64,000 bases of DNA from Psychromicrobium silvestre (GTDB lineage: Bacteria > Actinomycetota > Actinomycetes > Actinomycetales > Micrococcaceae): positions 124,001 to 188,000 of the forward strand of contig NZ_JACBYQ010000001.1 of the NCBI RefSeq assembly GCF_013408295.1, in the 5' to 3' direction. Below the pieces are notes generated by a model. The model worked only from the letters and a program-made list of their open reading frames with translations, did not search any database and was not told where the DNA came from. Shown in pieces: positions 1 through 64,000 of the stretch. The translations under genes were made by a program, and so were the position numbers. Numbering within the stretch: the stretch's first letter is position 1; each line of letters begins with the position of its first letter.

Positions 1-135
1 CAGGGGAGCGGGACCCTGTTGACCTACACCGAACAAGGCGTCCACTTCGATGGCCTGGACAGTGTGGAGGGTCGTGAAGAAGGCACCAAGGGGCTGCTCG
101 ATATTCTGGGTAGCTATCTCAGTGGAGGCCAGTGA
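1..135 (+). CDS. SRPBCC/AHSA1-family protein, C-terminal fragment
   Basis: This is the last 44 codons of a gene entering from the left edge, ending in TGA at 133-135. The residues VHFDGLDSVEGREEGTKGLL followed by a short helix match the C-terminal helix of AHSA1-type START/SRPBCC proteins, which often occur beside ArsR regulators in actinobacteria. The stop is immediately next to the stop of the convergent MFS gene, with TGATCA shared at the junction, so there is no room for a terminator between them. Substrate and role cannot be read from the fragment. Confidence 0.6.
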   Translation, partial: QGSGTLLTYTEQGVHFDGLDSVEGREEGTKGLLDILGSYLSGGQ

Positions 136-1386
136 TCACCCTGTGGGCTGCACATCCTCGAAGTCCCGGGCCGAACGAGCAGGGCTGAGGAGTAAGAAGA
201 TCGGAGCCAGCGCTGTGCCGACCACCAGCGCCAAGAGTAAAGCGCGCGGGCTGCTGGCGCTCGCGACCAAGCCTGCGGCCAAGCTGCCCAGGGGGAGAGC
301 GCCCCAGGAAACGAAGCGGACCGTGGCCATCACCCGGGAGAGTAACTCCGGCGGGCTGGCGAGCTGCCGGTAGGTACGAGTGGTGGTACTGAAGACCACC
401 ACTCCGGCCGCAAATAGCGCATTTCCCAGGGCAAAAAGAAGCCAGCCGGTGGCTCCGGAACCGCAGGGAATCAGGGCGGCTCCAGCCACGGCAAACAGTC
501 CGGCTAGTAGGCAAGATCTGGCTGAGCCAAGTTGTTGCACCAGTCTGGTGCAAAGAGTTGCGCCGATCAGGGCGCCAACGCCCTCAGTGGCGAGCAGTAG
601 CCCGATGAGCGAGGCTGGGGTATTCAGTTCGTGCACCAGGTAGAGGGGAAAGAGAGTGAGTTGGGCGCCGCAAACGAAATTAATTGCGGTGGCTGACCAC
701 ATGCAGGGCCCCATCACCGGGTGCCGAATCACATAACGCCAACCCTCGGCGATTGCTGTTCTCATGGGAGTTTGGGATACCCGTCGAGGTGCCTTGCTGC
801 TGGGGATGGACCACAGTAGTAATCCAGAGATCAGGTAGCTGAAAGCATCGGCCAGCGTGGTCAGCACTGCGCCGAAGAGCTGGACTAGTAAGCCGCCCAG
901 TGAGGGGCCTGCCATGCTCATTGCGGCGTCCGTCCCGCTCATTAGGCTATTGCGCTTCTGTAGTTCGGACGAGGGCACGATGGAGGGAAGAAAGACCGAG
1001 TTTGCGACGTCGAAAAGGACGGTGGCGAAGCTCATCACCAAGGAGACCAGGATTAGTTGAGTGACGCTGAGAACTCCGAGCAGCCAGGCGACCGGAATGC
1101 TGGCCAGCGCGATGCCGCGGAGTAGATCAAGGCTCACCTGAGTTGCCTTGAGTGGGAGGCGCTCCACGATCACTCCGGCTGGCAGACCGATGACTAGCCA
1201 GGCGACATTCGCCGATGCCGCTATTAGACCCAGCTGCAAAGGGCTGGCCTGGAGGGTCACTAGTGCCACCAGTGGCATGGCGACCGTGCTGATCGCAGAT
1301 CCGAGACGGGTGGTGCCGGTGGCCACCCAGAAGCGCCAGAAACGCGCCGTGCTGGTGTCTGGGTGTTCCTGGGTGACTACTTCCAT
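136..1386 (-). CDS. MFS transporter, probable drug/metabolite exporter
   Basis: A 416-residue major facilitator protein with about twelve hydrophobic segments, running from a short cytoplasmic N-terminus (RFWRFWVATGTTRLGSA) through a central basic loop (KAPRRVSQTP) to a C-terminus ending FEDVQPTG. It resembles the enterobactin-exporter/macrolide-efflux branch of the MFS that is common in actinobacteria; the substrate is unknown. The ATG at 1386 is chosen over longer in-frame extensions because TTGGAGG lies five bases upstream of it. It is divergent from an HxlR-peroxiredoxin gene, with a twin palindrome between them, so it is probably the regulator's target. An oxidant or toxic electrophile efflux role is inference. 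Confidence 0.85.
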   Translation of the reverse strand: MEVVTQEHPDTSTARFWRFWVATGTTRLGSAISTVAMPLVALVTLQASPLQLGLIAASANVAWLVIGLPAGVIVERLPLKATQVSLDLLRGIALASIPVAWLLGVLSVTQLILVSLVMSFATVLFDVANSVFLPSIVPSSELQKRNSLMSGTDAAMSMAGPSLGGLLVQLFGAVLTTLADAFSYLISGLLLWSIPSSKAPRRVSQTPMRTAIAEGWRYVIRHPVMGPCMWSATAINFVCGAQLTLFPLYLVHELNTPASLIGLLLATEGVGALIGATLCTRLVQQLGSARSCLLAGLFAVAGAALIPCGSGATGWLLFALGNALFAAGVVVFSTTTRTYRQLASPPELLSRVMATVRFVSWGALPLGSLAAGLVASASSPRALLLALVVGTALAPIFLLLSPARSARDFEDVQPTG

Positions 1387-1403
1387 CAACGCCTCCAAGT
1401 CAG

Positions 1404-1438
1404 TTCCATTATGGAACTTAATAAGTTCCATAATGGAA
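1404..1438. promoter_or_regulatory. Twin palindromic operator between MFS and HxlR genes
   Basis: Two copies of TTCCATNATGGAA (1404-1416 and 1426-1438) lie with centres 22 bp apart, i.e. two helical turns. The 9-bp spacer is itself nearly symmetric, so the whole 35 bp is an almost perfect palindrome. It sits just outside both start codons of the divergent pair, where an HxlR dimer pair would repress both promoters. Binding by the neighbouring HxlR protein is inferred from position. Confidence 0.75.
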
Positions 1439-1480
1439 TGTACTACACTCGGATCGAAAGCGTCGAGAAGGAGGCGGCTG

Positions 1481-2365
1481 ATGAAACAGGAGGATCTGCG
1501 CGACGCCGATTGTGGCATCGCACAGGCTGCCGCGGTGATCGGCGACTGGCAATCTCTCTTGATTCTTCGTGAAGTGGCCGGCGGAAACGCCCGTTTTGAA
1601 GGGATCCAGCGAGAGCTAGGGATTAGCAGGAGGGCGCTCACCGAGCGGCTACTTGCCCTGGTGGAGGACGGCGTGCTCCACAAACAGCAGTACCTGCCGA
1701 GGCCGCCACGCTTCGATTATCTGCTCACCCAAAAGGGCGAGGGCTTCTTACCAGTCCTCATCGCTTTGCAGGATTGGGGAACCCGTCATATCGCTGGTGA
1801 TGGGGAACTGACCGCCACTACCAGCCCCGGATCGCTGGAGTTCCATCGGGTGCACGAGCTGATCGGGACTGCTCTTCCCGCACTGGCGCTCCCTGGCCAC
1901 GATGGAGAGCTTCACCCCTTGGCGTCAGCGTCTTGGCAGGTGCTCTATTTTTTTCCGGGCGCTTATGCACCCTCTGAGAATGGTTATCCGCGGGGTTGGG
2001 AGCGGATTCCAGGTGCTCCCGGATGCACTCTGGAATCCAAAACTTTTGCCCAGCACTATGGCAGTTTTCAAGCTCTCGGGGTTGAGGTTGCGGGCGTCAG
2101 TATGCAACGCCCTGATCAACTCGAAGCCTTTGCGAAGTGGGCGGAAATACCTTTTCCCTTGCTTTCGGATCAGGACGGCAAGCTGGCTGCCACGCTCCGA
2201 CTGCCCACTTTCCGAGCCTCCGGGCTGGATAGGTTCAAGCGGTTTTCCCTCATGGTCGATCCTGGCGGGATTATCGGGGAAGTGCAGTTGCCTATTACGG
2301 ATCCGGCGGGGTCGGTGACCGAAGCACTCGGATACTTCCGGGAACAGCTTTCGGTGTCTCGGTAA
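1481..2365 (+). CDS. HxlR-type regulator fused to a peroxiredoxin domain
   Basis: A 294-residue fusion. Residues 1-105 are a complete HxlR winged helix: Cys11 in DADCGIAQ, then VIGDWQSLLILRE, GISRRALTERL and PRPPRFDYLLTQKG. Residues about 130-290 form an AhpC/Bcp-type thioredoxin-fold domain with YFFPGAYAP and a peroxidatic-type Cys182 in PGCTLES. HxlR proteins often sense oxidants or electrophiles through the N-terminal Cys, so joining one to a peroxidase-like domain suggests a self-contained redox switch (inference). The start at 1481 has AAGGAGG six bases upstream. Transcribed away from the MFS gene across the twin operator. Such fusions exist in actinobacteria; function here is not established. 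Confidence 0.85.
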   Translation: MKQEDLRDADCGIAQAAAVIGDWQSLLILREVAGGNARFEGIQRELGISRRALTERLLALVEDGVLHKQQYLPRPPRFDYLLTQKGEGFLPVLIALQDWGTRHIAGDGELTATTSPGSLEFHRVHELIGTALPALALPGHDGELHPLASASWQVLYFFPGAYAPSENGYPRGWERIPGAPGCTLESKTFAQHYGSFQALGVEVAGVSMQRPDQLEAFAKWAEIPFPLLSDQDGKLAATLRLPTFRASGLDRFKRFSLMVDPGGIIGEVQLPITDPAGSVTEALGYFREQLSVSR

Positions 2366-2410
2366 GGCGGGTGTCTCGGTAAAGCGGGTATGGAGAGAAA
2401 TGGAGTGGAA

Positions 2411-3157
2411 ATGGACAACAAAGGCTCGACGCTACCAATTGTCTTCGTGCACGGTTTAGTTGGAGGTCTCGCCGATCCAGAATGTCTTGAGCACCTGGAT
2501 GCCGTCCAGGTGATTAGCCCGGACTTGCAGGGCTATGGCTGCAATCAGCAATTCCAGAACATTTCGATTGAAGGCCAGGCGCTGGAGCTTCAGCGGGCCA
2601 TAGAGCAGGCGGGCATCAACGGGGCGGTTAACCTGGTGGGCCACTCAGTTGGCGGGGTGATTGCCGCGGCCTTTGTGCAGCAATATCCGGGTCGGGTAAA
2701 GTCCTTGGTCTTTGCCGAAGGGAACTTCACCCTGGTCGACGCTTTCTGGTCAGCGAGGCTGGCGGAAATGACCAGCCAGGAAGCGGCCGCCTCGCATCAG
2801 GAAAGCGTCCAGCATCCCGAGGCGTGGCTTGCCCAGGCTGGGGTTCTAGTGACAGCCGGTCGATTGCGGAAGGCTCGTGAAGCCTTGGCCTATCAACCGG
2901 CCGCGACGAGGCAGGCGACCGCGCGCGCCGTCGTCGAGTATACCCGGCGACCCGAATATCAGGTGCTCCTAAAAGAGGTCTTCGATCGGGTTGAGGTGCA
3001 TTTGGTGGCGGGGGAACGATCCCGTGCCGACTGGGATGTCCCAGCCTGGGCGCTCCAGCGGGCGAAAAGCTATGCCGAGATTGCCGACACCGGGCATTTG
3101 CTCATGCTCGAAGCTCCGGAGGAGTTCGCTGGGGCGATCAACGCCGCCTTCCAGTAG
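2411..3157 (+). CDS. Alpha/beta hydrolase
   Basis: A 248-residue alpha/beta hydrolase. It shows the oxyanion strand IVFVHGLVGG, the nucleophile elbow GHSVGG (Ser of GxSxG), and a late His in ADTGHLLMLE where the catalytic His of the triad is expected. It could be an esterase, a cofactor-free peroxidase or a lactonase; the substrate cannot be told. The ATG at 2411 has GGAG five bases upstream; an in-frame ATG at 2390 is possible but has no good ribosome site. It lies 45 bp behind the HxlR-peroxiredoxin gene on the same strand and may be co-transcribed with it. Confidence 0.8.
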   Translation: MDNKGSTLPIVFVHGLVGGLADPECLEHLDAVQVISPDLQGYGCNQQFQNISIEGQALELQRAIEQAGINGAVNLVGHSVGGVIAAAFVQQYPGRVKSLVFAEGNFTLVDAFWSARLAEMTSQEAAASHQESVQHPEAWLAQAGVLVTAGRLRKAREALAYQPAATRQATARAVVEYTRRPEYQVLLKEVFDRVEVHLVAGERSRADWDVPAWALQRAKSYAEIADTGHLLMLEAPEEFAGAINAAFQ

Positions 3158-3180
3158 AGACGTCAGTTGATTGTGGTGCC

Positions 3181-3247
3181 GCCGGGTAGGCATTCTCGAT
3201 CAATTCGAGCCGCTAAGCCGATAAAAACGCCTAAAGTCCTACCCGGC
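3181..3247. terminator. Stem structure between convergent genes
   Basis: GCCGGGTAGG (3181-3190) is exactly complementary to CCTACCCGGC (3238-3247), enclosing a smaller CTCGA/TCGAG hairpin. It lies between two convergent genes and could end both transcripts. The loop is long and there is no T-run, so this is tentative. Confidence 0.3.
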
Positions 3248-3266
3248 TGCACGCTTCTACTTGGAT

Positions 3267-4079
3267 CTATTCGAAGCTGAGCGCCTCGCCGGTCTCAAGC
3301 AGGGACTTAAGGCTCGCCAGAATGCTCGGCCAGCCCTGGGAGATGCCCGCAAGAATGGCGCTGCCGTCCTTGAATCCGGTCTGCTTGACGGTGAGCTTCA
3401 CCAATTCACCGAGCGTCTCCAGCTCGAAGCCGACCACTGAGCGGTCCTCCGAGCCCATCGCGATGAAGTCCTCGCTACCGCCACCTACCGCGTCAATAAA
3501 CTCCGGAGTGACGGTGTGCCAGGTGTAAGAGAGTCGATGCGGCGGCTCGGAGATCAGGATGGTCTGCTCTGGGTCGGCAATCGAGATGCCTGCCACTTCC
3601 CAGGTGATGGTTGAGCCGGTCTTCCAATCGGAGATTAGGGCTACATGCCAGTATTGCTTGGTGAAGGCCGGCTCGGTCAGAGCCTGCCATAGTTGCTCCG
3701 CCGTGGTTTTGATGTAGGTGACATAAAGGAACTCGGGAGAGGTGCTCATAGCGGGTTGCTCCAATGCTGTTTTGAGATCGGCGAGTACTTCCACTCGTCG
3801 GCGGTCATAACGGGTGATCCATCGATCGGCGATGGCGTTGATTGGTTCGGCGTTGAGGAAATGTAGCTTCTCTCGGCCTCGCTGCACGGTGGCAACCAGA
3901 TTCGCGGTCTCAAGGATGGCGAGATGCTTGCTCACCGATTGCCGGGTCATGCTGAGTCCGGCACAGAGTTCGCGGAGCGTCTGGCCATTCTCTTGATTGA
4001 GGCTATCCAGTAGAAATCGCCGATGTGGATCCGATAATGCGCGGAACACATCGTCGAACGCATTGCCGGGTTCGTTCAT
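3267..4079 (-). CDS. ArsR-type winged helix fused to SRPBCC/AHSA1 domain
   Basis: A 270-residue protein. Residues about 5-100 are an ArsR HTH (FRALSDPHRRFLLDSL, MTRQSVSKHLAILE, GREKLHFLN) and residues 110-265 an SRPBCC domain (FLYVTYIKTTAEQLWQALTE, YWHVALISDW, GWPSILASLKSLLE). In many actinobacteria these are two overlapping genes; here they are one frame, with an internal ATG (MSTSPEF, near 3749) that could still give the SRPBCC part alone. No metal-binding Cys cluster is seen, so arsenic sensing is unlikely. The ribosome site before 4079 is weak. It probably senses a hydrophobic ligand; that is inference. Confidence 0.8.
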   Translation of the reverse strand: MNEPGNAFDDVFRALSDPHRRFLLDSLNQENGQTLRELCAGLSMTRQSVSKHLAILETANLVATVQRGREKLHFLNAEPINAIADRWITRYDRRRVEVLADLKTALEQPAMSTSPEFLYVTYIKTTAEQLWQALTEPAFTKQYWHVALISDWKTGSTITWEVAGISIADPEQTILISEPPHRLSYTWHTVTPEFIDAVGGGSEDFIAMGSEDRSVVGFELETLGELVKLTVKQTGFKDGSAILAGISQGWPSILASLKSLLETGEALSFE

Positions 4080-4156
4080 GGGTTTTGCTCAATGATCGTT
4101 TCGCTGCTGGATGCCGGGTAACATCTGCCCAGAATAGGCAGCCATTCGGCTGCATG

Positions 4157-5107
4157 TCAAGAAGATCGACTCGCATTGCTAAGTAAATGTGCCAGTGGCG
4201 CTCCCGAGGCGGTGAGGGCTCTGGCTGTGGCGGTAATGAGCTTTTGCATGGCCGCGGCGGCATGGGTTGCCTGCACATCGGCGCGGCTCGCAATGCTGAT
4301 TGTCCGGCTCAGGTGCGGTTCTGTGAGGCGCGTTGAGCTGAGTAACGGGCGGTCTAGGAGAACCATGGCAGGCACCACTGCGACTCCCATACCTCGTTCG
4401 ACAAATCGCAACACTGCGTCCATCTCCGCCCCTTCAAGGGCGACGACGGGGGTCAGCCCCGCGTTGCGGAAAGCCTGATCGGTGGTGGTACGCAGGTCAT
4501 AGCTCTCGGAGAAGACAATTTGGGGGAGCCGGGATAGCTCACTAAGGCTGATCGTGCCTCCGGAACTGAGGGGACGTTGCGAGGCCGAGGAGATCACCAC
4601 CAGCTCCTCGGTCAGCAGAGGCGTGCGGTTGAGGCTTGCCGTCGTTGGCCGCCCGCTTTCGGTGGCTGTAATGAGCGCCAGGTCGAGCGCGCCCTCGTTG
4701 AGTTCCTCAGTCAGCCCGCGGGAGCCGCGCTCGGTGAGCTGAAGTTCAATCCCTGGATGCGCGGTGCGGAAGGCGCTGAGTACCTCGGCGACCAGGCTGA
4801 CACACAGTGTGGGGGTTGCGCCGAGTCGCACCCGTCCTCGGCGAAGCCCGATAAGTTCTGCCATTTCCCGACGTGCTGACTCCGCGTCGGCGAGCATGCG
4901 TCGAGCTAACGGTAACAACGTCTCGCCCGCAGCGGTGAGGGTGATGTGTCCGCGAACTCGGTGAAAAAGACCCACTCCGAGATCGTGTTCCAGGGTGGCG
5001 ATTTGTCGGCTGAGCGAGGGCTGCGCTAGATGTAACTCTTCGGCGGCTCTAGTGAAGTGCCCTAGCCGTGCCACCGTGTCGAAGCCGCGTAGCTGTTCGA
5101 AGTTCAT
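4157..5107 (-). CDS. LysR-family transcriptional regulator
   Basis: A 316-residue LysR protein. The N-terminal HTH is classical (FDTVARLGHFTRAAEELHLAQ, SLSRQIATLEHDLG) and is followed by a periplasmic-binding-protein-like effector domain (RVRLGATPTLCVSLVAEVL, LALITATESG, FVERGMGVAVVPAMV). It reads away from the flavoprotein gene at 5184 with only 76 bp between the starts, the usual arrangement for a LysR regulator and its target. The gap is AT-rich and contains short imperfect palindromes such as ATAGCTTAT, but I cannot fix a T-N11-A box with confidence. The effector is probably the dicarboxylate or substrate of the divergent enzyme (inference). Confidence 0.88.
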   Translation of the reverse strand: MNFEQLRGFDTVARLGHFTRAAEELHLAQPSLSRQIATLEHDLGVGLFHRVRGHITLTAAGETLLPLARRMLADAESARREMAELIGLRRGRVRLGATPTLCVSLVAEVLSAFRTAHPGIELQLTERGSRGLTEELNEGALDLALITATESGRPTTASLNRTPLLTEELVVISSASQRPLSSGGTISLSELSRLPQIVFSESYDLRTTTDQAFRNAGLTPVVALEGAEMDAVLRFVERGMGVAVVPAMVLLDRPLLSSTRLTEPHLSRTISIASRADVQATHAAAAMQKLITATARALTASGAPLAHLLSNASRSS

Positions 5108-5183
5108 GACGATAGCTTATGTGCATTGTTATGACTCAAATAATTCATTGGAGTAATCGTGGGGATCTTCCTAGCATCGAGTT

Positions 5184-6932
5184 ATGAACACATCGCACAG
5201 CACCGAACGTCAGCTAGCCACGAATGTTCTTGTCATCGGCACCGGCGGAGCCGGGCTCAGAGCGGCAATCGAACTCACCGAACGGGGCGTGCAGGTAATC
5301 GCCGTCGGCAAACGTCGTAAGCATGACGCCCACACCACTCTCGCCGCCGGTGGGATCAATGCGGCGCTCGGCACCATGGACCCTGAGGATAGCTGGCAGC
5401 AACACGCGGCCGATACGCTCCGGGAGTCCTATTTCTTAGCGGATCCAAACATTGTGGAGATCGTGGCCCGTGGAGCCGCTCAGGGAATCGATGATCTGGT
5501 GCGCTGGGGGATGCCCTTCGCCCGCGAAGAGGACGGCAGGCTAAGCCAGCGTTACTTCGGCGCTCATCGATACCGGCGCACCTGCTTTGCCGGTGACTAC
5601 ACCGGACTTGAAATCCAGCGCACCCTAATCAAACGAGCCACCGCTCTGGACATCCCGATCATCGACACTGTCTACATCACTCGTCTTCTGGTCACCGAAG
5701 GCAAGGTCTTTGGAGCCTACGGATTCGACGTCGTAGACGGCACCCCGGTGGTCATCCACGCCGATGCGGTCATCCTCGCCGCTGGTGGGCACACTCGTAT
5801 TTGGCGGCATACCTCCTCTCGACGGGATGAGAATACCGGGGATTCCTTCCGGCTAGCCGCGCTGGCCGGAGGTCGCATCAGGGACGCGGAACTGGTTCAG
5901 TTCCATCCCTCCGGCCTTTTGGACCCAGAGGAAGCGGCCGGCACTCTCGTCTCCGAGGCCGCACGCGGCGAAGGCGGAGTGCTGCGCAATACCGAAGGGG
6001 AGCGGTTCATGGCCCGCTACGATCCCGAACGGATGGAATTATCCACCCGCGACCGGGTGGCGCTGGCCAGCTACACGGAGATTGCCGAAGGGCGGGGAAC
6101 TCCACGCGGTGGCGTCTACCTAGATGTCTCCCATCTACCCAGGGAACAAGTTCTGTCCAAACTGCCCCGGGTTTACCGAACGCTGATCGAACTGCAAATG
6201 CTCGACATTACCGAGAGCCCCATCGAGGTAGCACCCACCGCGCACTATTCGATGGGCGGAGTCTGGGTTCGGCCGGAAGATCACGGAACCGGAGTTGAGG
6301 GGCTATATGCCATTGGAGAGGCCTCCAGCGGCTTGCACGGAGCTAATCGACTCGGCGGAAACTCACTGATTGAACTCCTCGTTTACGGACGCATCGTGGG
6401 GCAGGAAGCGGCGGAATATAGCCGCGGACTAGAGACGGTCCGGCGGGATGCTGCGGCCGTCGCGGAGGCGCGTCAAGAGATGCAGGGTCTTCTAGGCGGC
6501 GACGGCACGGAAAACCCTAGACACCTGCAGCGTGCTGTTCGCGATCTGATGACCGCACACGCTGGCGTGGTGCGCACCGAGAGCGGGCTTCTTCAAGGAC
6601 TAGAGCGGTTGACCGAAGTGGAGGAGAGGCTGCCCAATCTGACAGCCAAGCCCGATATCGCTGGCTTCGACGATCTTGCGCACGCCTTCGATCTGCTTGG
6701 TTCAATACTCGCAGCGAGGGCAACATTGGAATCTGCCCTGGAACGGCGTGAGACTCGGGGCTGTCACAACCGCGCCGACTATCCCGAACAGGACGAGGCG
6801 CTACGCGGAAATATGGTCTGGAGCATCGGGGAGCGAGTTCGCTTCGAACCGGCAGCGGAGGCACCAGAGACTTTCGGCGAGCTGGCTTATGCGGCGGCAG
6901 ATGACTCGGTTACAGGAAAGCTAGTCGAGTAA
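5184..6932 (+). CDS. FAD-dependent fumarate reductase/succinate dehydrogenase-like flavoprotein
   Basis: A 582-residue SdhA/FrdA/NadB-superfamily flavoprotein. It has the FAD dinucleotide fold VLVIGTGGAGLRAAIE, HTTLAAGG with the His that carries covalent FAD in SdhA/FrdA, the active-site motifs FHPSG and RGEGG, HYSMGG, and the GLHGANRLGGNSL motif. The covalent-FAD His favours the SdhA/FrdA side over L-aspartate oxidase. No iron-sulfur or membrane subunit gene is adjacent, so it is either soluble or pairs with subunits elsewhere. It is divergent from a LysR regulator, its likely controller, and is followed by a strong terminator. Physiological direction and partner are unknown. Confidence 0.8.
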   Translation: MNTSHSTERQLATNVLVIGTGGAGLRAAIELTERGVQVIAVGKRRKHDAHTTLAAGGINAALGTMDPEDSWQQHAADTLRESYFLADPNIVEIVARGAAQGIDDLVRWGMPFAREEDGRLSQRYFGAHRYRRTCFAGDYTGLEIQRTLIKRATALDIPIIDTVYITRLLVTEGKVFGAYGFDVVDGTPVVIHADAVILAAGGHTRIWRHTSSRRDENTGDSFRLAALAGGRIRDAELVQFHPSGLLDPEEAAGTLVSEAARGEGGVLRNTEGERFMARYDPERMELSTRDRVALASYTEIAEGRGTPRGGVYLDVSHLPREQVLSKLPRVYRTLIELQMLDITESPIEVAPTAHYSMGGVWVRPEDHGTGVEGLYAIGEASSGLHGANRLGGNSLIELLVYGRIVGQEAAEYSRGLETVRRDAAAVAEARQEMQGLLGGDGTENPRHLQRAVRDLMTAHAGVVRTESGLLQGLERLTEVEERLPNLTAKPDIAGFDDLAHAFDLLGSILAARATLESALERRETRGCHNRADYPEQDEALRGNMVWSIGERVRFEPAAEAPETFGELAYAAADDSVTGKLVE

Positions 6933-6961
6933 TCGCATCTACGTAAGTAGCAGCAAACCAG

Positions 6962-6992
6962 GCGGGGGTCCGGCCACGTGCCGGACCCCCGC
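6962..6992. terminator. Strong bidirectional hairpin terminator
   Basis: A perfect 13-bp GC-rich stem (6962-6974 with 6980-6992) closes a 5-base loop CACGT. It sits between the convergent flavoprotein gene (ends 6932) and the oxidoreductase gene (ends 7004), so it can serve both strands. There is no long T-run, which is usual in high-GC actinobacteria. Confidence 0.8.
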
Positions 6993-7003
6993 AAACTCCA
7001 GAA

Positions 7004-7933
7004 TCAGGGAACAATCACCAATTTTCCGCGAGTGCGCCCGGAACGGCTGAGGTCAAGGGCCTCGCCCACCCCGTCCAAACCAAAGGTCTGGGCTACTTCG
7101 ACCTTTAGCTTTCCTGCATCCGATAGCGCGGCAAGGCGGCTCAGTCCCTTGGCATCGGAACGTGCCCAGAGCAAGGCACCGCCATGCTCTAGCACGCTGC
7201 CGTCAACAATCGAGGCGTGGCGGCCCCCTTCGGCGAGTACCGCCGTCGTCACCGTTTCTACACCGCCGACAAAGTCGGCCGAAGCATCCACGCCCTCCGG
7301 AGCCAGCGCGCGTACTCGCTCAACCAGCCCCTCGCCGTAGCTGACGGGCTCGGCACCGAGGCTGCGCAGGTAGTCGTGATTGCGCTCGGAAGCGGTGCCG
7401 ATCACCCTCGCCCCGGCGGCAACGGCAATCTGCACGGCTAGGCTACCCACGCCGCCAGCAGCCCCGTGAATTAGCACGGTTTTACCTTGGCCTTCGGGGT
7501 CAATACCAATATTTTGCAGGGTTTTCAAGGCACTCAGCCCGGCCAGCGGCAAGGCTCCGGCTTGTTCCCAGGACAGCGAATCAGGCTTGCGGACAGCTGC
7601 TTCGGCTGGGACGGCCACCAATTCGGCGAAGGTTCCGCCACGAACTACTTCTTTACGGGCATAGGACATCACCTCGTCGCCAACCGCGAATTCAGGGGTA
7701 TCGGGGCCAACCGCCCGGACCACTCCGGCCACATCCCAGCCGGGAACCGCAGGAAACACGGTGTCTATCAGGCCATCGAGATAGCCCGCCAAAACCTTCC
7801 AGTCCACCGGGTTGACTCCGGCAGCCTTCACCTCAACCAGCAAGGTACCCGGCCCCACCTTGGGATTGGGGAGATCGCCGAGCTCAAGAGATGAATTATC
7901 GGTGGCGTAGTGCGAAAAGCTGATGGCACGCAT
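7004..7933 (-). CDS. Zinc-independent NADP-dependent quinone-oxidoreductase-like protein
   Basis: A 309-residue medium-chain dehydrogenase/reductase of the quinone oxidoreductase (QOR) type. It has the N-terminal GroES-like fold (VEVKAAGVNPVDWKV, PGWDVAGVV, VGDEVMSY), then the Rossmann segment TVLIHGAAGGVGSLAVQIA with the AAGGVG variant of the glycine motif. The zinc-binding residues of alcohol dehydrogenases are absent. It likely reduces a quinone or enone with NADPH. It faces the flavoprotein gene across the terminator; the AraC gene upstream lies on the same strand about 190 bp away and could regulate it, but that is only a positional guess. Confidence 0.85.
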   Translation of the reverse strand: MRAISFSHYATDNSSLELGDLPNPKVGPGTLLVEVKAAGVNPVDWKVLAGYLDGLIDTVFPAVPGWDVAGVVRAVGPDTPEFAVGDEVMSYARKEVVRGGTFAELVAVPAEAAVRKPDSLSWEQAGALPLAGLSALKTLQNIGIDPEGQGKTVLIHGAAGGVGSLAVQIAVAAGARVIGTASERNHDYLRSLGAEPVSYGEGLVERVRALAPEGVDASADFVGGVETVTTAVLAEGGRHASIVDGSVLEHGGALLWARSDAKGLSRLAALSDAGKLKVEVAQTFGLDGVGEALDLSRSGRTRGKLVIVP

Positions 7934-8126
7934 GGATGCTCCTTTTCGAGGCGGGCTGAGCCCGGCTGGCTGTTCCTGATATTGAGGCCCAACTGAGAAT
8001 GCGTGGAGGCTATTCCGGTTTTTCGCAGCTTATCGGACGGAGTGATCATCCTCACGTCGCAGCGGGCAAAATCACGAATTGCCCTAGCCTGGTAGCTAGG
8101 CTTTGGCCTCCAGCCAGAATCGTTGC

Positions 8127-8990
8127 TTACCGCTCGCGAATCCGATAGCGAGCCGGTGACTCGCCAACTAAGGCAGTGAAGTCGCGGCTGAAGTGAGCCT
8201 GATCGTACCAACCGAGCGAGGTGGCGAGATCCGCTAAGGAACCCTGGTAACCGGCGTCGAGCAGGCTCATCGCGTCATGCAGTCGATAGCGAGCCAGTAC
8301 CCATTTCGGGCCAACACCGACGTATCGCTCGAAGAGTCTTTGCAAGGCCCGGGCGGAGAGGCCATACCGGTTCTCGAGTTGGGATACCTGCACCAGCGAG
8401 CGTTCCGAGAGTATGTCCGCGATGATGGTCAGCAGCTGGTCATAGCGCGGATCTTCGCCGTGCGGCAAGCGGGAGAGTGCCTCGTGCAGCTGGTTGACGG
8501 CGACTTCTGTGCTCATCGGCTCATCGATCTGCATCAGCTTGGTTACTAAATCGGCCGGGAGCTGGTCCTTTGCGGGCAGTGTTCGGTCAGTCCAGGAATG
8601 AGCGCTCATTCCGGTCAGTGCAGCCAAGCCGCCCGGCCTGAATTTCGCCGCGACCACCCGGCCGTGTCCACGCAGCTCCACTTCGAAGCGTTGGGTGACA
8701 ATCCCGGTGAGCACCACTGGATCGTGCACCTCCGGCCGGGTGTTGCCACGTTCGATGCTCAAGGTGCAGGCGGGATGCGGTGCGGTATTGCTGAGGAAAC
8801 TTTTGCCTTCGGGAAGATCCCAGCTGAGCGTCCAGAAGTTCTCCACCCAATTGCCCAGTGGCCCCATGCACTCGTGGCGCTGCAAGGAGGTGAAGGCAGC
8901 AAGTTGCTCTGGCCGCAGCACCCCAGAGTCGCTCGACGTCGGCCGCTCCCGGGCGCGCTCGCCTTCTGTCGCATTTGTCCAAGCCTGCAC
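8127..8990 (-). CDS. AraC-family transcriptional regulator
   Basis: About 287 residues. The C-terminal third holds two HTHs of the AraC type (VSQLENRYGLSARALQRLFERYVG and SLADLATSLGWYDQAHFSRDF), with the PRL-like ending GESPARYR. The N-terminal part (GNWVENFWTLSWDLPEG, FRPGGLAALTG) matches the DUF6597-like sensor common in actinobacterial AraC proteins. The frame stays open to 9077, but that would run across the start of the divergent gene at 9071, so I place the start at a GTG at 8990; other starts are possible. It probably controls the divergent VOC/DUF3224 pair (inference). Confidence 0.78.
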   Translation of the reverse strand: MQAWTNATEGERARERPTSSDSGVLRPEQLAAFTSLQRHECMGPLGNWVENFWTLSWDLPEGKSFLSNTAPHPACTLSIERGNTRPEVHDPVVLTGIVTQRFEVELRGHGRVVAAKFRPGGLAALTGMSAHSWTDRTLPAKDQLPADLVTKLMQIDEPMSTEVAVNQLHEALSRLPHGEDPRYDQLLTIIADILSERSLVQVSQLENRYGLSARALQRLFERYVGVGPKWVLARYRLHDAMSLLDAGYQGSLADLATSLGWYDQAHFSRDFTALVGESPARYRIRER

Positions 8991-9070
8991 AACACCATCG
9001 TAGGCATACTGTTTGTACGACTGTTCTGCAGAGTCCCGAAACAGTCTGGAGCATCGATGAAGGAGCAATA

Positions 9071-9436
9071 ATGACAAGCACTCGGGTGGCTATGGTGAAC
9101 ATAGACTGCGCCGATCCCGCCGCGATGGCGACTTTCTGGTCTGCCGTTCTCGGCTGGGAGATCAGGTATTCGGCCGAAGAGTATTCGGGGTTACAAGGTC
9201 CGGATTATGTACTGGCTTTTGGAAAGATCCCTGATTATCAGCCGCCAGCCTGGCCTAATGAACGCGGCAGCAAGCAATTCCATCTGGATCTGGCGGTGGA
9301 GGACATTGCGGCCGAGGAACAGCGGTGCCTCAGCCTGGGGGCCACGGTGGCATCCGATCAGGAGGAAGGGCAGAGCTGGCGGGTACTGATTGATCCGGGC
9401 GGACACCCCTTCTGCCTGACCAAACCGCAGAACTGA
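9071..9436 (+). CDS. Glyoxalase-fold (VOC) family protein
   Basis: A 121-residue vicinal-oxygen-chelate protein of the small, single-module glyoxalase-like type. It has VAMVNIDCADPAAMATFWSAVL at the N-terminus, KQFHLDLAVEDI in the middle, and WRVLIDPGGHPFCLT near the end. These proteins bind small hydrophobic or electrophilic ligands and may give drug or aldehyde tolerance. The start at 9071 has AAGGAG at a good distance. It is divergent from the AraC gene and followed after 12 bp by a DUF3224 gene, so the two are likely one transcript. Confidence 0.85.
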   Translation: MTSTRVAMVNIDCADPAAMATFWSAVLGWEIRYSAEEYSGLQGPDYVLAFGKIPDYQPPAWPNERGSKQFHLDLAVEDIAAEEQRCLSLGATVASDQEEGQSWRVLIDPGGHPFCLTKPQN

Positions 9437-9448
9437 GAGTAGCCAAGG

Positions 9449-9847
9449 ATGATTAGCGAAAGCATTTTCACGGTGTCGGATTTCACCCCGGTGGACACCG
9501 TCACCGAAATTGTCAGTGCCCTGCCAGCGGGCTACGCCCGGATGAATAAGACCTACTCGGGGGAGGTGGTTGGGCGCAGCATCACACAATTCACCAGTGC
9601 CTTCGATCAGGATTCCGGTACCGGCAGCTACTTCGCCCTGGAAACGTTCGAGGGCACGGTGGCGGGCAAATCTGGTGTCTTTGCCTTTTTGCACAGCGCT
9701 TCCACTACCGGTTCGGACCGCTCGGACGAATTCAGCCTGATCGTGCCGCATAGCGGGACCGGGGAGCTGACGGGAATCGCGGGCAACGTGCAACTGATCA
9801 TTGACGACGACGGCACGCACCGAATGATTTTCGACTACACGCTCTGA
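9449..9847 (+). CDS. DUF3224 domain protein
   Basis: A 132-residue protein matching the DUF3224 family: an all-beta fold with the conserved ALETFEGTVAGKSGVFAF core and the late segment SGTGELTGIAGNVQL. Members are small barrel proteins related to allene-oxide-cyclase-like folds and their function is not known. It closely follows the VOC gene and is probably co-transcribed with it. There is no signal peptide, so it is cytoplasmic. Confidence 0.8.
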   Translation: MISESIFTVSDFTPVDTVTEIVSALPAGYARMNKTYSGEVVGRSITQFTSAFDQDSGTGSYFALETFEGTVAGKSGVFAFLHSASTTGSDRSDEFSLIVPHSGTGELTGIAGNVQLIIDDDGTHRMIFDYTL

Positions 9848-10059
9848 GTGGGCTGGTTCAGTGTCCTTCCTTTCGTCGAGTGTGGGGGTCTGCATGTTTT
9901 GGGTGTTGTTGAGCGTGTAGATCTCCATACTCGATGTGGGTGTTTGGGTTGTTTGTGGTGTTTTGGGGTGGGGTTGTTTTCTGTCTATCGTTTTTATATT
10001 CTTAATGGACTTTGCGGTTTCGGATCAGCCGGCACCCGCTGAATCCTTGGGAGTTTGTG
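9848..10059 (+). promoter_or_regulatory. GT-rich intergenic segment with probable promoter for the WXG100 cassette
   Basis: This 212-bp gap has a marked G+T bias on the plus strand, unlike its flanks. Near its end TTGTTT (9974-9979) and TATTCT (9997-10002) are 17 bp apart and could be the -35 and -10 of the cassette promoter. No open frame in it looks coding. The promoter call rests on the two hexamers only. Confidence 0.4.
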
Positions 10060-10356
10060 ATGGCGAATTTGAAGGTTTCGTATGGTGAGTTGGATGCTGC
10101 CGGTACGCAGTTAGATAACGGGCGGGCTGATCTGGAAGGGAAGCTCTCTGAGTTACAGCGTCAGATCCAGTCCCTAGTCGCGTCGGGGTATGTGACGGAC
10201 TCTTCCTCGAAAGCGTTCGAAGCCGAGTATGCCCAGTTCACTCACGGTGCACAGCAAGCCGTTAGCGGTCTGGAAGGTCTTGCCGCGTATCTACGTCATG
10301 CCTCCCAGACCCTGGAATCCACCGATCAACACCTCGCCTCCAAGCTCGGCAAATAA
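10060..10356 (+). CDS. WXG100-family type VII secretion target
   Basis: A 98-residue protein with no signal peptide, predicted as two helices joined by the turn SGYVTDSSSKAFEAEYAQF. This is the form of the WXG turn seen in many actinobacterial WXG100 proteins, where the Trp is replaced. Such proteins are secreted by ESX/type VII systems or act as partners of a larger effector. The ATG at 10060 has GGAG at a suitable distance. It leads a four- or five-gene cassette; no ESX core gene lies in the window, so the secretion apparatus must be elsewhere. Confidence 0.82.
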   Translation: MANLKVSYGELDAAGTQLDNGRADLEGKLSELQRQIQSLVASGYVTDSSSKAFEAEYAQFTHGAQQAVSGLEGLAAYLRHASQTLESTDQHLASKLGK

Positions 10357-10394
10357 GAGAACCACCTCTAGTTCACGAGAAGGGGTGGTGATGG

Positions 10395-10670
10395 GTGGCT
10401 GTTCTTCAGGTTCAATACCAGGCGTTTCATGCTGCTAGTGCTGCCCTGTCCTTAGTGAGTCATGAGGTGGATGCGGCTGGTCCCGCAGTGACCGGCGATG
10501 TGGGACATGCCCTCTTGAGGGAGGCTAGTGAAACGTTCACTAAGGTTTGGGACCAGGACGGACCGAAACTGGCTGACGCGATCACTTCCGATAGTCAGCA
10601 GACTCACGACACAGCAGCACAATTCGCGCAGGTCGATGCGATGCTCAGTGGACAAGTAAAGGGGAAATGA
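10395..10670 (+). CDS. Small helical WXG100-like partner protein
   Basis: A 91-residue, all-helical, acidic/Gln-rich protein (VQYQAFHAASAALSLVSHEVD, DSQQTHDTAAQFAQVD). Size, position and lack of a signal peptide fit a WXG100/ESAT-6-like partner although the WXG turn itself is not clear. The GTG start at 10395 follows AAGGGG. Its TGA overlaps the ATG of the next gene by four bases, indicating translational coupling and a likely complex with the large hydrolase. The family assignment is an inference from context and shape. Confidence 0.65.
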   Translation: MAVLQVQYQAFHAASAALSLVSHEVDAAGPAVTGDVGHALLREASETFTKVWDQDGPKLADAITSDSQQTHDTAAQFAQVDAMLSGQVKGK

Positions 10671-12766
10671 TGGGCAGAGGCGGTGATTGGTCGCTGCTCG
10701 GCGGCTCAGACCCAGCCCCAGGGTGTGTGGAGGACGTTCAACGGATCTCGATGAACTGGGGAGATAAAGCCGGGAAACTCTCCGACGCCCAGAACCTGTT
10801 AGAACGCACTCATGTTGCTGGTTCCGGGGCTTCCGTGGAGGCGGCCCGGACGTTACTGGCCCGTGATGGGGCGTTACTGAAAGTTTATGGTCAGGGCTGT
10901 GAGAACCTTGCGAACGGCTATAAGTCCTGGACTGCCAGCCTGCAAAGTTTTCAGGATGAAGCCGACCGACTCCTGACCCAAGCACACCAAGCTAATGACG
11001 ACCTCAATCAAGGGCATGCGCTGGTTGAGGCGGGCAAGCAGGAACGCATCGAAGACGCCGCGAAACGCTCCCTACCGGAAGCCATCACTGAAGCCGCGAT
11101 AGAAACCATCCTGCCCGGTCTGGCACAAATCTTTTCGGATACTCGCGGGCAATACATGATCAATGACGCCCAGCAACGCCTCGATCACCTCAACCACCAA
11201 GCCGATGACCTCCGGGAACGCTACAAAGCCGAAGGGGACCGGATCGCTACCACTACCGCTTTCGTTACCAGCCCCGCCGCAGCAGCCTACAAAGCCGGAC
11301 TCGACAATAACATCCCGATCGGACCCGGCTCTTTAGCAGCCCTGATACACCAGGACAAAAACCCGAAACTCACCAAACTCGATGCTTTACGCAAAGAACT
11401 CGACAGCGGCAACTCCACCCACCGCCAGGAATACCTCAACCAACTCGGCAACCTCACCCCAGAACAACTCGTGCTGTACGGGCTGATGAACCCAGGGCAA
11501 GCAAGGAATCCCTTGGTAGTGAATCCGGGGGAGAATGTCAACGCCGTAAAGAGTTGGTGGTCGGGACTGGACGAAGCCAAGAGAAATCTGCTGATCGCCA
11601 CGATGCCTGGAATTGTTGGCAACCTCAACGGCATCCCCTATGCGGACCGAGGCAGGGCTAATAAAACGAATATTGAGCTAATAGACGCCGATCCGGGGAC
11701 TAGTCCGGAGGTCCATACCGCGATCCAAAAAATCAAGGACGCCCTCAAAATCCCCGATAAGCAGGGCGCGCTGCGATCGCTGATTTCCTTTGACCTGAAC
11801 AACGGCAAGCCGCTCGGAGCGATAGCCATTGGGAATATGGACAAGGCGAAGAACGTGACCTGGAATGTGCCCGGTATGGGAACCACTCTTTCGGACGGCA
11901 TTGAGTCATGGACTAAATCGGCCCAGGATCTCTATAAAGGTCAGTATGCGGCAATGGGGTATGAGGCAAGAAAGCAGGGAGTCGTTGTCGTGTCCTGGGT
12001 TGGATACGAGACTCCGGATAAACCTCCCAGTTCTGCTGTGCTGTCCATGAGCGCCGCCAATACCGGTGCGGAAAAGCTGCAAATTGCGCTCGATGGCTTT
12101 CAAGATACTCGTGGGCCGGGCAGTGGCTATCACCTCAATGTGGTGGCGCATTCCTATGGCACCACGACCAGTTCCGTTGCTCTTACGCACACTAAATACC
12201 CGGTCGATACCGTCTGTTTCTTCGGCTCCGCAGGCATCGACCCCACCCAAGTGCCTCAGGCGAGCCTTATGCACGTCGCCCATCCTGGTGGACAGCCTGC
12301 CGTTTACGTCACCCACGCCGGCGGCGACAATGTTGCACCGCTCGGGATCTATGGCTCCCAATTGGGTATCTGGTCTCCGCCGCTGGAAGCCCTCAATGGT
12401 GGCAATATCCATCCGCGGTTCGATCCCACCGAGGCTTGGTTTGGGGCGCATACCTTCTCTTCCGAGGGTGGTTATGATGCTGACGGAACTCCCTATTATG
12501 CAGTAAACGGCCATGATGCGAACGGCCCCAAGGATAGTCAGGAGCTCTTTTTTGCCAGCAAAGAACACGGCTATCTCGATCTCAAAACAGAGTCTGCCCA
12601 CAACATCGCCCTCATTACTACAGGCCAAGAAGACAAAATTCAGCCACTGATACCGTTGACGGAAAAATACATCGATACCGGTCACGGGCTGATCGATCAA
12701 GGCCCGGACGAGACTCATCAATCGCCGGAACAACTTAAGGGCAAGATTCCACGGAAGGTGCCATGA
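10667..12766 (+). CDS. Large WXG-like/DUF1023-type alpha/beta hydrolase, candidate type VII effector
   Basis: A 699-residue protein with no signal peptide. Residues about 15-220 are long helices of the kind that mimic WXG100 proteins at the head of type VII substrates. Residues about 340-630 resemble the actinobacterial DUF1023 alpha/beta hydrolase: NLNGIPYADRGRANK, VVVVSWVGYETP, the nucleophile elbow VVAHSYGTTTS and a likely acid/base region THAGGDNVAPLG. The start overlaps the preceding gene and its own TGA overlaps the next lipoprotein, so the four genes are tightly coupled. A secreted lipid- or wall-active enzyme is likely. Whether it is a toxin in the sense of interbacterial effectors is inference. 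Confidence 0.75.
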   Translation: MMGRGGDWSLLGGSDPAPGCVEDVQRISMNWGDKAGKLSDAQNLLERTHVAGSGASVEAARTLLARDGALLKVYGQGCENLANGYKSWTASLQSFQDEADRLLTQAHQANDDLNQGHALVEAGKQERIEDAAKRSLPEAITEAAIETILPGLAQIFSDTRGQYMINDAQQRLDHLNHQADDLRERYKAEGDRIATTTAFVTSPAAAAYKAGLDNNIPIGPGSLAALIHQDKNPKLTKLDALRKELDSGNSTHRQEYLNQLGNLTPEQLVLYGLMNPGQARNPLVVNPGENVNAVKSWWSGLDEAKRNLLIATMPGIVGNLNGIPYADRGRANKTNIELIDADPGTSPEVHTAIQKIKDALKIPDKQGALRSLISFDLNNGKPLGAIAIGNMDKAKNVTWNVPGMGTTLSDGIESWTKSAQDLYKGQYAAMGYEARKQGVVVVSWVGYETPDKPPSSAVLSMSAANTGAEKLQIALDGFQDTRGPGSGYHLNVVAHSYGTTTSSVALTHTKYPVDTVCFFGSAGIDPTQVPQASLMHVAHPGGQPAVYVTHAGGDNVAPLGIYGSQLGIWSPPLEALNGGNIHPRFDPTEAWFGAHTFSSEGGYDADGTPYYAVNGHDANGPKDSQELFFASKEHGYLDLKTESAHNIALITTGQEDKIQPLIPLTEKYIDTGHGLIDQGPDETHQSPEQLKGKIPRKVP

Positions 12767-13371
12767 AAACTAGCTATGTTCGAAAACGACTCTTCCGCGG
12801 CGGGGTGACCCTATTGTGTATCGCTTCCCTGGTATTACTCAGTGGCTGCGGACTATGGAATTCCGGAGCAGGAACGGATGGCGGAGGGAATATGGAAACA
12901 CGCAGCGCTAAGGTGGTTTTTCAGGACTTCCTGGACACTATGGACGATACTGTGAGGCATTCTGGTACAGAGTTCTCCACCTGGGACAAGGGGGATATTG
13001 CAGGTTATAACGCTGAGGCTTGCGGCATTAAGAGTCAAGAAGATGGCAGGCAATACACTAGCCAGATCGTCGGTGGGCGAGTGGCGAATCCTGATCTGGC
13101 TATTCAGCAGATGAAGGCTTATTGGGAGTCTAAAGGTTACGTTATTGAATCTATTTTCACTAACATGGGCGATAACGTCACCGGGCGTCAGATTAATGCA
13201 ACGAGTCCGACGGGTATTCTTGTTCAATTCACTCCCGCCAAGGAAGCGGAGAGCGTGATCAATGTGCAAAGTGATTGCACTCTCGATCCGCTGGCTGCGG
13301 AAACCACCACCGAGACCATTCCACTAGGTGCACCGGCAACACCTAGTGGAACTTCCACCAAGACCCCGTAG
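12763..13371 (+). CDS. Lipoprotein, first of two tandem paralogues
   Basis: A 202-residue lipoprotein. A basic n-region and hydrophobic stretch end in the lipobox LLSGC near residue 29. The mature part holds AKVVFQDFLDTMDD, ACGIKSQEDGRQY, and the block MKAYWESKGYVIESIFTNMG shared with the next gene. Its ATG overlaps the stop of the hydrolase gene, so it belongs to the same operon, as an immunity-like or partner lipoprotein would. It carries about 15 residues at the C-terminus (LGAPATPSGTSTKTP) that the paralogue lacks. No known function is recognised. Confidence 0.75.
   Translation: MKTSYVRKRLFRGGVTLLCIASLVLLSGCGLWNSGAGTDGGGNMETRSAKVVFQDFLDTMDDTVRHSGTEFSTWDKGDIAGYNAEACGIKSQEDGRQYTSQIVGGRVANPDLAIQQMKAYWESKGYVIESIFTNMGDNVTGRQINATSPTGILVQFTPAKEAESVINVQSDCTLDPLAAETTTETIPLGAPATPSGTSTKTP
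13340..13349. repeat. Right arm of 10-bp inverted repeat at the gene end
   Basis: CCACTAGGTG (13321-13330) and CACCTAGTGG (13340-13349) form a perfect 10-bp stem with a 9-base loop inside the last codons of the first lipoprotein gene. It lies exactly where the second paralogue stops. It may act as an attenuator between the two lipoprotein genes or be a small insertion. Confidence 0.5.
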
Positions 13372-13398
13372 TTCGGAGTCCTGGGAGATGAGGAGTCT

Positions 13399-14022
13399 GT
13401 GCCAGTGATGAGCGGGCTGTTTGCCTTGAACGGGATGCCGGATCGACACCGCGAACCGGCCTCGCCTCGCGGCCGGTGCAAGACTCGAGCCACCTCGGGG
13501 ACAGGCTTAGCCCTCGTCGGTGTGTTGGTGTTCTTGGCCACCTCCTTAGTGGGGTGTACGACGAGTTCTGTCGACCCGGGATATCCCTTCGATGGAACCC
13601 GCAGCGCGAAGGTGGTTTTTCAGGACTTCCTGGACACTATGGACGATATTGTGAAGCATTCTGGCACGACGTTCGCTGATTGGGATCGACAGGATGTCAC
13701 GGGCTACGTTGCCGAGGGCTGCGGTGTTAGAAACCAGGAAGATGGGCGACTATATGGACGTCAGATCGTCGGTGGGCGAGTGGTGAATCCCGATCTAGCT
13801 GTTCAGCAGATGAAAGCCTATTGGGAATCCAAGGGCTACGTTATTGAATCTATTTTCACTAACATGGGTGGCAACACCACAGGTCGACAGATTAATGCAA
13901 CAAGTCCAACAGGGGTTTCAGTGCAGTTCACTCCAGGAAAGACCAGAAGCACGATCAATGTGCAAAGTGACTGCACTCTCGACCCACTGGCCAACGAAAC
14001 CACCACTAAGATCATTCCCTAA
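13399..14022 (+). CDS. Lipoprotein, second of two tandem paralogues
   Basis: A 207-residue paralogue of the preceding lipoprotein, with homologous positions offset by exactly 700 bp. The n-region is long and Arg-rich, the hydrophobic segment ALVGVLVFLATSLVGC ends in a lipobox Cys, and the mature domain repeats the AKVVFQDFLDTMDD, GCGVRNQEDGRLYGRQIVGG and WESKGYVIESIFTNMGG blocks. The GTG at 13399 follows AGGAG closely; GTG at 13405 or ATG at 13408 are alternatives. Stretches of nearly 40 identical bases shared with the first copy, separated by diverged stretches, suggest recent exchange between them. The function is unknown. Confidence 0.72.
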   Translation: MPVMSGLFALNGMPDRHREPASPRGRCKTRATSGTGLALVGVLVFLATSLVGCTTSSVDPGYPFDGTRSAKVVFQDFLDTMDDIVKHSGTTFADWDRQDVTGYVAEGCGVRNQEDGRLYGRQIVGGRVVNPDLAVQQMKAYWESKGYVIESIFTNMGGNTTGRQINATSPTGVSVQFTPGKTRSTINVQSDCTLDPLANETTTKIIP

Positions 14023-14060
14023 GCGGCTTTAGGTTGAGCTAAGCCCGCGAGCCCTCACGG

Positions 14061-14876
14061 CTAGCTGCCTTCAGTGAGCCAATCCTCTAGCAGAGCCAGG
14101 AAATCGGCGGGGCGTTCCATCGACGGCAGGTGCGCAGTATCCGACCACCGGACCAGTCGAGCATTCGGAATCTCGGTAGACACCCGTTCTGCGGCCCGGT
14201 GAATCGCCTCCAGATCGAGCTCACCCAGCAAAACTAGAGTGCGCGAGCGAACCTCCGTCAGCCGATCGAGTGCCGCTGGCTTCAACTCCACTTCTTCGAG
14301 GTCATCCCAATCCGCCGTCAGTTCGAAGGCGCGACGCTGCATCCGTCCGACTAGCTCGCGTACCTCCGGGGCGACTCGTCTGGCCGGTTGCCGGGGGCCA
14401 TCTACCCAGTAGCGAAGATTCGCTTCGACGGCGGCATTCAGATCGTCCTTGACCAGAGCAGTCCGTTCGGCCTCGAAAAACGATTGCAGGTCCGGCGTCA
14501 GTTCGGGCATCAGGGATCCGCCGGGCGCGCTGAGCAGTAGTGATTCCACCAGCGCGGGCTTGCTCAGCGCCAGTTCCACAGCAACTCCGGCTCCGTAGGA
14601 AGCGCCGACCAGGTGGCAGTGTTCGATACCGAGCTCGCTCAGCGAACCGAGTACATCGTCAACGGGGGAGAGCTGGCCCTCCGGAGGTGCTACGGAGCCG
14701 CCGAACCCCCGCAGATCGAGGCGAAGAACGTCTCGGGTAGCACTCAGGGCGGGCCACAGCTCTTCCCACATTCGGCGATCCGCCACCCCGGCGTGGATCA
14801 GCACGAGGGGCACTCTGCTCGCGGGCCCGGCTCGGTCGTAGGCGATCCCAGTGGAAGTGCGGGCATCCGGTGGCAC
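14061..14876 (-). CDS. Alpha/beta hydrolase
   Basis: A 271-residue alpha/beta hydrolase of the general haloperoxidase/epoxide-hydrolase-like fold. It has LVLIHAGVADRRMWEE, DLRGFGGS, the nucleophile elbow GASYGAG and a terminal SDTAHLPSMERP with the likely catalytic His. The oxyanion motif is HAG rather than HGG. The GTG at 14876 is chosen because AGGAG lies four bases before it; the frame can be extended to 14984 but without a ribosome site. It is convergent with the lipoprotein operon. The substrate is unknown. Confidence 0.8.
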   Translation of the reverse strand: MPPDARTSTGIAYDRAGPASRVPLVLIHAGVADRRMWEELWPALSATRDVLRLDLRGFGGSVAPPEGQLSPVDDVLGSLSELGIEHCHLVGASYGAGVAVELALSKPALVESLLLSAPGGSLMPELTPDLQSFFEAERTALVKDDLNAAVEANLRYWVDGPRQPARRVAPEVRELVGRMQRRAFELTADWDDLEEVELKPAALDRLTEVRSRTLVLLGELDLEAIHRAAERVSTEIPNARLVRWSDTAHLPSMERPADFLALLEDWLTEGS

Positions 14877-15026
14877 GAAACTCCTCTCGTAAATGCAAAT
14901 AGCTGCTGAATCCGGGCCGCTGCTTAGCAACCAGTGCTCAGCGTTTACTGCGCATAGCGGCGATGACCGCCACTGGGCCGCCATCCGGTGCGCTGCCCGA
15001 GGCTAGGGCCTGATATTCGGCTGAAC

Positions 15027-15371
15027 CTACGCCGTACAAGCCACTCGACCGTCATGGTCAGCATGGATTCCCCAACCATATCGTTTTGCCAGATCGCTGG
15101 AGCGCAGGCAGGGCTGGCCCTTGGCGTAGAACTCGGCCCAAGCCCGCTCCCGTTCCGCCTCCGGGATGTCTCGACGATCGGCCCAGACGGTGAAGATGAC
15201 CTCCGAGGAACGCCAACGATAGGGCTGCCGGAAGATCATTTCAAAACTTGCCGAAGACACGGTCTCCTTACCGGCTCGCAGCGGTGGTTCGCTGGCGCTA
15301 CTCGCGCCGCTATCCGGGGCCACGGTAATGAAGGTGTCGAAGTAATCGACGCTTTCCGGTTCAGTTTCCAC
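15027..15371 (-). CDS. DUF6157 family protein
   Basis: A 114-residue protein with the pattern of DUF6157: VDYFDTFITVAPD at the start, the beta-rich RSSEVIFTVWADRRDIP in the middle, and FYAKGQPCLRSSDLAKRYGWGI near the end. It is a small cytoplasmic protein of unknown role. The GTG at 15371 overlaps the stop of the hexosaminidase gene by 11 bases and has a purine-rich site upstream, so the two are translationally coupled and belong to one operon. Confidence 0.75.
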   Translation of the reverse strand: METEPESVDYFDTFITVAPDSGASSASEPPLRAGKETVSSASFEMIFRQPYRWRSSEVIFTVWADRRDIPEAERERAWAEFYAKGQPCLRSSDLAKRYGWGIHADHDGRVACTA

Positions 15372-17004
15372 CGCTGGATTCCCCCGGCTGGTTCTGCACA
15401 ATATTCGCCACCAACTGCTCCATAAAAGTTGCGCGTGCCTCGCGACTGGAAGGACGCCCGGGCACTCCCGGTCGCTGCTGCCAGGACAGCGGTCCGGTGG
15501 CTCGTCGATACTCCACTCCCAAGGCGTCCAAACGAGCCAGATGCTCTTCTAGGCGGGGACGAAATTCCTCAACGTCGCGATCTCCGGTGATCCAGAGCGC
15601 CTCAGCGATGGCACTGAGTCGGGGGAAGGCAAAATAATCGACGGTTCGCGGGGAGTCCATATGTTCGGTCCAGATATTGGCCTGCCCACCCAGCACATGC
15701 ATGGCCTCTTCGGCGCTCAACTCGGCGGGTACCGGTTCAAACAGATAGGCGTCCTCGACGCTCACCGCAATCGCCACCGGAATGGGTTCCTCAGCGGATT
15801 CCGACTGTCGATAATCCAGGTAGACCATATCGTCGGGACAGGCGATCACATCGTGCCCCCGTTTGGCGGCCGAAACCGCACCGGTGAGGCCGCGCCAAGA
15901 GGCGACGAGCGCCGTCGTAGCTAGTTCGCCTTCCAAGATTTCATCCCAGCCGAAGATCCTGCGGCCCCGGGCGGTGACATGCTCGGCCAGCCTGCCGATG
16001 AACCAGGCCTGCAAGCCCTCGCCGTCAGCGACGCCTAGTTCCGCCATTCGCTCAAGGGTGCGCGGATCGGCCAGCCATTGCTCTTTGGGACATTCGTCGC
16101 CGCCGATGCCAATAAACGGTGAGGGGAAGAGGTCCATCACCTCATCGAGCACATTCTGGAAAAACTCCACCGTGGATTCCTCGGCATTGAGCACATTAGG
16201 ATTCACGCCCCAACGGGTGAAAACCGGTAACTGTTGGCCGCTGACTCCCAACTCGGGGTAGGCAGCCAGCGCAGCTTGCACATGGCCGGGGGATTCGATT
16301 TCCGGAACCACGGTGATCTGCCGCTGCTGGGCGTAAGCCACGATTTCGCGAATATCGGCCTGGGTGTAGGAACCACCGTGCGGGCGGCCATCGCTCGGGG
16401 AGCCATCCACCGCACCGACCTGGGTCTCGGTGCGCCAGCTGCCGATTTCGGTCAGCTTCGGATAGCGTCGAATTTCAATCCGCCAGCCCTGATCCTCGGT
16501 CAGGTGAAAGTGCAGGATATTGAGTCGGTGCATGGCCATTAGGTCGATGAAACGCAGCACCTCGTGCTTGGGCAGAAAGTGCCGAGCCACGTCCAACATG
16601 GCACCGCGCCAGCGAAAGCGAGGCGCATCTTCCACCAGGCAAGCCGGAACCGACCAATCCGTGCCGGTGACGAGAGCCCGTCGATAGATCTCCGGCGGTA
16701 GCAGCTGGAGTAGAGCGACGCAGCCGTAAAAGACCCCAGCTTGGTCGCCGCCGGTCAGCTGAACGCTCTCCGGGGAGATCTCCAGCCGGAAGGCCTCTGC
16801 TGCTAGCTCCGTCGAAAGCGCTAACCGAATATTGCCGTCCTGACCCTCTTTGAGAGGAAAGCCACTGGCCGGGCGCAGCGCGGATTGCAGGTAGAAAAGT
16901 ACCGGGTTCAGCTCATCCGGAGCCGTAACGGAGGTCAAAGCGGTGAACTGGAAATATCCGGTGCGGGGCACGAAAAGGTTAGGCCTAGGCAGCAGAGTCG
17001 GCAT
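15361..17004 (-). CDS. Beta-N-acetylhexosaminidase (GH20)
   Basis: A 547-residue GH20 enzyme that removes terminal N-acetylglucosamine or N-acetylgalactosamine. An N-terminal GH20b-like domain (about 1-120) is followed by the catalytic barrel: WRGAMLDVARHFLPK, LHFHLTEDQGWRIEI, PEIESPGHVQAAL, and the catalytic Asp-Glu pair in GIGGDECPKEQW, then a Trp-rich substrate pocket (WGWDE-like, LGGQANIWTEH). No signal peptide is seen, so it probably acts on imported chitobiose or on recycled wall sugar. It is flanked in the same operon by DUF2071 and DUF6157 genes, with a 4-bp gap upstream and an overlap downstream. Confidence 0.9.
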   Translation of the reverse strand: MPTLLPRPNLFVPRTGYFQFTALTSVTAPDELNPVLFYLQSALRPASGFPLKEGQDGNIRLALSTELAAEAFRLEISPESVQLTGGDQAGVFYGCVALLQLLPPEIYRRALVTGTDWSVPACLVEDAPRFRWRGAMLDVARHFLPKHEVLRFIDLMAMHRLNILHFHLTEDQGWRIEIRRYPKLTEIGSWRTETQVGAVDGSPSDGRPHGGSYTQADIREIVAYAQQRQITVVPEIESPGHVQAALAAYPELGVSGQQLPVFTRWGVNPNVLNAEESTVEFFQNVLDEVMDLFPSPFIGIGGDECPKEQWLADPRTLERMAELGVADGEGLQAWFIGRLAEHVTARGRRIFGWDEILEGELATTALVASWRGLTGAVSAAKRGHDVIACPDDMVYLDYRQSESAEEPIPVAIAVSVEDAYLFEPVPAELSAEEAMHVLGGQANIWTEHMDSPRTVDYFAFPRLSAIAEALWITGDRDVEEFRPRLEEHLARLDALGVEYRRATGPLSWQQRPGVPGRPSSREARATFMEQLVANIVQNQPGESSGGN

Positions 17005-17008
17005 GCCA

Positions 17009-17713
17009 CTAACCTACCGGCAGTGCTTCTGGTGCGCTCCAGCTCACCGGAACATGACGCATTACCAGCGCGCTATCGAGGGCGACGGCGGCCGTCGGCA
17101 AGGCTTCGAAAAAGGAAGATCGCAGCTCCAAGACTTCACCGGGCTCGGTCCTCCATCGATCTGTCTGCAGCTTCATGTCTTCGAAACGACCCGTTTGCCG
17201 GGCGGGTGACCAGCCGGTGCAGCCTTGCTGGAAAAATTGCGAGGCTTCCTCGGGACTGCTGAACAGCTCACTGCGCCAGGTGCCACCAAGAGCCACTTCC
17301 GTTTTGATCCGAGCCTGCCGGGAGGACATCTGCACCTTGAAATGCGAGTCCTTTTCGGAGACTTTGAAGTTGGCGTGTTGGTGCACCCCGGGGAACAGTC
17401 TGCCCCCGGCCAGCACGGGGAGCCAAGAGCCGCTGTGCCGTTGCAGGATAAAGACTCCGGACTCGGGCCCGGCCTGCCCGTCCCATTCAACGGCGATTCG
17501 ATGGGCCGAATTCTCCGCCCGCCAACCAATACGCTGGGGGAGTCCAGTCGGTCGGAGAGAGCCCAGGCGGATCAGGCAAATCCCGGCTACCGCCTCACCC
17601 CGCACCAGTTGCGGTCGGAATGGAGACGGCAACAGTCGTCGAGCTAGGGCAGGGTCAAGCCGGTAGTTGATGAGGAGCCGTCGTTCGACGATGGATTCTA
17701 AGGACAGTGCCAT
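17009..17713 (-). CDS. DUF2071 (acetoacetate-decarboxylase-like fold) protein
   Basis: A 234-residue protein of the DUF2071 family, with an acetoacetate-decarboxylase-like beta fold. It begins ERRLLINYRLDPALARRLLPSPFRPQLV, continues AVAGICLIRLGSLRP, and later has FQQGCTGWSPARQTGRFEDMKL. The catalytic Lys of true decarboxylases cannot be confirmed. ATG at 17713 is preferred to an upstream TTG at 17725. It is the first gene of the hexosaminidase operon; its role there is unknown. Confidence 0.78.
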   Translation of the reverse strand: MALSLESIVERRLLINYRLDPALARRLLPSPFRPQLVRGEAVAGICLIRLGSLRPTGLPQRIGWRAENSAHRIAVEWDGQAGPESGVFILQRHSGSWLPVLAGGRLFPGVHQHANFKVSEKDSHFKVQMSSRQARIKTEVALGGTWRSELFSSPEEASQFFQQGCTGWSPARQTGRFEDMKLQTDRWRTEPGEVLELRSSFFEALPTAAVALDSALVMRHVPVSWSAPEALPVG

Positions 17714-17978
17714 TGCTCCAGTCAACAGCTAACGAACGATCATTTTTGAACGCTCAACCCCACTTTTGCCCGGCGGTTGCGCCGCAGCAATATTGCTCCG
17801 ATTCCACACATTGATGGCCGCAATGGATAACACCAGGGAAGGGTGCTCTTCCTCGGTGTAAAACTCGGTGTAAAAAGAGGACACCTGAGGTCATAGCCCA
17901 TAGCCCAAAGCGCATCCGGGACCAGATCGGCTTGGTCAGCAATCCGAGTCAGGGCTCCTGGAACGGTGATAGCGGGTA
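17714..17978. other. Intergenic stretch with short direct repeat
   Basis: About 265 bp between the DUF2071 and LtrA genes. It contains a 12-bp direct repeat CTCGGTGTAAAA in tandem (near 17850-17880). The frames that stay open here have no family resemblance and no ribosome site. I see no gene; it may include the promoter of the DUF2071 operon. Confidence 0.4.
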
Positions 17979-19253
17979 TCAGGCAATACTTTGCGCCTTC
18001 TGGATGCTGCCAGCAACTTGGGTATCGAGGGCACGCCAGCCACCGAGTTCGTACGATACGACCACGGCGACCGGGGATAGCACTACGGCGAGTAAGCACA
18101 CCCACAGCGGCCAATCCGCTGCAGCAAGGAGTATCCCCAGCACCGGCAAAGCGAGAGTTCCTGCCTGCAGGACGGCGTGCTTCGGAAGTCCGGAGACGAG
18201 CCAGGCATGGAGCAGGTAAAGCCCGGCCATAAAAACCAGCACCGGAATGGCAACAGCCCAGATCGCAGTGAGAGTGCTGAGGTGGTAATGCTCATCGTAA
18301 ACATAGGCAATTACGTGCAGCCCCGCACCCACAGCGGCAATCGCTGCGAAGACGACAATGTGCCCGTACCCCCAAGCCGTTATTTTTTCCCGTCGAGCCG
18401 CCAGAACCGGAGCGCTCGGAACGAGGAAGTAAACCCACCAGAGCGCGAAGGTCATCACCACGCCGAGTCCGATCACCATCACCGTTGAAAAGGTCCAGCC
18501 CTCGGCATCAGAGATCGCTTGGGATGCTGCGAGGGTGCCCATCACGGTCTCACCGAGCGCGATGATCGCCAGTAGGGAATAGCGTTCGGCGATGTGATGG
18601 GCATGCCAAGGGGTCGCGCCGTCGTGTCGAACCGCCTTGGACTCCGCAATAATCGGGCCCATCCAGTCGATGGCGGCCACCACAATGGCGCAGATCAGGA
18701 ACTCGATAGGGCCAAGGGGAAGCAGAATGAGGGCAACCCAACCTAGCTGGGCCACGCCAATGAAGATGACATAAGTCATGGCCACCCTGCTGAATTGCGG
18801 ATTGCCTTTGGCTGCGCGCAACCATTGTGCGATAACCGCGACGCGCATGATGACATAGCCCGCGACCATGACCTCGTTTGCCACCGCCTCACCATGCTCA
18901 ATAGAGGCGAACATTTGGGGGAGGCCGATGGCTAAGACAATGACTCCGACCATCTGCACCATAGTCAAAACACGGAACAACCAGTCATCGGTATCGAAGG
19001 CTGAGGCAAACCAGGAGAAGTTGATCCAGGCCCAGATAATCGCCACCATCGAAAAGGCAAAGCCACCCACGGCAGCTAAGGAGAGGTTTTCGGCGATGCC
19101 ATGGGCGAGTTCGCCGCCGGCTACGCCGAAGGCGGCCACAAAGGTTAGGTCGAAGAGCAACTCAAGCGGTGTTGCCGCGCGGTGCGACTCGTCTTGTCGA
19201 CGCCCCAACATTCGTCGTAGTCCGTGCCGGTAATAAGTGCTCGGTTCAGCCAA
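17979..19253 (-). CDS. ltrA: Low-temperature-requirement A (LtrA) family membrane protein
   Basis: A 424-residue polytopic membrane protein of the LtrA family. The diagnostic N-terminal ATPLELLFDLTFVAAFGVAGGELAH-like block is present in shorter form (TPLELLFDLTFVAAF), followed by WAWINFSWFASAFDTDDWLFR, HIAERYSLLAIIALGE and about ten hydrophobic segments. LtrA was named from a Listeria cold-growth mutant; its molecular activity is not known. The start is a TTG (TTGGCTGAACC) preceded by AAGGGGGA. It stands alone between a DUF2071 operon and an SDR gene. Confidence 0.88.
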   Translation of the reverse strand: MAEPSTYYRHGLRRMLGRRQDESHRAATPLELLFDLTFVAAFGVAGGELAHGIAENLSLAAVGGFAFSMVAIIWAWINFSWFASAFDTDDWLFRVLTMVQMVGVIVLAIGLPQMFASIEHGEAVANEVMVAGYVIMRVAVIAQWLRAAKGNPQFSRVAMTYVIFIGVAQLGWVALILLPLGPIEFLICAIVVAAIDWMGPIIAESKAVRHDGATPWHAHHIAERYSLLAIIALGETVMGTLAASQAISDAEGWTFSTVMVIGLGVVMTFALWWVYFLVPSAPVLAARREKITAWGYGHIVVFAAIAAVGAGLHVIAYVYDEHYHLSTLTAIWAVAIPVLVFMAGLYLLHAWLVSGLPKHAVLQAGTLALPVLGILLAAADWPLWVCLLAVVLSPVAVVVSYELGGWRALDTQVAGSIQKAQSIA

Positions 19254-19295
19254 AATTCCCCCTTATGAATGGCTCAAAATATTACGCTAATGCCC

Positions 19296-20075
19296 TCAGC
19301 GGGTGCTATAGCGGGTAGCTAGCTCATGGCTTTGCGAGCCAAAAGCGACCAGATCCGCATCGAAAACGGCTTGAAGTACGCCATAGTCGTCCACCCCTGG
19401 GGCGCACACCACTTCGCCGAGTTCTAAGCCGCGCATAGCGCCGGTAACCACCTCGGAGGCGCTCATCCTGGGGATTGAGGAGAGGTCCATGCCCTGAACG
19501 GTGTGGAACTCGGTGGCCACCACGCCGGGGCAAACTACTTGTACCCGGACGCCGGTTCCTTCTAGTTCAGCGCTGAGAGTTTGGGACATCGCCACTAGAT
19601 GAGCCAGCGTTCCGGTGTAGACGGCCCGCCGCGGCATTTGTGAACTCGGGGCTGGACCGGAGAAGGCGATCATGCCGGCCACGTTGATGATAGTCCCCGA
19701 AGAGCGAGTGAGCATTCCCGGAACGGCAGCATGAGTGAGCATGGTCGGCGCTACAACTTTGACGTTCACCAGTTCGCGGGCTTGCTCGGCGGAGAGCTCC
19801 GAGATCGGCATATAGTGCGCCACTCCGGCATTGTTCACCAGTAGCGTGAGAGGCTGGCTGGCACATAGTTCTGCCACCGAGTTGAGGCCATCATCGGTGG
19901 CTAGGTCAGCGACCACAACCCGGACCTTCACCTCCGTAAGCGAAGCCGCGAGCTCCTCGAGCCGGTCCTTGCGACGGCCCACGACGATCAAATCGTAGCC
20001 CTCGGCGGCGAGGTATTCAGCGAACGCTTTGCCGATACCCGAAGAGGCTCCGGTGACGAGTGCGAGTTGAGACAT
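19296..20075 (-). CDS. Short-chain dehydrogenase-like protein with altered catalytic residues
   Basis: A 259-residue SDR fold. The cofactor motif TGASSGIG (8-15) and the VNNAGVA motif (80-86) are intact. The active site is not: Tyr153 is present (AVYTGTL) but the Lys expected four residues later is Leu157, and the usual Ser is Gly134 in NVAGMIAF. It may bind NAD(P)H without normal SDR chemistry or use other residues. ATG at 20075 has GGAAG upstream. It lies 74 bp behind the NAD(P)-binding gene at 20150-20788 and so may belong to the sigma factor's regulon. Confidence 0.82.
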   Translation of the reverse strand: MSQLALVTGASSGIGKAFAEYLAAEGYDLIVVGRRKDRLEELAASLTEVKVRVVVADLATDDGLNSVAELCASQPLTLLVNNAGVAHYMPISELSAEQARELVNVKVVAPTMLTHAAVPGMLTRSSGTIINVAGMIAFSGPAPSSQMPRRAVYTGTLAHLVAMSQTLSAELEGTGVRVQVVCPGVVATEFHTVQGMDLSSIPRMSASEVVTGAMRGLELGEVVCAPGVDDYGVLQAVFDADLVAFGSQSHELATRYSTR

Positions 20076-20149
20076 GAGAATCTTCCTTTGCAATAAACTT
20101 GGCAACGTGAAGCGATGAGTGAGGGCAAACGTTGGAGCCTGGAGAAGCC

Positions 20150-20788
20150 CTAATAAGCCACTCCCACCGGGTGCCGGAAAGTGGCTGGATCGTCAATCAT
20201 GGACAGCATGGCAGCGGCCACATCGGCTCGGCCGATGCTGCTAGCCGCACGCGGATTGCCGTCGATCGCGCTTCGGTAGTTACCCCGCAGGGGCTTATCC
20301 AGCAGCCTGGGCGGTCGTACCGAGGTCCAGTCCAAGTTGCTGCTGGCCAGTTCCGCCTCCATTGCCCGCAAATCGTCATAGTTCCCCTTTAGGATTGCGC
20401 TAATCAGTGGGGTGGCGATCTTGGCTAGCCAGAACGGTTCATCTACCGGCGTCGGCCCCAGCGGTGCCGCGCTGACCACTAATAGCCGCTTAACGCTCTC
20501 CGCCTCCATCGCTTGCACTATGGCCCGGGTGAGTGGGGTGGTAATCCCGGCGTCCTTGCGGCTGCGCGGCCCTAAACCGGAAAGCACCGCCTGCCGCCCG
20601 GCCACTGCGCGCCGAAGGTTCTCGACGTCGTCGCGCACCGGGGAGCCAAAGACCTGCAAACCCGCGCCGGTCAGCGGAAAGTCCCCGGGCTGGCGAACCA
20701 CCGCGGTCACCTGATGCCCGGCCGCCAGAGCCTGGGAAACCAACTGCTGGCCGATCCTGCCGCTTGCCCCAAATATTGTCAGTTCCAT
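20150..20788 (-). CDS. NAD(P)-binding epimerase/NmrA-like protein
   Basis: A 212-residue atypical SDR of the NAD(P)H-binding/NmrA type. The N-terminal glycine motif MELTIFGASGRIGQQLV is followed by VTAVVRQPG, AVLSGLGPRSR, and a C-terminal NLDWTSVRPPRLLD. It lacks a classic YxxxK pair, as is usual in this group. Its promoter on the minus strand (20861-20835) matches the ECF41 consensus and faces the sigma gene's own promoter, so it is very likely the sigma factor's direct target. This fits the known pairing of ECF41 with oxidoreductase or epimerase genes. Confidence 0.85.
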   Translation of the reverse strand: MELTIFGASGRIGQQLVSQALAAGHQVTAVVRQPGDFPLTGAGLQVFGSPVRDDVENLRRAVAGRQAVLSGLGPRSRKDAGITTPLTRAIVQAMEAESVKRLLVVSAAPLGPTPVDEPFWLAKIATPLISAILKGNYDDLRAMEAELASSNLDWTSVRPPRLLDKPLRGNYRSAIDGNPRAASSIGRADVAAAMLSMIDDPATFRHPVGVAY

Positions 20789-20799
20789 CGTTGACTCCT

Positions 20800-20826
20800 T
20801 GTCACATTTCCTCGAATTGCTCCGTC
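20800..20826 (+). promoter_or_regulatory. ECF41-type promoter of the sigma factor gene
   Basis: TGTCACA (20800-20806) and CGTC (20823-20826) are separated by exactly 16 bp on the plus strand. This matches the published ECF41 recognition pattern. It reads into the sigma gene at 20863, implying autoregulation. Confidence 0.85.
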
Positions 20827-20834
20827 ACTACAAT

Positions 20835-20861
20835 GACGGATAAGAGCGAAGGAATGTGACA
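20835..20861 (-). promoter_or_regulatory. ECF41-type promoter of the epimerase-like gene
   Basis: On the minus strand TGTCACA (complement of 20855-20861) and CGTC (complement of 20835-20838) are also 16 bp apart. It reads toward the gene at 20788 and partly overlaps the sigma gene's leader. The pair is a back-to-back arrangement in 62 bp. Confidence 0.85.
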
Positions 20862-20862
20862 G

Positions 20863-21780
20863 ATGAATCAGAATCTCTTGGCTGGGCAGTTCGAACAGGC
20901 CAGGCCGCGGCTCCGGGCGCTCGCCTACCGGATGCTCGGATCGCTCAGTGAAGCGGACGACGCCGTTCAGGAGGCTTGGCTGCGGCTGTCCCGTACCAGC
21001 GGCTCCGAGCAGGCGGAACAGATCGACAACCTTGACGGCTGGTTGACCACGGTGCTCGGACGGATTTGCCTGGATTTTCTCCGCAGCCGTTCTTCACGGC
21101 GGGAACAACCCTGGGAGGCAGGGGAGGAGCCGGAAGGCTACAGCGGGGTGCATGTGCCGGATCCGATCCTGGAGTTTGAGGAAAAGAGCAATCCGGAGCA
21201 TCAGGCGCTGCTGGCCGACTCGGTTGGACTGGCGCTCCTGGTGGTGCTGGAGACCCTGCCGCCCGCCGAACGGCTAGCCTTTGTGCTACACGACGTTTTC
21301 GCGCTTCCTTTCGAGGAAATCGCAGACATTGTGGACAAGACTCCGGCGGCCGCCCGCCAACTGGCCAGCCGGGCCCGTCGCAAGGTGCAGAGCACCGCAA
21401 ATACTCCGGACCCGGATTTGTCCCGGCAGCAACAGGTGGTCAAGGCTTTCCAAGCGGCTTCGCGCAGCGGAGATCTTGAAGCTCTAGTATCCGTACTGGA
21501 TCCGGACATTGTGCTTCGGGTGGACTATGGCCCCCGCAATAAGCAATCCAAGCGGGTGCGGGGTGCCGCCCAGGTGGCAGCTCAGGCACTCACCTTCTCC
21601 AAATTCGCGCCGTTTGCTCGGCCAGCTTTGGTCAACGGTGCGGCCGGAATGGCTACCGTCGTCGAAGGCAAATTGTTTTCCGTGACGGGCTTTACGGTGG
21701 CCGATGGCAAGGTTCAGGCGATAGACATCCTGGCCGATCCACTGCGACTGAGCCAACTAGAGTTGCCACAGCGCGAGTAG
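20863..21780 (+). CDS. ECF sigma factor with SnoaL-like C-terminal domain (ECF41/ECF56-like)
   Basis: A 305-residue extracytoplasmic-function sigma factor. Region 2 is ARPRLRALAYRMLGSLSEADDAVQEAWLRL and region 4 is LPPAERLAFVLHDVFALPFEEIADIVDKTPAAARQLASRARRKV. A fused SnoaL/NTF2-like domain follows from about residue 190 (VVKAFQAASRSGDLEALVSVLDPD). In ECF41 this extension replaces an anti-sigma factor and controls activity from within. The usual linker DGGGK is VDYGPRNK here, so a neighbouring subgroup such as ECF56 is possible. Its own promoter and that of the divergent NAD(P)-binding gene both match ECF41. The signal is unknown. Confidence 0.9.
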   Translation: MNQNLLAGQFEQARPRLRALAYRMLGSLSEADDAVQEAWLRLSRTSGSEQAEQIDNLDGWLTTVLGRICLDFLRSRSSRREQPWEAGEEPEGYSGVHVPDPILEFEEKSNPEHQALLADSVGLALLVVLETLPPAERLAFVLHDVFALPFEEIADIVDKTPAAARQLASRARRKVQSTANTPDPDLSRQQQVVKAFQAASRSGDLEALVSVLDPDIVLRVDYGPRNKQSKRVRGAAQVAAQALTFSKFAPFARPALVNGAAGMATVVEGKLFSVTGFTVADGKVQAIDILADPLRLSQLELPQRE

Positions 21781-21791
21781 AGTTCCTGTTG

Positions 21792-22592
21792 ATGCTTTCT
21801 CATGCCCAGATCACCGATAGATTGCGTGCGGCAGGTTGCGTTTTTGCCGAGGAGGAAGCCGACTTGCTGCTCTCCACCAGCCAGGACCTAGCCGAGCTGG
21901 AGGAACTGGTGAGACGCCGGGCTGAGGGCTTTCCGCTGGAGTATTTGCTGGGCTGGGCAGAATTCTGCGGACTGCGGATCGCCGTCACTCCAGGGGTGTT
22001 TGTGCCTCGTCGCCGAACCGAGTTCTTGGCGGCTCAGGCGATTGAATTGGCGCAGCGAGCTGAAACTGCCGTGCTGCTTGATCTGTGCTGCGGTGCCGGG
22101 GCAGTGGCGGCCGCCGTTGCTGCCGCTTTGCCCGGGGTGGAGTTGTACGCGGCCGATATCGACCCCGAAGCGGTGGGATGCGCCAGGCGTAACCTGAGCG
22201 ATCCGGGAAACGGAACGGTTACCCGGGTTTTCGAAGGCGATCTTTTCGCCCCGCTGCCGGACTCACTGGCCGGCAGGATCAACGTGATCGCGGTCAATGC
22301 ACCCTATGTGCCCACCGAGGAGATCGCGTTGATGCCCCCAGAGGCTCGATTGTATGAAGCCAGGGCAGCGCTCGACGGCGGCACGGACGGTTTACAGGTA
22401 CAGCGCCGGATCGCTGCCGAGGCTTCGCGCTGGCTGGCCCCCGAGGGGCATCTGCTGATTGAGACCAGTGAACGACAGGCACCGCAGACAGCCGAAATCT
22501 TCGCGGCCCGAGGGCTGAAACCGCAGATCCTTGAATCCGAGGAGTTCTACGCCACCGTGGTCATCGGAAAGAAAGCAGGGCAACGGCAATGA
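21792..22592 (+). CDS. PrmC/HemK-like N5-glutamine methyltransferase family protein
   Basis: A 266-residue SAM-dependent methyltransferase. It shows the HemK-type N-terminal segment (RRRAEGFPLEYLLGWAEFCGLRI), the SAM-binding motif LLDLCCGAGAVAAAVA, an acidic strand YAADIDPEA and, in place of the family's NPPY, NAPYVPT. The Ala substitution makes it a paralogue rather than the main release-factor methylase, which is normally near prfA. A TTG at 21789 is an alternative start. It is 11 bp behind the sigma gene and its stop overlaps the ribokinase start by 4 bp. Confidence 0.8.
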   Translation: MLSHAQITDRLRAAGCVFAEEEADLLLSTSQDLAELEELVRRRAEGFPLEYLLGWAEFCGLRIAVTPGVFVPRRRTEFLAAQAIELAQRAETAVLLDLCCGAGAVAAAVAAALPGVELYAADIDPEAVGCARRNLSDPGNGTVTRVFEGDLFAPLPDSLAGRINVIAVNAPYVPTEEIALMPPEARLYEARAALDGGTDGLQVQRRIAAEASRWLAPEGHLLIETSERQAPQTAEIFAARGLKPQILESEEFYATVVIGKKAGQRQ

Positions 22593-23521
22593 GCATCGTG
22601 GTGCTGGGCAGCGCTAATTTAGATCTGGTGTACCGGGTGCAGAACATTCCGGGGCCGGGGGAGACCGTACTGGCAGCTAGCCGGGCTAGCCACCCCGGCG
22701 GCAAGGGCAATAATCAGGCCACCGCAGCCGTGAGGGCAGGAGCTGCCGCCAGTTTCATCGTCTCGGTGGGTCAGGACGAGGCCGGGGCGATGTTGCTGGA
22801 CGGGCTCGAGAGTGATGGCGTGAGAGTCAGCGCTCGCCGGGTTACGGAACCCACTGGCACCGCCCTGATCACGGTGGCGGATTCCGGGGAGAACAGCATC
22901 GTGGTGGATTCGGGAGCTAATTCCTTGCTCGCCGAGCTCACCGAGACGGAGCTCGGAATCATCGAAGAAGCCGGAATTTTGCTGATGCAGCTGGAAGTGC
23001 CGGTGGAAACCGTCGGCCGAGCCGCCGCCGTCGCCCACGCCGCAGGCGCTCTTGTGGTACTGAATGCAGCACCAATCCGGGAGCTGGAAGCCGAGTTGTT
23101 GGCCGCCGTCGACCTCTTAATTGTTAACGAACACGAAGCGTTTCGGCTGCTCGCCGATACCGGCCTCCAGGCCACCGAGGCGACGGTAGCGGCCGAACTT
23201 TTGCTTGAGCTGGTGCCTGCGGTGATTATCACCCTGGGGGCGGCGGGGGCGTTGGTGGCCGAACGAGGCAAATCTGTGCGGACCGTTCCTGCCTTTGAGG
23301 TAACGGCGGTGGACACTACGGGAGCCGGAGACACCTTCTGCGGCGCATTGGTTGCTGCGCTGGAAGCGCAACGGGAGGCCGGTGCCAACGATCTTGAGCT
23401 GGAGAGTGCGGCGCGTTTCGCTAGTGCTGCGGCGGCAATCTCGGTACAGCGGGCGGGTGCGGTGCCATCCATTCCCGGACGTCAAGAGATTGAAGACTTT
23501 CTTGGGCATCGACAATCCTAG
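22589..23521 (+). CDS. rbsK: Ribokinase / PfkB-family sugar kinase
   Basis: A 310-residue PfkB-family kinase that most likely phosphorylates ribose at O5. It has the first signature GGKGNNQATAAVRAG, the segment LIVNEHEA and the ATP/anion-hole motif DTTGAGDTFCGALVAAL with the catalytic Asp in GAGD. The ATG overlaps the methyltransferase stop. No ribose transporter genes are adjacent, so the substrate could be another sugar or a nucleoside-derived ribose; length and motifs fit ribokinase best. Confidence 0.85.
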   Translation: MSIVVLGSANLDLVYRVQNIPGPGETVLAASRASHPGGKGNNQATAAVRAGAAASFIVSVGQDEAGAMLLDGLESDGVRVSARRVTEPTGTALITVADSGENSIVVDSGANSLLAELTETELGIIEEAGILLMQLEVPVETVGRAAAVAHAAGALVVLNAAPIRELEAELLAAVDLLIVNEHEAFRLLADTGLQATEATVAAELLLELVPAVIITLGAAGALVAERGKSVRTVPAFEVTAVDTTGAGDTFCGALVAALEAQREAGANDLELESAARFASAAAAISVQRAGAVPSIPGRQEIEDFLGHRQS

Positions 23522-23538
23522 TGAGGCAGAATGATCCG

Positions 23539-24093
23539 ATGGGCCATTATCAACTAGGGACTCTCCAGACCACACCGGCGCTGGAGCAACAAGATCTGCT
23601 GGCAACGCGGACCGCAGCCTTTTTGCACAATTTTGCGGCTGCCGGGGAGGTGGGCGTGGTAGAAATCGATCCCGAAATCTCCGATACCGCGGCCACCATG
23701 GAAGCCTTTCAACTCGATCCCGAGATGCTGGTCAACTGCGTTATCGTCTCCGGCAAACGCGAAGGCGCAGAACGCATTGCTGCCTGCCTGGTTCCTGCCA
23801 CTAAACGGGCGGATATCAACGGCGTAGTGCGGAAACGGCTCGATGTGCGCAAGGCGTCCTTCTTGCCCCGTGAGCGTGCTGTAGAGCTCAGCGAGATGGA
23901 ATTTGGCGGCATTACCCCGATCGGCTTGCCTGCTGAGTGGCCGCTGCTGGTGGATGCCGATGTGGTGGGCCTGCCGCTGGCGCTCATCGGCTCGGGAATC
24001 CGCAAGTCCAAGCTGATTTTGCCCGGGAGCGCCATTGCGGCGCTTGAGCATGCCGAGATTATCGAGGGTTTGGGGCAGCTACTTCCGGTGTAA
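23539..24093 (+). CDS. YbaK/EbsC-family aminoacyl-tRNA deacylase-like protein
   Basis: A 184-residue protein with the YbaK/ProX editing-domain fold: VNCVIVSGKREGAERIAACLVPATKRADING, VRKRLDVRKASFLPRERAVELSEMEFGGITPIGLP, then IRKSKLILPGS. The Lys and the GGITPIG segment match the family that hydrolyses mischarged Cys- or Ala-tRNA(Pro). The start is uncertain; a GTG at 23521 overlaps the ribokinase stop, and I chose the ATG at 23539. It ends the sigma-methyltransferase-kinase gene row. Confidence 0.82.
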   Translation: MGHYQLGTLQTTPALEQQDLLATRTAAFLHNFAAAGEVGVVEIDPEISDTAATMEAFQLDPEMLVNCVIVSGKREGAERIAACLVPATKRADINGVVRKRLDVRKASFLPRERAVELSEMEFGGITPIGLPAEWPLLVDADVVGLPLALIGSGIRKSKLILPGSAIAALEHAEIIEGLGQLLPV

Positions 24094-24112
24094 TTGCTTT
24101 AGGGAACGCAGC

Positions 24113-24973
24113 CTATCGGGGCAGGCTATTCATTATGGCCGAACTAGTGGCGGCCAGATCTTCCCGCCAGGGCATGTGTGCCACCCCGGGTAATAGGACA
24201 AATTCCGCCCCCGGAGCCTGCTCCGCAAGCTTTTGAACATTCTGAAAGGGGCGCGGATCTTCCGCTCCGTGGATGAAGGACGCCGGAACTCGCAGGGATC
24301 GAGCCAATTCAAGCAGGAAAGACTCCTCCCAGCCGCGACACTCATCCCAGATTTCCCGATGAAGTTCGTAATTCAGCGCCCGCAATTCTGCAGCATCCCT
24401 GTGGGCAAGCCGTCGCCCGAACTGCAGATCCGCATAGTCGGTGGCCCAGCTCAGAGCGCGGTAACGGATCTCCTCCGACTTGCTGCGCTGGGCTAGAACG
24501 GAAAGGCCATCGAGTTCCTGCTGATCTTGGGCGCTATTTTTTGACCGCAGGTTGCTCCGGAATATACCGCGCCAGTCGCCCGGACCCAGCCCGCTCAAAT
24601 AGCACAAGGCCGCGGTGGATTCGGGGTGTTGGGCGGCATAGGCTAGCGCCAAATAGGCGCCAAAAGAATGGCCAACGACGGCGATCTTCGGCTCTCCCGC
24701 CCAGCGGCGCAGAGCCTCCAGATCGGCATCGAAACGAGCCATCGTGTACGGCCTTAGCTGCTCGGACTGGCCGCAGCCACGTTGGTCGTAGCTGTAGACC
24801 CGAGTGTGCCGAGCCAGATCCAGCGCCAGGTCTTCAAAGTAGTCCCACATTCCCGGTCCGCCATGAATCAGAACCAGGGCCGGTAGCTCGGTGCGCTCGC
24901 CGAAACTGCGTACCGCGATCCGGCAACCGTCGTCGGCCTCGATGAACTCCGTGGAACGCGATGAGATGGCCAT
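24113..24973 (-). CDS. Proline-iminopeptidase-like alpha/beta hydrolase
   Basis: A 286-residue alpha/beta hydrolase of the proline iminopeptidase group. It has LVLIHGGPGMWDYFEDL, YSYDQRGCGQSEQ and the nucleophile elbow VVGHSFGAYLALAYA, then a helical cap, FIHGAEDPRPF with the likely Asp, and GVAHMPWRE with the likely His. These enzymes release N-terminal Pro from peptides, but related esterases share the motifs. It is convergent with the YbaK gene and stands alone. Confidence 0.85.
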   Translation of the reverse strand: MAISSRSTEFIEADDGCRIAVRSFGERTELPALVLIHGGPGMWDYFEDLALDLARHTRVYSYDQRGCGQSEQLRPYTMARFDADLEALRRWAGEPKIAVVGHSFGAYLALAYAAQHPESTAALCYLSGLGPGDWRGIFRSNLRSKNSAQDQQELDGLSVLAQRSKSEEIRYRALSWATDYADLQFGRRLAHRDAAELRALNYELHREIWDECRGWEESFLLELARSLRVPASFIHGAEDPRPFQNVQKLAEQAPGAEFVLLPGVAHMPWREDLAATSSAIMNSLPR

Positions 24974-25978
<1,005 letters not shown>

Positions 25979-25989
25979 GTCAGAGCTAC

Positions 25990-26032
25990 AAATGGCCGGG
26001 TGGTCGGGGTAATCCCGATCGCCCGGCCATTT
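25990..26032. terminator. Bidirectional hairpin terminator
   Basis: A stem of about 19 pairs (AAATGGCCGGG with CCCGGCCATTT at the outside, continuing with G-T pairs) closes a short GTAAT loop. The AAA/TTT flanks make it work on both strands between the convergent rpf-like and LacI genes. Confidence 0.85.
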
Positions 26033-26042
26033 CAGTATCCGC

Positions 26043-27059
26043 TCAACTGCTGGAACGAATAACCAGCTCGGGGGTAAGCGAAATTGTCTGCCGGGCTGAA
26101 CCGGGACTCTCGATGAGATCGAAAAGCAGCTTAGCTGCGACCCTTCCGGATTCCTCGAAGGGCTGGCGTACGGTACTGAGTTGCAGAGCGTCGGCCAGCG
26201 GGCCGTCGTCATACCCCAAAACCGCAATCCCTTCCGCTGCTTTCGCGTCCAGTTCACGCAGGCCGGCGAGAACGCCCGCAGCTAGATCATCATGGTTACC
26301 GAAAAATGCGGTCGGAGCCTTGGGGCCGGAGAGGAATCCGGCGAGTCCTTTCTGTGCCGACTCAACCTTTCCGTCCGGGATTTCGCAGTCGATCAGGACA
26401 TATCCCGCATCGTTGCCGCCAACTTCGTCGAGGGCTCGGGCAACGCCGTCCCGGCGGAGCATTCCGGCAGAGATATAGCTTGAGGAGCGCTGGCGCTCGT
26501 GCAGGAAGCCAATCCTCCGGTGCCCTCTTTCGATCAAGTGCCGCCCGGCCAGATAACCGCCGTGCTCGTCATCTACCAACACCTGGCTGAAGAAATCCTG
26601 TAATAGGTCAACCGTCACCACGGGTGCACCCCACTTCAGGATGCGTTCCGCGCCGCTGGGGGAGAAAGGAAGCCCCATCACGATGATTCCATCGATATCT
26701 CCGCGTAGGGGGAGGGAATCCAGAAGCGGAGAGGCGGAGCTGACCACGGCCTCGTGATCAAAGACGCTGACCTCGATACCGCGAGCGGAGCAGGCCTCCA
26801 AGATGCCCATTAATCGGCGCCGGTACGATTCGTAGCTGCTGAAGGGGGCGAAAGTAGCGATCCGGGAAACCCCCTTTTTGGCTCGCGCGCTCGGCGTCCG
26901 GGCTGGCTGGTATCCGAGTTCTCCAGCAGCATCCAGGATTCGCTGTCGGGTGGCTTCATTGACCCGTTGGGGATGGTTGAAAGCCAGCGACACCGTGGAG
27001 ATGCTTACTCCCACCCGCTCCGCAACGGCGTGAATGGTGGTGTCTGCTGCTCTGGGCAT
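26043..27059 (-). CDS. LacI-family transcriptional regulator
   Basis: A 338-residue LacI repressor. The N-terminal HTH is TTIHAVAERVGVSISTVSLAFNHPQRV, the hinge helix follows at RQRILDAAGELGYQP, and then the sugar-binding periplasmic-protein fold (GIIVMGLPFS, HLIERGHRRIGFLHE, AVLGYDDGPLADAL). ATG at 27059 is chosen as it gives the usual short tail before the HTH. It is divergent from a decayed esterase/transporter stretch that it may once have regulated (inference). Confidence 0.88.
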   Translation of the reverse strand: MPRAADTTIHAVAERVGVSISTVSLAFNHPQRVNEATRQRILDAAGELGYQPARTPSARAKKGVSRIATFAPFSSYESYRRRLMGILEACSARGIEVSVFDHEAVVSSASPLLDSLPLRGDIDGIIVMGLPFSPSGAERILKWGAPVVTVDLLQDFFSQVLVDDEHGGYLAGRHLIERGHRRIGFLHERQRSSSYISAGMLRRDGVARALDEVGGNDAGYVLIDCEIPDGKVESAQKGLAGFLSGPKAPTAFFGNHDDLAAGVLAGLRELDAKAAEGIAVLGYDDGPLADALQLSTVRQPFEESGRVAAKLLFDLIESPGSARQTISLTPELVIRSSS

Positions 27060-27210
27060 GAAGGTAACTCTAGCAATCGCCCTAGCCCGTTCCGGTAAGA
27101 GCGTCAGCGCAATGCTTGACATCGCTATCAGGTAGCCGCCGAGGAGCTACGGAAGCATCTTGGTACTCCCGTCCTGGAACAACACGAGGCACTGCGGAAA
27201 GGGATATGAG

Positions 27211-27930
27211 ATGCGGTTGGATCACACCGTTGCGCAGGCTGCGCAGCTGCTTGCTTCCCGAGGACTGGCCGAGGTTGAACAAAACGAAGATAGGCTGCTC
27301 TACCGACGCAATTTCCAGGAATTCGAGGAAAAATCCTGAAAACTTCTCAGCATCGACGATCCCGAGGTGCCGGTTCGCGAGGTGGCCGTGGCAGTGGCGG
27401 GCCATCCTGACGTTCCACTGCGGCTGCACTATCCGCCGGGCTATGATCCGCGGAACCCGGCTATGGCTGAGCTGCTACTGGTGCTCAGCTTCTTTGGTGG
27501 AGCCTTCGGCAAGGTGGTTTTGACGCCCCCGGAACATCCCTGGCTCGCCGCAGCAGAGCAAGGCTATGCAGCCCTGGACTGGGTGCATCGCAACGCCGAA
27601 CAGCTAGGAGCTCGCGCGGATCGAATCGTGGTGGCCGGAGCCTCCTCGGGGGGGGGGGGGGGCAAATTTGGCTGCCGTTACCACCCTGATCAACCAAGAT
27701 CGAGCCAAGACCCCCTACCGCGCAGATCCTGGAGGTGCCATCATCCGACCTATCCCGAGGGCATCTGGACTTTAGCATGTTGGCCGAACCTGGCATAGAT
27801 CCGGCAGCCACAGAGGCCGGGCTGCGGAGAGTGATTGAACACTACCTGCCGGAGCCGGAGGACAGGTTACATCGCGATGCCTCACCCTGCTGGTTCAAGA
27901 CCTCTCAGGTTGCCGCCAGCCTGGCGACGC
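27211..27930 (+). pseudogene. Decayed alpha/beta hydrolase (esterase/lipase) gene
   Basis: Starting at an ATG with a good AAAGGGA site, the frame encodes MRLDHTVAQAAQLLASRGLA and then an in-frame TGA at 27337-27339. The same frame continues beyond it with the recognisable esterase sequence VPVREVAVAVAGHPDVPLRL and ALDWVHRNAEQLGARADRIVVAGASSGG. A run of 15 G (27648-27662) then shifts the frame; ANLAAVTTLINQDRAK is read in another frame, and LEVPSSDLSR in a third. At least one stop and two shifts make this a broken HSL-type hydrolase. The HGGG motif is also altered (LSFFGGAFG). Confidence 0.8.
27648..27662. repeat. Run of 15 G in the esterase pseudogene
   Basis: Fifteen consecutive G residues lie at the place of the nucleophile-elbow codons, and they put the downstream part out of frame. 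It is a slippage-prone tract, and the count may also be affected by sequencing error. Confidence 0.9.
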
Positions 27931-28008
27931 TCGGCGCGGGTGGGGTAAGCGTGCAGCTGCGGCTCAATGAGCTAGTTCCGGACACCAAGAACCAGGTGCT
28001 CGCCATTA

Positions 28009-28368
28009 TTGTCGGAATCTTGGAGCTCAACCTTGCTGACCGCCGTCGGCCTAGTGGTGGCCATCAGCGCCAGCGAGATGCCGCAGTTCCTGGTCGGCAT
28101 CGCGATTGCTGGGATGGCTCAGGGCGCGTTTATCTCGGCGGAGGTGGCGATGATGACCGAGGTGCTGCCCAAGGGCACCGAATCCGGTAAGTATCTCGGC
28201 GTGGTCGCACTGTCCTATCTCTTGGCGCAGATCCTGGTTCCGGTGATTTCGGTACCTTTGCTAGCCATTGGCGGAGGTGGCAGTAACTATCGGGCGCTTT
28301 TTGTTGCGGCCGTGGTGATGGCGGTACTGGGTGCGCTCTGCGTGCTGCCCATTAAAAAAGTTCGCTAA
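28009..28368 (+). pseudogene. MFS transporter, C-terminal remnant
   Basis: The frame encodes only the last three or four membrane segments of an MFS transporter (LLTAVGLVVAISASEMPQFL, GMAQGAFISAEVAMMTEVLP, VVALSYLLAQILVPVIS, ALFVAAVVMAVLGALCVLP). The first eight segments are missing and the joined upstream sequence belongs to the broken esterase, so a deletion has fused two remnants. It is not a functional transporter. Confidence 0.75.
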
Positions 28369-28377
28369 CGAGGGGGA

Positions 28378-29001
28378 TTAACGGAGTAAGCCGTTGATCA
28401 GAATCTCGGCCAACATCTCCGCCCAGGCTTCAATGCTCAGGGGTGGTCCGTCCGCTAGTAGAGTCAGCAGCGGGGCTTGGGCGGTGAATGAGGTCATTGC
28501 ACTGACGGCGAACATCATCACGCCGATGGGGAGTTCTGCCACCCGCCCGCCCGCGGCGGCCTCGGTTAGTAGCGGGGAGAGAACCTCCTGGAACGGCCGG
28601 GCATAGCTTTGGATTAAGAAACGCAGCCGCTCCGAATCTCGGCTCGCTTCGTCATGGGCGATTCTTGAAGTCTCGGGGTGTCGGGCGGCCGCGAGCAGAA
28701 AAGACCGGACTACCTCGGCCAGCCGGTTCTCGGGACTGCCTGTGGCCTGTTCGAGGCTTTGTTGCACCTCCGTCCAGAGCTCGTTCTGCGCGTTCCCGAC
28801 GACGGCTTTCCAGAACGCCAGCTTGGAGCCGTAGCGGTCATTGATGAAATTGTGGCTGACCCCTAGCCGGGTGGCTAGTTGGCGCACAGTGGTCCCGTCG
28901 TAGCCGAGTTCCGAGAAGGCTGACAGACCCCGGTCCAAGATTTCCCGCTCCTCGAGCACCGCGTTATCGGGAGTGGGGCGCCCTGATCCTCGCTGTGACA
29001 T
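28378..29001 (-). CDS. TetR-family transcriptional regulator
   Basis: A 207-residue TetR protein. The N-terminal HTH is ILDRGLSAFSELGYDGTTVRQLATRLGVSHNFINDRYGSK, and the rest is a helical ligand domain with no detectable ligand signature. It is divergent from the CrtC/AttH-like gene, with a long inverted repeat between them, so repression of both genes is likely. Its stop is 9 bp from the MFS remnant's stop. Confidence 0.88.
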   Translation of the reverse strand: MSQRGSGRPTPDNAVLEEREILDRGLSAFSELGYDGTTVRQLATRLGVSHNFINDRYGSKLAFWKAVVGNAQNELWTEVQQSLEQATGSPENRLAEVVRSFLLAAARHPETSRIAHDEASRDSERLRFLIQSYARPFQEVLSPLLTEAAAGGRVAELPIGVMMFAVSAMTSFTAQAPLLTLLADGPPLSIEAWAEMLAEILINGLLR

Positions 29002-29015
29002 CTCTTCTCCTAGCT

Positions 29016-29077
29016 AACTTGACACCTGTCTGATATCGTAGCATGCTGATTTTATTAAATCTGACAGGCGTCAAGTT
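29016..29077. promoter_or_regulatory. Paired inverted operators between TetR and CrtC-like genes
   Basis: AACTTGACACCTGTCTGA (29016-29033) and TCTGACAGGCGTCAAGTT (29060-29077) are inverted copies matching at 16 of 18 positions. Their centres are 44 bp apart, i.e. four turns. Each arm also contains a smaller GAC-N4-GTC palindrome, the usual size of a TetR site. They are the probable binding sites of the adjacent TetR. Confidence 0.75.
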
Positions 29078-29089
29078 GGGAGCATGGAA

Positions 29090-30169
29090 ATGGAACAACA
29101 AGCATTGGCAAGGACCGCAGGAGAAGATGCGGATTACCTCCGACTGGGAATCGCTAAGGACCGGATTGAACCCTGGGAGGATGGTGCTCGCACCGATAAT
29201 AGTGCCGGTACTTACGAGTGGTGGTACTTCGATGCGCATCTCAGTGACGGCTCAAAGGTGGTGGTGAGCTTCCTGAACAAGATGATCTCAGAGGCGGATA
29301 AGCCGCTGGACCCAACCTTGATGCTCAACCTGGACCTCCCAGACGGTCGCAGTTTCGAGAAGGTGGCAAAGTTCGAAGCGAGCGAGTTCAGCGCGGCAAA
29401 GGACCATGCCGAGGTGCGGTTCGGCGACAATTCGCTGATCGGTGATCTGCGCAGCTACCGGATTGTTGCGGAGATTGAGGAAGTCAGCGTCGATTTCACC
29501 CTGCAGGCCGAAGTCCCTTCCTGGCGCCCCAAAACCGGACACATGTATTTCGGGCCGGGGGAGGAGAAGCTCTTTGCCTGGCTACCCTCCGTTCCGCAGG
29601 GAAAGGTGACCGGAAGCTTCACGGTGGCCGGGCAGCGCGCCGAGGTGACCGGCGTCGGCTACCACGATCACAACTGGGGCAATGTTGGACTGCCCAGCGT
29701 GATCCACGACTGGTACTGGGCGCGGGGCCAGGCCGGGCCGTACTCGGTGATTGCCTCCTACATCACCGCCCACGAGAAATTCGGCTACGAGGCCATCCCG
29801 ATCTTCATGCTGGCGCAGGACGGCACAATCATTGCGGATGATTCGAAGCTAGTCCGTTTCGAGACCGAAGACATCCGGATCGATGATGTGACAGCGAAGC
29901 CGGTGGCAAATATCACCCGCTATAGCTACGACGACGGTGCGGATCGCTACCAGGTGACCTTCACTAGGAAGAACGATCTGAGCCGCAGCAAGATGATTGA
30001 TGATGTACACGGCCCCAAGCGCGTTCTGGCCAAACTGGCCCGCTTTGACGGCGCCTATTTGCGCTTTTCCGGCGAGCTATCGATCAAACACTTCCGCGAT
30101 TCAGAGCTGATCGAGGAGTACCAGGACGAGGCGATCTGGGAATTAATGTACTTCGGTCACGCCCGTTAG
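29090..30169 (+). CDS. CrtC/AttH-like (hydroxyneurosporene-synthase fold) protein
   Basis: A 359-residue protein with the two-lipocalin-like-domain fold of carotenoid 1,2-hydratase CrtC and AttH. It has GTYEWWYFDAHLSDGSKVVVSF at the start of the first domain, the conserved HDHNWGNV (about residue 190) that contributes the acid residues, and VIHDWYWARG and YSYDDGADRYQVTF in the second. CrtC adds water to carotenoid ends; relatives act on other isoprenoids or terpenes. There are no carotenoid genes nearby, so the substrate is open. The ATG at 29090 has GGGAG at the right distance; 29084 is too close. Confidence 0.75.
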   Translation: MEQQALARTAGEDADYLRLGIAKDRIEPWEDGARTDNSAGTYEWWYFDAHLSDGSKVVVSFLNKMISEADKPLDPTLMLNLDLPDGRSFEKVAKFEASEFSAAKDHAEVRFGDNSLIGDLRSYRIVAEIEEVSVDFTLQAEVPSWRPKTGHMYFGPGEEKLFAWLPSVPQGKVTGSFTVAGQRAEVTGVGYHDHNWGNVGLPSVIHDWYWARGQAGPYSVIASYITAHEKFGYEAIPIFMLAQDGTIIADDSKLVRFETEDIRIDDVTAKPVANITRYSYDDGADRYQVTFTRKNDLSRSKMIDDVHGPKRVLAKLARFDGAYLRFSGELSIKHFRDSELIEEYQDEAIWELMYFGHAR

Positions 30170-30179
30170 ATCGCTTGTC

Positions 30180-30668
30180 TTAGATCGCGCGGTAGTCCTC
30201 GGAAAGCGCCGGGTAGTAGTCGTCCCAGAGCACGGAATTGACGTCCTCTCCGGCTTCGGCGGCCACTAATCGGTCCAGGTAATATTCCCAGCCTGGGCCG
30301 ATGCTCGCCGCATCCATATCCGGCTCATAACGCTGCGCGAATCGCAGGGTGGTGCCGTTCTCGGCAGTCCGCAGGCTAATCGCCAATTGCCACACCATGC
30401 CCATATATTCGGACTCCACTACGTAACGCTGCTGTGGAGTGCATTCGAGCACGCGGTAGGTATTGGCGTCGGTGGAGCCTTCGGCAGTCATGTAGAAGTC
30501 TACCTGGCCGCTCGCCGGATCGCCTTCCCAACGGCCGATGAACCGATCTAGCGAGGCTGAATCGGTCACGACTCGCCAGCTTGCCGCGAGATCGCCCGAT
30601 AGCTGGCGCTCAAGGACCATCCAGTCTGCGCCGTTTTCGGTTTCCCGGTGTCCGGTCATCTGAGCCAT
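30180..30668 (-). CDS. SRPBCC-family protein
   Basis: A 162-residue START/SRPBCC-type protein (MVLERQLSGDLAASWRVVTDSASLDRFIGRWEGDP, then YRVLECTPQQRYVVES, WQLAISL and PGWEYYLDRL). Members bind hydrophobic ligands in a deep pocket. ATG at 30668 has AGGAGG four bases before it; the longer open frame to 31352 would run through gcvH on the opposite strand and is rejected. It is tail-to-tail with the CrtC-like gene, 10 bp apart, and head-to-head with gcvH. Confidence 0.8.
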   Translation of the reverse strand: MAQMTGHRETENGADWMVLERQLSGDLAASWRVVTDSASLDRFIGRWEGDPASGQVDFYMTAEGSTDANTYRVLECTPQQRYVVESEYMGMVWQLAISLRTAENGTTLRFAQRYEPDMDAASIGPGWEYYLDRLVAAEAGEDVNSVLWDDYYPALSEDYRAI

Positions 30669-30812
30669 CTTTCCTCCTGAATAGCTTGTCTCATTCTTCT
30701 GTTGAATGAATTCTAGAGCCTCGCACTTGCTTGATCGCCCGGCTCGCTGTTGACTGGATGCAGCATACCGTTGGATCGAGAATGATCCAGGAAATCTCCA
30801 GAGAGGCCCCCG

Positions 30813-31199
30813 ATGAGCAACGTTCCTGCCGACTTTTCCTACACCGCCGAGCACGAGTGGGTTTCGGCCCCCAGCGACGAAGGTGTCATCCGGGTGGGCA
30901 TCACTGATTTTGCCCAGGATGCCCTGGGCGATGTGGTCTATGTTCAGGTTCCCGAAGCGGGCAGCAAGGTGACCGCTAATGAGGTCATCGGCGAGGTGGA
31001 ATCGACAAAGAGCGTGAGCGATATCTTTGCCCCGCTCAGCGGTGAAGTGGTCGCCCGCAATGAGGGGCTCGACGGCGATCCGGCCTTGATTAATACAGAT
31101 CCCTATGGAGATGGCTGGCTGGTTGAGATCAAACTGGAGGATGCTTCCTCCTATCACAGCTTGCTCAGTGCATCGGAGTACGAACAACAGGTAGGCTAG
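30813..31199 (+). CDS. gcvH: Glycine cleavage system H protein
   Basis: A 128-residue lipoyl carrier of the glycine cleavage complex that shuttles the aminomethyl group from the P protein to the T protein. The lipoyl-Lys motif EVESTKSVSD carries Lys66, and the fold signatures YTAEHEWV and GDVVYVQVPEAG are present. The remaining gcv genes are not adjacent. As in mycobacteria it opens the block gcvH-garA-ftsR-nuclease-MerR. An intrinsic terminator follows it. Confidence 0.95.
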   Translation: MSNVPADFSYTAEHEWVSAPSDEGVIRVGITDFAQDALGDVVYVQVPEAGSKVTANEVIGEVESTKSVSDIFAPLSGEVVARNEGLDGDPALINTDPYGDGWLVEIKLEDASSYHSLLSASEYEQQVG

Positions 31200-31205
31200 T
31201 CCAAT

Positions 31206-31228
31206 AGCCGCCGGAGTTGGCGGTTTTA
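31206..31228 (+). terminator. Intrinsic terminator after gcvH
   Basis: CCGCC (31208-31212) and GGCGG (31219-31223) form a short stem with loop GGAGTT, extended by A-T/G-T pairs, then TTTTATTTTT. It ends the gcvH transcript before garA. Confidence 0.8.
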
Positions 31229-31278
31229 TTTTTAGTTTTGTTTTAGTCGGTCTGATGAATTGAACGGGGAGAAGCGAC

Positions 31279-31743
31279 ATGGTTGGCAATGAGGACGACG
31301 CCGTGGATACGACGCCGGAAGAGGGCTCCGTGCCCACCGCCTCGGAGACCACCTCGATCCATTTTCCCGCTCGCGCCGTGGAGCAGGCGATCCCGCCGAA
31401 TCTCAGCGCTGAAGAGCTTTCCGCGGTGGAGGCTTTGCCTCAGGGTTCCGCTCTGCTGATTGCCCACTCCGGTCCGAACCAGGGGGCGCGGTTCCTGCTC
31501 GATTCGGATGTCACCTTGGCCGGTCGTCATCCTGATGCCGATGTTTTCCTCGACGATGTCACTGTTTCCCGTCGGCATGTTGAGTTCCGGCGTGAAGGCA
31601 ACGGTTTCCGGGTGGTGGATGCCGGTAGCTTGAATGGCACCTATGTTAATGGTGATCGGGTGGACTCCTTACTTTTGCGCAGCGGCAATGAGGTGCAAAT
31701 TGGCAAATTCCGCTTGACCTACTACGCAAGCTCCGCTGCGTAA
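31279..31743 (+). CDS. garA: FHA-domain regulator GarA/OdhI
   Basis: A 154-residue GarA/OdhI homologue. The N-terminal tail holds the phosphorylation motif ETTS (Thr24/Thr25) and the C-terminal FHA domain has GSALLIAHSGPNQGARFLL, AGRHPDADVFLDDVTVSRRHVEF and GSLNGTYVNGDRV. In mycobacteria and corynebacteria the unphosphorylated form inhibits 2-oxoglutarate dehydrogenase and glutamate dehydrogenase, and Ser/Thr kinases PknB/PknG relieve it by phosphorylating the Thr residues. The gene starts with a good GGGGAG site. The same regulation here is inferred; a PASTA kinase lies 15 kb away. Confidence 0.93.
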   Translation: MVGNEDDAVDTTPEEGSVPTASETTSIHFPARAVEQAIPPNLSAEELSAVEALPQGSALLIAHSGPNQGARFLLDSDVTLAGRHPDADVFLDDVTVSRRHVEFRREGNGFRVVDAGSLNGTYVNGDRVDSLLLRSGNEVQIGKFRLTYYASSAA

Positions 31744-31752
31744 GAAGTGTCA

Positions 31753-32505
31753 ATGAATCTGCAAAGCGCAAGGAATTTCGGCCCCGTCCGGAACCGCACC
31801 CCGCGGCCGGTCATTTTCAACATTGGTGAGGTGCTGGCTCAGCTGAGCGAGGATTTCCCCTCGGTGACGGCATCGAAGATTCGGTTTTACGAAGAAAAAG
31901 GATTAGTCACCCCGCAGCGGACCCCCGCCGGGTACCGACAGTTCACGGATTCGGATATTGAACGGCTGCGCTTCGTGCTGGCACTGCAGCGGGACCACTA
32001 TTTGCCGCTAAAGGTGATTAGGGACTACCTGGATGCCATCGATCGCGGTGAGGGTCCGGAGAACGTGCCGCCCGGAGTGAGCGCCTCCATTGCTCCTCGG
32101 ATGGTCAATCAAGAACTGAGCGCCGAGCTGACCGGACGAGTCCGTAAGCTCAGCGCAGATCAATTGCGTAGTGAATCCGGCGCCAGCGCCGAGTTGATCA
32201 ATGCTTTGGTTAGTTATGGTTTGATCGAGGGTTCTGGTGGGCTTTTCGATGACCATGCACTTCGCGTGGCCAAGGCCTGTACTGCGCTTTCCGCACACGG
32301 TTTGGAACCGCGCCACCTGAGGCCCTTCCAGGCCGCTGCCGAGCGCGAATTCGGTTTGGTGGAGCGGGCCGTAGGCCCGCTCGTCTCCCGTCGTGACGGT
32401 GCTTCTCAAGCCCGGGCGGCAGAGGCGGCACGGGAAATCAGCGAACTCTGCCTCTCCCTGCATTCAGCTCTAGTGCAGGGGCATATCGCCAGGATGGACA
32501 GCTGA
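31753..32505 (+). CDS. ftsR: MerR-family regulator FtsR (Rv1828-like)
   Basis: A 250-residue MerR-type protein. The N-terminal winged helix reads FNIGEVLAQLSEDFPSVTASKIRFYEEKGLVTPQRTPAGYRQFTDSDIERLRFVLALQRDHYLPLKVI in outline, with the C-terminal helical domain characteristic of Rv1828/FtsR. In Corynebacterium FtsR activates ftsZ. A GTG at 31747 is an alternative, but the AGAAG purines fit the ATG at 31753 better. It sits four genes long in the conserved mycobacterial order between garA and the nuclease. Confidence 0.9.
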   Translation: MNLQSARNFGPVRNRTPRPVIFNIGEVLAQLSEDFPSVTASKIRFYEEKGLVTPQRTPAGYRQFTDSDIERLRFVLALQRDHYLPLKVIRDYLDAIDRGEGPENVPPGVSASIAPRMVNQELSAELTGRVRKLSADQLRSESGASAELINALVSYGLIEGSGGLFDDHALRVAKACTALSAHGLEPRHLRPFQAAAEREFGLVERAVGPLVSRRDGASQARAAEAAREISELCLSLHSALVQGHIARMDS

Positions 32506-32526
32506 GCCGGATAGCGAGGGAGTCCA

Positions 32527-33018
32527 ATGATTGAACTGGAACTTGTCGGCGTTCGGATCGAGATGCCCTCCAGCCAGCCGCTGGTGCTACTCAAGGAGGT
32601 TGCCGGTGAGCGGCATCTTCCAATCTGGATAGGCACCCCGGAAGCCTCCGCGATCGCTATTTCTCAGCAGGGCATGAAGCCGCCTCGACCGCTGACCCAC
32701 GATTTGCTCTGCGACGTGATTACTGCGCTGGGCCGGAGTATCTCCCATGTCACCATTTCTGCGGTGGAAGATGCGGTGTTCTTCGCTAAGATCGTGCTCG
32801 ACGACGGCACTACGGTGGATTCCCGGGCTTCCGACGCGCTTGCCCTGGCGCAGCGCGTCAAATGCACCATCTGGTGTGCAGAGGCCGTGCTGGACGAGGC
32901 GGGTGTGCTGATCAGTGATGCCGACGAGGATGCGCCGGACCCGGAAGAGGCGGAGCAAGAAGTGCAGCGATTCCGGGCTTTTTTGGATGATGTTGACCCC
33001 GAAGACTTCGCGAATTAG
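32527..33018 (+). CDS. Bifunctional nuclease domain protein (DUF151, Rv1829-like)
   Basis: A 163-residue protein of the bifunctional nuclease (BFN/DUF151) family: LVGVRIEMPSSQPLVLLKEVAGERHLPIWIGTPEA in the first half, DLLCDVITALGRSISHVTISA, and DSRASDALALAQR. A plant relative has DNase and RNase activity; the bacterial function is not settled. It follows ftsR by 21 bp and is presumably co-transcribed with it. Its acidic tail (DEDAPDPEEAEQEVQ) is typical. Confidence 0.9.
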   Translation: MIELELVGVRIEMPSSQPLVLLKEVAGERHLPIWIGTPEASAIAISQQGMKPPRPLTHDLLCDVITALGRSISHVTISAVEDAVFFAKIVLDDGTTVDSRASDALALAQRVKCTIWCAEAVLDEAGVLISDADEDAPDPEEAEQEVQRFRAFLDDVDPEDFAN

Positions 33019-33028
33019 AGCTGGGTTC

Positions 33029-33052
33029 AAGTTAAAGCTGAGGCTTAAACTT
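33029..33052. terminator. Short hairpin after the nuclease gene
   Basis: AAGTTAAAGC and GCTTAAACTT pair at 9 of 10 positions around a TGAG loop, 10 bp after the nuclease stop. It may be a terminator or an operator. The 255-bp gap to the next gene holds no other feature I can name. Confidence 0.4.
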
Positions 33053-33273
33053 TCGACACGCCCCAAGATTTTCTCGCATGTCTTTGACCAATCACTCTTG
33101 CGGTTCTAACGTCGAATAAGACAGTTCCCATTGCATGTCCGCGATTGTTTCGTCACACTGGAGTGAGAGTTACACCGATGAGCTTTCATCACAGTGACCA
33201 CGAGACCCGGATATGCCTTCCGCGGGAACTTGATCAGAGCTTTAACAATGAAGCTTGAACAATGGAGGGTCCG

Positions 33274-33867
33274 ATGAGTCCGAAAGGCGAGGCTGGCGAG
33301 CTGAAACACGCCGCCAATCCCAGCACAGCCATACCGGCTGGCGCACAGGGGTTGCTTTTCACCGAGGATTTACCTCTCCTGGATGAGGACGCAGGCTACC
33401 GTGGGCCTACCGCCTGCAAAGCCGCAGGCATCACCTACCGGCAACTCGACTACTGGGCGCGCACCGGCCTGGTCGAGCCAACCGTGCGAAATGCGGCCGG
33501 TTCAGGCTCACAGCGGCTCTATGGCTTCCGTGACATCCTGGTGCTCAAAGTCGTCAAACGTTTGCTCGATACCGGGGTATCCCTGCAGCAGATCCGGGCA
33601 GCCGTTGATCACCTGCGCGAGCGCGGAGTGGATGATCTGGCGCAGATCACCCTGATGAGTGATGGTGCCTCTGTCTATGAATGCACCTCGGCCGATGAAG
33701 TTATTGACCTGGTCCAAGGTGGACAGGGTGTTTTCGGCATCGCCGTAGGCAAGGTCTGGCGGGAAATCGAAGGAAGTCTCTCCGAACTGCCCAGCGAGCA
33801 TGCTGAGGATCAGTCCTTCCCGGATGATGAGCTGAGCAAGCGCCGCGCGGCGCGAAAGATCTCCTAA
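33274..33867 (+). CDS. MerR-family regulator (Rv1830-like)
   Basis: A 197-residue MerR protein. After a variable N-terminus it has AGYRGPTACKAAGITYRQLDYWARTGLVEPTVR, RLYGFRDILVLKVVKRLLDTGVSLQQIRAAVDHL and a short C-terminal domain (VYECTSADEVIDLVQGGQGVFGIAVG). It matches the Rv1830 position at the end of the conserved block. The start at 33274 has GGAGG five bases before it. The preceding 255 bp should carry its own promoter. Confidence 0.9.
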   Translation: MSPKGEAGELKHAANPSTAIPAGAQGLLFTEDLPLLDEDAGYRGPTACKAAGITYRQLDYWARTGLVEPTVRNAAGSGSQRLYGFRDILVLKVVKRLLDTGVSLQQIRAAVDHLRERGVDDLAQITLMSDGASVYECTSADEVIDLVQGGQGVFGIAVGKVWREIEGSLSELPSEHAEDQSFPDDELSKRRAARKIS

Positions 33868-33881
33868 CTCACTCCGATGAC

Positions 33882-33902
33882 GGCTGGCCTTCGAAGCCAG
33901 CC
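33882..33902. terminator. Hairpin terminator between MerR and ParA genes
   Basis: GGCTGGC and GCCAGCC form a perfect 7-bp stem around the loop CTTCGAA, between two convergent genes. It could serve both. Confidence 0.6.
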
Positions 33903-33923
33903 AACTCCAATCAGCGAGCGCTC

Positions 33924-34778
33924 TTAGCGCTGCCGCTGACCGCCGTCGAGAACCTTCTGCAGCAACTCGTCAAAGCCCGAGGCCGCCGTTTTGGCGCTCT
34001 CTCCAGGCCAGTGATGGATCGCCCGGGCAGCGCCCTGGATCTGTTGCCAATTGGATTGCTCGGCAATCGTGGGATTGAGCAAAAGCGAGCCAAACATGGT
34101 GGACATCTCATTGAGCCGGTAGCTGTGCTCGGCGGAAGACTGGCGAACCCGATTGGCCACAATGCCTGCCGCAGACAGCCCGGGCGCAAACTCATTACGG
34201 AACAAATCGATGGCCCTTAGGGTGCGCTCGGTACCGGCCACCGAGAAAAGGCCCGGCTCGGCCACCAAAAGCACCCGGTTAGAGGCGGTCCAGGCTATCC
34301 GGGTCAAACCGTTGAGCGAGGGCGGGCAGTCGATCAGCACCAGCTGATAGGGCGGCTTGGAGCTAATTGTGCGCTCCTGACGCCCCAGCCCAGCCAAAAC
34401 GGTGGAGAGCCTGCGTAGATCTCGCCGACCCAGATCCGGGCGGTCGTAGATGCCTGCGTAGGCTGAGCCGACGGCGACGTCGAGTATTCGGGGCCCCTCG
34501 CCGCCGCGGATTGCTGCCTGAGCAACCCAGCCGCTTGGCACCACCTGGGCAGCTAAATCGGCGCGTCGCGGATTCCGCAGCAACTGACCGATGTCCTGTT
34601 GGGCGCCGGGTGCGACGCTCAGACCGGTGGTGGCATCGGCGTGCGGATCAAGATCGATCACCAGGGTAGGGATTCCCGCTGCAAGAGCTGCCGAGGCCAG
34701 CCCAAGGGTTACCGAGGTTTTGCCGACGCCGCCCTTGAGAGAGCTAATACTGACTACCTGCACTCGAGATCCTGTCAT
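33924..34778 (-). CDS. ParA/MinD-family ATPase
   Basis: A 284-residue deviant-Walker ATPase. It has VVSISSLKGGVGKTSVTLGLASA (with the signature Lys), PTLVIDLDPHADATTGLSV and, later, LVLIDCPPSLNGLTR, and the motif VLLVAEPGLFSVAGTERTLRAIDLF. No ParB or parS is adjacent, so it is not a classic partition module. The start is taken as ATG 34778, with only weak ribosome-site evidence. It is divergent from pyruvate carboxylase, as is common in Micrococcaceae; the function there is not known. Confidence 0.85.
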   Translation of the reverse strand: MTGSRVQVVSISSLKGGVGKTSVTLGLASAALAAGIPTLVIDLDPHADATTGLSVAPGAQQDIGQLLRNPRRADLAAQVVPSGWVAQAAIRGGEGPRILDVAVGSAYAGIYDRPDLGRRDLRRLSTVLAGLGRQERTISSKPPYQLVLIDCPPSLNGLTRIAWTASNRVLLVAEPGLFSVAGTERTLRAIDLFRNEFAPGLSAAGIVANRVRQSSAEHSYRLNEMSTMFGSLLLNPTIAEQSNWQQIQGAARAIHHWPGESAKTAASGFDELLQKVLDGGQRQR

Positions 34779-34916
34779 TGAAATCAACTTCACACTGCGC
34801 CCTATGTGTCGGAGAACACCAAAGCTCCACATAGAATACTGTGGAATCTTCGCGCAGCCTCTTCTCATCATATGTTGAGCGCCTGCAGATGCCGACAGCT
34901 TGCTAAGGGGAAAGAC

Positions 34917-37900
34917 ATGTTTTCCAAGATCTTGGTTGCCAATCGAGGCGAAATCGCCATTCGAGCCTTTCGGGCGAGTTATGAGCTGGGCGCTAAAACC
35001 GTGGCCGTTTTCCCACAGGAAGACCGGAACTCAATCCACCGCCAGAAGGCAGACGAAGCATATTTGATCGGTGAGGAGGGTCACCCGGTCCGGGCTTATC
35101 TGGATGTCGCGGAGATCGTTCGAGTGGCCAAGGAATCCGGGGCGGACGCCATCTATCCGGGTTACGGCTTCCTCAGCGAGAACCCGGATCTGGCCAGGGC
35201 CGCAAAAGAAGCTGGCATTACCTTTGTCGGCCCGCCCGCGGAAGTCCTGGAGTTAGCCGGTAATAAGGTTTCGGCACTCAAAGCAGCGCGCGCCGCCGGA
35301 GTCCCGGTGCTCAACTCCTCCGAACCCTCCAAGGATTTGGACGAACTGATCGCCGCGGCGGATGAGATCGGCTTCCCGATTTTCGCCAAAGCGGTAGCAG
35401 GCGGTGGCGGTCGCGGGATGCGAAGGGTGGAAAGCCGGGAGGAACTGCCGGAGGCACTTCGTGCGGCGATGCGGGAGGCAGATGCCGCCTTCGGCGACCC
35501 CACCATGTTCTTGGAGCAGGCGGTATTGCGGCCACGGCACATCGAGGTGCAGATTCTGGCCGATGCGCAGGGCAATGTGATGCATCTTTTCGAGCGCGAC
35601 TGTTCCTTGCAGCGCAGGCATCAAAAGGTGATTGAGATCGCACCGGCCCCGCAATTGGACGATTCGATCCGGCAGGCGCTCTACCGGGATGCCGTGGCTT
35701 TCGCCAAGGCCCTGGGCTACGTCAATGCCGGGACCGTGGAATTCCTTGTCGACACGGCGGGGGAGCGAGCCGGGCAGCACGTCTTCATCGAAATGAATCC
35801 GCGAATCCAGGTGGAACATACGGTGACCGAGGAAATCACCGATGTGGATCTGGTGCAGGCACAGCTCCGGATCGCAGCCGGTGCCACTCTGGCGGACCTG
35901 GGGCTGAGCCAGGAGACGGTGTTCATCAAGGGTGCCGCCCTGCAGTGCCGGATCACCACCGAGGACCCAGCGAACGGCTTCCGGCCCGACGTCGGCAAGA
36001 TCACCGGCTACCGCTCTGCTGGCGGCGCTGGGGTGCGCTTGGACGGCGGTACGGTGTACTCCGGTGCCGAGATTTCCCCGCACTTCGACTCAATGCTGGT
36101 CAAGCTCACCTGCCGCGGACGGGATTACCCCGCTGCGGTGGCCCGTGCCCGCCGAGCGCTGGCCGAGTTCCGGATCCGCGGAGTCTCCACCAACATTCCT
36201 TTCCTGCAGTCGGTGCTGGACGATCCGGATTTCATCGCCGGTAACGTAGCAACCTCCTTTATTGAGGAGCGTCCCGAGCTACTCAAGACCCACGCTTCGG
36301 CGGATCGTGGCACCAAGCTACTGAGCTGGCTGGCTGACGTCACCGTGAACAAGCCACATGGCGAGCTCAAGGTGCATTCCGATCCGGCCTTGAAACTGCC
36401 CTCCTTGACCGGCCTGACCGGCTTGCCCGGCGGGGAGGCGGCATCCGGCTCCCGGCAGCGGCTTGCGGAGCTGGGCCCCGAGGGCTTCGCCGCCGAGCTA
36501 CGTGCCCAACAGGCCGTAGCGGTCACCGATACCACCTTCCGAGACGCCCACCAGTCCTTGTTGGCCACCCGGGTGCGTACCCGGGATCTGGTTGCCGCTG
36601 GTCCGGCGGTATCGGCGCTGACTCCGCAATTGCTCTCCGTGGAGGCTTGGGGCGGCGCTACCTACGATGTGGCGCTGCGATTCCTCGGCGAGGATCCCTG
36701 GGAACGGCTTTCCGCGCTGCGTCGCGCATTGCCCAATATCTGCCTACAGATGCTCTTGCGTGGTCGCAATACAGTCGGCTACACGCCCTACCCTGAGGAA
36801 GTCACCGAAGCCTTCGTGCAGGAGGCAGCGGCCAGCGGCATCGATATTTTCCGTATCTTCGACGCGCTCAACGACGTCAACCAGATGGCTCCGGCCATCA
36901 AGGCGGTACGAGCCACCGGTACCGCAGTGGCCGAAGTGGCGCTGTGCTACACCTCTGACATGCTAGATCCCGAGGAAAAGCTCTACACCCTCGATTACTA
37001 CCTGGAGCTTGCCGATCGGATCGTGGCAGCCGGGGCTCATATCCTGGCGATCAAGGACATGGCTGGGCTGCTGCGCCCCGCCGCCGCCGCGAAGCTCGTC
37101 TCCGCGCTACGTGAGCGCTTCGACCTTCCGGTGCACCTGCACACCCACGACACGGCAGGTGGGCAGCTAGCAACCCTGCTAGCGGCTGTGGATGCGGGAG
37201 TGGACGCCGTGGATGTTGCCTCGGCAGCGCTGGCTGGCACCACCAGCCAGCCTTCGGCGTCGGCCTTGGTAGCGGCGCTGGCCCACACCCCGCGAGACAC
37301 CGGGATCTCGCTGGCGGATGTGAGCGCCTTGGAACCCTACTGGGAAGCCGTCCGAAGGGTTTATGCGCCCTTCGAATCCGGTCTGCCGGGGCCCACCGGG
37401 CGGGTCTACCAGCACGAGATTCCCGGCGGGCAGCTATCCAACCTCCGCCAGCAAGCCATCGCGCTAGGACTGGGGGAGCGCTTCGAGGCGATCGAGGACA
37501 TGTACACCGCTGCGGATCGGATTCTGGGCCATCTGGTCAAGGTCACTCCGTCCTCCAAGGTGGTGGGCGATTTGGCTCTGCATCTGGTTGGCTTAGGGGC
37601 AGACCCGCGGGACTTTGAGCAGAACCCACAGAACTATGACATTCCGGATTCGGTCATTGGCTTCCTCTCCGGAGAGCTGGGCGACCCGCCCGGAGGCTGG
37701 CCGGAGCCGTTCCGCACCAAAGCTCTACAGGGCCGGGTGCTGAAATTCCGGGATGTTGAACTGACCGAAGAGGATCAAAGGGCGCTGGCAGCCGACTCGA
37801 CGAGCCGTCGTGCGGCGCTCAACCGATTGCTCTTTGCCGGGCCTACCAAGGACTTCCTGACGGTCAGGGAGAGCTTCGGAGACGTTTCGGTGCTGGACAC

Positions 37901-38333
37901 CCGGGATTACCTCTTCGGCTTACAGCGCGGCCAGGAGCATGTCATCGCCCTGGGCAAGGGTGTCCGACTGATCGCTTCCCTGGAAGCTATCTCAGATCCG
38001 GACGAAAAGGGCATGCGACTGGTGATGTGTACGCTCAACGGCCAATCCCGGCCGGTCAGCGTGCGGGATAAGAGCATCGAGTCGAAGGTCAAGACAGCCG
38101 AGAAGGCCGACCCGAATCAACCCGGCCAGATCGCCGCCCCCTTCGCCGGCGCGGTCACCCTGGTGGCTAGTGTTGGCGATGCCGTTTCTGCGGGTGACAC
38201 GGTAGCCACCATCGAGGCGATGAAGATGGAAGCCTCTATCACCACGCCGGTGGGCGGCAAGATTGGCCGTGCCGCCATCGCTCAGGTGGAACATGTCAAC
38301 GGTGGTGACCTACTCCTGGTGGTGGAGCAGTAA
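34917..38333 (+). CDS. pyc: Pyruvate carboxylase
   Basis: An 1138-residue single-chain pyruvate carboxylase that makes oxaloacetate from pyruvate, bicarbonate and ATP, refilling the TCA cycle. Order: biotin carboxylase (1-450; MFSKILVANRGEIAIRAF, AVAGGGGRGMR, RDCSLQRRHQKVIE, EMNPRIQVEH), carboxyltransferase (about 530-830; TTFRDAHQSLLATRVRT, EAWGGATYDVALRFL, LHTHDTAGGQ with metal His residues), PYC/OADA domain, and C-terminal biotinyl domain with Lys1103 in EAMKMEAS. ATG at 34917 is preceded by AAGGGGA. The gene stands alone with a terminator behind it. Confidence 0.97.
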   Translation: MFSKILVANRGEIAIRAFRASYELGAKTVAVFPQEDRNSIHRQKADEAYLIGEEGHPVRAYLDVAEIVRVAKESGADAIYPGYGFLSENPDLARAAKEAGITFVGPPAEVLELAGNKVSALKAARAAGVPVLNSSEPSKDLDELIAAADEIGFPIFAKAVAGGGGRGMRRVESREELPEALRAAMREADAAFGDPTMFLEQAVLRPRHIEVQILADAQGNVMHLFERDCSLQRRHQKVIEIAPAPQLDDSIRQALYRDAVAFAKALGYVNAGTVEFLVDTAGERAGQHVFIEMNPRIQVEHTVTEEITDVDLVQAQLRIAAGATLADLGLSQETVFIKGAALQCRITTEDPANGFRPDVGKITGYRSAGGAGVRLDGGTVYSGAEISPHFDSMLVKLTCRGRDYPAAVARARRALAEFRIRGVSTNIPFLQSVLDDPDFIAGNVATSFIEERPELLKTHASADRGTKLLSWLADVTVNKPHGELKVHSDPALKLPSLTGLTGLPGGEAASGSRQRLAELGPEGFAAELRAQQAVAVTDTTFRDAHQSLLATRVRTRDLVAAGPAVSALTPQLLSVEAWGGATYDVALRFLGEDPWERLSALRRALPNICLQMLLRGRNTVGYTPYPEEVTEAFVQEAAASGIDIFRIFDALNDVNQMAPAIKAVRATGTAVAEVALCYTSDMLDPEEKLYTLDYYLELADRIVAAGAHILAIKDMAGLLRPAAAAKLVSALRERFDLPVHLHTHDTAGGQLATLLAAVDAGVDAVDVASAALAGTTSQPSASALVAALAHTPRDTGISLADVSALEPYWEAVRRVYAPFESGLPGPTGRVYQHEIPGGQLSNLRQQAIALGLGERFEAIEDMYTAADRILGHLVKVTPSSKVVGDLALHLVGLGADPRDFEQNPQNYDIPDSVIGFLSGELGDPPGGWPEPFRTKALQGRVLKFRDVELTEEDQRALAADSTSRRAALNRLLFAGPTKDFLTVRESFGDVSVLDTRDYLFGLQRGQEHVIALGKGVRLIASLEAISDPDEKGMRLVMCTLNGQSRPVSVRDKSIESKVKTAEKADPNQPGQIAAPFAGAVTLVASVGDAVSAGDTVATIEAMKMEASITTPVGGKIGRAAIAQVEHVNGGDLLLVVEQ

Positions 38334-38341
38334 GACTTGGA

Positions 38342-38374
38342 CGGCCTGGGTCAGGGTAAACCTGGCTCAGGCCG
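38342..38374. terminator. Bidirectional hairpin after pyc
   Basis: A 14-pair stem (38342-38355 with 38361-38374, two G-T pairs) closes the loop GTAAA between the convergent pyc and acyl-CoA synthetase genes. Confidence 0.75.
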
Positions 38375-38386
38375 ACTCAGCTTGGC

Positions 38387-40201
38387 TCAGACGGGCTTCG
38401 GTGCGGAGTAGATATCCTCGATCACCGCGTCGAAATCCTTAAGCACCTGGGCGCGCTTGATCTTCAGCGAGGGGGTCAGGTGCCCGGAAGCTTCGGAGAA
38501 GTCGGTCGGCACGATCCGGAAGGACTTAATCGCCTCGGCGTGCGACACCGATTCGTTGGCATGATCGACAACTTTCTGGATCGCCGCCAGCACCACCGGC
38601 TCCTGCGCGGCAGCGGCAACGTCAATTTCGGCGGAGAGACCGTGATGGGCCGCCCACTGAGGCAAGGCTTCTTCATCTAAGGTGATGAGCGCCGCGATAA
38701 ATGGCTTACCCTCACCCAGTACAACACACTGAGAAACCAGCGCATCCGCCCGGATCTGGTCTTCCAACTGAGCCGGGGCGACGTTCTTCCCTCCGGCTGT
38801 GACAATGATTTCCTTCTTGCGGCCGGTGATGCTGAGGAAGCCCTCCTCGTCTAGTTCACCGATATCTCCGGTATGGAACCAGCCGTCCACAAAGGCTTCG
38901 GAACTGAGGTCATCGCGACGGAAGTAGCCGCGCATCACGCTGACGCCCTTGGCTAGGATTTCGCCGTCCTCGGCAATTCTCACGGCATTACCGGGCAGCG
39001 GCCTACCCACGGTGCCGATTTTGATTTGCCCCGGCTGATTTACGGTCACCGGGGCGGTGGTCTCGGTGAGTCCATAACCTTCCAGCACGGTAATGCCGAC
39101 GCCGTAGAAGAAATGCCCCAATCGCTTGCCCAGCGGTCCGCCGCCGGACACAGCATATTCCAGCTGCCCACCCATGGCGGTACGCAGTTTTGTATAGACC
39201 AGCTTGTCGAAGATCCCGTGTTTGAGCTTGAGTAAGAAGGGGATCTTGCCTTCCTGCCGGGCCCGCGAATACTCGATGGCGGTTTCGGCGGCCTTGCCGA
39301 AGATCTTCCCGCGTCCCTCCGACTCGGCTTTCAGCACCGCGGAGTTATAAACCTTCTCAAAAACCCTCGGCACCGCGAGGATATAGGTCGGTTTGAAGCT
39401 CTGGAAATCGGCGAGCAGATTCTTGATATCGGGAGTGTGCCCGGTCCGGGAACCGGCGGCGACATTGAGAATCGAGATAAAGCGGCCAAAAACGTGTGCC
39501 AAGGGCAAGAACATAATGGTCTGGGCGCCTTCGCTGGCGACGGCTCCGGCAAGCACCCCCAGGGCATTCTCCGATAGCTCAACGAAGTTGCCGTGAGTCA
39601 GTTCGGTGCCCTTGGGGCGTCCAGTGGTACCGGAGGTGTAGATAATGGTAGCGAGATCGCGCAGGCCGGCTGCCGAACGACGTCGTTCAACCTCTTCAGC
39701 GGGCACCTCGCGTCCGGCTTCACGGAGCACATCCAGCCCGGCGTCGGCCATTTTCCAGAATTGCTTCATGGTCTGGAGGTCTTCGGATTCGACAGCTGTG
39801 CGGGCGGTGGCCAGATGGGCTTCGCTCTCGCCGAAGATTGCCACCGCACCGGAATCGGCCAGGTTCCAGGCAACCTGGCTAGTAGAGGAGGTTTCGTAGA
39901 CCGGCACCGAGATTGCCCCGGCATACCAGATGGCGAAATCAACCAGGGTCCACTCGTAGCGGGTGCGGGACATAATGCCGATCCGGTCCCCGGGCTCGAT
40001 GCCGGAAGCAATCAGACCCTTGGCCAGCGCAATAACGTCATCACGGAATTCCGCGGCATGGATATCTCGCCAGCCATCATTTCCATCCCGTACCGCGAAC
40101 AGCGCCAGATTGGCGGGATCCTTCGCCCTTCTTTCCAACAAGTCAGTGCAGTTGCTCTGCTCCGGAATGTTGACGACGGCTGGTACTGAAATTTCTTGCA
40201 C
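38387..40201 (-). CDS. Long-chain fatty-acid-CoA ligase (FadD15-like)
   Basis: A 604-residue AMP-forming ligase that activates fatty acids to acyl-CoA. It has the P-loop-like ATIIYTSGTTGRPKGTELTH, the segments FGRFISILNV, EGYGLTETTAPVTVN and GWFHTGDIGELDEEGFLSITGRKKEIIVTAGGKNVAPAQLE, and the terminal Lys in PSLKIKRAQVLKDF. It matches the FadD15-type group of actinobacterial synthetases. The start is a GTG with GAGGGAG before it. A perfect 12-bp palindrome lies just upstream, in the space shared with the divergent glucokinase gene. Confidence 0.92.
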   Translation of the reverse strand: MQEISVPAVVNIPEQSNCTDLLERRAKDPANLALFAVRDGNDGWRDIHAAEFRDDVIALAKGLIASGIEPGDRIGIMSRTRYEWTLVDFAIWYAGAISVPVYETSSTSQVAWNLADSGAVAIFGESEAHLATARTAVESEDLQTMKQFWKMADAGLDVLREAGREVPAEEVERRRSAAGLRDLATIIYTSGTTGRPKGTELTHGNFVELSENALGVLAGAVASEGAQTIMFLPLAHVFGRFISILNVAAGSRTGHTPDIKNLLADFQSFKPTYILAVPRVFEKVYNSAVLKAESEGRGKIFGKAAETAIEYSRARQEGKIPFLLKLKHGIFDKLVYTKLRTAMGGQLEYAVSGGGPLGKRLGHFFYGVGITVLEGYGLTETTAPVTVNQPGQIKIGTVGRPLPGNAVRIAEDGEILAKGVSVMRGYFRRDDLSSEAFVDGWFHTGDIGELDEEGFLSITGRKKEIIVTAGGKNVAPAQLEDQIRADALVSQCVVLGEGKPFIAALITLDEEALPQWAAHHGLSAEIDVAAAAQEPVVLAAIQKVVDHANESVSHAEAIKSFRIVPTDFSEASGHLTPSLKIKRAQVLKDFDAVIEDIYSAPKPV

Positions 40202-40219
40202 GATAGCTCCCTCGATATC

Positions 40220-40231
40220 TACTGATCAGTA
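40220..40231. promoter_or_regulatory. 12-bp palindrome in the fadD/glucokinase divergent region
   Basis: TACTGATCAGTA is a perfect inverted repeat, 19 bp upstream of the synthetase start and 38 bp from the -10 of the glucokinase gene. It is a possible operator for either gene; the protein is unknown. Confidence 0.45.
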
Positions 40232-40268
40232 ACTTTACTGTGCAAAACCCGGTTTCCCAACTACCTCT

Positions 40269-40274
40269 TAGAAT
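40269..40274 (+). promoter_or_regulatory. -10 element for a leaderless glucokinase transcript
   Basis: TAGAAT ends six bases before the GTG start at 40281, so transcription should begin at or next to the GTG. No ribosome binding site lies upstream, which fits a leaderless mRNA. Confidence 0.65.
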
Positions 40275-40280
40275 AATGCT

Positions 40281-41288
40281 GTGACTGTGCAAAGCCCCCT
40301 TTCGGCCTCGACTTCCTCCCGAGGCTTGGCCATCGGCATCGATATCGGAGGCACTAAGGTGGCCGCCGGAGTGGTGGACGAACAGGGGGTGGTGCTTGCC
40401 GAACAGCGCCGACGTACTCACAGCAGTGACGCCCGGGCAGTAGAAGCCACCATCGTCGATCTGGTCCGTGAGTTGGGCAGTGTTCACCCGATCAGCTCGG
40501 TCGGTATCGGGGCTGCCGGCTGGATGGATCTGAGTGGCGGCACGGTGCTGTTCAGCCCGCACTTGGCTTGGCGGAATGAACCGTTACGAGAAAACCTGGA
40601 GCGGCTGCTCGAACGCCCGGTGATGTTGACTAACGACGCCGATGCTGCCGCCTGGGCGGAGTGGAAGTTCGGCAGTGCGCGGGGGGAGAGCAGGCTGGTC
40701 TGCGTCACCCTGGGCACCGGCATCGGCGGCGCCATGGTGATGGACGGCAGGGTGGAACGCGGACGCTTTGGAGTCGCCGGAGAATTTGGCCACCAGGTGA
40801 TTATGCCCGGCGGCCACCGCTGCGAATGCGGCAACCGAGGCTGCTGGGAGCAATACGCTTCAGGCAACGCCCTGGGCCGGGAAGCACGTGAGCTAGCCCG
40901 GGCGAACTCCCCGGTGGCTCAGGAGATTCTGCGCGCCGTCGATGGCGAGGTAGACGCTATTACCGGAGCAGTAGTCACCGAGCTGGCCAGGGCAGGGGAC
41001 GCGGCATCCATTGAATTGATCGAGGACGTCGGCTCCTGGCTCGGACTGGGCCTGGCCAATCTGGCGGCCGCGCTGGACCCCGGGATGTTCGTGGTGGGCG
41101 GCGGACTCTGCGAGGCGGGGGACTTATTGCTGGAACCGACCAGGCGAGCTTTCAGCCGAAATCTCACCGGGCGTGGATTCCGCCCAGCGGCGAGCATAAA
41201 GCTGGCCCAGCTTGGGCCTGCTGCCGGGCTGATTGGGGCCGCCGATCTCTCCCGGTCACCACTGACCAACGGGGCACGACAGAGCTAG
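40281..41288 (+). CDS. ROK-family glucokinase
   Basis: A 335-residue ROK kinase, most likely glucokinase. It has the ATP motif GIDIGGTKVAAGVVD, the DNA-free ROK core LTNDADAAAWAEWKFG with catalytic Asp, VTLGTGIGGAMV, GEFGHQVIMPGG and the zinc-binding GHRCECGNRGCWEQYASG. There is no N-terminal HTH, so it is an enzyme and not a repressor. The GTG start is leaderless. It overlaps the convergent membrane-protein gene by four bases at its 3' end. Confidence 0.9.
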   Translation: MTVQSPLSASTSSRGLAIGIDIGGTKVAAGVVDEQGVVLAEQRRRTHSSDARAVEATIVDLVRELGSVHPISSVGIGAAGWMDLSGGTVLFSPHLAWRNEPLRENLERLLERPVMLTNDADAAAWAEWKFGSARGESRLVCVTLGTGIGGAMVMDGRVERGRFGVAGEFGHQVIMPGGHRCECGNRGCWEQYASGNALGREARELARANSPVAQEILRAVDGEVDAITGAVVTELARAGDAASIELIEDVGSWLGLGLANLAAALDPGMFVVGGGLCEAGDLLLEPTRRAFSRNLTGRGFRPAASIKLAQLGPAAGLIGAADLSRSPLTNGARQS

Positions 41289-41773
41289 AGCCGCGCGCCG
41301 TCGTCGTCGTTTTCGCGTTGACCAGGTAGCCGATAGATCAAGTAGCCCACCGCGAGGATGAACACCAGAATCAAAGCGATAATGGCAAGCAAGGGCGCGT
41401 TGCGCCAGAAGATCGCCGCGCAAAGCAGGGCAATTGGGGCGCCCGCTGCGCCTACCCAGGCCAGCGCAATGGCTGGCTCGACGGTGGAGAGCGAGGCTGG
41501 TTCCGCGGGGACGAAGTCCTCATCATCCTCCGAGGGGCTGTAATCGCGGGGGCCCGAGAACTCAGGATTGGTGGGCTGAGAGTCGATCCGGCGCACATTG
41601 AGCGGGTCGAATTGTTCGAATCCCGGCCTCTGCCGCGGTGTCGAGCCCCGGGGAGATTCAGAGTCCTGACTGCCGAGTAAAGTCTGATCGGAATCTTCCT
41701 GCAAGCGGGCTACCAGATCTCGCCAGACCTCGTCCTCTTTCGGGTTTTCCGGTTGCTCGGGATTACTAGACAC
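41285..41773 (-). CDS. Hypothetical membrane protein
   Basis: A 162-residue protein. The N-terminal 90 residues are charged and Ser/Pro/Asp-rich (likely disordered) with FEQFDPLNVRRI and SPSEDDEDFVPAEP, and two close hydrophobic segments near the C-terminus (AIALAWVGAAGAPIALLCAAIF and LLAIIALILVFILAVGYLIY) anchor it in the membrane with a short acidic-basic tail. The GTG at 41773 overlaps the esterase stop by eight bases, so both are one operon. No family assignment. Confidence 0.75.
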   Translation of the reverse strand: MSSNPEQPENPKEDEVWRDLVARLQEDSDQTLLGSQDSESPRGSTPRQRPGFEQFDPLNVRRIDSQPTNPEFSGPRDYSPSEDDEDFVPAEPASLSTVEPAIALAWVGAAGAPIALLCAAIFWRNAPLLAIIALILVFILAVGYLIYRLPGQRENDDDGARL

Positions 41774-42506
41774 CGGCAATCTCCTTGAAGAAGGCGCTGG
41801 ACTGGGCAAAGATTTCCGGGGCATCATGATCAAGAGTGGCCACATGGTAGCTATTGGCTAGTTTCACGATGCGCAGATCCTTGCTGCTTATCCCCTTCTG
41901 AATGGCACGCAGCGAAGAATCCGGCACCACATGGTCCACGGTTGACCGGAAAACTATGGTCGGTGCGTTCACTTTGGCTAATCCGGCCGTGGTATCCCGG
42001 AACAACTGATTGAGCTGGTGAACCGAAGCCACCGGAGTACGCGGGTAGGCGTGTTCCTCCACCCCCGGCTTGACGATGTCATTGCCAATCGCTGGCACGC
42101 TCTTAACGAAATGTTTCAGCAGCCCGGCGAAGCGTGCGCGTGGATCGGCAGCCGTGAGACCCGGATTGACCAGTGCCAAGCCGGCGAGCTGATGGTGTTC
42201 GGCCAGTCGAAGTGAGAGTGCCCCGCCCATCGACAGACCAGCGGCAAAGACCAGTTCACAACGGCTGGCAAGTTCCAGATAAGCAGCCTCGACGCCGGTG
42301 TACCACTGTTGCCAAGGGGTCTGGCTGAGCTCCTGCCAGCTAGTGCCATGACCGGGCAAGAGCGGCATATTGACCGCAAAACCTTGGGCCGCCAAATCTT
42401 CCGCCCAGGGCCGCATGCTCTCCGGCGATCCGGTGAAGCCGTGCGTGACGACCACGCCCATCCGGGACAACTCGCCGCGACCGGCGCTAATCAAAGGTTC
42501 GTGCAT
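41766..42506 (-). CDS. Carboxylesterase / monoacylglycerol-lipase-like hydrolase
   Basis: A 246-residue alpha/beta hydrolase of the thermostable carboxylesterase type. It has GVVVTHGFTGSPESMRPWAEDLAAQG, PLLPGHGTSWQELS, the nucleophile elbow AAGLSMGGALSLRLAEHH, and a C-terminal VDHVVPDSS (Asp) and SYHVATLDHDAP (His). Such enzymes cleave short- to medium-chain esters or monoglycerides. It is divergent from the acyltransferase gene, with which it may share lipid metabolism, and it is coupled to the membrane protein downstream. Confidence 0.87.
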   Translation of the reverse strand: MHEPLISAGRGELSRMGVVVTHGFTGSPESMRPWAEDLAAQGFAVNMPLLPGHGTSWQELSQTPWQQWYTGVEAAYLELASRCELVFAAGLSMGGALSLRLAEHHQLAGLALVNPGLTAADPRARFAGLLKHFVKSVPAIGNDIVKPGVEEHAYPRTPVASVHQLNQLFRDTTAGLAKVNAPTIVFRSTVDHVVPDSSLRAIQKGISSKDLRIVKLANSYHVATLDHDAPEIFAQSSAFFKEIAGV

Positions 42507-42638
42507 GGTGCTCGCCTCTAAGGTGCTGTTTTGGTCCAGGGGGTATCCCCTTCAGCAGATTATCTCACTAGAGTAGGGTTGCAGAGTGCTTGGCCCCGAT
42601 CGAGGAGGCCAGCGGAGCAGTTCTAGAAGAGGCGAGAC

Positions 42639-43499
42639 GTGTTTTATTGGGTAATGAAGAAGATCTTTCTCGGTCCTCTGCTCAAGCTGCTCTTCCGGCC
42701 CTGGGTCAAAGGGCTAGACAATGTGCCGGAGACCGGCCCGGCCATTCTGGCGAGTAACCACCTGTCCTTCTCCGATTCCATTTTTATGCCGCTGATGGTC
42801 CCGAGGCCGGTGGTTTTCCTGGCCAAATCCGAATACTTTACGGGAGCCGGTCTAAAGGGGCGGCTAACCGCCTTGTTCTTCCGGCTGACAAATCAATTGC
42901 CAATGGATCGCTCGGGAGGCGCCGCCTCCGCCAACTCCTTGAGCACGGGCGCGGATGTGCTGGCCAAGGGTGGGCTACTAGGGATTTACCCAGAGGGCAC
43001 CCGGAGCCCGGACGCCAAGCTATACCGCGGAAAGGTAGGGGTGGCGAAGCTCGTACTCAGTTCCGGTGTGCCGGTGATTCCGGTGGCGATGATCGGCACC
43101 GATAAGGTGCAGCCGATTGGTCGCAGGATCCCCAATATTCGCAGGATCGGGATGATCTTCGGCGAACCGATGGACTTCAGCCGTTATCAGGGCATGGAAG
43201 AAGACCGCTTTGTGCAGCGCAGTGTCACGGACGAGATCATGTACGAGTTAATGCGGCTCTCCGGCCAGGAATATGTCGATGCTTATGCCAGCACCGTCAA
43301 GGAACGGCAGGCTTCCCGCAAGCTTGAGGCGCAGAGCGCTGCGAAGTCTGAGAAGGCTCAGGCGAAGGCTGAAGCGAAAGCCGAGGCGACGCCGTCGTCC
43401 GAATCTCCCGCTGAACCTTCGGCTGAACCTTTAGCCGAACCTTCGACCCAAGTAGAGCCAGAGAGCCCGCAAGCCGGTAGCGGAGAAGCCGCTGACTGA
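42639..43499 (+). CDS. 1-acyl-sn-glycerol-3-phosphate acyltransferase (PlsC-like)
   Basis: A 286-residue acyltransferase that makes phosphatidic acid or acylates a related lipid. The HX4D motif is NHLSFSD (about residue 41) and the second motif is YPEGTRSPDAKLYRGKVG; PVIPVAMIG follows. The last 70 residues form an Ala/Glu/Lys/Pro-rich tail (KAEAKAEATPSS, SAEPLAEPS) that is not part of the domain. The start is a GTG with an AGAGGCG site. It precedes aroG, but aroG has its own promoter. Confidence 0.88.
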   Translation: MFYWVMKKIFLGPLLKLLFRPWVKGLDNVPETGPAILASNHLSFSDSIFMPLMVPRPVVFLAKSEYFTGAGLKGRLTALFFRLTNQLPMDRSGGAASANSLSTGADVLAKGGLLGIYPEGTRSPDAKLYRGKVGVAKLVLSSGVPVIPVAMIGTDKVQPIGRRIPNIRRIGMIFGEPMDFSRYQGMEEDRFVQRSVTDEIMYELMRLSGQEYVDAYASTVKERQASRKLEAQSAAKSEKAQAKAEAKAEATPSSESPAEPSAEPLAEPSTQVEPESPQAGSGEAAD

Positions 43500-43565
43500 G
43501 CCGTCATATTATCTGCCTGGAGCGTAGATTACGGCCCCGAGGTCTCATTGCGGGCGCTGAGCAAC

Positions 43566-43571
43566 TAGGCT
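43566..43571 (+). promoter_or_regulatory. -10 element for a leaderless aroG transcript
   Basis: TAGGCT followed by six bases and then GTG at 43578, the same geometry as at the glucokinase gene. No ribosome site is present before the GTG. Confidence 0.6.
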
Positions 43572-43577
43572 TATTCT

Positions 43578-44987
43578 GTGCAAGATCTGACGCAAACCCA
43601 GCCAACCACTTTCCCCGACTCTGCGGCCCGGCTCGGCCAGGCCGGTGCAGCGAACTACCCAGGTCTGGACGCCTGGCGCTCGCTGCCGATCTCGCAGCAG
43701 CCGAGCTGGCAGGATGAGGGCGTCTATCAAGCATCCGTAAAGGAACTCTCTGCCTTGCCGCCACTGGTTTTTGCCGGTGAAGTGGACGTGCTGCGCGAGC
43801 GCCTTGCCCAGGCAGCACAAGGAAAAGCCTTCCTGCTGCAGGGCGGCGACTGTGCCGAGACCTTCGACGCCGCCACCGCTGATCGAATCAGCGCCCGGGT
43901 GCGTACCATTTTGCAGATGGCTGTGGTGCTGACCTACGGCGCTTCGCTTCCGGTGATCAAGATGGGCCGAATGGCGGGGCAATTCGCCAAGCCGCGCTCC
44001 TCCAACGATGAGACTCGTGACGGTGTCACGCTTCCGGCTTACCGCGGCGATATGGTCAACGGTTACGACTTCACCCCGGAGTCCCGTGGACACGACGCAT
44101 CCCGCCTGGTCAAGGCGTACCACACCTCGGCATCCACTTTGAATCTGATCCGCGCTTTCACTCAGGGTGGCTTCGCCGATCTGCGCCTGGTGCATCACTG
44201 GAACAAGGGTTTCACCCAAAACCCGGCGCACGCTCGCTACGAATCGCTTGCCGCTGAAATCGACCGAGCCATCCGGTTCATGGAAGCCTGTGGCTCCGAT
44301 TTCGAAGCGCTCAAGCGGACCGAATTCTTTGCGAGCCATGAGGCCTTGCTGCTGGACTATGAGCGAGCCTTGACTCGGATCGATTCCCGCACCGGCAACC
44401 CTTACGCCACCAGCGGTCACTTCCTCTGGATCGGAGAACGAACCCGTCAATTGGATTCGGCGCACGTAGATTTCCTGTCCAGGGTGCGCAATCCGATTGG
44501 CGTGAAGCTGGGGCCGACCACCACCGGCGACGATGCCTTGCGGCTGATTGACAAGCTCGACCCGAACCGGGAGCCCGGTCGGTTGACCTTCATCACCCGG
44601 ATGGGCGCGGAGAATATTCGCCAGAAGCTCCCCGCTCTGGTGCAGAAGGTTACCGATTCGGGAGCTCAGGTACTCTGGGTGACCGATCCGATGCACGGCA
44701 ACACCGTGACCTCTCCCAATGGCTACAAGACTCGTCGCTTCGATGATGTTATCGATGAAGTTCGTGGCTTCTTCGAGGTGCATCAAGGTCTGGGAACCTT
44801 CCCGGGCGGTATGCACGTAGAGATGACCGGCGACGATGTGGCGGAGTGCTTGGGCGGTGCGGATCCGGTCGATGAAGAGGCTTTCCTGACCCGGTACGAG
44901 TCCGTATGTGATCCTCGTTTGAATCACATGCAGTCGCTAGAGATGGCGTTCTTGGTGTCCGGAGCGTTGTCCCAGGCTTCGCGTTAA
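43578..44987 (+). CDS. aroG: 3-deoxy-7-phosphoheptulonate synthase, class II
   Basis: A 469-residue class II DAHP synthase, the first enzyme of the shikimate pathway, joining phosphoenolpyruvate and erythrose 4-phosphate. It has the metal-site Cys in LLQGGDCAETFD, MGRMAGQFAKPRSS, LRLVHHWN, GHFLWIGERTRQLD, VRNPIGVKLGPTTTGDD and TDPMHGNTV, with the GGMHVEMTGDDVAECLGG C-terminal part. In Mycobacterium the gene (Rv2178c) is next to pknL, as here. The first codon is a GTG on a leaderless transcript. Confidence 0.96.
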   Translation: MQDLTQTQPTTFPDSAARLGQAGAANYPGLDAWRSLPISQQPSWQDEGVYQASVKELSALPPLVFAGEVDVLRERLAQAAQGKAFLLQGGDCAETFDAATADRISARVRTILQMAVVLTYGASLPVIKMGRMAGQFAKPRSSNDETRDGVTLPAYRGDMVNGYDFTPESRGHDASRLVKAYHTSASTLNLIRAFTQGGFADLRLVHHWNKGFTQNPAHARYESLAAEIDRAIRFMEACGSDFEALKRTEFFASHEALLLDYERALTRIDSRTGNPYATSGHFLWIGERTRQLDSAHVDFLSRVRNPIGVKLGPTTTGDDALRLIDKLDPNREPGRLTFITRMGAENIRQKLPALVQKVTDSGAQVLWVTDPMHGNTVTSPNGYKTRRFDDVIDEVRGFFEVHQGLGTFPGGMHVEMTGDDVAECLGGADPVDEEAFLTRYESVCDPRLNHMQSLEMAFLVSGALSQASR

Positions 44988-45022
44988 ATAACGGACGTTC
45001 TTCGCCGCGCGTCGAACGCCGC

Positions 45023-45081
45023 TCGCGATAGGCCAATAGCTTCGGGATAGCCCACTGTAGCGACAGTGGGCTATCCCGAAG
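45023..45081. repeat. Palindromic repeat, left copy
   Basis: TCGCGATAGG (45023) is followed by a perfect 19-bp stem (45040-45058 with 45063-45081) with loop AGCG, built on the core CGGGATAGCCCACTG. It also ends the aroG transcript. A related copy lies 1.1 kb away after the next gene, and a partial TATCCCGAG lies at about 45093. Confidence 0.8.
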
Positions 45082-45235
45082 TCGTTAAGGTATCCCGAGG
45101 CACGTCATACGGTGGTGGTGTGGAGCGGAGGGCAGCGCGTCCACCGGATGAGGTTGCTCCAGAAGGCCGACCCGGTTATCCACATTGGCTCTTTCAGAGC
45201 TGTTTTCAACGCGGAGACAGCAGCACACTGGGACG

Positions 45236-46189
45236 ATGGAATTCACACCAGCCTGTTCGGTCATTGCACCCAGAGACGTTCGTTATGGACATCAGGATCA
45301 TTCGCGCCAATTGCTCCGGAAGTCCCGTCGAGGAACTTTAGTGCGGCTGCACAAAGCCCGTTATGTTGAGACGGGGCAATGGCAAAATCTGGATCAGGGT
45401 GACCGGCATTTGCTCGCCATGAAGGCGGTGGCCTCGGCTGCGAGGGAGTGTGCGCCGCTGTTTAGCCGAGAGTCCGCCGCTTTATTGTGGCGATTGCCCA
45501 TTGGAGTGCTCCCGGAAACGGTGCAAGTGAATATTCCACCGGGGAGTGGCCAGCGGAGTCATGGTTTGGTCCGGCGGAGGCTCTTTCCCTGTCTGGAGGA
45601 CGGCGGTGATCTGATCGAGGGGCTAAGTGTGACCGGTAAGATCCAAACCGCAGTGGAACTCACCATTTCGCAATCTTTTCCCTGGGCGATTGCCGCGATG
45701 GATCGTTTGCTGGGGGACGGCGCAAAGGTGGAGGAAGTCCGAGTGGCGATTCTTAGAATGCCAACTCGTCCCGGACCACGCAAGCCCTCAATGGTGCTCG
45801 AACTGGCATCCGCTCAATCCATGTCGGTGGGCGAATCGATCAGTCGCGCCAATATTAACTTGGCTGGTTTGCCTGCGCCGAGTCTGCAGCGATGTTTTCT
45901 GGATGGTCATGGATTGATCGGATTTACCGATTTCTACTGGGAGGAGTTCGGCTTAGTAGGCGAGTTCGACGGGCGGATGAAGTATCGAAAAGACGAATAT
46001 CTCCGCGGACGAGATCCCGCAGAAGTGGTAATAGCGGAGAAAGAGCGGGAAGATCGGCTGCGCGCACTGGGCTTGAAGGTGACTCGTTGGACCTGGGAGA
46101 CGGCAATTTCATCGGAGAAGCTCCGAGCTCATTTGCTGCAGGCCGGCCTCAGACCCGTCGGGTCCTCACAGAATCGGCGTTCGCGATAG
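45236..46189 (+). CDS. AbiEi-like/DUF559-type hypothetical protein with nuclease-like C-terminus
   Basis: A 317-residue protein of the large actinobacterial family annotated as AbiEi-like antitoxin/DUF559 endonuclease-domain proteins. The N-terminal part reads RDVRYGHQDHSRQLLRKSRRGTLVRLHKARYVE, an HTH-like segment with LVRLHKARYV. The C-terminal part has LVGEFDGRMKYRKDEYL and VVIAEKEREDRLRALGLKVTRWTW, which has the D-(D/E)-x-K spacing of VSR/PD-(D/E)XK folds. No cognate toxin gene is beside it. Its stop codon lies inside the right-hand palindromic repeat. Confidence 0.65.
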   Translation: MEFTPACSVIAPRDVRYGHQDHSRQLLRKSRRGTLVRLHKARYVETGQWQNLDQGDRHLLAMKAVASAARECAPLFSRESAALLWRLPIGVLPETVQVNIPPGSGQRSHGLVRRRLFPCLEDGGDLIEGLSVTGKIQTAVELTISQSFPWAIAAMDRLLGDGAKVEEVRVAILRMPTRPGPRKPSMVLELASAQSMSVGESISRANINLAGLPAPSLQRCFLDGHGLIGFTDFYWEEFGLVGEFDGRMKYRKDEYLRGRDPAEVVIAEKEREDRLRALGLKVTRWTWETAISSEKLRAHLLQAGLRPVGSSQNRRSR

Positions 46190-46257
46190 GTCGCTGACCT
46201 CGGGATAGCTCATTGGCCCGACGGTGGGCTATCCCGAAGCTATCGGGCTATCGCGAG
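46180..46257. repeat. Palindromic repeat, right copy
   Basis: TCGCGATAG (46181-46189) pairs with CTATCGCGA (46248-46256), enclosing a second stem TCGGGATAGC...GCTATCCCGA. The order and sequence match the left copy at 45023-45081, so the AbiEi-like gene lies between two related repeats. The first arm contains that gene's stop codon. Confidence 0.78.
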
Positions 46258-46306
46258 AAGTGGGTGGGTGGTGGTGGGGGGAGCACCACTGCCACGGAGC
46301 GAAATC

Positions 46307-48388
46307 CTAGACGACGGTGAGCTCGATGACCGTGCCCTCCGGAACCGACGTGTTAATCGGATCCTGCGCTCGGACGGTGCCGAAGAAACCACCCAGAATC
46401 TCGGTGACGTTGTACTTGAGGTTGAGCTTTTTGAGCTCGTCGATAGCCTCATCGAGCTGCTTGCCTACAAAGCTGGGCACTTGAACCATCTTCGGGCCCT
46501 TGGAGACCACCAAATTCACGGTATCGCCCCTGGTCAATGTTCCCGAACTCGGGTCCTGAGAGACAACTGAACCTGCCGGTATATCGGCGTCGAAAACCTG
46601 ATCCGGAGCCACCACGACCTTCAAGCCTAGATCGCTCAGAGCTTTGCTGGCGGCGTCCTGGGTCTGGCCAACCACCGCGGGAACCGAGATAGGCTTGGGG
46701 CCCTGGGAGACCAGCAGATCGATCGGTGTGTTACTGCGTTTCTGGCTGCCCGCTGCTGGATTCTGGCTCAGGATTTGCCCAGCGGGCACCTTCTCGTCGT
46801 ATTGCTGGCTTACCTTACCGAGGGCTAGATGGTTCTGGCTTAGGGTTGTCTTGGCCGCGTCAAGTTTACTGCCCACCAGATTTGGCACCTCGTAGAGCTG
46901 CGGGCCAAGCGAGACCTGAAGAACCACAGCCTGAAACTTGCGTTGTTCCACGTAAGCCGGAGGGTCGGTGCGGATCACATGGTCAACTGCTATCGCCTCA
47001 TCATTGACCTGATGCATAGTGGAGTTGAAGCCCAGTCGCTGCAATTCGAGCTGAGCTTCCGCGACGGTTTTGTTGCGCAAATCCGGAACCGTCGCCAAGG
47101 CTCCCGGACCTAGCCCGAAGAACCAGCCTGCACCCGCACCAAGAAGCGCCAGGATAAGGATCAGGATCAACCAAATCAGCCCCCGTCGACGAGGGTGTCC
47201 TCGCCGCAAGGTGGTTAGCGGAGTGGAGGCATTCCGGACCGCCTCGCGTTGAGCCGCCTTATTTGCCTTTTTCTCGGCTTTCCGCTCGGCTCGCGGACTG
47301 AGCGGAGCAAGCTCCTCCAACTCTCCGGTTGCTGTGCTCAGCGGCTGCCGGTTCATCACCGTGGTTGGTTGAGGAGCCCGATTGAGTAGTTCCGTTGGAT
47401 GTGCCGCAGCGGAGATCAATTGGGTGGGCCTGACCTCAGGCGGGAAGGCCTGGGTAGCTTGCACCTGGGAGGTAGGGGCGTACGACGGCGGTATGGGTGC
47501 CTGGCGCTGTAGCGGAGAGTAATCGAGCTGCTCATCGCTCAGCGTGGCGCGGATATGCCTTAGTTCGCCCAGCAGCGCATCGGCGTCATGCGGGCGATCC
47601 TCCGGATCGGCTTCGGTGCACCAACGGACCAGCTCATCCAGATCCGGAGCTAGGCCCGGTAACACCGAGGAAGGCGCGGGCACGGTGGAATTCACATGCT
47701 GATAAGCCACCTGAATAGGCACTTCGCCTCGGAAAGGCTGTTCGCCGGTGAGTAATTCGTAAAGCATGATGCCCACTGCATAGATATCGCTGCGCGCATC
47801 TGCGGTCCGCCCCATCACCAATTCGGGGGAGAGGTAAGCTACCGTGCCAATCAGGGTTCCGGTGTTGGTTGAAGTGGTTACTGCCCGAGCCAAGCCAAAG
47901 TCGCCGATCTTGATCCTGCCGTCGTCGGCGATCAGAACGTTTTCCGGTTTGACATCGCGGTGCACCAGACCAGCTCGATGCGCGGCGGCCAGCCCTTCGA
48001 CCACGGCATCCAGATAGGCCAAGGTCAGTCGAGGTGTGAGCACGTGGTGTTGGAGCAGCACATCGCGCAGGGTGTGACCGGGAAGGTACTCCATCACCAG
48101 ATAAGCCAACTGATGGCCGTCCCGTTGTTCCTCGCCTTGGTCCAGCACTCCGACGACGTGTGGGTGGGAAAGCTTGGCAGCCGCCTTAGCCTCGGCTCCC
48201 AGCCGATCTAAGAAGGACTCATCCATGCTCAGATGAGGGTGTAGCACCTTCAGGGCTACTGGACGATCCAAGCGCAGGTCAGTGGCAAGGTAGACAGTGG
48301 CCATTCCGCCACGTGCCACCTTGCTCAGCACTCTGTACCGTTGGTCGACAATCGACCCTACCAACGGCTCTTGAACCTTCTCCTGCAC
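46307..48388 (-). CDS. Ser/Thr protein kinase with four PASTA domains
   Basis: A 693-residue transmembrane kinase. Residues 1-275 are a Hanks kinase: RYRVLSKVARGGMATVYLATD, VALKVLHP (Lys), GLVHRDVKPENVLIADDGRIKIGDFGLARA and GTVAYLSPELV. A disordered juxtamembrane part is followed by one membrane segment (GLIWLILILILALLGAGAGWFFGL, about residue 405-428), and four PASTA repeats of about 65 residues each start at VPDL, VPNL, VPAV and VPSF. PASTA domains sense muropeptides or lipid II. The locus (aroG - kinase - Rv2175c-like) is that of mycobacterial pknL, but PknL has no PASTA domains. The GTG start is leaderless. Confidence 0.93.
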   Translation of the reverse strand: MQEKVQEPLVGSIVDQRYRVLSKVARGGMATVYLATDLRLDRPVALKVLHPHLSMDESFLDRLGAEAKAAAKLSHPHVVGVLDQGEEQRDGHQLAYLVMEYLPGHTLRDVLLQHHVLTPRLTLAYLDAVVEGLAAAHRAGLVHRDVKPENVLIADDGRIKIGDFGLARAVTTSTNTGTLIGTVAYLSPELVMGRTADARSDIYAVGIMLYELLTGEQPFRGEVPIQVAYQHVNSTVPAPSSVLPGLAPDLDELVRWCTEADPEDRPHDADALLGELRHIRATLSDEQLDYSPLQRQAPIPPSYAPTSQVQATQAFPPEVRPTQLISAAAHPTELLNRAPQPTTVMNRQPLSTATGELEELAPLSPRAERKAEKKANKAAQREAVRNASTPLTTLRRGHPRRRGLIWLILILILALLGAGAGWFFGLGPGALATVPDLRNKTVAEAQLELQRLGFNSTMHQVNDEAIAVDHVIRTDPPAYVEQRKFQAVVLQVSLGPQLYEVPNLVGSKLDAAKTTLSQNHLALGKVSQQYDEKVPAGQILSQNPAAGSQKRSNTPIDLLVSQGPKPISVPAVVGQTQDAASKALSDLGLKVVVAPDQVFDADIPAGSVVSQDPSSGTLTRGDTVNLVVSKGPKMVQVPSFVGKQLDEAIDELKKLNLKYNVTEILGGFFGTVRAQDPINTSVPEGTVIELTVV

Positions 48389-48394
48389 CCTTTG

Positions 48395-48400
48395 ATACTA
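48395..48400 (-). promoter_or_regulatory. -10 element for a leaderless kinase transcript
   Basis: On the minus strand TAGTAT is followed by six bases and then the GTG at 48388, with no ribosome site. This is the third gene in the window with this arrangement. Confidence 0.6.
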
Positions 48401-48489
48401 GGCGGTGATGCGAAAAGAGCCTGGATTCAACACTCAATTCACTGCTCAAAGCCGAAGATATTCAGCCGGGACTAGTTAACCGAAACTAA

Positions 48490-49860
48490 TTACCGGAATC
48501 GTGCCTGTAAGGCTAGTACCGAGGCGACGTACTGCTTGGTGTCATTGAACATGCCGTGCTTGGACACCGAATACTGGCCCTGGTAATAGCCAGCGACCGC
48601 AAGTTTGACCGAGGGTGAGGTGGCAACCAGTGCCCTGATGATCGCGATTCCGGCCACCACGTTATCTCGCGGGTTGAGCAGGTTTAGGTGCCGTCCCACC
48701 AACTGAGAGGCCCATTCGCCGGAGGAGGGGATCACCTGCATGGCACCGATGGCGTTCGCGGGAGAGACGGCTTGGGCATTAAACCCGGATTCTTGCCAGG
48801 CAAAGGCCAGGGCAAGCGAGGGATCCACTCCCATCTGCTTCGCGGTGCTGGCGATCAGGGCCTTCATCTGGCTTGGGCTGGGTACCGGTGCGGCCATTAA
48901 CGCGGCCTTGTTCTTATTGGCTTGGGCGACCACGGCCTCCGGATAGGTGTAATTCAGGAAGGTGCTGGGCACCAGTTGTTGGGGAGTGGCATTGGTGCTT
49001 CCGCTGGCGACCGTGCTGCCGGGGATCTTCAGCGTCTTTCCCGCATAGATGATGCTGCTCAGGCTGAGTCGGTTGGCTTGTAGCAGGCTTTGCAGACTGA
49101 TTCGGTATCGCGCTGCGATGCCGCTGAGGGTGTCTCCGGCCTTGATTCGGTAGCTGCCGGCCGTGGCTTGAACTGGCACGGCGGCTGGTTTGCTGGCCGT
49201 GGGCTTGCTAGCGGCTGGCTGCGAGGCTGCCGTGCCGGGAATCTTCAGGGTTCTACCTGTGTAGATGATGCTGCTCAGGCTGAGTCGGTTGGCTTGTAGC
49301 AGGCTTTGCAGGCTGATTCGGTATCGCGCTGCGATGCCGCTGAGGGTGTCTCCAGCCTTGATTCGGTAGCTGCCCGCCGTGGCTTGAACCGGCGCCGCTG
49401 CCGGTTTGCTGGCCGCGGGCTTGCTGGTGGCCGGGCGAGGTGCCGCCGAGCCAGTGAGCTTGATGCGTTGCCCCGGATAGATCAAGGTCATGGTGCCGAA
49501 GCCATTCAGCTTCAGCACGGTGTTCATATTTAGTCGATACTTGGCGGCGATGGCGCTGATGGTATCGCCGGGGCGAACGACATAGCTACCGGGAACATTC
49601 GAAGCGGGCTTGAGAGTTGGCACCTGGCTGGCCACCGAGGCAGCCGGAATCCGGTTGGTTGAGGACTGGGCGGTAACAGCGGTGCTGAGGGTTCCAGTGG
49701 AACCGAGACTTTGGGGGAGCCCAGTCGGTGCAGGGGCTGCCATTGCGGGCTGAGCCAGCGCGAGCGAAGAGAGTGCAATGACCGGCAGGGCAGCAGTGCC
49801 CACCATGACCATTTGCTTACGTTTAGTCGTTTCGGATTTGAGCTGCCGCGCGGGTGTCAT
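48490..49860 (-). CDS. LysM-repeat lytic transglycosylase
   Basis: A 456-residue secreted muramidase-like protein. After a signal peptide (ALPVIALSSLALAQPAMA, about residue 23-42) come three LysM domains (SYVVRPGDTISAIAAKYRL and two almost identical SYRIKAGDTLSGIAARYRI), joined by Ala/Lys/Pro/Ser linkers, and a C-terminal SLT domain (MGVDPSLALAFAWQESGFN with the catalytic Glu, NAIGAMQVIPSSGEW). It binds and cleaves peptidoglycan glycan strands. It lies between the kinase and the Rv2175c-like gene but on its own transcript. Confidence 0.9.
   Translation of the reverse strand: MTPARQLKSETTKRKQMVMVGTAALPVIALSSLALAQPAMAAPAPTGLPQSLGSTGTLSTAVTAQSSTNRIPAASVASQVPTLKPASNVPGSYVVRPGDTISAIAAKYRLNMNTVLKLNGFGTMTLIYPGQRIKLTGSAAPRPATSKPAASKPAAAPVQATAGSYRIKAGDTLSGIAARYRISLQSLLQANRLSLSSIIYTGRTLKIPGTAASQPAASKPTASKPAAVPVQATAGSYRIKAGDTLSGIAARYRISLQSLLQANRLSLSSIIYAGKTLKIPGSTVASGSTNATPQQLVPSTFLNYTYPEAVVAQANKNKAALMAAPVPSPSQMKALIASTAKQMGVDPSLALAFAWQESGFNAQAVSPANAIGAMQVIPSSGEWASQLVGRHLNLLNPRDNVVAGIAIIRALVATSPSVKLAVAGYYQGQYSVSKHGMFNDTKQYVASVLALQARFR
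49020..49451 (-). repeat. 216-bp tandem duplication of linker plus LysM
   Basis: Two consecutive 216-bp units (72 codons each) within the transglycosylase gene differ at only a handful of bases. Each encodes one linker and one LysM. The very high identity indicates recent duplication or gene conversion. Confidence 0.85.
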
Positions 49861-50053
49861 GACCTGTCCTCACGTTTGTGGCTGATGTTGCCAGAGTTAT
49901 CTATGTTTCTAATGTGACCTATGTGAATTTACACCAAATTTCGCATACCACAAGAGAATGTTGGTGATCGGCATTGAAGATGCGGCGTGTCGTCAACTGT
50001 GATATGCAAGGCAAAACGGAGTGGAATGGCCGAAAATATGGCAGGCTTATGTT

Positions 50054-50464
50054 GTGAGCACTGCTGAAAACAATCCGATAGAAGACGCCGCAGGCGATGC
50101 CCTGCGGTCGGCCAATAAACTCGAAGCACTCGTCGGGAACTGGTTGCCGTTGCCTGATGTGGCCGAACTGCTAGACATCTCGGTTACCCGGGTACATGCC
50201 CTCATCGGTGATCGCTCGCTTTTGGCTCTGCGGATAGGGGAACGAAAGATCCGTTCGGTACCCGCGGAGTTCTTCACCGAAAACGATGTGCTGGACAGCC
50301 TCAAGGGCACTCTGGTGGTGCTTGCCGACGCCGGGTTCAGTGACGAAGATGCGCTTAGCTGGCTTTTCACCGAAGATGAGTCTCTTCCCGGGCGTCCGAT
50401 CGATGCTTTGCGGTCCGGACGAAAGACCGAGATCCGACGCCGGGCACAAGCCTTAGCCTGGTAG
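50054..50464 (+). CDS. Rv2175c-like DNA-binding protein
   Basis: A 136-residue protein. The winged-helix-like region reads NWLPLPDVAELLDISVTRVHALIGDRSLLALRIGERKIRSVPAEFF and the C-terminal part is helical (ALSWLFTEDESLPGRPIDALRSGRKTEIRRRAQAL). Mycobacterial Rv2175c is a DNA-binding substrate of PknL, and the neighbourhood with a kinase and a polyprenyl synthase matches. The N-terminal Thr/Ser residues could be phospho-sites. The GTG at 50054 is six bases after CAGGCT, so this gene too may be leaderless. It is convergent with idsA, 2 bp apart. Confidence 0.88.
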   Translation: MSTAENNPIEDAAGDALRSANKLEALVGNWLPLPDVAELLDISVTRVHALIGDRSLLALRIGERKIRSVPAEFFTENDVLDSLKGTLVVLADAGFSDEDALSWLFTEDESLPGRPIDALRSGRKTEIRRRAQALAW

Positions 50465-50466
50465 TC

Positions 50467-51567
50467 CTAGGCGTTGCGTTGCACGGCGGCTTGAGCCATG
50501 GTGCGCAGCGCGAAGCCGGTGAAATCGTCCACCGTTAAAGTGTCAAGGGCTGCGAAGGCCCGTGAGCTATATTCCTCGATTAACTTTTCGGTAGCGGCAA
50601 CCGCTCCGCATTCGACCATGATTGCCCGAATCCGGGTGATATCGGCTTCCGGCAAATCAGGAATGCCCAGCCCCTGGTCCACAAACTCTGCGTCTTCTGC
50701 GCCAGCCAGTTGCAGGGTATAGCCGATCAGTACGGTTCTTTTGCCTTCGCGCAGATCATCACCGGCGGGTTTGCCGGTGGTCTGCGGATCGCCGAAAACC
50801 CCGAGCATATCGTCTCGCAACTGGAACGCCTCACCGAGAGGCAAAGCGAAGTCCGAATAACCACTCAGTAACTCGGCAGAGCCGCCAGCCAACGCCCCGC
50901 CAAGTACCAGCGGGTGTTCGGTGGAGTATTTCGCGGCCTTGTAGCGGATGATGGCCTGAGCCCGCTCCACGGCAAGTGCAGGCCCGCGTGAGGGGCCAGC
51001 AACTTCTTCCAGAATGTCCAGGTATTGCCCGGCCATCACCTCCGCCCGCATGGTGTTGAAAACTGTTCGCGCGGTGCCGCTGCCCTCTCCGGCCACGCTG
51101 GCAAAGACCTCCTCGCTAAACGATAAGCACAGGTCTCCGGCCAGGATGGCGGCGGCGTGACCAAAGCGCTCTGGGTCCAAGGCCCAGCGCTGTCGTTGAT
51201 GCAATTGGCTGAATTGGCGATGCACGCTGGGGGCGCCTCGGCGGATATCGGAACGGTCGATAATATCGTCGTGAATTAACGCAGCCGCTTGAAATAACTC
51301 AAGGGAGGCACCAGTGGCGACAATCGCCGTCGTATTAGCCGGATCGCCTCCGGCACCTCGCCATCCCCAGTAGCACAGCAGTGCCCGCATTCGCTTTCCA
51401 CCGCTGGCCAGGTCTGCAATGGTGTCGATAAGTGCCGTGGCATCCGCGGAGATGGCGGTGAGTTCTTCACGCTTGAGCGCCAGAAAACCCCGCAACTCAT
51501 CGGCAACCGCATGTACAAAATCGCCCTGAGTCTGGTTCAGCAGTTCCGCAGGATCGCCGTGACTCAC
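50467..51567 (-). CDS. Polyprenyl diphosphate synthase (IdsA2-like)
   Basis: A 366-residue trans-isoprenyl diphosphate synthase that elongates allylic diphosphates to C15-C20 or longer chains. The first Asp-rich motif is LIHDDIIDRSDIRRG, the FQAAALIHDD helix precedes it, and the second is LRDDMLGVFGDPQTTGKPAGDD. GGKRMRALLCYWGW matches the GGKR substrate motif. The product length cannot be fixed from the sequence. The GTG start overlaps the stop of the upstream lipoprotein by 4 bp. Confidence 0.92.
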   Translation of the reverse strand: MSHGDPAELLNQTQGDFVHAVADELRGFLALKREELTAISADATALIDTIADLASGGKRMRALLCYWGWRGAGGDPANTTAIVATGASLELFQAAALIHDDIIDRSDIRRGAPSVHRQFSQLHQRQRWALDPERFGHAAAILAGDLCLSFSEEVFASVAGEGSGTARTVFNTMRAEVMAGQYLDILEEVAGPSRGPALAVERAQAIIRYKAAKYSTEHPLVLGGALAGGSAELLSGYSDFALPLGEAFQLRDDMLGVFGDPQTTGKPAGDDLREGKRTVLIGYTLQLAGAEDAEFVDQGLGIPDLPEADITRIRAIMVECGAVAATEKLIEEYSSRAFAALDTLTVDDFTGFALRTMAQAAVQRNA

Positions 51568-52130
51568 TTGAGCGAGGCCGTCTCTACACTTGCTCCTAAG
51601 GTAAAGGTATTAGTTCCCGCGTCCGAGCTGATCGAGAGATTAATGCTCTCTTTGCCGTCCTTACGGACGAAGTCTTTGCTCACCACGGATCCGATATCTC
51701 CGCCCGCGAGTAGCGTGAATCCCTGGGCTTTGAAGCTCTTGGTATAGAAATCGACGATGGCCTTGGACGTACTCTTGGTGGTGCCAACCAGTGAAACGGT
51801 GGCCGGGGAGTTGCTCTTATCCACGGCGCTCAGTTTGATGCTGGCACCGGGCAGGAGCGGGAGTAAAGTCTTAGGAAAATCGGCGACTAGCGCGCCCACC
51901 GTGGACTGGGTTTTGGACGACGGGGTGCCGCTTGCGGTCGCCGTTCCGGTGCTGCTGTTGCTAGCGCTGGAACTACTGCTTGCGCTTTGAGTGGAGGCGG
52001 CGGTGCTCGAAGCGGTCGAGCTTTCGCTAGCTTGTGGGGCAGGGCTGCTACAGCCGGCAACGGCCAATAGAGACAGCAGGATCCCGGCAGCAGCCAGGGT
52101 GGACTTAGGCGGTATCGAGGCTCGAATCAC
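51564..52130 (-). CDS. Ser/Ala-rich lipoprotein of unknown function
   Basis: A 188-residue lipoprotein. The signal sequence ends LLSLLAVAGC with the lipidated Cys at about residue 27, then a long Ser/Ala/Thr-rich spacer (about 28-75) of the type that reaches across the wall, and a compact C-terminal domain (LVADFPKTLLPLLPGASIKLSAVDK, IVDFYTKSFKAQGFTLL). No known family is recognised. It is coupled to the polyprenyl synthase and divergent from dinB. Confidence 0.75.
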   Translation of the reverse strand: MIRASIPPKSTLAAAGILLSLLAVAGCSSPAPQASESSTASSTAASTQSASSSSSASNSSTGTATASGTPSSKTQSTVGALVADFPKTLLPLLPGASIKLSAVDKSNSPATVSLVGTTKSTSKAIVDFYTKSFKAQGFTLLAGGDIGSVVSKDFVRKDGKESINLSISSDAGTNTFTLGASVETASLK

Positions 52131-52221
52131 CTCTCCATTCTAAGCGAGGAGCCGCCGGTGCCGAGGAAGGCAAGAATGCCAGCCGGAAACTGTCGGTGCT
52201 CAGAACTAAACTGAAAGAGCC

Positions 52222-53484
52222 ATGACCGCCAAGAATCCACGCAATACTCAGCCTCCTGCTCGCCCTCCCTCGGCGCGCCAGGAGACTGCCAACCGAGAAG
52301 AATATCGGGACTGCACTATTCTGCACGTCGATATGGACGCCTTCTTTGTTGCCGTCGAGCAACGGGAAAATCCGGGGCTACTGGGGAAACCGGTGATCGT
52401 AGGCTTCCCTCAAGGGCGTTCCGTGGTGCTTTCCGCCTCCTATGAGGCCAGGGCTTTCGGTGTTCGTTCGGCGATGCCGATGTCCGCGGCGATAAGGCTC
52501 TGCCCGCAAGCGGTGATCGTTGAGCCCAGACATCAACAGTATTACCAGATGTCGAAGGTGCTGATGGAACTGTTCTCCTCCATCACCGACAAGGTAGAAC
52601 CGCTGAGTGTGGACGAGGCATTTTTAGATGTGGCTGGGGCGATGCGGCGGCTCGGCCCACCGCTGCAGATTGCGCAGCTAATTCGACGACGAGTGAAGGC
52701 AGAGCTCGGAGTAACCGCCTCCGTGGGGATTGCGGCGAGCAAATTTGTGGCAAAAATAGCGTCCGCGCGTTGCAAGCCCGATGGCTTGCTGCTGATCCCG
52801 AAGGCGGACACCGTGGCCTATTTGCACACCTTGCCGGCCAGAGCGCTGTGGGGTGTGGGGGCTAAGACCATGGTGGTGTTGGAGGGGCTGGGAGTCCATA
52901 CCGTGGAGCAAATCGCCAATACCCCGATCGCCGTGCTGCGCCGCGCGCTGGGCGCCAGCGGCGAGCACGTACATCGACTAGCGTGGGGCATCGATCCACG
53001 CGAGGTGACGCCAGTTCGGGTGGAGAAGAGCATTGGGGCGGAGGAAACCTTTGCGGTCGATACCGCGCAGGAGGCTCCCTTGCGCCGCGAGTTGCTGAGG
53101 CTAGCCCATCGAGTCGGCGGGCGTCTGCGAGCCAGCAGTTATTTCACTCGCACGGTGGCATTGAAGCTGCGCTATGCGGATTTCTCTACGATCAGTCGCT
53201 CCAGAACCTTGGCGGTTCCGGTGGACAGTGCGCAATTGATCTATCAAACCGGAATCCAACTGCTCGAGGCGATAGGGGAACGTCCTATGGCGGTGCGGTT
53301 GATTGGATTGCGGGCGGAAGGTTTGGAGCTTTCCGGCCAGACCTCGGTGCAACTGTCTTTAGAACGCCGGGACGATAACTGGCGTGGTGCCGAAGCAGTG
53401 ATTGACGCGGTCAGTCAGAAGTTTGGAAACGCGGGAGTTCGGCCCGCTAGTTTGCTGGAAAAACCTGGGTCCGAAGAAGGCTAA
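52222..53484 (+). CDS. dinB: DNA polymerase IV
   Basis: A 420-residue Y-family polymerase for translesion synthesis. It has the catalytic residues in ILHVDMDAFFVAVEQRENP and VEPLSVDEAFLDV, SYEARAFGVRSAMP, ASVGIAASKFVAKIAS and the little-finger domain from about residue 275 (VEKSIGAEETF). The C-terminus is short and I see no clear QxxLF-type clamp-binding motif, but the end is not conserved. A TAAACT box lies shortly before the ATG. No LexA box was found in the 90-bp gap. Confidence 0.94.
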   Translation: MTAKNPRNTQPPARPPSARQETANREEYRDCTILHVDMDAFFVAVEQRENPGLLGKPVIVGFPQGRSVVLSASYEARAFGVRSAMPMSAAIRLCPQAVIVEPRHQQYYQMSKVLMELFSSITDKVEPLSVDEAFLDVAGAMRRLGPPLQIAQLIRRRVKAELGVTASVGIAASKFVAKIASARCKPDGLLLIPKADTVAYLHTLPARALWGVGAKTMVVLEGLGVHTVEQIANTPIAVLRRALGASGEHVHRLAWGIDPREVTPVRVEKSIGAEETFAVDTAQEAPLRRELLRLAHRVGGRLRASSYFTRTVALKLRYADFSTISRSRTLAVPVDSAQLIYQTGIQLLEAIGERPMAVRLIGLRAEGLELSGQTSVQLSLERRDDNWRGAEAVIDAVSQKFGNAGVRPASLLEKPGSEEG

Positions 53485-53670
53485 ATGGTGACGGTTCGGT
53501 TGCTTTTCCGCAATGGCTTTTAGTTCTGGGCGGAGGAGCCTATTCTTAAGGGGAGGGCGAAGATTCGACGATTTTCGCCAACACCGGAACCAGTAGCATG
53601 CCGGTATTCGTTGATAGGGCGAGACCGGCACATGACGGTATGTTGCTGGGGGGACCTGAAGGAGGTCGTG

Positions 53671-54039
53671 ATGCCACTGTCGGAGCACGAACAGAGGCTG
53701 CTCGATCAGCTCGAACAGCAGTTGCATGACACTGACCCCAAGTTTGCCCATGCCCTGGGAACTGACCAGGTTCGCAGACTTTCAGCCCGGCACATCGCCC
53801 TTGGTGTGCTGATCAGCGTTCTCGGTATCGTGGTACTCATCCTTGGTGTAGCCACTCAGCAGATCCTGCTGGGCGTACTCGGATTCGTGATGATGGGTGC
53901 CGGCGTCTTCGTCGCGACGATGCGCCGTGGAACGGCCAAGACCCCGGCTTCGGAGGACGGAGCCAAGGTTTCCGGACCGAAGAGCGGTTTTATGACGAAC
54001 TTGGAAGAGCGCTGGGAACAGCGTCATCGAGGTGAGTAA
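53671..54039 (+). CDS. DUF3040 membrane protein
   Basis: A 122-residue actinobacterial DUF3040 protein. The N-terminal amphipathic part MPLSEHEQRLLDQLEQQLHDTDPKFAHALG is diagnostic. Two hydrophobic segments (LGVLISVLGIVVLILGVA, ILLGVLGFVMMGAGVFVA) and a basic C-terminal tail follow. The ATG at 53671 has AAGGAGG five bases before it. The gene regularly sits upstream of the dcw cluster in this group, and a link to cell division is a plausible guess only. Confidence 0.88.
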   Translation: MPLSEHEQRLLDQLEQQLHDTDPKFAHALGTDQVRRLSARHIALGVLISVLGIVVLILGVATQQILLGVLGFVMMGAGVFVATMRRGTAKTPASEDGAKVSGPKSGFMTNLEERWEQRHRGE

Positions 54040-54112
54040 CCTCCTTTGAACGTTTCTGGTGTAGCTCACCGACCCGGCTAGGCGTCCGGTCTGTGCGTTT
54101 GGACGTACTTTG

Positions 54113-54146
54113 AAACCCTTGTGGCTTAGGCCCAAGGGTTTTTTGG
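54113..54146 (+). terminator. Intrinsic terminator before the dcw operon
   Basis: AAACCCTTG (54113-54121) pairs perfectly with CAAGGGTTT (54133-54141) and a run of T follows. It isolates the DUF3040 gene from the division operon. Confidence 0.85.
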
Positions 54147-54222
54147 TTTAAGCGGGGTTTTGCTTGGGTGTTAGCCCGGTTCAAGTCTTCGGGTGTTTGT
54201 GCTGATGGCGCGCGCGAGGCAT

Positions 54223-54352
54223 CCTCCACTTCGCTCCCCGGCCAATGATTGGCTTGGTCAAATCAGCTAAAAAGCCCATTTTTAGACGGTTGGACCAGCA
54301 GAGGTCAGCGAATCCTGGCTTTTCGAGCCATTTTCCCTCCACTTCACTCCCC
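54223..54352. repeat. Direct repeat in the long mraZ upstream region
   Basis: CCTCCACTTCGCTCCCC (54223-54239) and CCTCCACTTCACTCCCC (54336-54352) differ by one base and are 113 bp apart. Their complement resembles the TGGRG boxes of the mraZ operator. Otherwise 54147-54430 holds no gene I can recognise. Confidence 0.6.
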
Positions 54353-54430
54353 ATCAATTAAAGGCCTGGATTCGCGCGGAATTTGGGGTGAAACTCATCC
54401 CGACACACGGGAATAAAGTCGTGCTGGGCG

Positions 54431-54462
54431 TTGACGGTGGGGGATTGTGGGGTAAAGTGGAG
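54431..54462 (+). promoter_or_regulatory. mraZ promoter overlaid by MraZ-type operator
   Basis: TTGACG (54431-54436) and TAAAGT (54453-54458) form a promoter with a 16-bp spacer. TGGGG (54438), TGGGG (54448) and TGGAG (54458) recur at exactly 10-bp steps across it, the direct-repeat geometry bound by MraZ in other bacteria. A further TGG lies in phase at 54478. It fits autorepression of the dcw operon. Confidence 0.75.
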
Positions 54463-54496
54463 CGAGTAAGAGGGTAGTGGTGAGAGGGGTGGTGGA

Positions 54497-54934
54497 GTGT
54501 TCCTAGGAACTCATTCGCCACGCCTAGATGAGAAGGGTCGATTGATCCTTCCAGCTAAGTTCAGGGATGAACTGGGCAACGGTTTGGTCCTCACTCGAGG
54601 ACAAGAGCGTTGCATCTACGTCTTCAGTCAGCGCGAATTCGAACGTATTCATGAGCAGATGAGAGATGCACCCATCTCGAGTCGGCAAGCTCGCGACTAT
54701 ATTCGAGTTTTCCTCTCTGGAGCCTCGGACGAAATGCCGGACAAGCAGGGGCGCGTCACCATTCCGGCGGCGCTTCGGTCCTATGCCGGCTTGGAACGAG
54801 AGCTAGCCGTGATTGGCGCTGGCTCACGGGCCGAAATCTGGGACGCCACAGCGTGGGCGGACTACTTAGAAGAGAAGGAAAACTCCTTCTCGGATACCGA
54901 CAGTGTGGACAACGCAATTCCAGGCATTTTGTAG
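54497..54934 (+). CDS. mraZ: Division/cell-wall operon repressor MraZ
   Basis: A 145-residue MraZ protein with two SpoVT/AbrB-like modules: [26 protein letters not shown] and [26 protein letters not shown], each with the DxxGR...P signature. It forms a ring that binds phased direct repeats in its own promoter, and such repeats are seen upstream here. The GTG start has a GA-rich site before it. It is the first gene of the dcw operon. Confidence 0.96.
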
Positions 54935-54957
54935 AGCTTCTTGAGCGAGATCTCCAG

Positions 54958-55005
54958 CCGCCCTGCGCCACCTGACTCACCTTCCCCGGAGTCAGGCGGA
55001 GGGCA
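54958..55005 (+). ncRNA. Candidate structured RNA between mraZ and rsmH
   Basis: CCTGACTC (54971-54978) pairs with GAGTCAGG (54989-54996), and the stem continues outward with interrupted GC pairs (GCCC with GGGC), in the 153-bp gap before rsmH. Actinobacteria carry an mraW RNA motif at this place; whether this hairpin is that motif I cannot tell. Confidence 0.4.
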
Positions 55006-55087
55006 TGGCGCGGATGGGGATCTGGTTTAAGAAGGCTCGATATGGCCGGAGCAATGGCCGGCGACGGCAGAACATGAGGGGGCAGCA

Positions 55088-56092
55088 GTGGTCACACCAC
55101 CACCGTCTGCGGCTGCCTCTCGGCACACTCCGGTTTTGCGCGAGCGTTGCGTCAACTTGCTGGCGCCAGGAATCGAGTCGGCTAATGCTCGCGGTGAGCG
55201 CGCCGTCGTCATTGATGCCACCCTCGGCATGGGCGGCCACAGCGAAGCCCTCTTGGAACGCTTCGACAATCTTCACCTGATCGGCATCGACCGTGACACT
55301 CAGGCGCTCGACCTCGCGGGCGACCGACTGGCTAAATATGCAGAGCGGATCGACCTGGTTCACGCGGTCTACGACGAGATCGACGAAGTGCTGGAAGACC
55401 TTGGCTTAGCTGCCGTGGCTAGCGTGCACGGTGTGCTGATGGATTTAGGGGTTTCCTCCTTGCAGCTCGACGAGGCCGAGCGTGGCTTCGCTTACTCTTA
55501 CGACGCACCTTTGGATATGCGGATGGATACCAGCCGCGGACAGAGTGCCGCCGAGGTAGTCAATGGCTACAGCGAAGCCGAACTAGCGTCGGTGATCCGC
55601 CGCTGGGGAGAAGAGAAATTTGCTTCTCGGATTGCCCGGCAGATCGTGGCGGCTCGGCAGCAGAAGCCCTTGCAGAGCACGAGCGAATTGGTCGAGGTGA
55701 TTAGGCGGGCAGTCCCGGCTGCCGCCGCCCGAACGGGAGGTCACCCCGCGAAGCGCACCTTCCAAGCCTTGCGGATCGAGGTCAACGAGGAACTTGAGGT
55801 TCTTCAACGAGCGGTTCCCACCGCGGTAGCGGCTCTGGCCATCGGAGGTCGAGCAGTGGTCATGTCCTACCACTCGCTGGAGGACAAGATCGTCAAGAAA
55901 GTGTTCAGTGCGGGAGCTACCTCCAGCGCGCCTCCCGGGTTCCCCGTGGAACTGGAGGAGCACAAAGCAGATTTGAAAATTCTTACCAAGGGCACTGAAG
56001 TGCCGACCGAGGCGGAAATTGCGGAGAACCCGCGAGCCGCCTCGGCACGGCTACGAGCAGTAGAGCGCATCAAAAAGAGGAGAACCCCGTGA
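55088..56092 (+). CDS. rsmH: 16S rRNA m4C1402 methyltransferase RsmH
   Basis: A 334-residue RsmH (MraW) enzyme that methylates N4 of C1402 in 16S rRNA. It has [16 protein letters not shown], the SAM motif [51 protein letters not shown] and the late [14 protein letters not shown]. The GTG start has GAGGGGG before it. Its stop overlaps the start of the next gene by 4 bp. Confidence 0.96.
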
Positions 56093-57006
56093 CCCAGCCA
56101 CAGGCCACCCGGACCAGCCGTCCCACCGCAACGTCATCCCGACGTGCACCGAAGGCCCCGATCCTCAGAACCGATCAACGGGTTAGTGCGCCGAGTGCAA
56201 GCCCCCAGAATAAGAGTCCACAGAGTGGGAGTGCCCAGGGTAGGAGTGCACAGAATCAGGGTGCACAGAGCAAGGGGCCTCGGAGCACAAGCCAGAGTAA
56301 GAATCTTGGCGATATCAACCTGAACGCTGCAACAGCCGGAGCGACCGCCCGGGTGCTGAATCCGCTCAGCTCACCGCTTGGCTCGGAAGCCGCACCTTCC
56401 CGGGCACGCACTCCGCTCTCCCTGGTGCGCTCCCAGCCGGGCCGACGTCGTGCCCCCTTTGTGGTTTTCTGCTTCTTAGCGCTGGTCGCGGCGATGGCTA
56501 CCGTGTTGGTGCTGAATATCTCGGTGTCCTCCGGTCAGTACGAACTAGTGCAGTTGAACAATAAGAAAGACACCCTGGTCAAGCAGAATCAAGTTCTGAC
56601 ACAGCAGGTACAAAACGCCCAAGCTCCGCAGAATTTGGTCAAGCGAGCGCAACAATTGGGAATGGTAGCTGCCAACACAACAGGACAGATCAATGTGGAC
56701 ACCCAGACCATCGCGGGATCGCCCGCACCTGCAACTGCTCAAGCCAAGCCAATGCCGTTAATTGCGGCGCCGGAAATCGGTGGAATGCTGCCGGCCAGTG
56801 CCACCACGACCGGGACCGAAGCGAGTTCCAAGACGACCAGCAACGCGGCACCCTTGGCCGCCAGTGCTGATCTTGGCAGCGCGCCGTTTAGCAGTAGCTA
56901 CACCCCAGCTCCGGAAACGGCGCCGGCAGCGCAGACAGTGTCTCAGCCAGACTTGCACGGTGGCACCATTCCTTCCCCCGAGCAAAAGACTCCGAACCAG
57001 AACTAA
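56089..57006 (+). CDS. ftsL: FtsL-like septum protein with extended N- and C-terminal tails
   Basis: A 305-residue bitopic protein, placed where ftsL belongs. The single membrane segment is [22 protein letters not shown] (about residue 123-144) with a coiled-coil part behind it ([39 protein letters not shown]). The cytoplasmic N-terminus is unusually long and contains a run of five-residue imperfect repeats rich in Ser, Gln and Gly ([25 protein letters not shown]), and the C-terminus is Ala/Thr/Pro-rich. FtsL holds together the FtsB/FtsQ/FtsW/FtsI septal complex. The identification rests on position and topology. Confidence 0.8.
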
Positions 57007-57078
57007 AGCGCGGACCGAGCTCTTCCTAGCGCGACGCACCACCGACAGAACTAGTCTGAAACGTAACGAGGCCTCATC

Positions 57079-58875
57079 GTGAAAGCATTCTCCACTGCAG
57101 CACCATCGGCCAAGCAGAAGAAAAAGCAATCCCTGAAGGCTCGACGTCGGCTGCGGCTAGGTCTGGGGCTCATGATGGCCTTGCTGCTCATCATCTCCGG
57201 GAAGCTGATTCTGGTGCAGGGCCTGGACATCGGCGGCTATGCGGAGGCCGCCAACGCCCAGCTGACGCAGACGCAGACGCTGGCCGCCAGCCGCGGTGAG
57301 ATTGTGGATGCGAATGGCAAGGTGCTGGCACAGTCCATCGTCCGCTACGACATTGTGGTGGACCAACTGAACAATGTTGGGGCTTCGGACTTCAAACGAC
57401 TTAGTGCGGATGGTAAGACGCTTGAAACGGTAACCCGGGATACTGGCATCGACGAACTAGCCAATGCCCTGGGGATCGACTCTATGCAGGTACGCAAGCT
57501 GGTGACCGGCACCTCCCACTACAATGTGGTGGCTAAATCGGTGACCCCGGAGCTGGAAGCCAAGATCGCAGAACTACGGATTCCCGGTATCGCCTCCCAA
57601 GCGGTGTCCAAGCGGGTTTATCCGATGGGGCAGGTGGCCGGGAACGTGGTGGGATTCATGGGAGCCAACGGCGGTGGTTCCGGCATTGAGCAGACCCTGA
57701 ACGATCAGCTCACCGGAACGGACGGCAGCCGAACCTACCAGATGGGTAAGGACGGCATCGTGATCCCGAGTGCGCCCACCACGATCAAGCCGGCCGTCAA
57801 CGGGCAGACCGTCAAACTAACCATTAACTCGGACCTGCAGTATTACGCTCAGCAGGCCATCGCCAACCAGGTCAAAGCGCAAGGCGCCGACTGGGGAAAT
57901 ATTGTGGTGGTCCAGGTGAAGACCGGCAATATTATCGCGATGGCCGAGGACACCACTGTTGACCCGAACAATCCCGGAGCCACGACTCCGGATGACCGCG
58001 GCTCCAGAATCGTGACTAACGCCATTGAGCCCGGCTCGACCGAGAAAACCGTCACGGCGGCGGCCGCCATTCAAGAAGGAAAGATCACCCCGGAATCACA
58101 TCTGGTGATCCCGCCGACCTACACCATCGACGGCCAGACCTTCCAGGATGCCGAAACTCATGGCACCATCAATATGACCTTCTCCGGAGTGATCGCCGAG
58201 TCCTTGAACACCGGTACGGTGATGGTTGGCTCCAAGCTCACCCCACAACAGCGATACGATTACCTGAGCAAATTTGGTATTGGTAAAAAGACCGGAATCC
58301 CGCTGCCCGGTGAGAGCGCTGGAATCTTGGCCACTCCGGATAAGTGGGATGGCAGGCAGCAGTACACCGTGCTCTTCGGCCAGGGTGTGGCACAGACTCC
58401 GCTGCAGACCGCGATGATCTACCAGGCGATTGCCAACAACGGGGTGCAACTGCCGCCGAGGCTCATCGACTCCTATACGGATGCCAATGGTGTGGAAACC
58501 AAAACTCCGCAGGCTGCCGGTACCGAGGTGGTTTCACCGCAAACGGCACAACAGGTCAAGGGCATGCTTGAAGGTGTGGTGACAGCGGCTCACTACAACG
58601 ACATCAACGTGCCAGGCTACCGGGTGGGCGGCAAGACCGGCACCGCCGAGTCACCTACCGCGGGTGGTTTCAGTGGCTACACCGCGTCCTTCGTGGGAAT
58701 GGCGCCGATGGAGGACCCGCAGTACGTTGTACTGGTTACGGTGCAGCACCCGAAAGGTAATATCTTCGGCATCACCCAAGGGCCGCTCTTCAACTCGGTG
58801 ATGGGTCAGGTGCTTCAGACTTATCAGGTGCCGCCGTCCACCACCCCGGCCTACAAGCCCAAGCAGACCTTTTAG
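57079..58875 (+). CDS. ftsI: Septal penicillin-binding protein FtsI (PBP2b/PBP3-type)
   Basis: A 598-residue class B PBP that makes the cross-links of the septum. An N-terminal membrane segment (LRLGLGLMMALLLIISGKLILVQGL), a dimerisation domain (ASRGEIVDANGKVLAQS) and a transpeptidase domain with the active-site Ser in EPGSTEKTV (SxxK), ESLNTG (SxN) and GKTGTAESP (KTG). The conserved PGSTFK is PGSTEK here, with Glu for Phe. The GTG start is 72 bp after ftsL. It ends 18 bp before murE. Confidence 0.95.
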   Translation: MKAFSTAAPSAKQKKKQSLKARRRLRLGLGLMMALLLIISGKLILVQGLDIGGYAEAANAQLTQTQTLAASRGEIVDANGKVLAQSIVRYDIVVDQLNNVGASDFKRLSADGKTLETVTRDTGIDELANALGIDSMQVRKLVTGTSHYNVVAKSVTPELEAKIAELRIPGIASQAVSKRVYPMGQVAGNVVGFMGANGGGSGIEQTLNDQLTGTDGSRTYQMGKDGIVIPSAPTTIKPAVNGQTVKLTINSDLQYYAQQAIANQVKAQGADWGNIVVVQVKTGNIIAMAEDTTVDPNNPGATTPDDRGSRIVTNAIEPGSTEKTVTAAAAIQEGKITPESHLVIPPTYTIDGQTFQDAETHGTINMTFSGVIAESLNTGTVMVGSKLTPQQRYDYLSKFGIGKKTGIPLPGESAGILATPDKWDGRQQYTVLFGQGVAQTPLQTAMIYQAIANNGVQLPPRLIDSYTDANGVETKTPQAAGTEVVSPQTAQQVKGMLEGVVTAAHYNDINVPGYRVGGKTGTAESPTAGGFSGYTASFVGMAPMEDPQYVVLVTVQHPKGNIFGITQGPLFNSVMGQVLQTYQVPPSTTPAYKPKQTF

Positions 58876-58893
58876 ATCGTACGGAGTATCAGA

Positions 58894-60531
58894 TTGAGTG
58901 AAAGTCAGCCTCTCGCTAGCGGCGCATCGCCCGGCCTGCGGCCCCGAAACCCAGCCGGACTGCGGTTATCCGCCTTAATCGAGCTGTTGAATATCGAGGG
59001 CGACTTCCCGGACACCCTGCTGACCGGGGTCAGCCTGGATTCACGGAGCATCCGGGCAGGGGATCTTTACCTTGCGCTTCCCGGAATGAGCAGCCACGGC
59101 GCCCGATATGCGGAAGCGGCTATCCATTCAGGTGCCACTGCTGTGCTGACCGATCCCGAGGGATTGGAGCTACTGGCGGAGAGCGGATCGGTGACGACGC
59201 CGGTGCTTGTGGTCTCGGAACCCCGATCCTGGGTGGGGACCATTGCCGAGCGCATTTATCGCACGGAGAATCCCTCCGAAGCGCCCCCCATGCAACTCTT
59301 CGGGGTCACCGGAACCAATGGCAAGACGACCACTAGCTATCTGATTCGATCGTTGCTGGCGGCGCTGAATCGTAGCAGTGGTTTGATCGGTACCATCGAA
59401 ACCCTGGTCGGGAGTCAGCGGGTAGCCTCCACTTTGACCACTCCGGATTCCACCGATCTGCATGCCCTGATGGCGATTATGCGGGAGAATTCACTGGACG
59501 CAGCGGTAATGGAAGTTTCCTCTCACGCGCTGACCCTGGGGCGAGTGGACCAGGTGCTTTTTGAAGTGGCTGGCTTTACTAATCTGACTCAGGACCATCT
59601 TGATTTGCACGGTGAGATGGAGGACTATTTTGCCGCTAAGGCGATGCTCTTCAACGCCGAGCATAGTGGCCGCGCGGTGATCACGGTCGACGACGAATGG
59701 GGCCAGAAGATGGCCGCCACCGCGAACATCCCCACCCTCACGCTCCGAACCACCATCGGGACCCAAGAGCAAGACATTGAGCACGAAGCCGATTGGTGGG
59801 TGAGCACAGCATCGCCCCGTGAGTTGGGGTGGGACGTCGAATTGCGCAGCGCCGAGCACAGCTTGCGCTTCCACACCTCTTTGGCTGGCGAGTTCAATGT
59901 CTCCAATGCGGCTCTGGCTGTTTTGATGGTCCACGCCTCGGGGGCAAGTATCGAGGAGTTGCAAGCGGCGCTCGATCAGCGCGACCCGCTGAGCCTGCAG
60001 GTTCCCGGACGGATGCAACTGATCTGCCGTGCACCCATCGCTGTGGTTGACTTCGCACATAACCCCGATGCCTTACTGAGGGCGATGAAAGCCGTCCAGC
60101 CATCACCCGAAAGCGGCGGAAGGTTGATCGTGGTCTTTGGCGCCACCGGACAGCGTGACCAGACTAAGCGCGGGATCATGGGGGCACTGGCTGCGAATAA
60201 TGCCGATGTGGTGATTGTCACGGACGATGATCCGCACGATGAAGATCCCGGCCAGATTCGAGAACAAGTGTTGGCAGGTGCCCTGCTAGCTCTCGAGGAA
60301 TCGACCGATCGGAGCACCGTACTGGAGAGCCTTGCACCGCGCGGCGCAGCCATTGATCGGGCGGTAGAAATGGCAAACTCAGCTGACACCATTCTGCTGG
60401 CCGGACGGGGCCACGAGGTCTGGCAAGAAGTACAGGGAACGGCTCTAGCCCTCGATGACCGAGAAGAACTTCGAGTGGCGCTGCGTAAATATGGATTCAC
60501 TCCCGAGCCAGTTCCCGAGATAGAGTCCTAA
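58894..60531 (+). CDS. murE: UDP-MurNAc-L-Ala-D-Glu ligase MurE
   Basis: A 545-residue Mur ligase that adds the third residue of the stem peptide. It has LFGVTGTNGKTTTSYLIRSL (P-loop), EVSSHALTLGRVDQV, TNLTQDHLDLHGEMEDYFAAKAMLF and VVFGATGQRDQTKRGIMG. The substrate loop is TDDDPHDEDPGQIRE: in place of the DNPR motif that recognises meso-DAP there is DDPHDEDP, which favours Lys or another diamino acid. The start is a TTG with CGGAG seven bases before it. Confidence 0.95.
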   Translation: MSESQPLASGASPGLRPRNPAGLRLSALIELLNIEGDFPDTLLTGVSLDSRSIRAGDLYLALPGMSSHGARYAEAAIHSGATAVLTDPEGLELLAESGSVTTPVLVVSEPRSWVGTIAERIYRTENPSEAPPMQLFGVTGTNGKTTTSYLIRSLLAALNRSSGLIGTIETLVGSQRVASTLTTPDSTDLHALMAIMRENSLDAAVMEVSSHALTLGRVDQVLFEVAGFTNLTQDHLDLHGEMEDYFAAKAMLFNAEHSGRAVITVDDEWGQKMAATANIPTLTLRTTIGTQEQDIEHEADWWVSTASPRELGWDVELRSAEHSLRFHTSLAGEFNVSNAALAVLMVHASGASIEELQAALDQRDPLSLQVPGRMQLICRAPIAVVDFAHNPDALLRAMKAVQPSPESGGRLIVVFGATGQRDQTKRGIMGALAANNADVVIVTDDDPHDEDPGQIREQVLAGALLALEESTDRSTVLESLAPRGAAIDRAVEMANSADTILLAGRGHEVWQEVQGTALALDDREELRVALRKYGFTPEPVPEIES

Positions 60532-60537
60532 ATCGAG

Positions 60538-62043
60538 ATGATTGAACTTTCTGCTGCTGAAATTGCCGCTGTAACCCAAGGCCAGCTGAGTCGGACGGCG
60601 CCTGCCGAACTCTTGATCGATCTAGCCGCGATCCGCACGGATTCACGGGAATGTGTTCCTGGATCGGCCTATATTGCCAAGCCGGGGGAGCACTCCGATG
60701 GGCACTCCTTCATTCCGACCGCCATCCAAGCGGGCGCGGTACTGGTGCTGGCCGAGCGCGAGATATTGGATCCTCAGGGAGAGCCTTATCCTGCCGTGAT
60801 CGTTCCCGACGCGGTGCTGGCGATGGGACAGTTAGCCGCCGAGGCGGTACGCCGGATTCGGGCCGCCGGAGACCTGACGGTAATTGGAATTACCGGCTCT
60901 GCTGGAAAGACCACGACGAAGGATTTGCTGGCTGGAATCCTGCAGGAAGCCGGCCCGACGGTAGCTCCGGAAGGTTCTTATAACGGAGAGATCGGGGTGC
61001 CGCTCACCGTTTTCCGAGCGGACCTAAACACTCGTTACTTGGTGGTCGAGATGGGCGCCACCGGAATTGGGCACATTAACTACCTGACCAGTCTGGTCAA
61101 GCCGGATATTGGTGTTGTTCTTGGGGTGGGCAGCGCCCACGCCGGAGAGTTCGGTGGAGTCGAAAATATTGCAGTAGCCAAGGGTGAGATGGTCGAAGCT
61201 TTGAGCGCTCAGGGTACCGCGGTGTTGAATTTCAATGATGGTCGAGTCCGTGCGATGGCCGAGCGTGGGCCCGCGGAGGTGCTCTGGTTCGCCGAAGGAG
61301 GATCGGCGCTCCCCGAAGGTGCCCGTGCCGTGGTGGCCTGGGACGTGCGCAGCAACGCCGAGGCGCAGCCCGTTTTCGACCTTGAGTTCCCAGCGAGCAG
61401 AGGGGCGAAAGCTCTCCGCTGGCCGGTGCGCAGCGGGCTGATCGGTCTGCACCATGTGCCGAATCTGCTGGCCGCCGCAGCAGCAGCCTGGCAGGCCGGG
61501 GTGCCGGAAGAAACGATCGCCAGCGCCCTTGATGGGCAGGGCCCGAAGAGTCGGTGGCGGATGGAACGCACCGAACGCGCCGATGGCGTGACGGTGATCA
61601 ATGATGCCTATAACGCCAACCCGGAGTCGATGCGTGCCGCGCTGCGCACGCTGGCCGAACTTGGCCACGGTGTGGGCGAATCCCGCCGCACTTGGGCCGT
61701 ACTAGGGCCGATGCTCGAACTGGGTGAGGAGTCGGTTCTGGCCCATAGCGCGCTGGGTCAGACCGTGGTTCGACTGAACATTTCCCGGCTCATCGTGGTT
61801 GGTACCGAGGCTAGAGCCATGCATATTGGCGCCATCAATGAAGGCTCCTGGGGCGAAGAGTCGCGTTTCGTCGCGGATGTGGACGAAGCATATGAGATTC
61901 TGGAGAAGGAATTGAGCCCCGGGGACCTCGTACTCTTCAAATCCTCCAGAGACGCAGGACTGCGCTTTTTAGGCGATCGGATAGCATTGGCTCCAATACC
62001 GGGGGCTGACCGAAACAAACAGGAAGGACCGAGCGGGCGATGA
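60538..62043 (+). CDS. murF: UDP-MurNAc-tripeptide:D-Ala-D-Ala ligase MurF
   Basis: A 501-residue Mur ligase that joins D-Ala-D-Ala to the stem tripeptide. It has VIGITGSAGKTTTKDLLAGIL, YNGEIGVPLTVFRA, VEMGATGIGHINYLTSLVKPDIGVV and DAYNANPESMRAALRTLAEL. The start is 6 bp behind the murE stop and its own stop overlaps the mraY start (ATGA). Confidence 0.96.
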   Translation: MIELSAAEIAAVTQGQLSRTAPAELLIDLAAIRTDSRECVPGSAYIAKPGEHSDGHSFIPTAIQAGAVLVLAEREILDPQGEPYPAVIVPDAVLAMGQLAAEAVRRIRAAGDLTVIGITGSAGKTTTKDLLAGILQEAGPTVAPEGSYNGEIGVPLTVFRADLNTRYLVVEMGATGIGHINYLTSLVKPDIGVVLGVGSAHAGEFGGVENIAVAKGEMVEALSAQGTAVLNFNDGRVRAMAERGPAEVLWFAEGGSALPEGARAVVAWDVRSNAEAQPVFDLEFPASRGAKALRWPVRSGLIGLHHVPNLLAAAAAAWQAGVPEETIASALDGQGPKSRWRMERTERADGVTVINDAYNANPESMRAALRTLAELGHGVGESRRTWAVLGPMLELGEESVLAHSALGQTVVRLNISRLIVVGTEARAMHIGAINEGSWGEESRFVADVDEAYEILEKELSPGDLVLFKSSRDAGLRFLGDRIALAPIPGADRNKQEGPSGR

Positions 62044-63152
62044 TTGCCATTTTGATGGGTGCCGCTTTCGGACTTGCTCTGGCGATGATCGGCACCCCGC
62101 TTTTCATCCGTTTGCTGGTGCGCAAGGGCTACGGACAGTTCGTTCGCGACGACGGACCCACTTCGCATCACACCAAGCGTGGTACTCCCACCATGGGCGG
62201 TGCCGTGGTGATCGGCTCGGTAATCCTGGCCTACCTTTTGGCGCACCTTTTCATCTGGATCTTAAACCCGAAGGCTCCCGGTCCGACGGTTTCTGGATGG
62301 CTGCTCATCTTCCTGATGGCGGGCATGGGCTTAGTCGGGTTCCTGGACGACTTCATTAAGATCTCCAAACAAAGATCCTTGGGTCTCAATGCGCGAGCCA
62401 AGCTTATTCTGCAAGCCTTGATTGGCGTTGTTTTTGCGATTTTGGCACTCAACTTTGCGGATGAGAAGGGCCGCACGCCGGCCAGTATGACAATCTCCTT
62501 CTCCCGGGATATCTCCGGACTGAACCTGGCTTTTGCCGGCGCGGGCCTGGGAGTGGTGCTGTTCATTATCTGGTCGAATGCCATCATTACCGCCGCGACT
62601 AACGGCGTGAATCTCGCCGATGGTCTGGATGGACTGGCCGCAGGCGCCTCGGTGATGGTCTTCGGCGCCTACACCTTAATGGGCATCTGGCAGTCCAATC
62701 AGAGTTGTGGCTCGCCTCGGGCGAACGGTTCACCGGCCTGCTACGAGGTTCGTGATCCGCTCGATCTTGCCTTGCTCGCTGCCATTATCTGTGCGGCCCT
62801 GATTGGGTTCCTCTGGTGGAATACCTCGCCAGCCAAGATCTTTATGGGAGATACCGGATCGTTGGCCATTGGTGGTGCCATCGCAGGCTTCGCGATCCTC
62901 TCCCGGACCGAGCTATTGCTGCCCATCATCGGCGGACTGTTCGTGATCATCACCCTTTCTGTCATCCTTCAAGTGGGCTTCTTCAAACTCAGCGGCGGCA
63001 AACGTATCTTCAAGATGGCGCCCCTGCAGCATCATTTCGAGCTCAAGGGTTGGGCCGAAGTCACCGTGGTGGTGCGGTTCTGGATTCTCTGCGGACTGTT
63101 CGTGGCGGTTGGCCTCGGTGCCTTCTACGCCGAGTGGGTCGTTCAGCTTTGA
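62040..63152 (+). CDS. mraY: Phospho-MurNAc-pentapeptide transferase MraY
   Basis: A 370-residue polytopic enzyme that forms lipid I on undecaprenyl phosphate. It has ten hydrophobic segments and the conserved motifs HHTKRGTPTMGG, GFLDDFIKISKQRSLGL (catalytic Asp pair), NGVNLADGLDGLAAG, FMGDTGSLAIGG and APLQHHFELKGWAE. The ATG overlaps the murF stop. Its end carries the first unit of a 30-bp duplication that reaches into murD. Confidence 0.96.
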   Translation: MIAILMGAAFGLALAMIGTPLFIRLLVRKGYGQFVRDDGPTSHHTKRGTPTMGGAVVIGSVILAYLLAHLFIWILNPKAPGPTVSGWLLIFLMAGMGLVGFLDDFIKISKQRSLGLNARAKLILQALIGVVFAILALNFADEKGRTPASMTISFSRDISGLNLAFAGAGLGVVLFIIWSNAIITAATNGVNLADGLDGLAAGASVMVFGAYTLMGIWQSNQSCGSPRANGSPACYEVRDPLDLALLAAIICAALIGFLWWNTSPAKIFMGDTGSLAIGGAIAGFAILSRTELLLPIIGGLFVIITLSVILQVGFFKLSGGKRIFKMAPLQHHFELKGWAEVTVVVRFWILCGLFVAVGLGAFYAEWVVQL

Positions 63153-63200
63153 ACGCAGAGTCGATGGACAGTTCAGCTTTGAACGCAGAGTTGATGACGG
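63141..63200 (+). repeat. 30-bp tandem duplication at the mraY/murD junction
   Basis: Two units, 63141-63170 and 63171-63200, share at least 20 consecutive identical bases from GTTCAGCTTT onward, then differ at a few positions. The first unit contains the mraY stop. The second adds ten in-frame codons to the N-terminus of MurD. Confidence 0.85.
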
Positions 63201-64000
63201 GTACCTCCCGCGTCGACGGGCTGCGCAGCTGGGATTCCGACTGGTCCGGACTGCGTATTGTGGTCACCGGGATCGGCAAAACTGGCTTCTCTATCGCGGA
63301 TACTCTCGCCGAGCTGGGAGCACAGCTCGTGGTGGTCGCGGCCTCCGACGACGAAGCGGCCAGGCAAGCTGCGGACACCCTGAAGATCGTCGGGGTACAG
63401 CAGGTGTTGCTCGGTGAACAGAGTTCACAGAAGTTGCCGCTGGTAGCAGGCCAGCAGGCCGAACTGGTGGTCACCTCACCCGGGTTGCCGCCGTCGCACC
63501 CCCTGCTGAGCGAGGCCGCCGCGCTGGGCATCCCGATTTGGGGTGATGTTGAGCTTGCCTGGCGGGTTCAGCAGCGCAAGGGACGCAAGAGCGCCGACTG
63601 GATCACCATCACCGGAACGAACGGCAAAACCACAACCACAACGATGGTGGCGGAAATGCTACGGGCCGCCGGACTGCGGGCCATTGCGGCCGGAAATATT
63701 GGCACTCCCATCTTGGACGCGGTCCGCGACCCGGAGGGCTTTGATGTGCTGGCTGTGGAGTTATCCAGTTTCCAACTGCACTGGACCGAATCCGTTTCGG
63801 CAGTGTCCAGTGTGTGTCTCAACCTCGCCGAGGATCACGTCGATTGGCACGGTTCGCTGGCTGATTATGCGGCTGATAAAGCCAAGGTTTATCAGCACAC
63901 TCAAAAGGCCTGCGTTTACAACGCGGAACAGCTGGAAACCGAGAAGATGGTTGAAGAGGCCGACGTCGTTGAGGGCTGCCGGGCGGTTGGGTTCACCACC
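63149..64000 (+). CDS. murD: UDP-MurNAc-L-Ala:D-Glu ligase MurD, partial at the window edge
   Basis: The first 284 codons of MurD, with no stop before the window ends. It adds D-Glu to UDP-MurNAc-L-Ala. It has a Rossmann start (LRIVVTGIGKTGFSIADTL), VVTSPGLPPSHPL, the P-loop ITITGTNGKTTTTTMVAEML, AAGNIGTPIL, VELSSFQLHWTESV and LNLAEDHVDWHGSLADYAADKAKVY. A TTG at 63149 overlaps the mraY stop (TTGA). ATGs at 63164 and 63194 are also in frame; the duplication makes the true start uncertain. Confidence 0.9.
   Translation, partial: MNAESMDSSALNAELMTGTSRVDGLRSWDSDWSGLRIVVTGIGKTGFSIADTLAELGAQLVVVAASDDEAARQAADTLKIVGVQQVLLGEQSSQKLPLVAGQQAELVVTSPGLPPSHPLLSEAAALGIPIWGDVELAWRVQQRKGRKSADWITITGTNGKTTTTTMVAEMLRAAGLRAIAAGNIGTPILDAVRDPEGFDVLAVELSSFQLHWTESVSAVSSVCLNLAEDHVDWHGSLADYAADKAKVYQHTQKACVYNAEQLETEKMVEEADVVEGCRAVGFTT

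Follow-up and report, generated by a model that had tools for sequence, protein, structure and literature searches.

A 62-bp element (20800..20861) in the window, by which we mean the whole 64,000-nucleotide stretch of Psychromicrobium silvestre DNA that was analysed, reads TGTCACA-N16-CGTC-N8-GACG-N16-TGTGACA (motif scan, matched 62-mer) and brings together two copies of the ECF41 promoter motif face-to-face between a sigma factor gene and a divergent enzyme gene. Both the motif and this geometry are conserved across genomes and are linked to a family of related sigma factors. From this we infer, with a probability of roughly three in four, that the element functions as a symmetric, autoregulated bidirectional promoter, recognized by the sigma factor that it serves, with divergent start sites and with directions that are mutually exclusive.

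Architecture of the Element

An exact motif scan of the window places one copy of TGTCACA-N16-CGTC on the plus strand at 20800-20826 (TGTCACATTTCCTCGAATTGCTCCGTC) and one on the minus strand at 20835-20861 (TGTCACATTCCTTCGCTCTTATCCGTC), each with a spacer of 16 bp and each in perfect consensus. The plus-strand copy forms the sigma-directed promoter (20800..20826; -35 at 20800-20806, -10 at 20823-20826), while the minus-strand copy forms the enzyme-directed, or COE-directed, promoter (20835..20861; -35 at 20855-20861, -10 at 20835-20838). The first-pass annotation had located both copies exactly, with their strands, their 16-bp spacers and the genes that they face, and rightly spoke of a symmetrical overlap. 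Its label 'back-to-back', however, is contradicted by the coordinates: the -35 boxes lie outermost and the -10 boxes innermost, so that the promoters point towards each other across a gap of 8 bp between the two -10 elements (20827..20834). The ATGs of the two genes are 74 bp apart and each -35 falls within the leader of the other gene. On the plus strand, TGTGACA, the opposing -35, sits between AGGA (20850..20853), the likely ribosome-binding site of the sigma gene, and the sigma ATG at 20863, and on the minus strand AAGGAG (20795..20800), the likely ribosome-binding site of the enzyme gene (ATG 20788), shares one base with the -35 of the sigma promoter.

When spacers of 14-19 bp are allowed, the window contains three exact matches against 0.18 expected from shuffles, and none of 100 shuffles reached three. 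A single match is not rare, since one or more with a spacer of 16 bp occur in 66 of 149 family genomes and a backwards control pattern also scores in many of them; the significance rests on the pair within 62 bp and not on the single match. The organism's own genome (3.17 Mb) yields three matches with spacers of 15-17 bp, and two for the backwards control. A wider regulon in this genome, which the first-pass annotation had proposed to trace by a search for further sites, is rejected, as there is one further exact match only (L003, C2:58382-58408), which lies inside a coding sequence read as a transaldolase and is probably due to chance.

Genes at the Locus

The sigma gene (20863..21780, plus strand) encodes a SigJ-like ECF sigma factor of 305 aa with a SnoaL/NTF2-type C-terminal extension, as found by profile searches and by alignment to the solved SigJ 5xe7 (E 2.9e-42, residues 7-302). 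Its partner on the minus strand (20150..20788) is an NAD(P)H-binding protein of 212 aa, identified by profile search (NAD_binding_10, 140.5 bits; NmrA, 39.3 bits, cut-off 27) and belonging to the 'epimerase' class of partners, in agreement with the reading of the first-pass annotation. No homologue of this protein was found at E 1e-8 in the comparison loci, nor at E 1e-30 in 119 other family genomes. Also on the minus strand, 44 bp downstream of the partner gene, lies a short-chain dehydrogenase (SDR; 19296..20105, profile searches), whose open reading frame opens with TTG at 20105, although an ATG at 20075 is the likelier start and would make the distance 74 bp. Co-transcription of the SDR with the NAD(P)-binding gene is plausible from this layout, given the common strand, the short distance, the lack of any ECF41 motif or sigma-70-like promoter in a search of the interval, and a terminator-like stem at the SDR end (19285..19301, minus strand), a kind of site that is not enriched above shuffles here (2 found, mean 3.2). 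Further downstream on the same strand, the open reading frames 17979-19253 and 17009-17725 have no NCBIfam match at E 0.001.

Class of the Sigma Factor

Judged by its sequence, the window sigma factor is ECF41-like and not a textbook ECF41 member. Several of the features by which ECF41 is recognized are present. The alignment to SigJ continues up to residue 302 and thus covers a C-terminal extension of ~100 aa of the SnoaL/NTF2 type; the promoter TGTCACA-N16(+/-1)-CGTC occurs in two exact copies; the neighbour belongs to the COE partners, among which epimerases are defined by an NmrA or Epimerase Pfam domain; and no obvious anti-sigma gene adjoins the sigma gene among the four neighbours searched (the NAD(P)-binding, SDR, PrmC-like and ribokinase-like proteins). 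Two profile scores fall below their cut-offs, with 21.2 against a cut-off of 27 for Pfam SnoaL_2 and 259.3 bits against a curated cut-off of 271 for the SigJ subfamily NF007214, the best-scoring model listed.

The named sequence motifs are missing. WLPEP in the linker between sigma2 and sigma4 is replaced by HVPDP in the window sigma factor, whereas M. tuberculosis SigJ (5xe7), whose homology over residues 7-302 takes in the C-terminal part, carries WLPEP at the aligned place in its linker. DGGG is one of the C-terminal motifs of ECF41. Together with NPDKL, another such motif (PMC7730460), it is absent from the window sigma factor and from its same-genus relative (L014), which also lacks WLPEP. 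Among the homologues at face-to-face loci elsewhere, WLPEP occurs in 1 of 93 (L059, gap 9), DGGG in 0 of 93 and NP[DE]K, for which the final 60 residues were searched, in 0 of 93. These counts derive from 113 extracted sigma proteins, of which 98 measuring 240-380 aa were used in an initial motif count and in the tree; five of the 98 (L069, L072, L111, L131, L145) are non-homologous, probably wrong frames, and the motif counts use the remaining 93. RpoE9, the positive control, has WLPDP, DGGGK and NPDKL. Because WLPEP, DGGG and NPDKL are missing from the window sigma factor and from 92 of the 93 homologues, the face-to-face set appears to form a sister group to classical ECF41 with a promoter common to both. 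The ECF41 assignment of the first-pass annotation thus stands as regards promoter, partner and C-terminal extension, and falls short as regards the SigJ cut-off and the classical motifs.

Conservation of the Geometry Across Genomes

A DNA-only scan for facing pairs with exact boxes, both spacers fixed at 16 bp and a gap of 0-30 bp returned at least 118 loci, against a chance expectation of about 0.45 matches in the whole 257 Gb at equal base frequencies. Among the 118 matches listed, the gap is 8 bp in 113, 9 bp in three, 11 bp in one and 12 bp in one, and at the level of genera 56 of 59 units have a gap of 8 bp. They span at least eight phyla or candidate phyla, with 77 matches in Actinomycetota, 28 in Pseudomonadota, seven in Acidobacteriota, two in Chloroflexota and one each in Myxococcota, Verrucomicrobiota, Nitrospirota and FCPU426; one of the matches (L058) is on pRL11 of Rhizobium johnstonii 3841. 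A sigma homologue in the right orientation stands beside 114 of the 118 (tblastn, E up to 1e-3, within 400 bp); at the other four none was detected by this search, and two of these lie at the very end of the available stretch. In 297 genomes of the window's order, a sample that may share species with the 118-locus scan, relaxed boxes match in seven genomes including that of the window, with a gap of 8 bp in all seven, and the backwards control in one.

An even sample of the phylum (396 genomes) contains a facing pair in two genomes, namely the window (gap 8) and one other (gap 11), which is too sparse to give a frequency for the face-to-face form. The same 396 genomes contain seven back-to-back pairs in six genomes, taken by DNA motif alone, with -35 gaps, worked out from the matches, of 6, 11, 11, 12, 16, 24 and 30 bp. 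Facing pairs are thus the rarer form in this sample (two against six genomes), which counts against the bidirectional reading; back-to-back pairs are not rarer than facing pairs, but their spacing is not fixed.

The gap is kept in length and not in sequence, since its inner positions are nearly free. Among the matches listed, the flanks read CGTCA-N6-TGACG in 77% and 82% of 109, the six inner positions carry 0.07-0.21 bit with 86 distinct hexamers in 113, and the 40 free positions of the element have a mean identity of 41%. One could read the element as two ordinary, independent ECF41 promoters that overlap in a short intergenic region, with an 8-bp gap that simply follows from compact leaders or from descent. 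We consider this unlikely, although the intergenic region is indeed compact at 74 bp between the ATGs, the element travels with the sigma gene, and in 81 of 113 of the listed loci the sigma gene begins -1 to 3 nt beyond the element (automatic start choice). Against it, the distance between the element and the enzyme start ranges from 9 to 139 nt (likewise listed matches and automatic choice) while the gap stays at 8 bp, so that tight leaders on both sides do not dictate the gap, and the length is kept across at least eight phyla despite the low identity of the free positions. In a quick tree of the sigma proteins, which includes the five false rows at meaningless places and has many weak forks, four of the five non-8 gaps (L045, L059, L085, L141) are scattered, the fifth (L137) having been left out, which also speaks against independent promoters; from this scatter the gap of 8 bp looks ancestral and kept. 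Part of this constancy may be due to common descent.

Predicted Start Sites and Proposed Mechanism

The number eight can be related to the position of the transcription start. An ECF41 start site in S. meliloti lies 9 nt after the motif (PMC3616915), where the sequence has a G, with 32 nt between CGTC and the ATG. For other ECF41 genes, G starts are reported with leaders of 22/23 nt, and Table 5 of the same paper gives 31/32 nt for the same genes (PMC3426412); the difference of nine would fit the same start position if Table 5 counts from the motif. Carried over to the window, this spacing predicts a +1 G at 20835 on the plus strand for the sigma transcript (9 nt after CGTC, leader 28 nt) and a +1 G at 20826 on the minus strand for the enzyme transcript (leader 38 nt). 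At a gap of 8 bp, nucleotide 9 after CGTC is the G of the opposing GACG, and each predicted +1 therefore coincides with the terminal base pair of the -10 opposite. The predicted start sites are 9 bp apart (10 bp counted inclusively); at E. coli bidirectional promoters the commonest distances between divergent start sites are 10, 18, and 23 bp (PMC12825309). By analogy with the mapped ECF41 starts, the coincidence of start site and opposing -10 would explain why the gap is eight.

In the mechanism that we propose, active sigma factor with core polymerase would engage the 62-bp element in one of two orientations. One would lead to transcription of the sigma gene, that is, to positive autoregulation, and the other to transcription of the NAD(P)-binding enzyme gene and perhaps of the SDR, which the first-pass annotation had already suggested as part of the regulon. 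The footprints of the two orientations would overlap almost entirely, and the two firing events would for this reason exclude each other. Whichever the orientation, CGTC-N8-GACG could melt as one shared bubble. The SnoaL-type C-terminal extension presumably holds the sigma factor inactive until a signal arrives, and activation probably proceeds via this domain, as reported for ECF41. At E. coli sigma-70 bidirectional promoters, competition is absent at basal activity and appears once one direction is strongly activated (PMC12825309), so that at the window element, likewise, competition may come into play only with the sigma factor active. The analogy with ECF41 is the weaker as regards recognition, because the window sigma factor lacks the classical motifs. 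A more far-reaching version, which we hold tentatively and at somewhat below even odds, is that each transcript takes its +1 G from the opposing -10, that a single symmetric region of 16 bp is melted either way, and that the 8-bp spacing has been selected across phyla as the coupled, mutually exclusive output of a WLPEP-less, ECF41-like group, while the enzyme partner behind it was exchanged.

Should the geometry prove functional, an alternative sigma factor would have a promoter with two directions built in and subject to a spacing rule. If the proposed exclusion is true, the element would also be a natural example of self-competition, the activator of both genes contending with itself for a single site. 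According to the authors of the E. coli study, nothing was known about the control of bidirectional promoters (PMC12825309), for which the window element is a candidate with an exact and conserved form. As a DNA signature of 62 bp that can be written in one line, it finds this sigma group and the partner enzymes without protein searches.

Relation to Known Systems

The type of locus is already known, as both the motif and its pairing with NmrA/epimerase-type partners have been published for ECF41 (PMC3426412), in line with what the first-pass annotation had stated on the motif and the partner genes. In that work the promoter motif was defined, two start sites were mapped and activation was tested (Wecke, 2012; PMC3426412). 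The R. sphaeroides promoter, to which the window motif is identical, was mapped by 5'-RACE and is activated by ECF41 sigma factors, and the B. licheniformis promoter has the same -35 with TGTT as -10 (PMC3426412). Of 55 divergent sigma/COE loci, 36 have a sigma promoter and 41 a COE promoter (PMC3426412). These ECF41/COE loci share with the window TGTCACA-N16-CGTC, a partner of the NmrA/epimerase class, the absence of an adjacent anti-sigma gene, the C-terminal extension and a divergent orientation with both promoters already reported, but the window sigma factor differs in having none of WLPEP, DGGG and NPDKL. The parts of Wecke (2012; PMC3426412) covered by this analysis have nothing on a face-to-face geometry with a fixed 8-bp gap, and no description of it was found in the open-licence literature searched, although it may be in print elsewhere. 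Within the open-licence literature searched, the invariant face-to-face form with its start-site coincidence thus appears to be an undescribed variant.

S. meliloti RpoE9, an ECF41 sigma factor, has the same promoter with the start site 9 nt after the motif, but a single promoter precedes a COE-sigma operon with a CMD partner (PMC6180224, PMC3616915), whereas the window has a divergent pair. The bidirectional promoters of E. coli (Warman et al., 2026; PMC12825309) resemble the window element in their pseudo-symmetric DNA. Divergent starts a few bp apart and mutually exclusive binding of polymerase, both described for them (same source), are likenesses that we predict for the window element. 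They depend on sigma-70 and have one shared symmetric -10 (PMC12825309), in contrast to the alternative sigma factor, the two separate CGTC -10s 8 bp apart and the full -35s on both sides of the window element, where one of the two transcripts encodes the sigma factor itself.

Related Loci and Exchange of Partners

Two-way control is not universal in the family. Upstream of the sigma gene, the best 30 family loci (the window is L013) have both facing sites with a gap of 8 bp in four cases and of 9 bp in one, the enzyme-directed site alone in 14, a back-to-back pair in five, the sigma-directed site alone in one and no site in five. This tally sets aside weak two-mismatch hits elsewhere in L020, L021, L024, L027, L029, and L030; the sigma match of L033 begins at residue 109, so that the stretch scanned is not its true upstream region. 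As 14 of the 30 keep the enzyme-directed half alone, the enzyme promoter can persist when autoregulation is lost. The same 14 loci could suggest that in the window, too, only the enzyme-directed promoter works, the sigma-directed copy being a relic and the sigma gene being expressed otherwise. This is the least probable of the readings considered, because relics should drift and both halves are perfect consensus in the window; the 118 listed loci give no evidence on this point, as the search pattern required both halves.

The survival of single halves also bears on a reading of TGTCACA...TGTGACA, which does form a long inverted repeat, as an operator for a dimeric regulator with only incidental likeness to a promoter. 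We regard this as very improbable and have rejected a palindromic operator, since one half survives alone in 14 of the best 30 family loci, a sigma homologue adjoins 114 of the 118 matches listed, and the half-site is itself a promoter mapped in R. sphaeroides, S. meliloti and, with TGTT as -10, B. licheniformis.

In the enzyme-directed-only loci (L015-L018, L020-L024, L026, L028-L030, L034) the -10 is TGTC or GGTC and the half still lies just before the sigma start codon. At L027 the sigma-directed promoter is intact and GACG is kept at a gap of 8 bp, while the opposing -35 is lost. L025, L036, L037, L038, and L041 have related sigma genes with true back-to-back motif pairs at variable distances.

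The facing bidirectional element itself has the same geometry at the same-genus locus L014 (sigma identity 65%) and, with one or two bases changed, at L031 and L032 (sigma factors 46% identical). Its partners appear to change while the promoter stays. The 110 partners extracted among the matches listed form clusters of 58, 21, 10, 8, and 2 proteins and 11 singletons, some of them wrong frames; partner reading frames and start codons were picked by script, and some of the partners are surely wrong. We take the first four clusters to be CMD/AhpD-like, NAD(P)-binding, pyridoxamine-oxidase-like, and glyoxalase-like proteins. At L014 the partner behind the same element is read as CMD-like.

On the sigma side of the window, 21789-23521 holds a PrmC-related methyltransferase gene (TIGR03704 over cut-off) and a ribokinase-like kinase gene, which overlap by 4 nt and begin 8 nt past the sigma stop codon, and both may be on the sigma transcript. 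A different reading frame follows the sigma gene in L014.
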